From assembly GCA_024278415.1 (NCBI GenBank), contig JAJRTI010000003.1, forward strand, positions 1 to 5,314: a DNA stretch of 5,314 nucleotides. Reading direction: 5' to 3'. The position numbers and the translations under genes were made by a program. Positions 1 to 5,314 of the stretch are shown here, piece by piece (position 1 is the first letter of the stretch; each line of letters begins with the position of its first letter). This DNA is from Planctomycetota bacterium. Its GTDB lineage: Bacteria; Planctomycetota; Brocadiia; JAJRTI01. A model generated the notes under the pieces. That model saw only the letters and a list, made by a program, of their open reading frames with translations, searched no databases and was not told the origin of the DNA.

Positions 1-5
1 CGCTG

Positions 6-69
6 TTCCGTATTGCGTATTGCGTATTCGGATCGCGATTCGAGATACGGAATACGCAATACGGAATAC
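6..69. repeat. Inverted array of 7-bp repeats (long hairpin)
   Basis: Bases 6-21 (TTCCGTATTGCGTATT) are perfectly complementary in reverse to bases 51-66, giving a 16-bp stem around a 29-nt middle. Each arm is itself built of 7-bp units. The left arm repeats CGTATTG-like heptamers and the right arm reads ATACGGA, ATACGCA, ATACGGA, ATAC. Because of the period the arms could also pair in shifted registers (for example 20-29 with 50-59). It lies about 70 bp past the ahbB stop codon, so it could fold in the operon transcript and act as a 3' stabiliser or weak terminator, but there is no T-run after it. Its role is inferred; the repeat itself is directly visible. Confidence 0.85.
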
Positions 70-136
70 CCTGCCAAGAGTGCGCGCACACCACGCAACA
101 TCTTGTTTTCCATACCAGTTCCGGATGGCTAAGGCA

Positions 137-607
137 CTAAATCCGCGCGCTCTGCTTCTTGAACTCCTTCGCACTATACACGATCACGAAGTCATCGACG
201 CCCACGGCCTCGCGGATACGCTCGATGACCTCCTCGCACTCCGAGTCCGTGTGCCCGTGGACGACGGTGTACATGTTGTACGGCCATTCGTCGGTCGTCT
301 CGCGTTCGTAGCAATGCGTGACCTCCTCGAACGCGGCCATGCGCTTGCCGACGGCATCGACTTGGTCCGCCGGCACGCGCCAGGCGCACACCGCGTTGGA
401 CGTGATGCCGACCTTGCGGTGTGCGAGGGATGCAGCGATGCGGCGCACGACTCCGCGGTCCATGAGCGCGCGCAGGCGCGAGACAAGTTCCTCCTCGGTT
501 ATGTCCAACACAGACGCGGCGTCGGCGAACGGCGTGAGCGTGTTGGGCAAGCCGTCGTAGAGGAAGTCGAGTATCTTCACGTCGGTGGGGTCGATCATGT
601 CAGCCAT
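137..607 (-). CDS. ahbB: Siroheme decarboxylase beta subunit (AhbB-like, Lrp/AsnC type)
   Basis: Predicted 156-aa cytoplasmic subunit that works with AhbA to remove the C12 and C18 acetate carboxyls of siroheme, giving 12,18-didecarboxysiroheme for the alternative heme pathway (or heme d1, where the homologues are NirD/L/G/H). Residues 1-60 form an Lrp-like winged helix ending in RGVVRRIA. Residues 65-156 form the Lrp-like alpha/beta domain with the family signatures VTHCYER (96-102, His98), WPYNMYTVVHG (108-118) and a C-terminal YSAKEFKKQS. The start is the ATG at 607: it has GGAG six bases upstream and overlaps the ahbA stop by 8 bp (ATGGCTGA), so translation is probably coupled. A TTG at 625 is in frame but lacks this support; a later ATG at 598 is also possible. 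The beta assignment rests on the WPYN/HG motif. Family confidence is high; heme versus heme d1 destination cannot be told from here. Confidence 0.9.
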   Translation of the reverse strand: MADMIDPTDVKILDFLYDGLPNTLTPFADAASVLDITEEELVSRLRALMDRGVVRRIAASLAHRKVGITSNAVCAWRVPADQVDAVGKRMAAFEEVTHCYERETTDEWPYNMYTVVHGHTDSECEEVIERIREAVGVDDFVIVYSAKEFKKQSARI

Positions 608-1082
608 CCACGTCTCCGTCCTCAAGAATCGGGAACCGCACGCCGACCTTGAACTTCTTGGTCGCGCGCAGACTGCGGATCTTCACACCGAGCGCTTCGG
701 ACATCTCCTGCAGCTCGCGGGTGAGCAAATCCTCGCTCAGCGCGGTGTAGGTGAACCAGATGTTGTACGGGATGTCGCGGCCCTTGCCCTGGCGCAGGTA
801 GCTGTGCGTCACACGCGGATGCTGGCTGACGGCCTCGCCCACCTCGTCGACGCGCTCGGCGGGCACGCGTATGACCGCGAGCGTGCTTGCCCGGCCCAGC
901 GCGTCCTGATCGAGGATGGGGCCCATGCGCCGAATGATGCCGTCGTCGCGCAGACGCGTGACTCGGCACAGCACGTCCTCCTCATCCAGTCCCAGTTCTT
1001 CCGCGACCACGCGGTAGGGCCTCTGCGCGAGCGGCAATTCTTGCTGGAGCCGGTCGAGGATGCGGCGGTCGGTTGAGTCCAT
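600..1082 (-). CDS. ahbA: Siroheme decarboxylase alpha subunit (AhbA-like, Lrp/AsnC type)
   Basis: Predicted 160-aa partner of AhbB in siroheme decarboxylation. Residues 1-55 are an Lrp-type winged helix (DSTDRRILDRLQ at the start, GIIRRMG at 48-54). In this family it is retained although the proteins act as enzymes and not, as far as known, mainly as regulators. Residues 65-150 are the alpha/beta domain with VTHSYLR (91-97, His93) and YNIWFT (106-111). The YNIWFT form is typical of AhbA, whereas AhbB has WPYN-Y-HG. The ATG at 1082 begins 2 nt after the yqeY stop, and the only SD-like sequence (AGAGG) lies inside the end of yqeY, so expression depends on the upstream gene. The stop overlaps the ahbB start by 8 bp. 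Length and motifs are normal for the family. AhbC/AhbD radical-SAM genes are not in the window. Confidence 0.9.
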   Translation of the reverse strand: MDSTDRRILDRLQQELPLAQRPYRVVAEELGLDEEDVLCRVTRLRDDGIIRRMGPILDQDALGRASTLAVIRVPAERVDEVGEAVSQHPRVTHSYLRQGKGRDIPYNIWFTYTALSEDLLTRELQEMSEALGVKIRSLRATKKFKVGVRFPILEDGDVDG

Positions 1083-1084
1083 GG

Positions 1085-1531
1085 TTAGGCCAGCCTCTGT
1101 GATACGAGTTGCTGCACGAGTTTGCCATCGACTTGGCCTTTGTATTGGCCCATGATTTTGCCCATGACCTTGCCCATGTCGCGCGGGGTCTCCGCGCCCG
1201 TCTCAGCGATGGTCTGGTCGACGAGTTGTTCGACTTCTTCAGCAGAAAGCTGCTGGGGCAGGTATTTCTCCAGCACCGCGAGTTCGGCCTTCTCTTGGTC
1301 CGCGAGGTCTTGGCGGCCGTGCTGCTCGTACTGTTGGATGGACTCCTTGCGGCGCTTCACGTTGCGCTGCACGAGCCCGATGAACTCGCCTTCCGTCAGG
1401 CCGTCTTTCTTCTCTTTGCCGGCCACGAGTTCCTTCTTCGCGTCGGCCATGAGCATGCGCAACGTGGACGTAGCGACGGCGTCCTTGCTCTTCATGGCCG
1501 CCGTCAGGTCAGCTTTGAGTTTGTCGAGCAT
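1085..1531 (-). CDS. yqeY: GatB/YqeY domain-containing protein
   Basis: A 148-aa cytoplasmic protein of the YqeY family, which resembles the tRNA-binding tail domain of the amidotransferase subunit GatB. Its exact role is unsettled, with involvement in tRNA-dependent amidation or tRNA binding usually suggested. The N-terminal helical part (about 1-90) begins MLDKLKADLTAAMKSKD and contains the charged VQRNVKRRKESIQQY segment. The C-terminal part (about 95-148) has LPQQLSAEEVEQLV followed by DMGKVMGKIMGQYKGQVDG, the best-kept motif of the family. The ATG at 1531 is preceded by a strong GGAGGAG seven bases upstream and gives the usual family length. An in-frame ATG at 1597 would add 22 residues unlike the family and is rejected. 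It is first in a three-gene run with ahbA and ahbB; a joint function is not evident. Confidence 0.92.
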   Translation of the reverse strand: MLDKLKADLTAAMKSKDAVATSTLRMLMADAKKELVAGKEKKDGLTEGEFIGLVQRNVKRRKESIQQYEQHGRQDLADQEKAELAVLEKYLPQQLSAEEVEQLVDQTIAETGAETPRDMGKVMGKIMGQYKGQVDGKLVQQLVSQRLA

Positions 1532-1563
1532 AGTGGTTCTCCTCCATGTCCAGTTGCCCGTAG

Positions 1564-1583
1564 CCGAACTCGCCAGAGTTCGG
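1564..1583. repeat. Perfect 8-bp-stem hairpin with GCCA loop
   Basis: CCGAACTC, loop GCCA, GAGTTCGG. It lies 33 bp upstream of the yqeY start in the spacer after mtnA. There is no T-run on either side, so it is not a canonical terminator. The same plan (CCG...C, GCCA loop, G...CGG, 8-bp stem) recurs at 4451-4470 with different inner stem bases. It may be a REP-like element or an RNA structure in the operon leader. Confidence 0.6.
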
Positions 1584-1610
1584 GCGGGGTCGAGCATGCA
1601 CCTCGGCGCC

Positions 1611-1661
1611 GATTACTGATTACTGATTACTGATTACTGCGTCACTGCGTCACTGCGTCAC
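1611..1661. repeat. Two abutting short tandem repeats (7-bp x4, 8-bp x3)
   Basis: Bases 1611-1638 are four exact copies of GATTACT. They run directly into 1639-1661, which are GCGTCACT, GCGTCACT and GCGTCAC. The two units share an ACT ending, so the second array looks as if it was seeded from the first, or both came from slippage. The end of the second array contains the mtnA stop codon (TGA on the minus strand at 1660-1658). The array separates mtnA from the yqeY operon. No function can be read from it. Confidence 0.95.
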
Positions 1662-2710
1662 CCCGGCCCAACCACATCCGCGACGCGATCGGTATTCGGC
1701 TTGCGGATGATGCCACGCTCGGTGATGATGCCCGCGATGTGCGTTGCGGGGGTCACGTCGAACGCAGGGTTATACACGTGCACTCCATCGGGCCCGGTCT
1801 GCCGGCCGAAGCCATGGGTGACTTCTTTGGGATCGCGCTGCTCGATGGGGATCGTGTCGCCGGTCTTGAGCGTCATGTCGAACGTGGACACAGGCGCGGC
1901 CACGTAGAAGGGGATGCCGTGGTGCTTGGCAAGCACGGACACGCTGTACGTGCCGATCTTGTTCGCCGCGTCGCCGTTGGCCGCAATACGATCCGCGCCG
2001 ACGATGACGCAATCAATGCGGCCCTCCTTCATGACCTGGCCGGCCATGTTGTCGCAGATGAGCGTCACGTCGATGCCGGCGTGCTTCAGCTCCCAGGCGG
2101 TGATGCGCGCACCTTGGAGCAGCGGCCGCGTCTCGTCGGCGTACACGTGAATCTTCTTGCCCTGCTCGTGCGCGGCGAACATGACCGCGAGCGCGGTCCC
2201 GTAGTCCGCGGTCGCGAGGCCGCCGGCGTTGCAGTGGGTGAGGATCGAATCGCCGTCCTTGATGAGCGCCGCGCCGTTTTGGCCGATCTGACGGCAGATG
2301 GCCTTGTCTTCCTCGATGATCGCCTTGGCTTCGTCGAGCAGAATCTGCTTCAACTCTGGCACGGACGCGCCCGGCTGGGCTTGCGCGGTGGCGAGCATGC
2401 GCTCCAGCGCCCAGAACAGATTGACCGCGGTCGGCCTGGACGTGGCGAGGTAGTCCGTCGTCTTCTTCAGATCCTGCATGAACTCCGCGTGCGTCTTGGC
2501 CTCGCTGTGGCGCACGCCCAGCACCGTGCCCATCGCGGCCGCGCAGCCGATGGCCGGCGCGCCGCGCACCTTGAGCACCTTGATCGAGTCCCACATCTCC
2601 TCGACCGTGTCGTTGTAGATGAACTTGAACTCGGTGGGCAGGAGCGTCTGGTCCACGAGCTTGGCTCGCCCGTCGAGCCCGCCTTCCCATTCAATCGTCG
2701 GCACTGGCAC
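1658..2710 (-). CDS. mtnA: S-methyl-5-thioribose-1-phosphate isomerase
   Basis: Cytoplasmic aldose-ketose isomerase converting 5-methylthioribose-1-phosphate to 5-methylthioribulose-1-phosphate in methionine salvage; eIF2B alpha-like fold. With the GTG start at 2710 the protein is 350 aa. Visible signatures are RGAPAIG (49-55), LTHCNAGG with Cys160, ADETRPLLQGAR (191-202), CDNMAG (219-224), VGADRIAANGD with Asp240 and NKIGTY (250-255), then IPIEQRDPKEVT and NPAFDVTP near the end. Cys160 and Asp240 fall exactly at the catalytic numbering known for the Bacillus subtilis enzyme, which supports this start. GTG 2710 has GGGAG eight bases upstream; a second GTG at 2704 is possible. The open frame continues 62 codons upstream to 2896, but that part is unlike the family and lies antisense to a transposase relic. 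Other salvage genes are not nearby. The stop lies inside a tandem repeat. Confidence 0.95.
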   Translation of the reverse strand: MPVPTIEWEGGLDGRAKLVDQTLLPTEFKFIYNDTVEEMWDSIKVLKVRGAPAIGCAAAMGTVLGVRHSEAKTHAEFMQDLKKTTDYLATSRPTAVNLFWALERMLATAQAQPGASVPELKQILLDEAKAIIEEDKAICRQIGQNGAALIKDGDSILTHCNAGGLATADYGTALAVMFAAHEQGKKIHVYADETRPLLQGARITAWELKHAGIDVTLICDNMAGQVMKEGRIDCVIVGADRIAANGDAANKIGTYSVSVLAKHHGIPFYVAAPVSTFDMTLKTGDTIPIEQRDPKEVTHGFGRQTGPDGVHVYNPAFDVTPATHIAGIITERGIIRKPNTDRVADVVGPG

Positions 2711-2811
2711 GGGGGAATCTCCCAGATGATCGATGTCGCCGAGCCCAGCAGAGCCCGGGCGGCGAGGACATGAACCCAGGGTGCGATGCGCCCTAGGGCG
2801 TAGAATAGATA

Positions 2812-3150
2812 CCGGTGCTGGCGCATCCGTATCGGCTCTAAGCCATTGTAGCGGCCCGGGCCAAGACCGACAAGCTGGATGCGGCCTTGTTCGCACTGTT
2901 GCTGCGGCCGGTCTGATTCCCCCACGCGTGCACTCCAGCCGGGCCGTTCCAGCAGCTTCGGGGCGTGGCGCGGCGCCGGCTCACGTGGTGGGCCGGCAAA
3001 GCCAAAAACCAGGTGCGGTCGTTGCTGGCGTCTCGCAACATCCGTCCCCCGGTCGAGGCGCTCTTCTCCAGAGGGGGTTTCCCGAGGCGGAGCCCTTGGC
3101 GGCTCTCCACGGCATTGGAGTATACTCGGCCTTGTTGATCGCAGCCGAAT
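2812..3150 (+). pseudogene. Decayed IS110-type transposase fragment
   Basis: No intact frame exists, but plus-strand translation shows a transposase-like trail. From 2812 one frame reads PVLAHPYRL, a TAA at 2839, then AIVAARAKTDKLDA (the KTDKLDA block is typical of the DEDD domain of IS110-family transposases). It continues to a TGA at 2914, then through an LRGVARRRL...KAKNQVRSLLA stretch like the family's helical linker to PPVEALFSR (ending about 3069). A second frame then gives EPLAALHGIGVYSALLIAAE (3090-3149), matching the C-terminal PGIG...A..LLAE motif of the same family. Two stops, a frameshift, a deletion of the usual spacing between LF and GIG, and missing ends mark it as dead. It was recognised from remembered family motifs, not from a search. 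It fills most of the spacer between mtnA and the divergent hydrolase gene. Confidence 0.75.
3096..3126 (+). promoter_or_regulatory. Possible sigma70-type promoter for the hydrolase gene
   Basis: TATACT at 3121-3126 is a good -10-like hexamer, with TTGGCG at 3096-3101 as a partial -35. The 19-bp spacing is long and the -35 is imperfect. It lies about 50 bp before the ATG at 3175 and inside the transposase relic, so if real the hydrolase is driven from old insertion-sequence DNA. Confidence 0.3.
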
Positions 3151-3163
3151 CACCGCTTCCTTC

Positions 3164-3170
3164 GGAGGAG
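3164..3170 (+). promoter_or_regulatory. Strong ribosome binding site of the hydrolase gene
   Basis: GGAGGAG ends 4 bases before the ATG at 3175 (GGAGG core spaced 6). This settles the start over the in-frame ATG three codons later. It begins just after the last recognisable base of the transposase relic. Confidence 0.75.
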
Positions 3171-3174
3171 CACC

Positions 3175-4386
3175 ATGCCCACCATGTCACAGCAACTCAG
3201 CCAGCCAGCCATCAAGGACCTCGGCGAGCCACAGCACTTGGAGCCTATCTTCGCCGACGGCCAAGAGCCTACGGTCGACGCGTGGGAAGGCCGTCTGAGG
3301 CCGAGACTCCTCGAACGCTGGGCCGCGGTCATCGGCGAGCCGTCGTTTGGCGACTTCGACCGGGCCGCGGAAGTCATCGAACGGTTCGAGGCCCCATTCT
3401 TCAACGGCACGCTCATTCGCCAGCCGACCGGGCCAGGGCTCTGCCAGACGCTCCTGCTCATGGAGCCCAAAGACACGCCGGAGGGACGCGATGGGGAAGC
3501 CGCAATCCCTCCCTCCAAGGGGGGGAACCCAAGGGGGGGTAGTCCCGACGGCAGCCGCTCGACCCTCCCGTGCCGACCCCCCTGTAGTCCCCCCTGGAAG
3601 GGGGGACGCGGATCGCATCGTGCCCCCGGAGCACCACGCCCCGGCGCGATCGTGCCGTTCTACCATCCCGACCTCATGGCCGGCTTCGACCTGGAGACGC
3701 GCGAGCCGAAGACTGAGCGGCCCAACGTGCACTTCGGCCGGCATCTCGTGCAGCAGGGCTACGTGGTCGTGTGCACGGAAGCGTTCCCATACAACACCGT
3801 GCCCGAGCCGGAGGATAGCGCTGGATTTGCGTGGTGGCAGGCGGGAGCAGACAAGCTCCTTGCAGACAACCCCAACTGGACCGGCATCGGCAAATTGATC
3901 TGGGACACAAGCCGCGCAGTGGACCTGCTGCTGGAGCAACCGCACGTCGACGCGGAGCGCATCGTCTGCATGGGCCACTCGCTCGGCGGCAAGATGGCCT
4001 TCTACACGGCCGCGTTCGACGAGCGCATCAAGGCCGCGGTCGCGTCCGACTTCGGCATTGGGTGGAGCTTCACGAATTGGGACGCACCGTGGTATTTTGG
4101 CGGACAGATCCGCGACGGAGGCTTCATGCTCAACGGCCACCACGCGCTTGCGCTCCTCGCGCCGCGCGCGTTCCTCGCCATCGCCGGCGAGGCCGACCGG
4201 CCCGAGAGCTGGCAGCACATCAACGAGGCGAAGCGGGTGTACCGCCTCTACGGCAAGGAGGACGCGGTGGGCTGCTTCCTGCACATGACCGGCCATCAGC
4301 CAACGGACGAGTCCATCGTCGCCGCGTACAAGTGGCTGGCGGAGCAGTTTGGTTTGCCGGAGCGGGAGTGGAGTTTGGGGGTGTGA
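3175..4386 (+). CDS. Alpha/beta hydrolase, dienelactone-hydrolase type, with an internal palindromic-repeat insert
   Basis: Predicted 403-aa serine hydrolase; substrate unknown (esterase-like activity on an ester, lactone or acylated sugar is the general expectation). No signal peptide is evident, so probably cytoplasmic. Residues 1-100 hold an N-terminal helical part and first strands (QTLLLMEPKD); the core resumes at AIVPFYHPDLMAGFD (about 158-172). The nucleophile elbow is GHSLGG with Ser269; likely catalytic partners are Asp341 in IAGEADRPESW and His374 in HMTGHQP. Between residues 105 and 146 lies a Gly/Pro/Arg-rich stretch encoded by an in-frame palindromic element (see the repeat at 3506-3607). 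Without it the protein would be about 363 aa and the two strands would be joined by a short loop. The frame is open throughout and the triad looks intact, so the product may still be active. It is divergent from mtnA and stands alone; no pathway link is visible. Confidence 0.85.
   Translation: MPTMSQQLSQPAIKDLGEPQHLEPIFADGQEPTVDAWEGRLRPRLLERWAAVIGEPSFGDFDRAAEVIERFEAPFFNGTLIRQPTGPGLCQTLLLMEPKDTPEGRDGEAAIPPSKGGNPRGGSPDGSRSTLPCRPPCSPPWKGGRGSHRAPGAPRPGAIVPFYHPDLMAGFDLETREPKTERPNVHFGRHLVQQGYVVVCTEAFPYNTVPEPEDSAGFAWWQAGADKLLADNPNWTGIGKLIWDTSRAVDLLLEQPHVDAERIVCMGHSLGGKMAFYTAAFDERIKAAVASDFGIGWSFTNWDAPWYFGGQIRDGGFMLNGHHALALLAPRAFLAIAGEADRPESWQHINEAKRVYRLYGKEDAVGCFLHMTGHQPTDESIVAAYKWLAEQFGLPEREWSLGV
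3506..3607. repeat. Palindromic REP/MITE-like element inside the hydrolase coding region
   Basis: Two similar units face each other. The left unit (3506-3540) is a C-rich arm, CCAA, seven G, AACCCAA, seven G, T. The right unit, read on the minus strand (3607-3576), is six C, TTCCA, six G, ACTACA, six G, T. Each unit is a small C6/G6 hairpin followed by another G-tract, and the two can pair with each other around a spacer of about 35 nt. The octamer GGGACGCG occurs at 3483-3490 and again at 3603-3610, exactly 120 bp apart, which is 40 codons. It could be a target duplication or a recombination footprint. The translation across the element has no stop. Confidence 0.8.
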
Positions 4387-4552
4387 TTCCCCTCGTTCAG
4401 GCGCCGGACGTCCATGTCCAGCACCGCCGCGGTGCGCGCCAGACGCGTCGCCGCATGCGCCAGCATGCGGGGGGGCAAGCGATCCTCAGATCGTCCGTAT
4501 TCTGGCGAATGCGGCTACCGGCCCGCGCCAACGGTCGCCTTGTGACTCCACC
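4387..4552. other. Convergent non-coding spacer with a row of hairpins
   Basis: No gene is supported here. The spacer lies between the ends of two converging genes (hydrolase on plus, antitoxin-like on minus). It holds three compact perfect stems: 4421-4435 (GCACCG, loop CCG, CGGTGC), 4451-4470 (8-bp stem, GCCA loop) and 4480-4493 (CGATC, loop CTCA, GATCG). None is followed by a T-run on either strand. A bidirectional termination or transcript-end protection role is possible but unproven. No ParE/RelE-type toxin frame was found in it. Confidence 0.6.
4451..4470. repeat. Perfect 8-bp-stem hairpin with GCCA loop (second instance)
   Basis: CCGCATGC, loop GCCA, GCATGCGG, then a run of G. It has the same length, outer CCG/CGG pairs and loop as the hairpin at 1564-1583, but the inner stem bases differ in a compensating way. 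It lies 65 bp after the hydrolase stop. It could be a terminator-like or REP-like stem; there is no T-run. Confidence 0.6.
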
Positions 4553-4738
4553 TCACTTGCCCCATTGGTCAACCTTCGCCAAGAGATTCCCAGTGGTGAT
4601 TAGCCTCCCGGCCTCCGCATCTTCGATCCCATCAAGGACCTGGACCAGGAAGTGCACCACGCACATGATGTCCTCGGCAGTGGCTGAGTCTGGCAGTTTT
4701 TCCAGCCTCTGGATCACGGCTTCCTTCAGTAGTGTCAT
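4553..4738 (-). CDS. Small antitoxin-like protein
   Basis: A 61-aa acidic, mostly helical protein. The layout is a predicted helix (MTLLKEAVIQRLEKL), a short PDSATAEDI link, a second helix with HFLVQVLDGIEDAEAG, then GRLIT and a tail ending LLAKVDQWGK. This order (LP-D-AT-EDI, a VLDGI-AEAG helix, a tail with K-W) resembles short antitoxin or addiction-module proteins that pair with RelE/ParE toxins, in which the tail wraps the toxin. The ATG at 4738 has GGAG six bases upstream. An in-frame extension to 4777 runs into repeat sequence and is rejected. In such modules the toxin gene normally follows directly; here the next 166 bases hold no toxin frame, so it is either an orphan or not an antitoxin. 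The gene is reasonably sure from its start signal and sequence character; the function is tentative. Confidence 0.6.
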   Translation of the reverse strand: MTLLKEAVIQRLEKLPDSATAEDIMCVVHFLVQVLDGIEDAEAGRLITTGNLLAKVDQWGK

Positions 4739-4755
4739 GGGGTTCTCCGGCTCAC

Positions 4756-4788
4756 AGCGAAAACCGAACAACGACAACCGAAAACCCA
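4756..4788. repeat. Degenerate 6-8-bp repeat between two minus-strand genes
   Basis: Read on the minus strand the spacer is a run of variants of GTTTTCG, GTTGTCG and TTGTTCGG, ending with GTTTTCG. It lies between the stop of the right-edge gene (4790) and the antitoxin start (4738). It is poorer in order than the other arrays here but of similar unit size and position. Confidence 0.5.
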
Positions 4789-4789
4789 G

Positions 4790-5314
4790 TCATCCGCCCA
4801 GCGCGATCGCCGCCTCCGCGACCCGCCAGCGCCAGTAGTCCATGGTGCTCTTGTCCCAGTCGTTGCCCGGGTCGGAGTAGGTTTCGTTTACTGCTGCGCG
4901 CAGCTCCTTGAGCACCTGCCGCGCCTGCTTCGCGGCAGGCGAGCCCTTGGCCGCGGACGCGAGGCGCTCCTGCAGGAGCTGGACGTAACGGTAGTCGTCC
5001 ACACCCTCGCGCTGCACGAGCATGCCGATAGACGGCAGCACCTGCCAGTCCGGCGTGTAGCGGCAGTCGCAGGAGACCCGCGCACCCGAGGGCAGCGCGA
5101 CGTAGGGGTCGGACTTGTCGCCGTCGTAGCTAAACGACCACTGCGCACGCAGGATCGCCCCCACGCGCCACGGGTAGAACCCGTAGCTGAACCGCGTCGC
5201 ACCCAAGTTGTAGAGCCCCAGCGTGCAGCCGTGGTCGCGGATCTCTCGGATCGTCTCCGGGGTGAGCGGGTACGCGCGGTTGGGGATGACGATGTCCGCC
5301 TCGCTCAAGTATTC
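4790..5314 (-). CDS. C-terminal part of a DUF4091/glycoside-hydrolase-like protein (5' end outside window)
   Basis: The frame is open to the window edge, so this is the last 174 residues of a longer protein; a TTG at 5308 is in frame but has no claim to be the start. Visible parts, in order: EADIVIPNRAY, an IREIRDHGCTLGLYN segment like a late barrel strand and helix, YGFYPWRVGAILRAQWSF, YDGDKSDPYVALPSG, then REGVDDYRYVQLLQERLAS and a helical tail ending in WRWRVAEAAIAL. The order strand, 'R-GA...-W-F', 'DPY...PSG', 'REG-DDYRY--LL' resembles the end of DUF4091 proteins, which are related to TIM-barrel glycoside hydrolases and often act on polysaccharides. This is from remembered motif order only. 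Catalytic residues would be upstream and are not seen. It is the gene before the antitoxin-like gene on the same strand, with a repeat-filled gap of 51 bp. Confidence 0.6.
   Translation of the reverse strand, partial: EYLSEADIVIPNRAYPLTPETIREIRDHGCTLGLYNLGATRFSYGFYPWRVGAILRAQWSFSYDGDKSDPYVALPSGARVSCDCRYTPDWQVLPSIGMLVQREGVDDYRYVQLLQERLASAAKGSPAAKQARQVLKELRAAVNETYSDPGNDWDKSTMDYWRWRVAEAAIALGG

Follow-up and report, generated by a model that had tools for sequence, protein, structure and literature searches.

The alpha/beta-hydrolase gene in the window (here, the whole stretch of 5,314 nucleotides that was analysed) contains two REP-type palindromic repeats in inverted orientation, which very probably (a probability of roughly 0.85) entered a loop of the hydrolase by in-frame insertion. 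The insertion is real on present evidence. Inverted C/G hairpin units read without a stop inside the hydrolase had been reported in a preliminary description of this DNA. We confirm two inverted units in an intact open reading frame (ORF), which has no internal stops between 3175 and 4386 and is translated straight through the repeat. The features are as follows.

3175..4386, plus strand: alpha/beta-hydrolase gene (acetylxylan/glucuronyl-esterase-like), 403 aa, from the ORF list, homologues and Pfam
3504..3607, no strand: inverted pair of repeat units with the tags inside ("TT" layout), from alignment and unit search; the DNA boundaries are approximate
3504..3539, minus strand: unit A, degenerate, read from the sequence
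3540..3576, no strand: 37-bp spacer between units A and B, read from the sequence
3577..3608, plus strand: unit B, from pattern and unit search; the layout recurs in other genomes

The insert encodes approximately residues 111-145 of the hydrolase. Unit B opens with a C6T run (3577-3583), followed by a GTAG tag (3584-3587) and then by the hairpin, an 8 bp stem (3588-3595/3599-3606) around the loop GGA, with CG after it to give an ACG end. Unit A has a C7 run (3533-3539) and a 9 bp stem (3506-3514/3518-3526) that includes one T.G pair and encloses a 3-nt loop. Its tag position reads GGGT, without GTAG. The C6N5G6 hairpin occurs once in the window, at 3589-3605, and the unit CCCCCCTGTAGTCCCCCCTGGAAGGGGGGAC, allowing up to three mismatches, only at 3577-3607; neither was recovered in 200 dinucleotide shuffles, which argues against a loop that became palindromic by chance. 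As single-stranded DNA, 3483-3613 folds no more stably than dinucleotide shuffles of itself (z -0.71; 47/200 fold at least as well), because the shuffles retain the C/G-rich composition. Five of the six frames of the insert pair are open; the mean is 3.4 for shuffled sequences and 3.6 for 104-mers taken elsewhere in the window. The element has no match in Rfam at gathering score. A 17-bp direct repeat (94% identical) is present at the right end of the insert (3605-3621) and within the conserved domain (3949-3965), in different frames.

The hydrolase scores above the Pfam cut-offs of the glucuronyl-esterase, prolyl-oligopeptidase, dienelactone-hydrolase and acetylxylan-esterase families, and H268, S269 and H374 are invariant in 19/19 sequences (alignment A1). 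Its closest named relatives belong to Candidatus Zipacnadia/WS1 (59-64% identity), and one Planctomycetota record is 61% identical. The homologue search found 780 proteins, of which 120 were listed: the protein itself and 119 others. Whether the insert is missing from homologues had been raised as a check, and in the alignment it was found in none of the 119 listed. This includes P0002, which is 77% identical to the hydrolase, lacks the insert and shares both flanks (GRDxEAA and GSHR). P0002 is known as a protein, so the comparison is at the protein level: it reads GRDAEAA-AG-GSHR where the window protein reads GRDGEAA-[35 residues]-GSHR. Residues 111-145 thus replace two residues of P0002, a net gain of 33. 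Compared with 5.8 billion proteins, the translated insert matched itself alone, with just four candidates passing the word and length filters.

An expanded loop is common to P0002 and the window protein and is missing from the other 118 listed homologues; the repeat therefore entered a loop that was already tolerant. In the AlphaFold model of the hydrolase (mean pLDDT 83.1, pTM 0.84), residues 102-149 (pLDDT <50) are predicted to be a disordered loop between strands 89-98 and 155-162, inside a confident fold. The shared expansion is also what could be expected if the segment were an ordinary or slowly grown loop of the family. That reading is extremely unlikely, given the shuffles, the absence of the insert from every one of the listed homologues and the recurrence of units so arranged in other genomes. 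Sequencing errors are common in long C and G runs, and the sequence is known from one contig, so an assembly chimera or misassembly at such a site was considered. We regard it as improbable, since the net length is a multiple of three, both flanks match P0002, the rest of the gene is intact and a separate in-frame case exists in a heparinase-like gene (below).

The preliminary description had bounded the element by the octamer GGGACGCG as a 120-bp unit. The octamer is present at 3483 and 3603, and 106 pairs of matching 8-mers no more than 150 bp apart occur in the window. The right-hand copy overlaps the end of unit B, and ACG follows the G run in 33/70 related copies from other genomes. We rejected an octamer-bounded 120-bp duplication because 8-mer pairs are common, because of the overlap with the unit end and because P0002 retains the left flank GRDxEAA, which that model would remove. 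The octamer boundary looks coincidental.

Upstream in the window, a pair of siroheme-decarboxylase-like (NirDL-type) genes that overlap each other occupies 137-1082, and yqeY and an mtnA-like gene come after it. Among the matches listed, MtnA identities in Armatimonadota are at most 60%. Between mtnA and the hydrolase, 2842-2913 has a weak match to an IS110 transposase (PF01548, E 0.032; 14.5 bits where the cut-off is 29) and may be a decayed IS110 fragment; 2917-3132 gave no match in the family search. Short arrays of 7-8 bp units (CGTATTG, GATTACT, ACTGCGTC and CGAAAAC) are located at 9-69, 1611-1661 and 4754-4786, the first of which forms an inverted pair. Synteny of the window genes was not seen around hydrolase relatives in 84 loci, with four neighbour proteins tested.

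The idea that the units resemble nothing known is not supported: their layouts are those of GTAG-tagged REPs (Di Nocera, 2013, PMC3733652) and of intrastrand-triplex repeats (Holder, 2015, PMC4666352). In the available text of the former paper, GTAG-tagged REPs have a 5-13 bp stem and an adjoining GTAG tag and are often found as oppositely oriented pairs, 20-100 bp apart. The stems of units A and B, with their 3-nt loops, fall within the GTAG-REP limits (stem 5-13 bp, loop 2-20 nt). The window units differ from these REPs in an additional C run before the tag, a comparison made by structure and not with a family consensus. Unit B is grouped by structure with the GTAG-tagged REPs; unit A is without the tag, and neither is classed as a RAYT-associated REP. 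Hairpin-forming repeats of this type generally lie between bacterial genes. GTAG and CGTC REPs are also known inside genes; over half of these inserts are pairs or groups that encode 20-30 aa, and it has been suggested that some are perhaps neutral, in flexible linkers or loops (PMC3733652, available text). The main text of that paper does not name Armatimonadota (the string "Armatimonad" is absent).

The C run upstream of the tag is also the reason why unit B could be written, by its layout, as a Py-Pu-Pu intrastrand triplex. Its minus strand reads C6, a 5-nt loop, G6, a 6-nt loop and G6, the arrangement of a class II intrastrand triplex, for which the limits given in the available text of Holder (2015, PMC4666352) are Py-Pu-Pu runs, a 6-15 nt stem and loops of 1-6 nt. 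The TM/PIT triplex repeats of that paper share with the window units the three-run layout, the many copies and the inverted pairs, but the consensus differs. The TM_ECO consensus CCCTCNCCCN3-6GGGNGAGGGN3GGGNGAGGG is not matched, the window runs being C6/G6 without the TCN/NGA core. The triplex motif of E. coli MG1655 is stated to be always intergenic, and "GTAG" is absent from the main text (PMC4666352).

Other small repeats are read within genes as well. Rickettsia palindromic elements, by their description, are small palindromic repeats in frame in protein genes, like the window units, and RPE-4 and RPE-6 are CGTC-type repeats according to the available text of Di Nocera (PMC3733652). The enterobacterial RU elements with open frames are also small mobile repeats read in genes (Delihas, 2007, PMC2759123, available text); unlike the window units, they are 103-168 bp long, MITE-like and found in enterobacteria. 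A MITE origin was examined through target duplication, which is absent at the heparinase-like empty site, but that site concerns a different unit and gene. The proposal of a protein-invading repeat stands in that the units were inserted, are in frame and have relatives in some genes of other bacteria. As a claim for a new kind of repeat it goes too far, since GTAG-REP pairs within genes have been in print since 2013. What is new is a GTAG-REP-like unit with a triplex layout that is translated within genes, in bacteria for which we found no such report.

We looked for related units in 291 genomes from the phylum that contains G001. This phylum was taken to be Armatimonadota because G005, G009, G010 and G012, whose records bear that name, belong to it. 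All repeat counts below refer to other genomes, not to the source organism's own. A loose three-run pattern, CCCCCTNNNNNCCCCCN{2,8}GGGGG, in which the tag is unspecified, matched 43/291 genomes; the reversed pattern, used as the control, matched 12/291. Raw matches, which include overlaps more than once, reached 54, 50, 44 and 34 in G238, G223, G191 and G286, with 0, 1, 2 and 0 for the control. Tags other than GTAG occur in G223 and in part of G238. The control equalled or exceeded the matches (matches and control, respectively) in G224 (6 and 6), G291 (3 and 3), G016 (2 and 3), G056 (1 and 1) and G007 (1 and 1), though the listed copies of G224 are clear GTNG units. Some single matches (e.g., in G030, G108 and G160) look like chance C-rich DNA. 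None of the six genomes that contain a close named relative of the hydrolase (G001, G002, G004, G005, G008 and G011) matched the loose pattern. The tight pattern CCCCCCTNNNAGGGGGG was found in 2/291 Armatimonadota genomes, below its reversed control (3/291). Among 294 sampled Planctomycetota genomes, a GTNG version was found in two, one of them with nine copies, and the control in none.

We compared 70 copies from 60 fetched loci (L115-L174) in 13 genomes (G012, G016, G082, G189, G190, G191, G193, G196, G206, G224, G226, G238 and G259); since the loci are the first-listed places, these copies were not drawn at random. GTAG is the tag in 31/70, as in unit B, and another GTNG in 20/70 (GTCG 9, GTGG 8, GTTG 3); the rest have CAA (7), ATAG (4) or others (8). 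After the G run, 54/70 have ACG or ACA. The third run is as long as the C run of the stem in 57/70 copies (Spearman 0.74, for which a p-value would be no test because the copies are related). GTNG hairpins number 122 in nine copy-rich genomes (6-39 per genome), against one for the control. Five of them read the same palindrome in antisense; of the 117 distinct hairpins that remain, 104 have CCCCT directly upstream, a share to be read with the fact that the nine genomes were picked for having the three-run pattern. Ten pairs were found among the fetched loci: five head-to-tail, four with the tags outside and one with the tags inside, so the layout of the window is uncommon in this sample. The whole 104-bp pair had no match among the fetched sequences. 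Single units are open in five frames in the window (unit B), five in G226, six in G191, four in G238 and five in G224.

Other palindromes, of the CCTCCCCGC-GCGGGGAGG type, adjoin a number of GTNG units (L135-L171), which suggests mosaic clusters. Two viral contigs (L081:3958-3979 and L082:2230-2251) have in common GTAGTCCCCCCTATAAGGGGGGGAC, a hairpin resembling that of the units, inside a different, longer palindrome. Plasmid matches were limited to two weak 29-base Sphingobium hits, judged to be chance.

The clearest other in-gene copy, though without a GTNG tag, is in a heparinase II/III-like protein of G232, where a 14-residue insert, TPPNPPLANGGIGG, is an untagged relative of the unit, in frame. 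The protein falls below the cut-off of PF07940; its homologues carry this domain. The insert is missing in 39 of the 40 listed homologues aligned, and the fortieth, P0121, is the same protein. P0122, 88% identical, is without the 14 residues, and the DNA of G235 provides the empty site, with a net difference of 42 bp and no target duplication.

Four of the 70 copies lie inside frames with some coding support (one in L132, one in L169 and two in L172). In G190 (L169), the unit lies in a 1182-aa frame; N6_N4_Mtase precedes the unit, and DUF559 and an intein C-terminal match follow it, while the Pfam intein model is below the cut-off. In G224 (L172), two tandem units share an open frame with DUF559 and a Hint match below its cut-off, and by eye, given the resemblance to L169, this looks like a methylase-intein of the same kind. 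The in-frame units of both (L169:1661-1689 and L172:2002-2111) have a similar place, in the apparent N-terminal intein part of a DNA methylase. This position, seen in two genomes, is possibly a tolerant site. The unit of G012 (L132) is inside a 548-aa frame with no known domain, with a coding-like codon composition as its sole support; another copy, close to the start of this frame, was left out. A weaker case is G187 (L098): the linker of a DUF1156 methylase that holds the unit is variable, and there is no clean empty site in comparison with relatives. L098 and L113 are search loci and do not belong to the 70 copies. The remaining 66 copies were screened by open-frame length, with Pfam for a chosen few, and we claim no rate of in-gene copies. 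L157, L163 and L146, where the frame through the element has no Pfam match, and L161 and L162, where domains are only downstream of the element, were not counted as in-gene cases.

How the units spread may be outlined as follows. The unit plan is a C run, a short tag and then a C/G hairpin. Copies would insert widely, and most in-gene insertions would be lost. Survivors would be those with a length that is a multiple of three, an open frame and a site in a flexible loop, and the window site would be a loop that had already expanded before the insertion. Most frames of the units are open and the DNA is therefore easily read through, giving Pro/Gly/Arg-rich loops, which bears on retention and not on benefit. 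There are two candidate carriers: a RAYT-like enzyme that works on single strands in trans, and replication errors provoked by the hairpin or triplex.

In the first case the REP would be mobilised by a RAYT: as has been proposed for REPs of proteobacteria, a TnpA-REP tyrosine transposase would recognise the GTAG together with the hairpin and transfer copies as single strands. The tag, stem and loop sizes agree with the available texts of Nunvar (2010, PMC2817692) and of a 2021 study of TnpAREP (PMC8266576). Y1_Tnp genes are present in 18/21 genomes searched, but the Y1_Tnp model includes ordinary IS200/IS605 transposases, and G196, with six GTNG copies, has no Y1_Tnp match. The DNA-level empty site without target duplication is also consistent with such mobilisation, though that unit is untagged. 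However, among 30 fetched Y1_Tnp loci (of 39 places), 20 of the 30 being from genomes carrying the repeat pattern, none has a three-run hairpin within a distance of up to 1.5 kb. No locus of the 30 is flanked by the hairpin in the manner of a RAYT-associated REP (REPtron). A looser GTNG-hairpin scan of these loci gave five weak matches in four loci, none with C runs. Mobilisation by a RAYT is a tentative explanation that we hold at less than even odds.

The second would dispense with a transposase: triplex- or hairpin-driven errors of replication or repair would copy the unit, a process that has been suggested in connection with TM motifs and genome instability. The Py-Pu-Pu layout (stem 6, loops 5 and 6), the agreement between third run and stem noted above and the head-to-tail pairs (5/10) are consistent with this, and in E. 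coli the TM motifs are not near mobility genes (PMC4666352, available text). Scattered copies with a preferred GTNG tag, however, require dispersal and sequence recognition, and slippage provides neither. In vivo footprinting also gave no support for stable triplex formation (Holder, 2015, PMC4666352, available text). We consider this route doubtful. Similarly doubtful is a broader reading in which a triplex-capable, GTAG-tagged family of Armatimonadota and at least one planctomycete would spread with no RAYT linked to it and, owing to its mostly open reading frames, would repeatedly enter protein genes as Pro/Gly-rich loops, including intein-like methylase regions.

The in-frame insertion of an inverted REP-type pair into the hydrolase links two repeat classes that are described apart in the texts we examined, the GTAG-tagged REPs and the intrastrand-triplex repeats. 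Among the open-access papers examined, we found none that treats GTAG REPs as triplexes (one, in its available text, uses "triplexes" only in a general list), and no report of REPs in Armatimonadota in the available open-access texts. The C/G-run variety of in-gene repeat seems to be undescribed. The related copies add translated REP-type repeats in Armatimonadota. Together with the hydrolase, they are natural examples in which selfish DNA can be tested as a source of protein loops, and for one of them the empty site is known at the DNA level.
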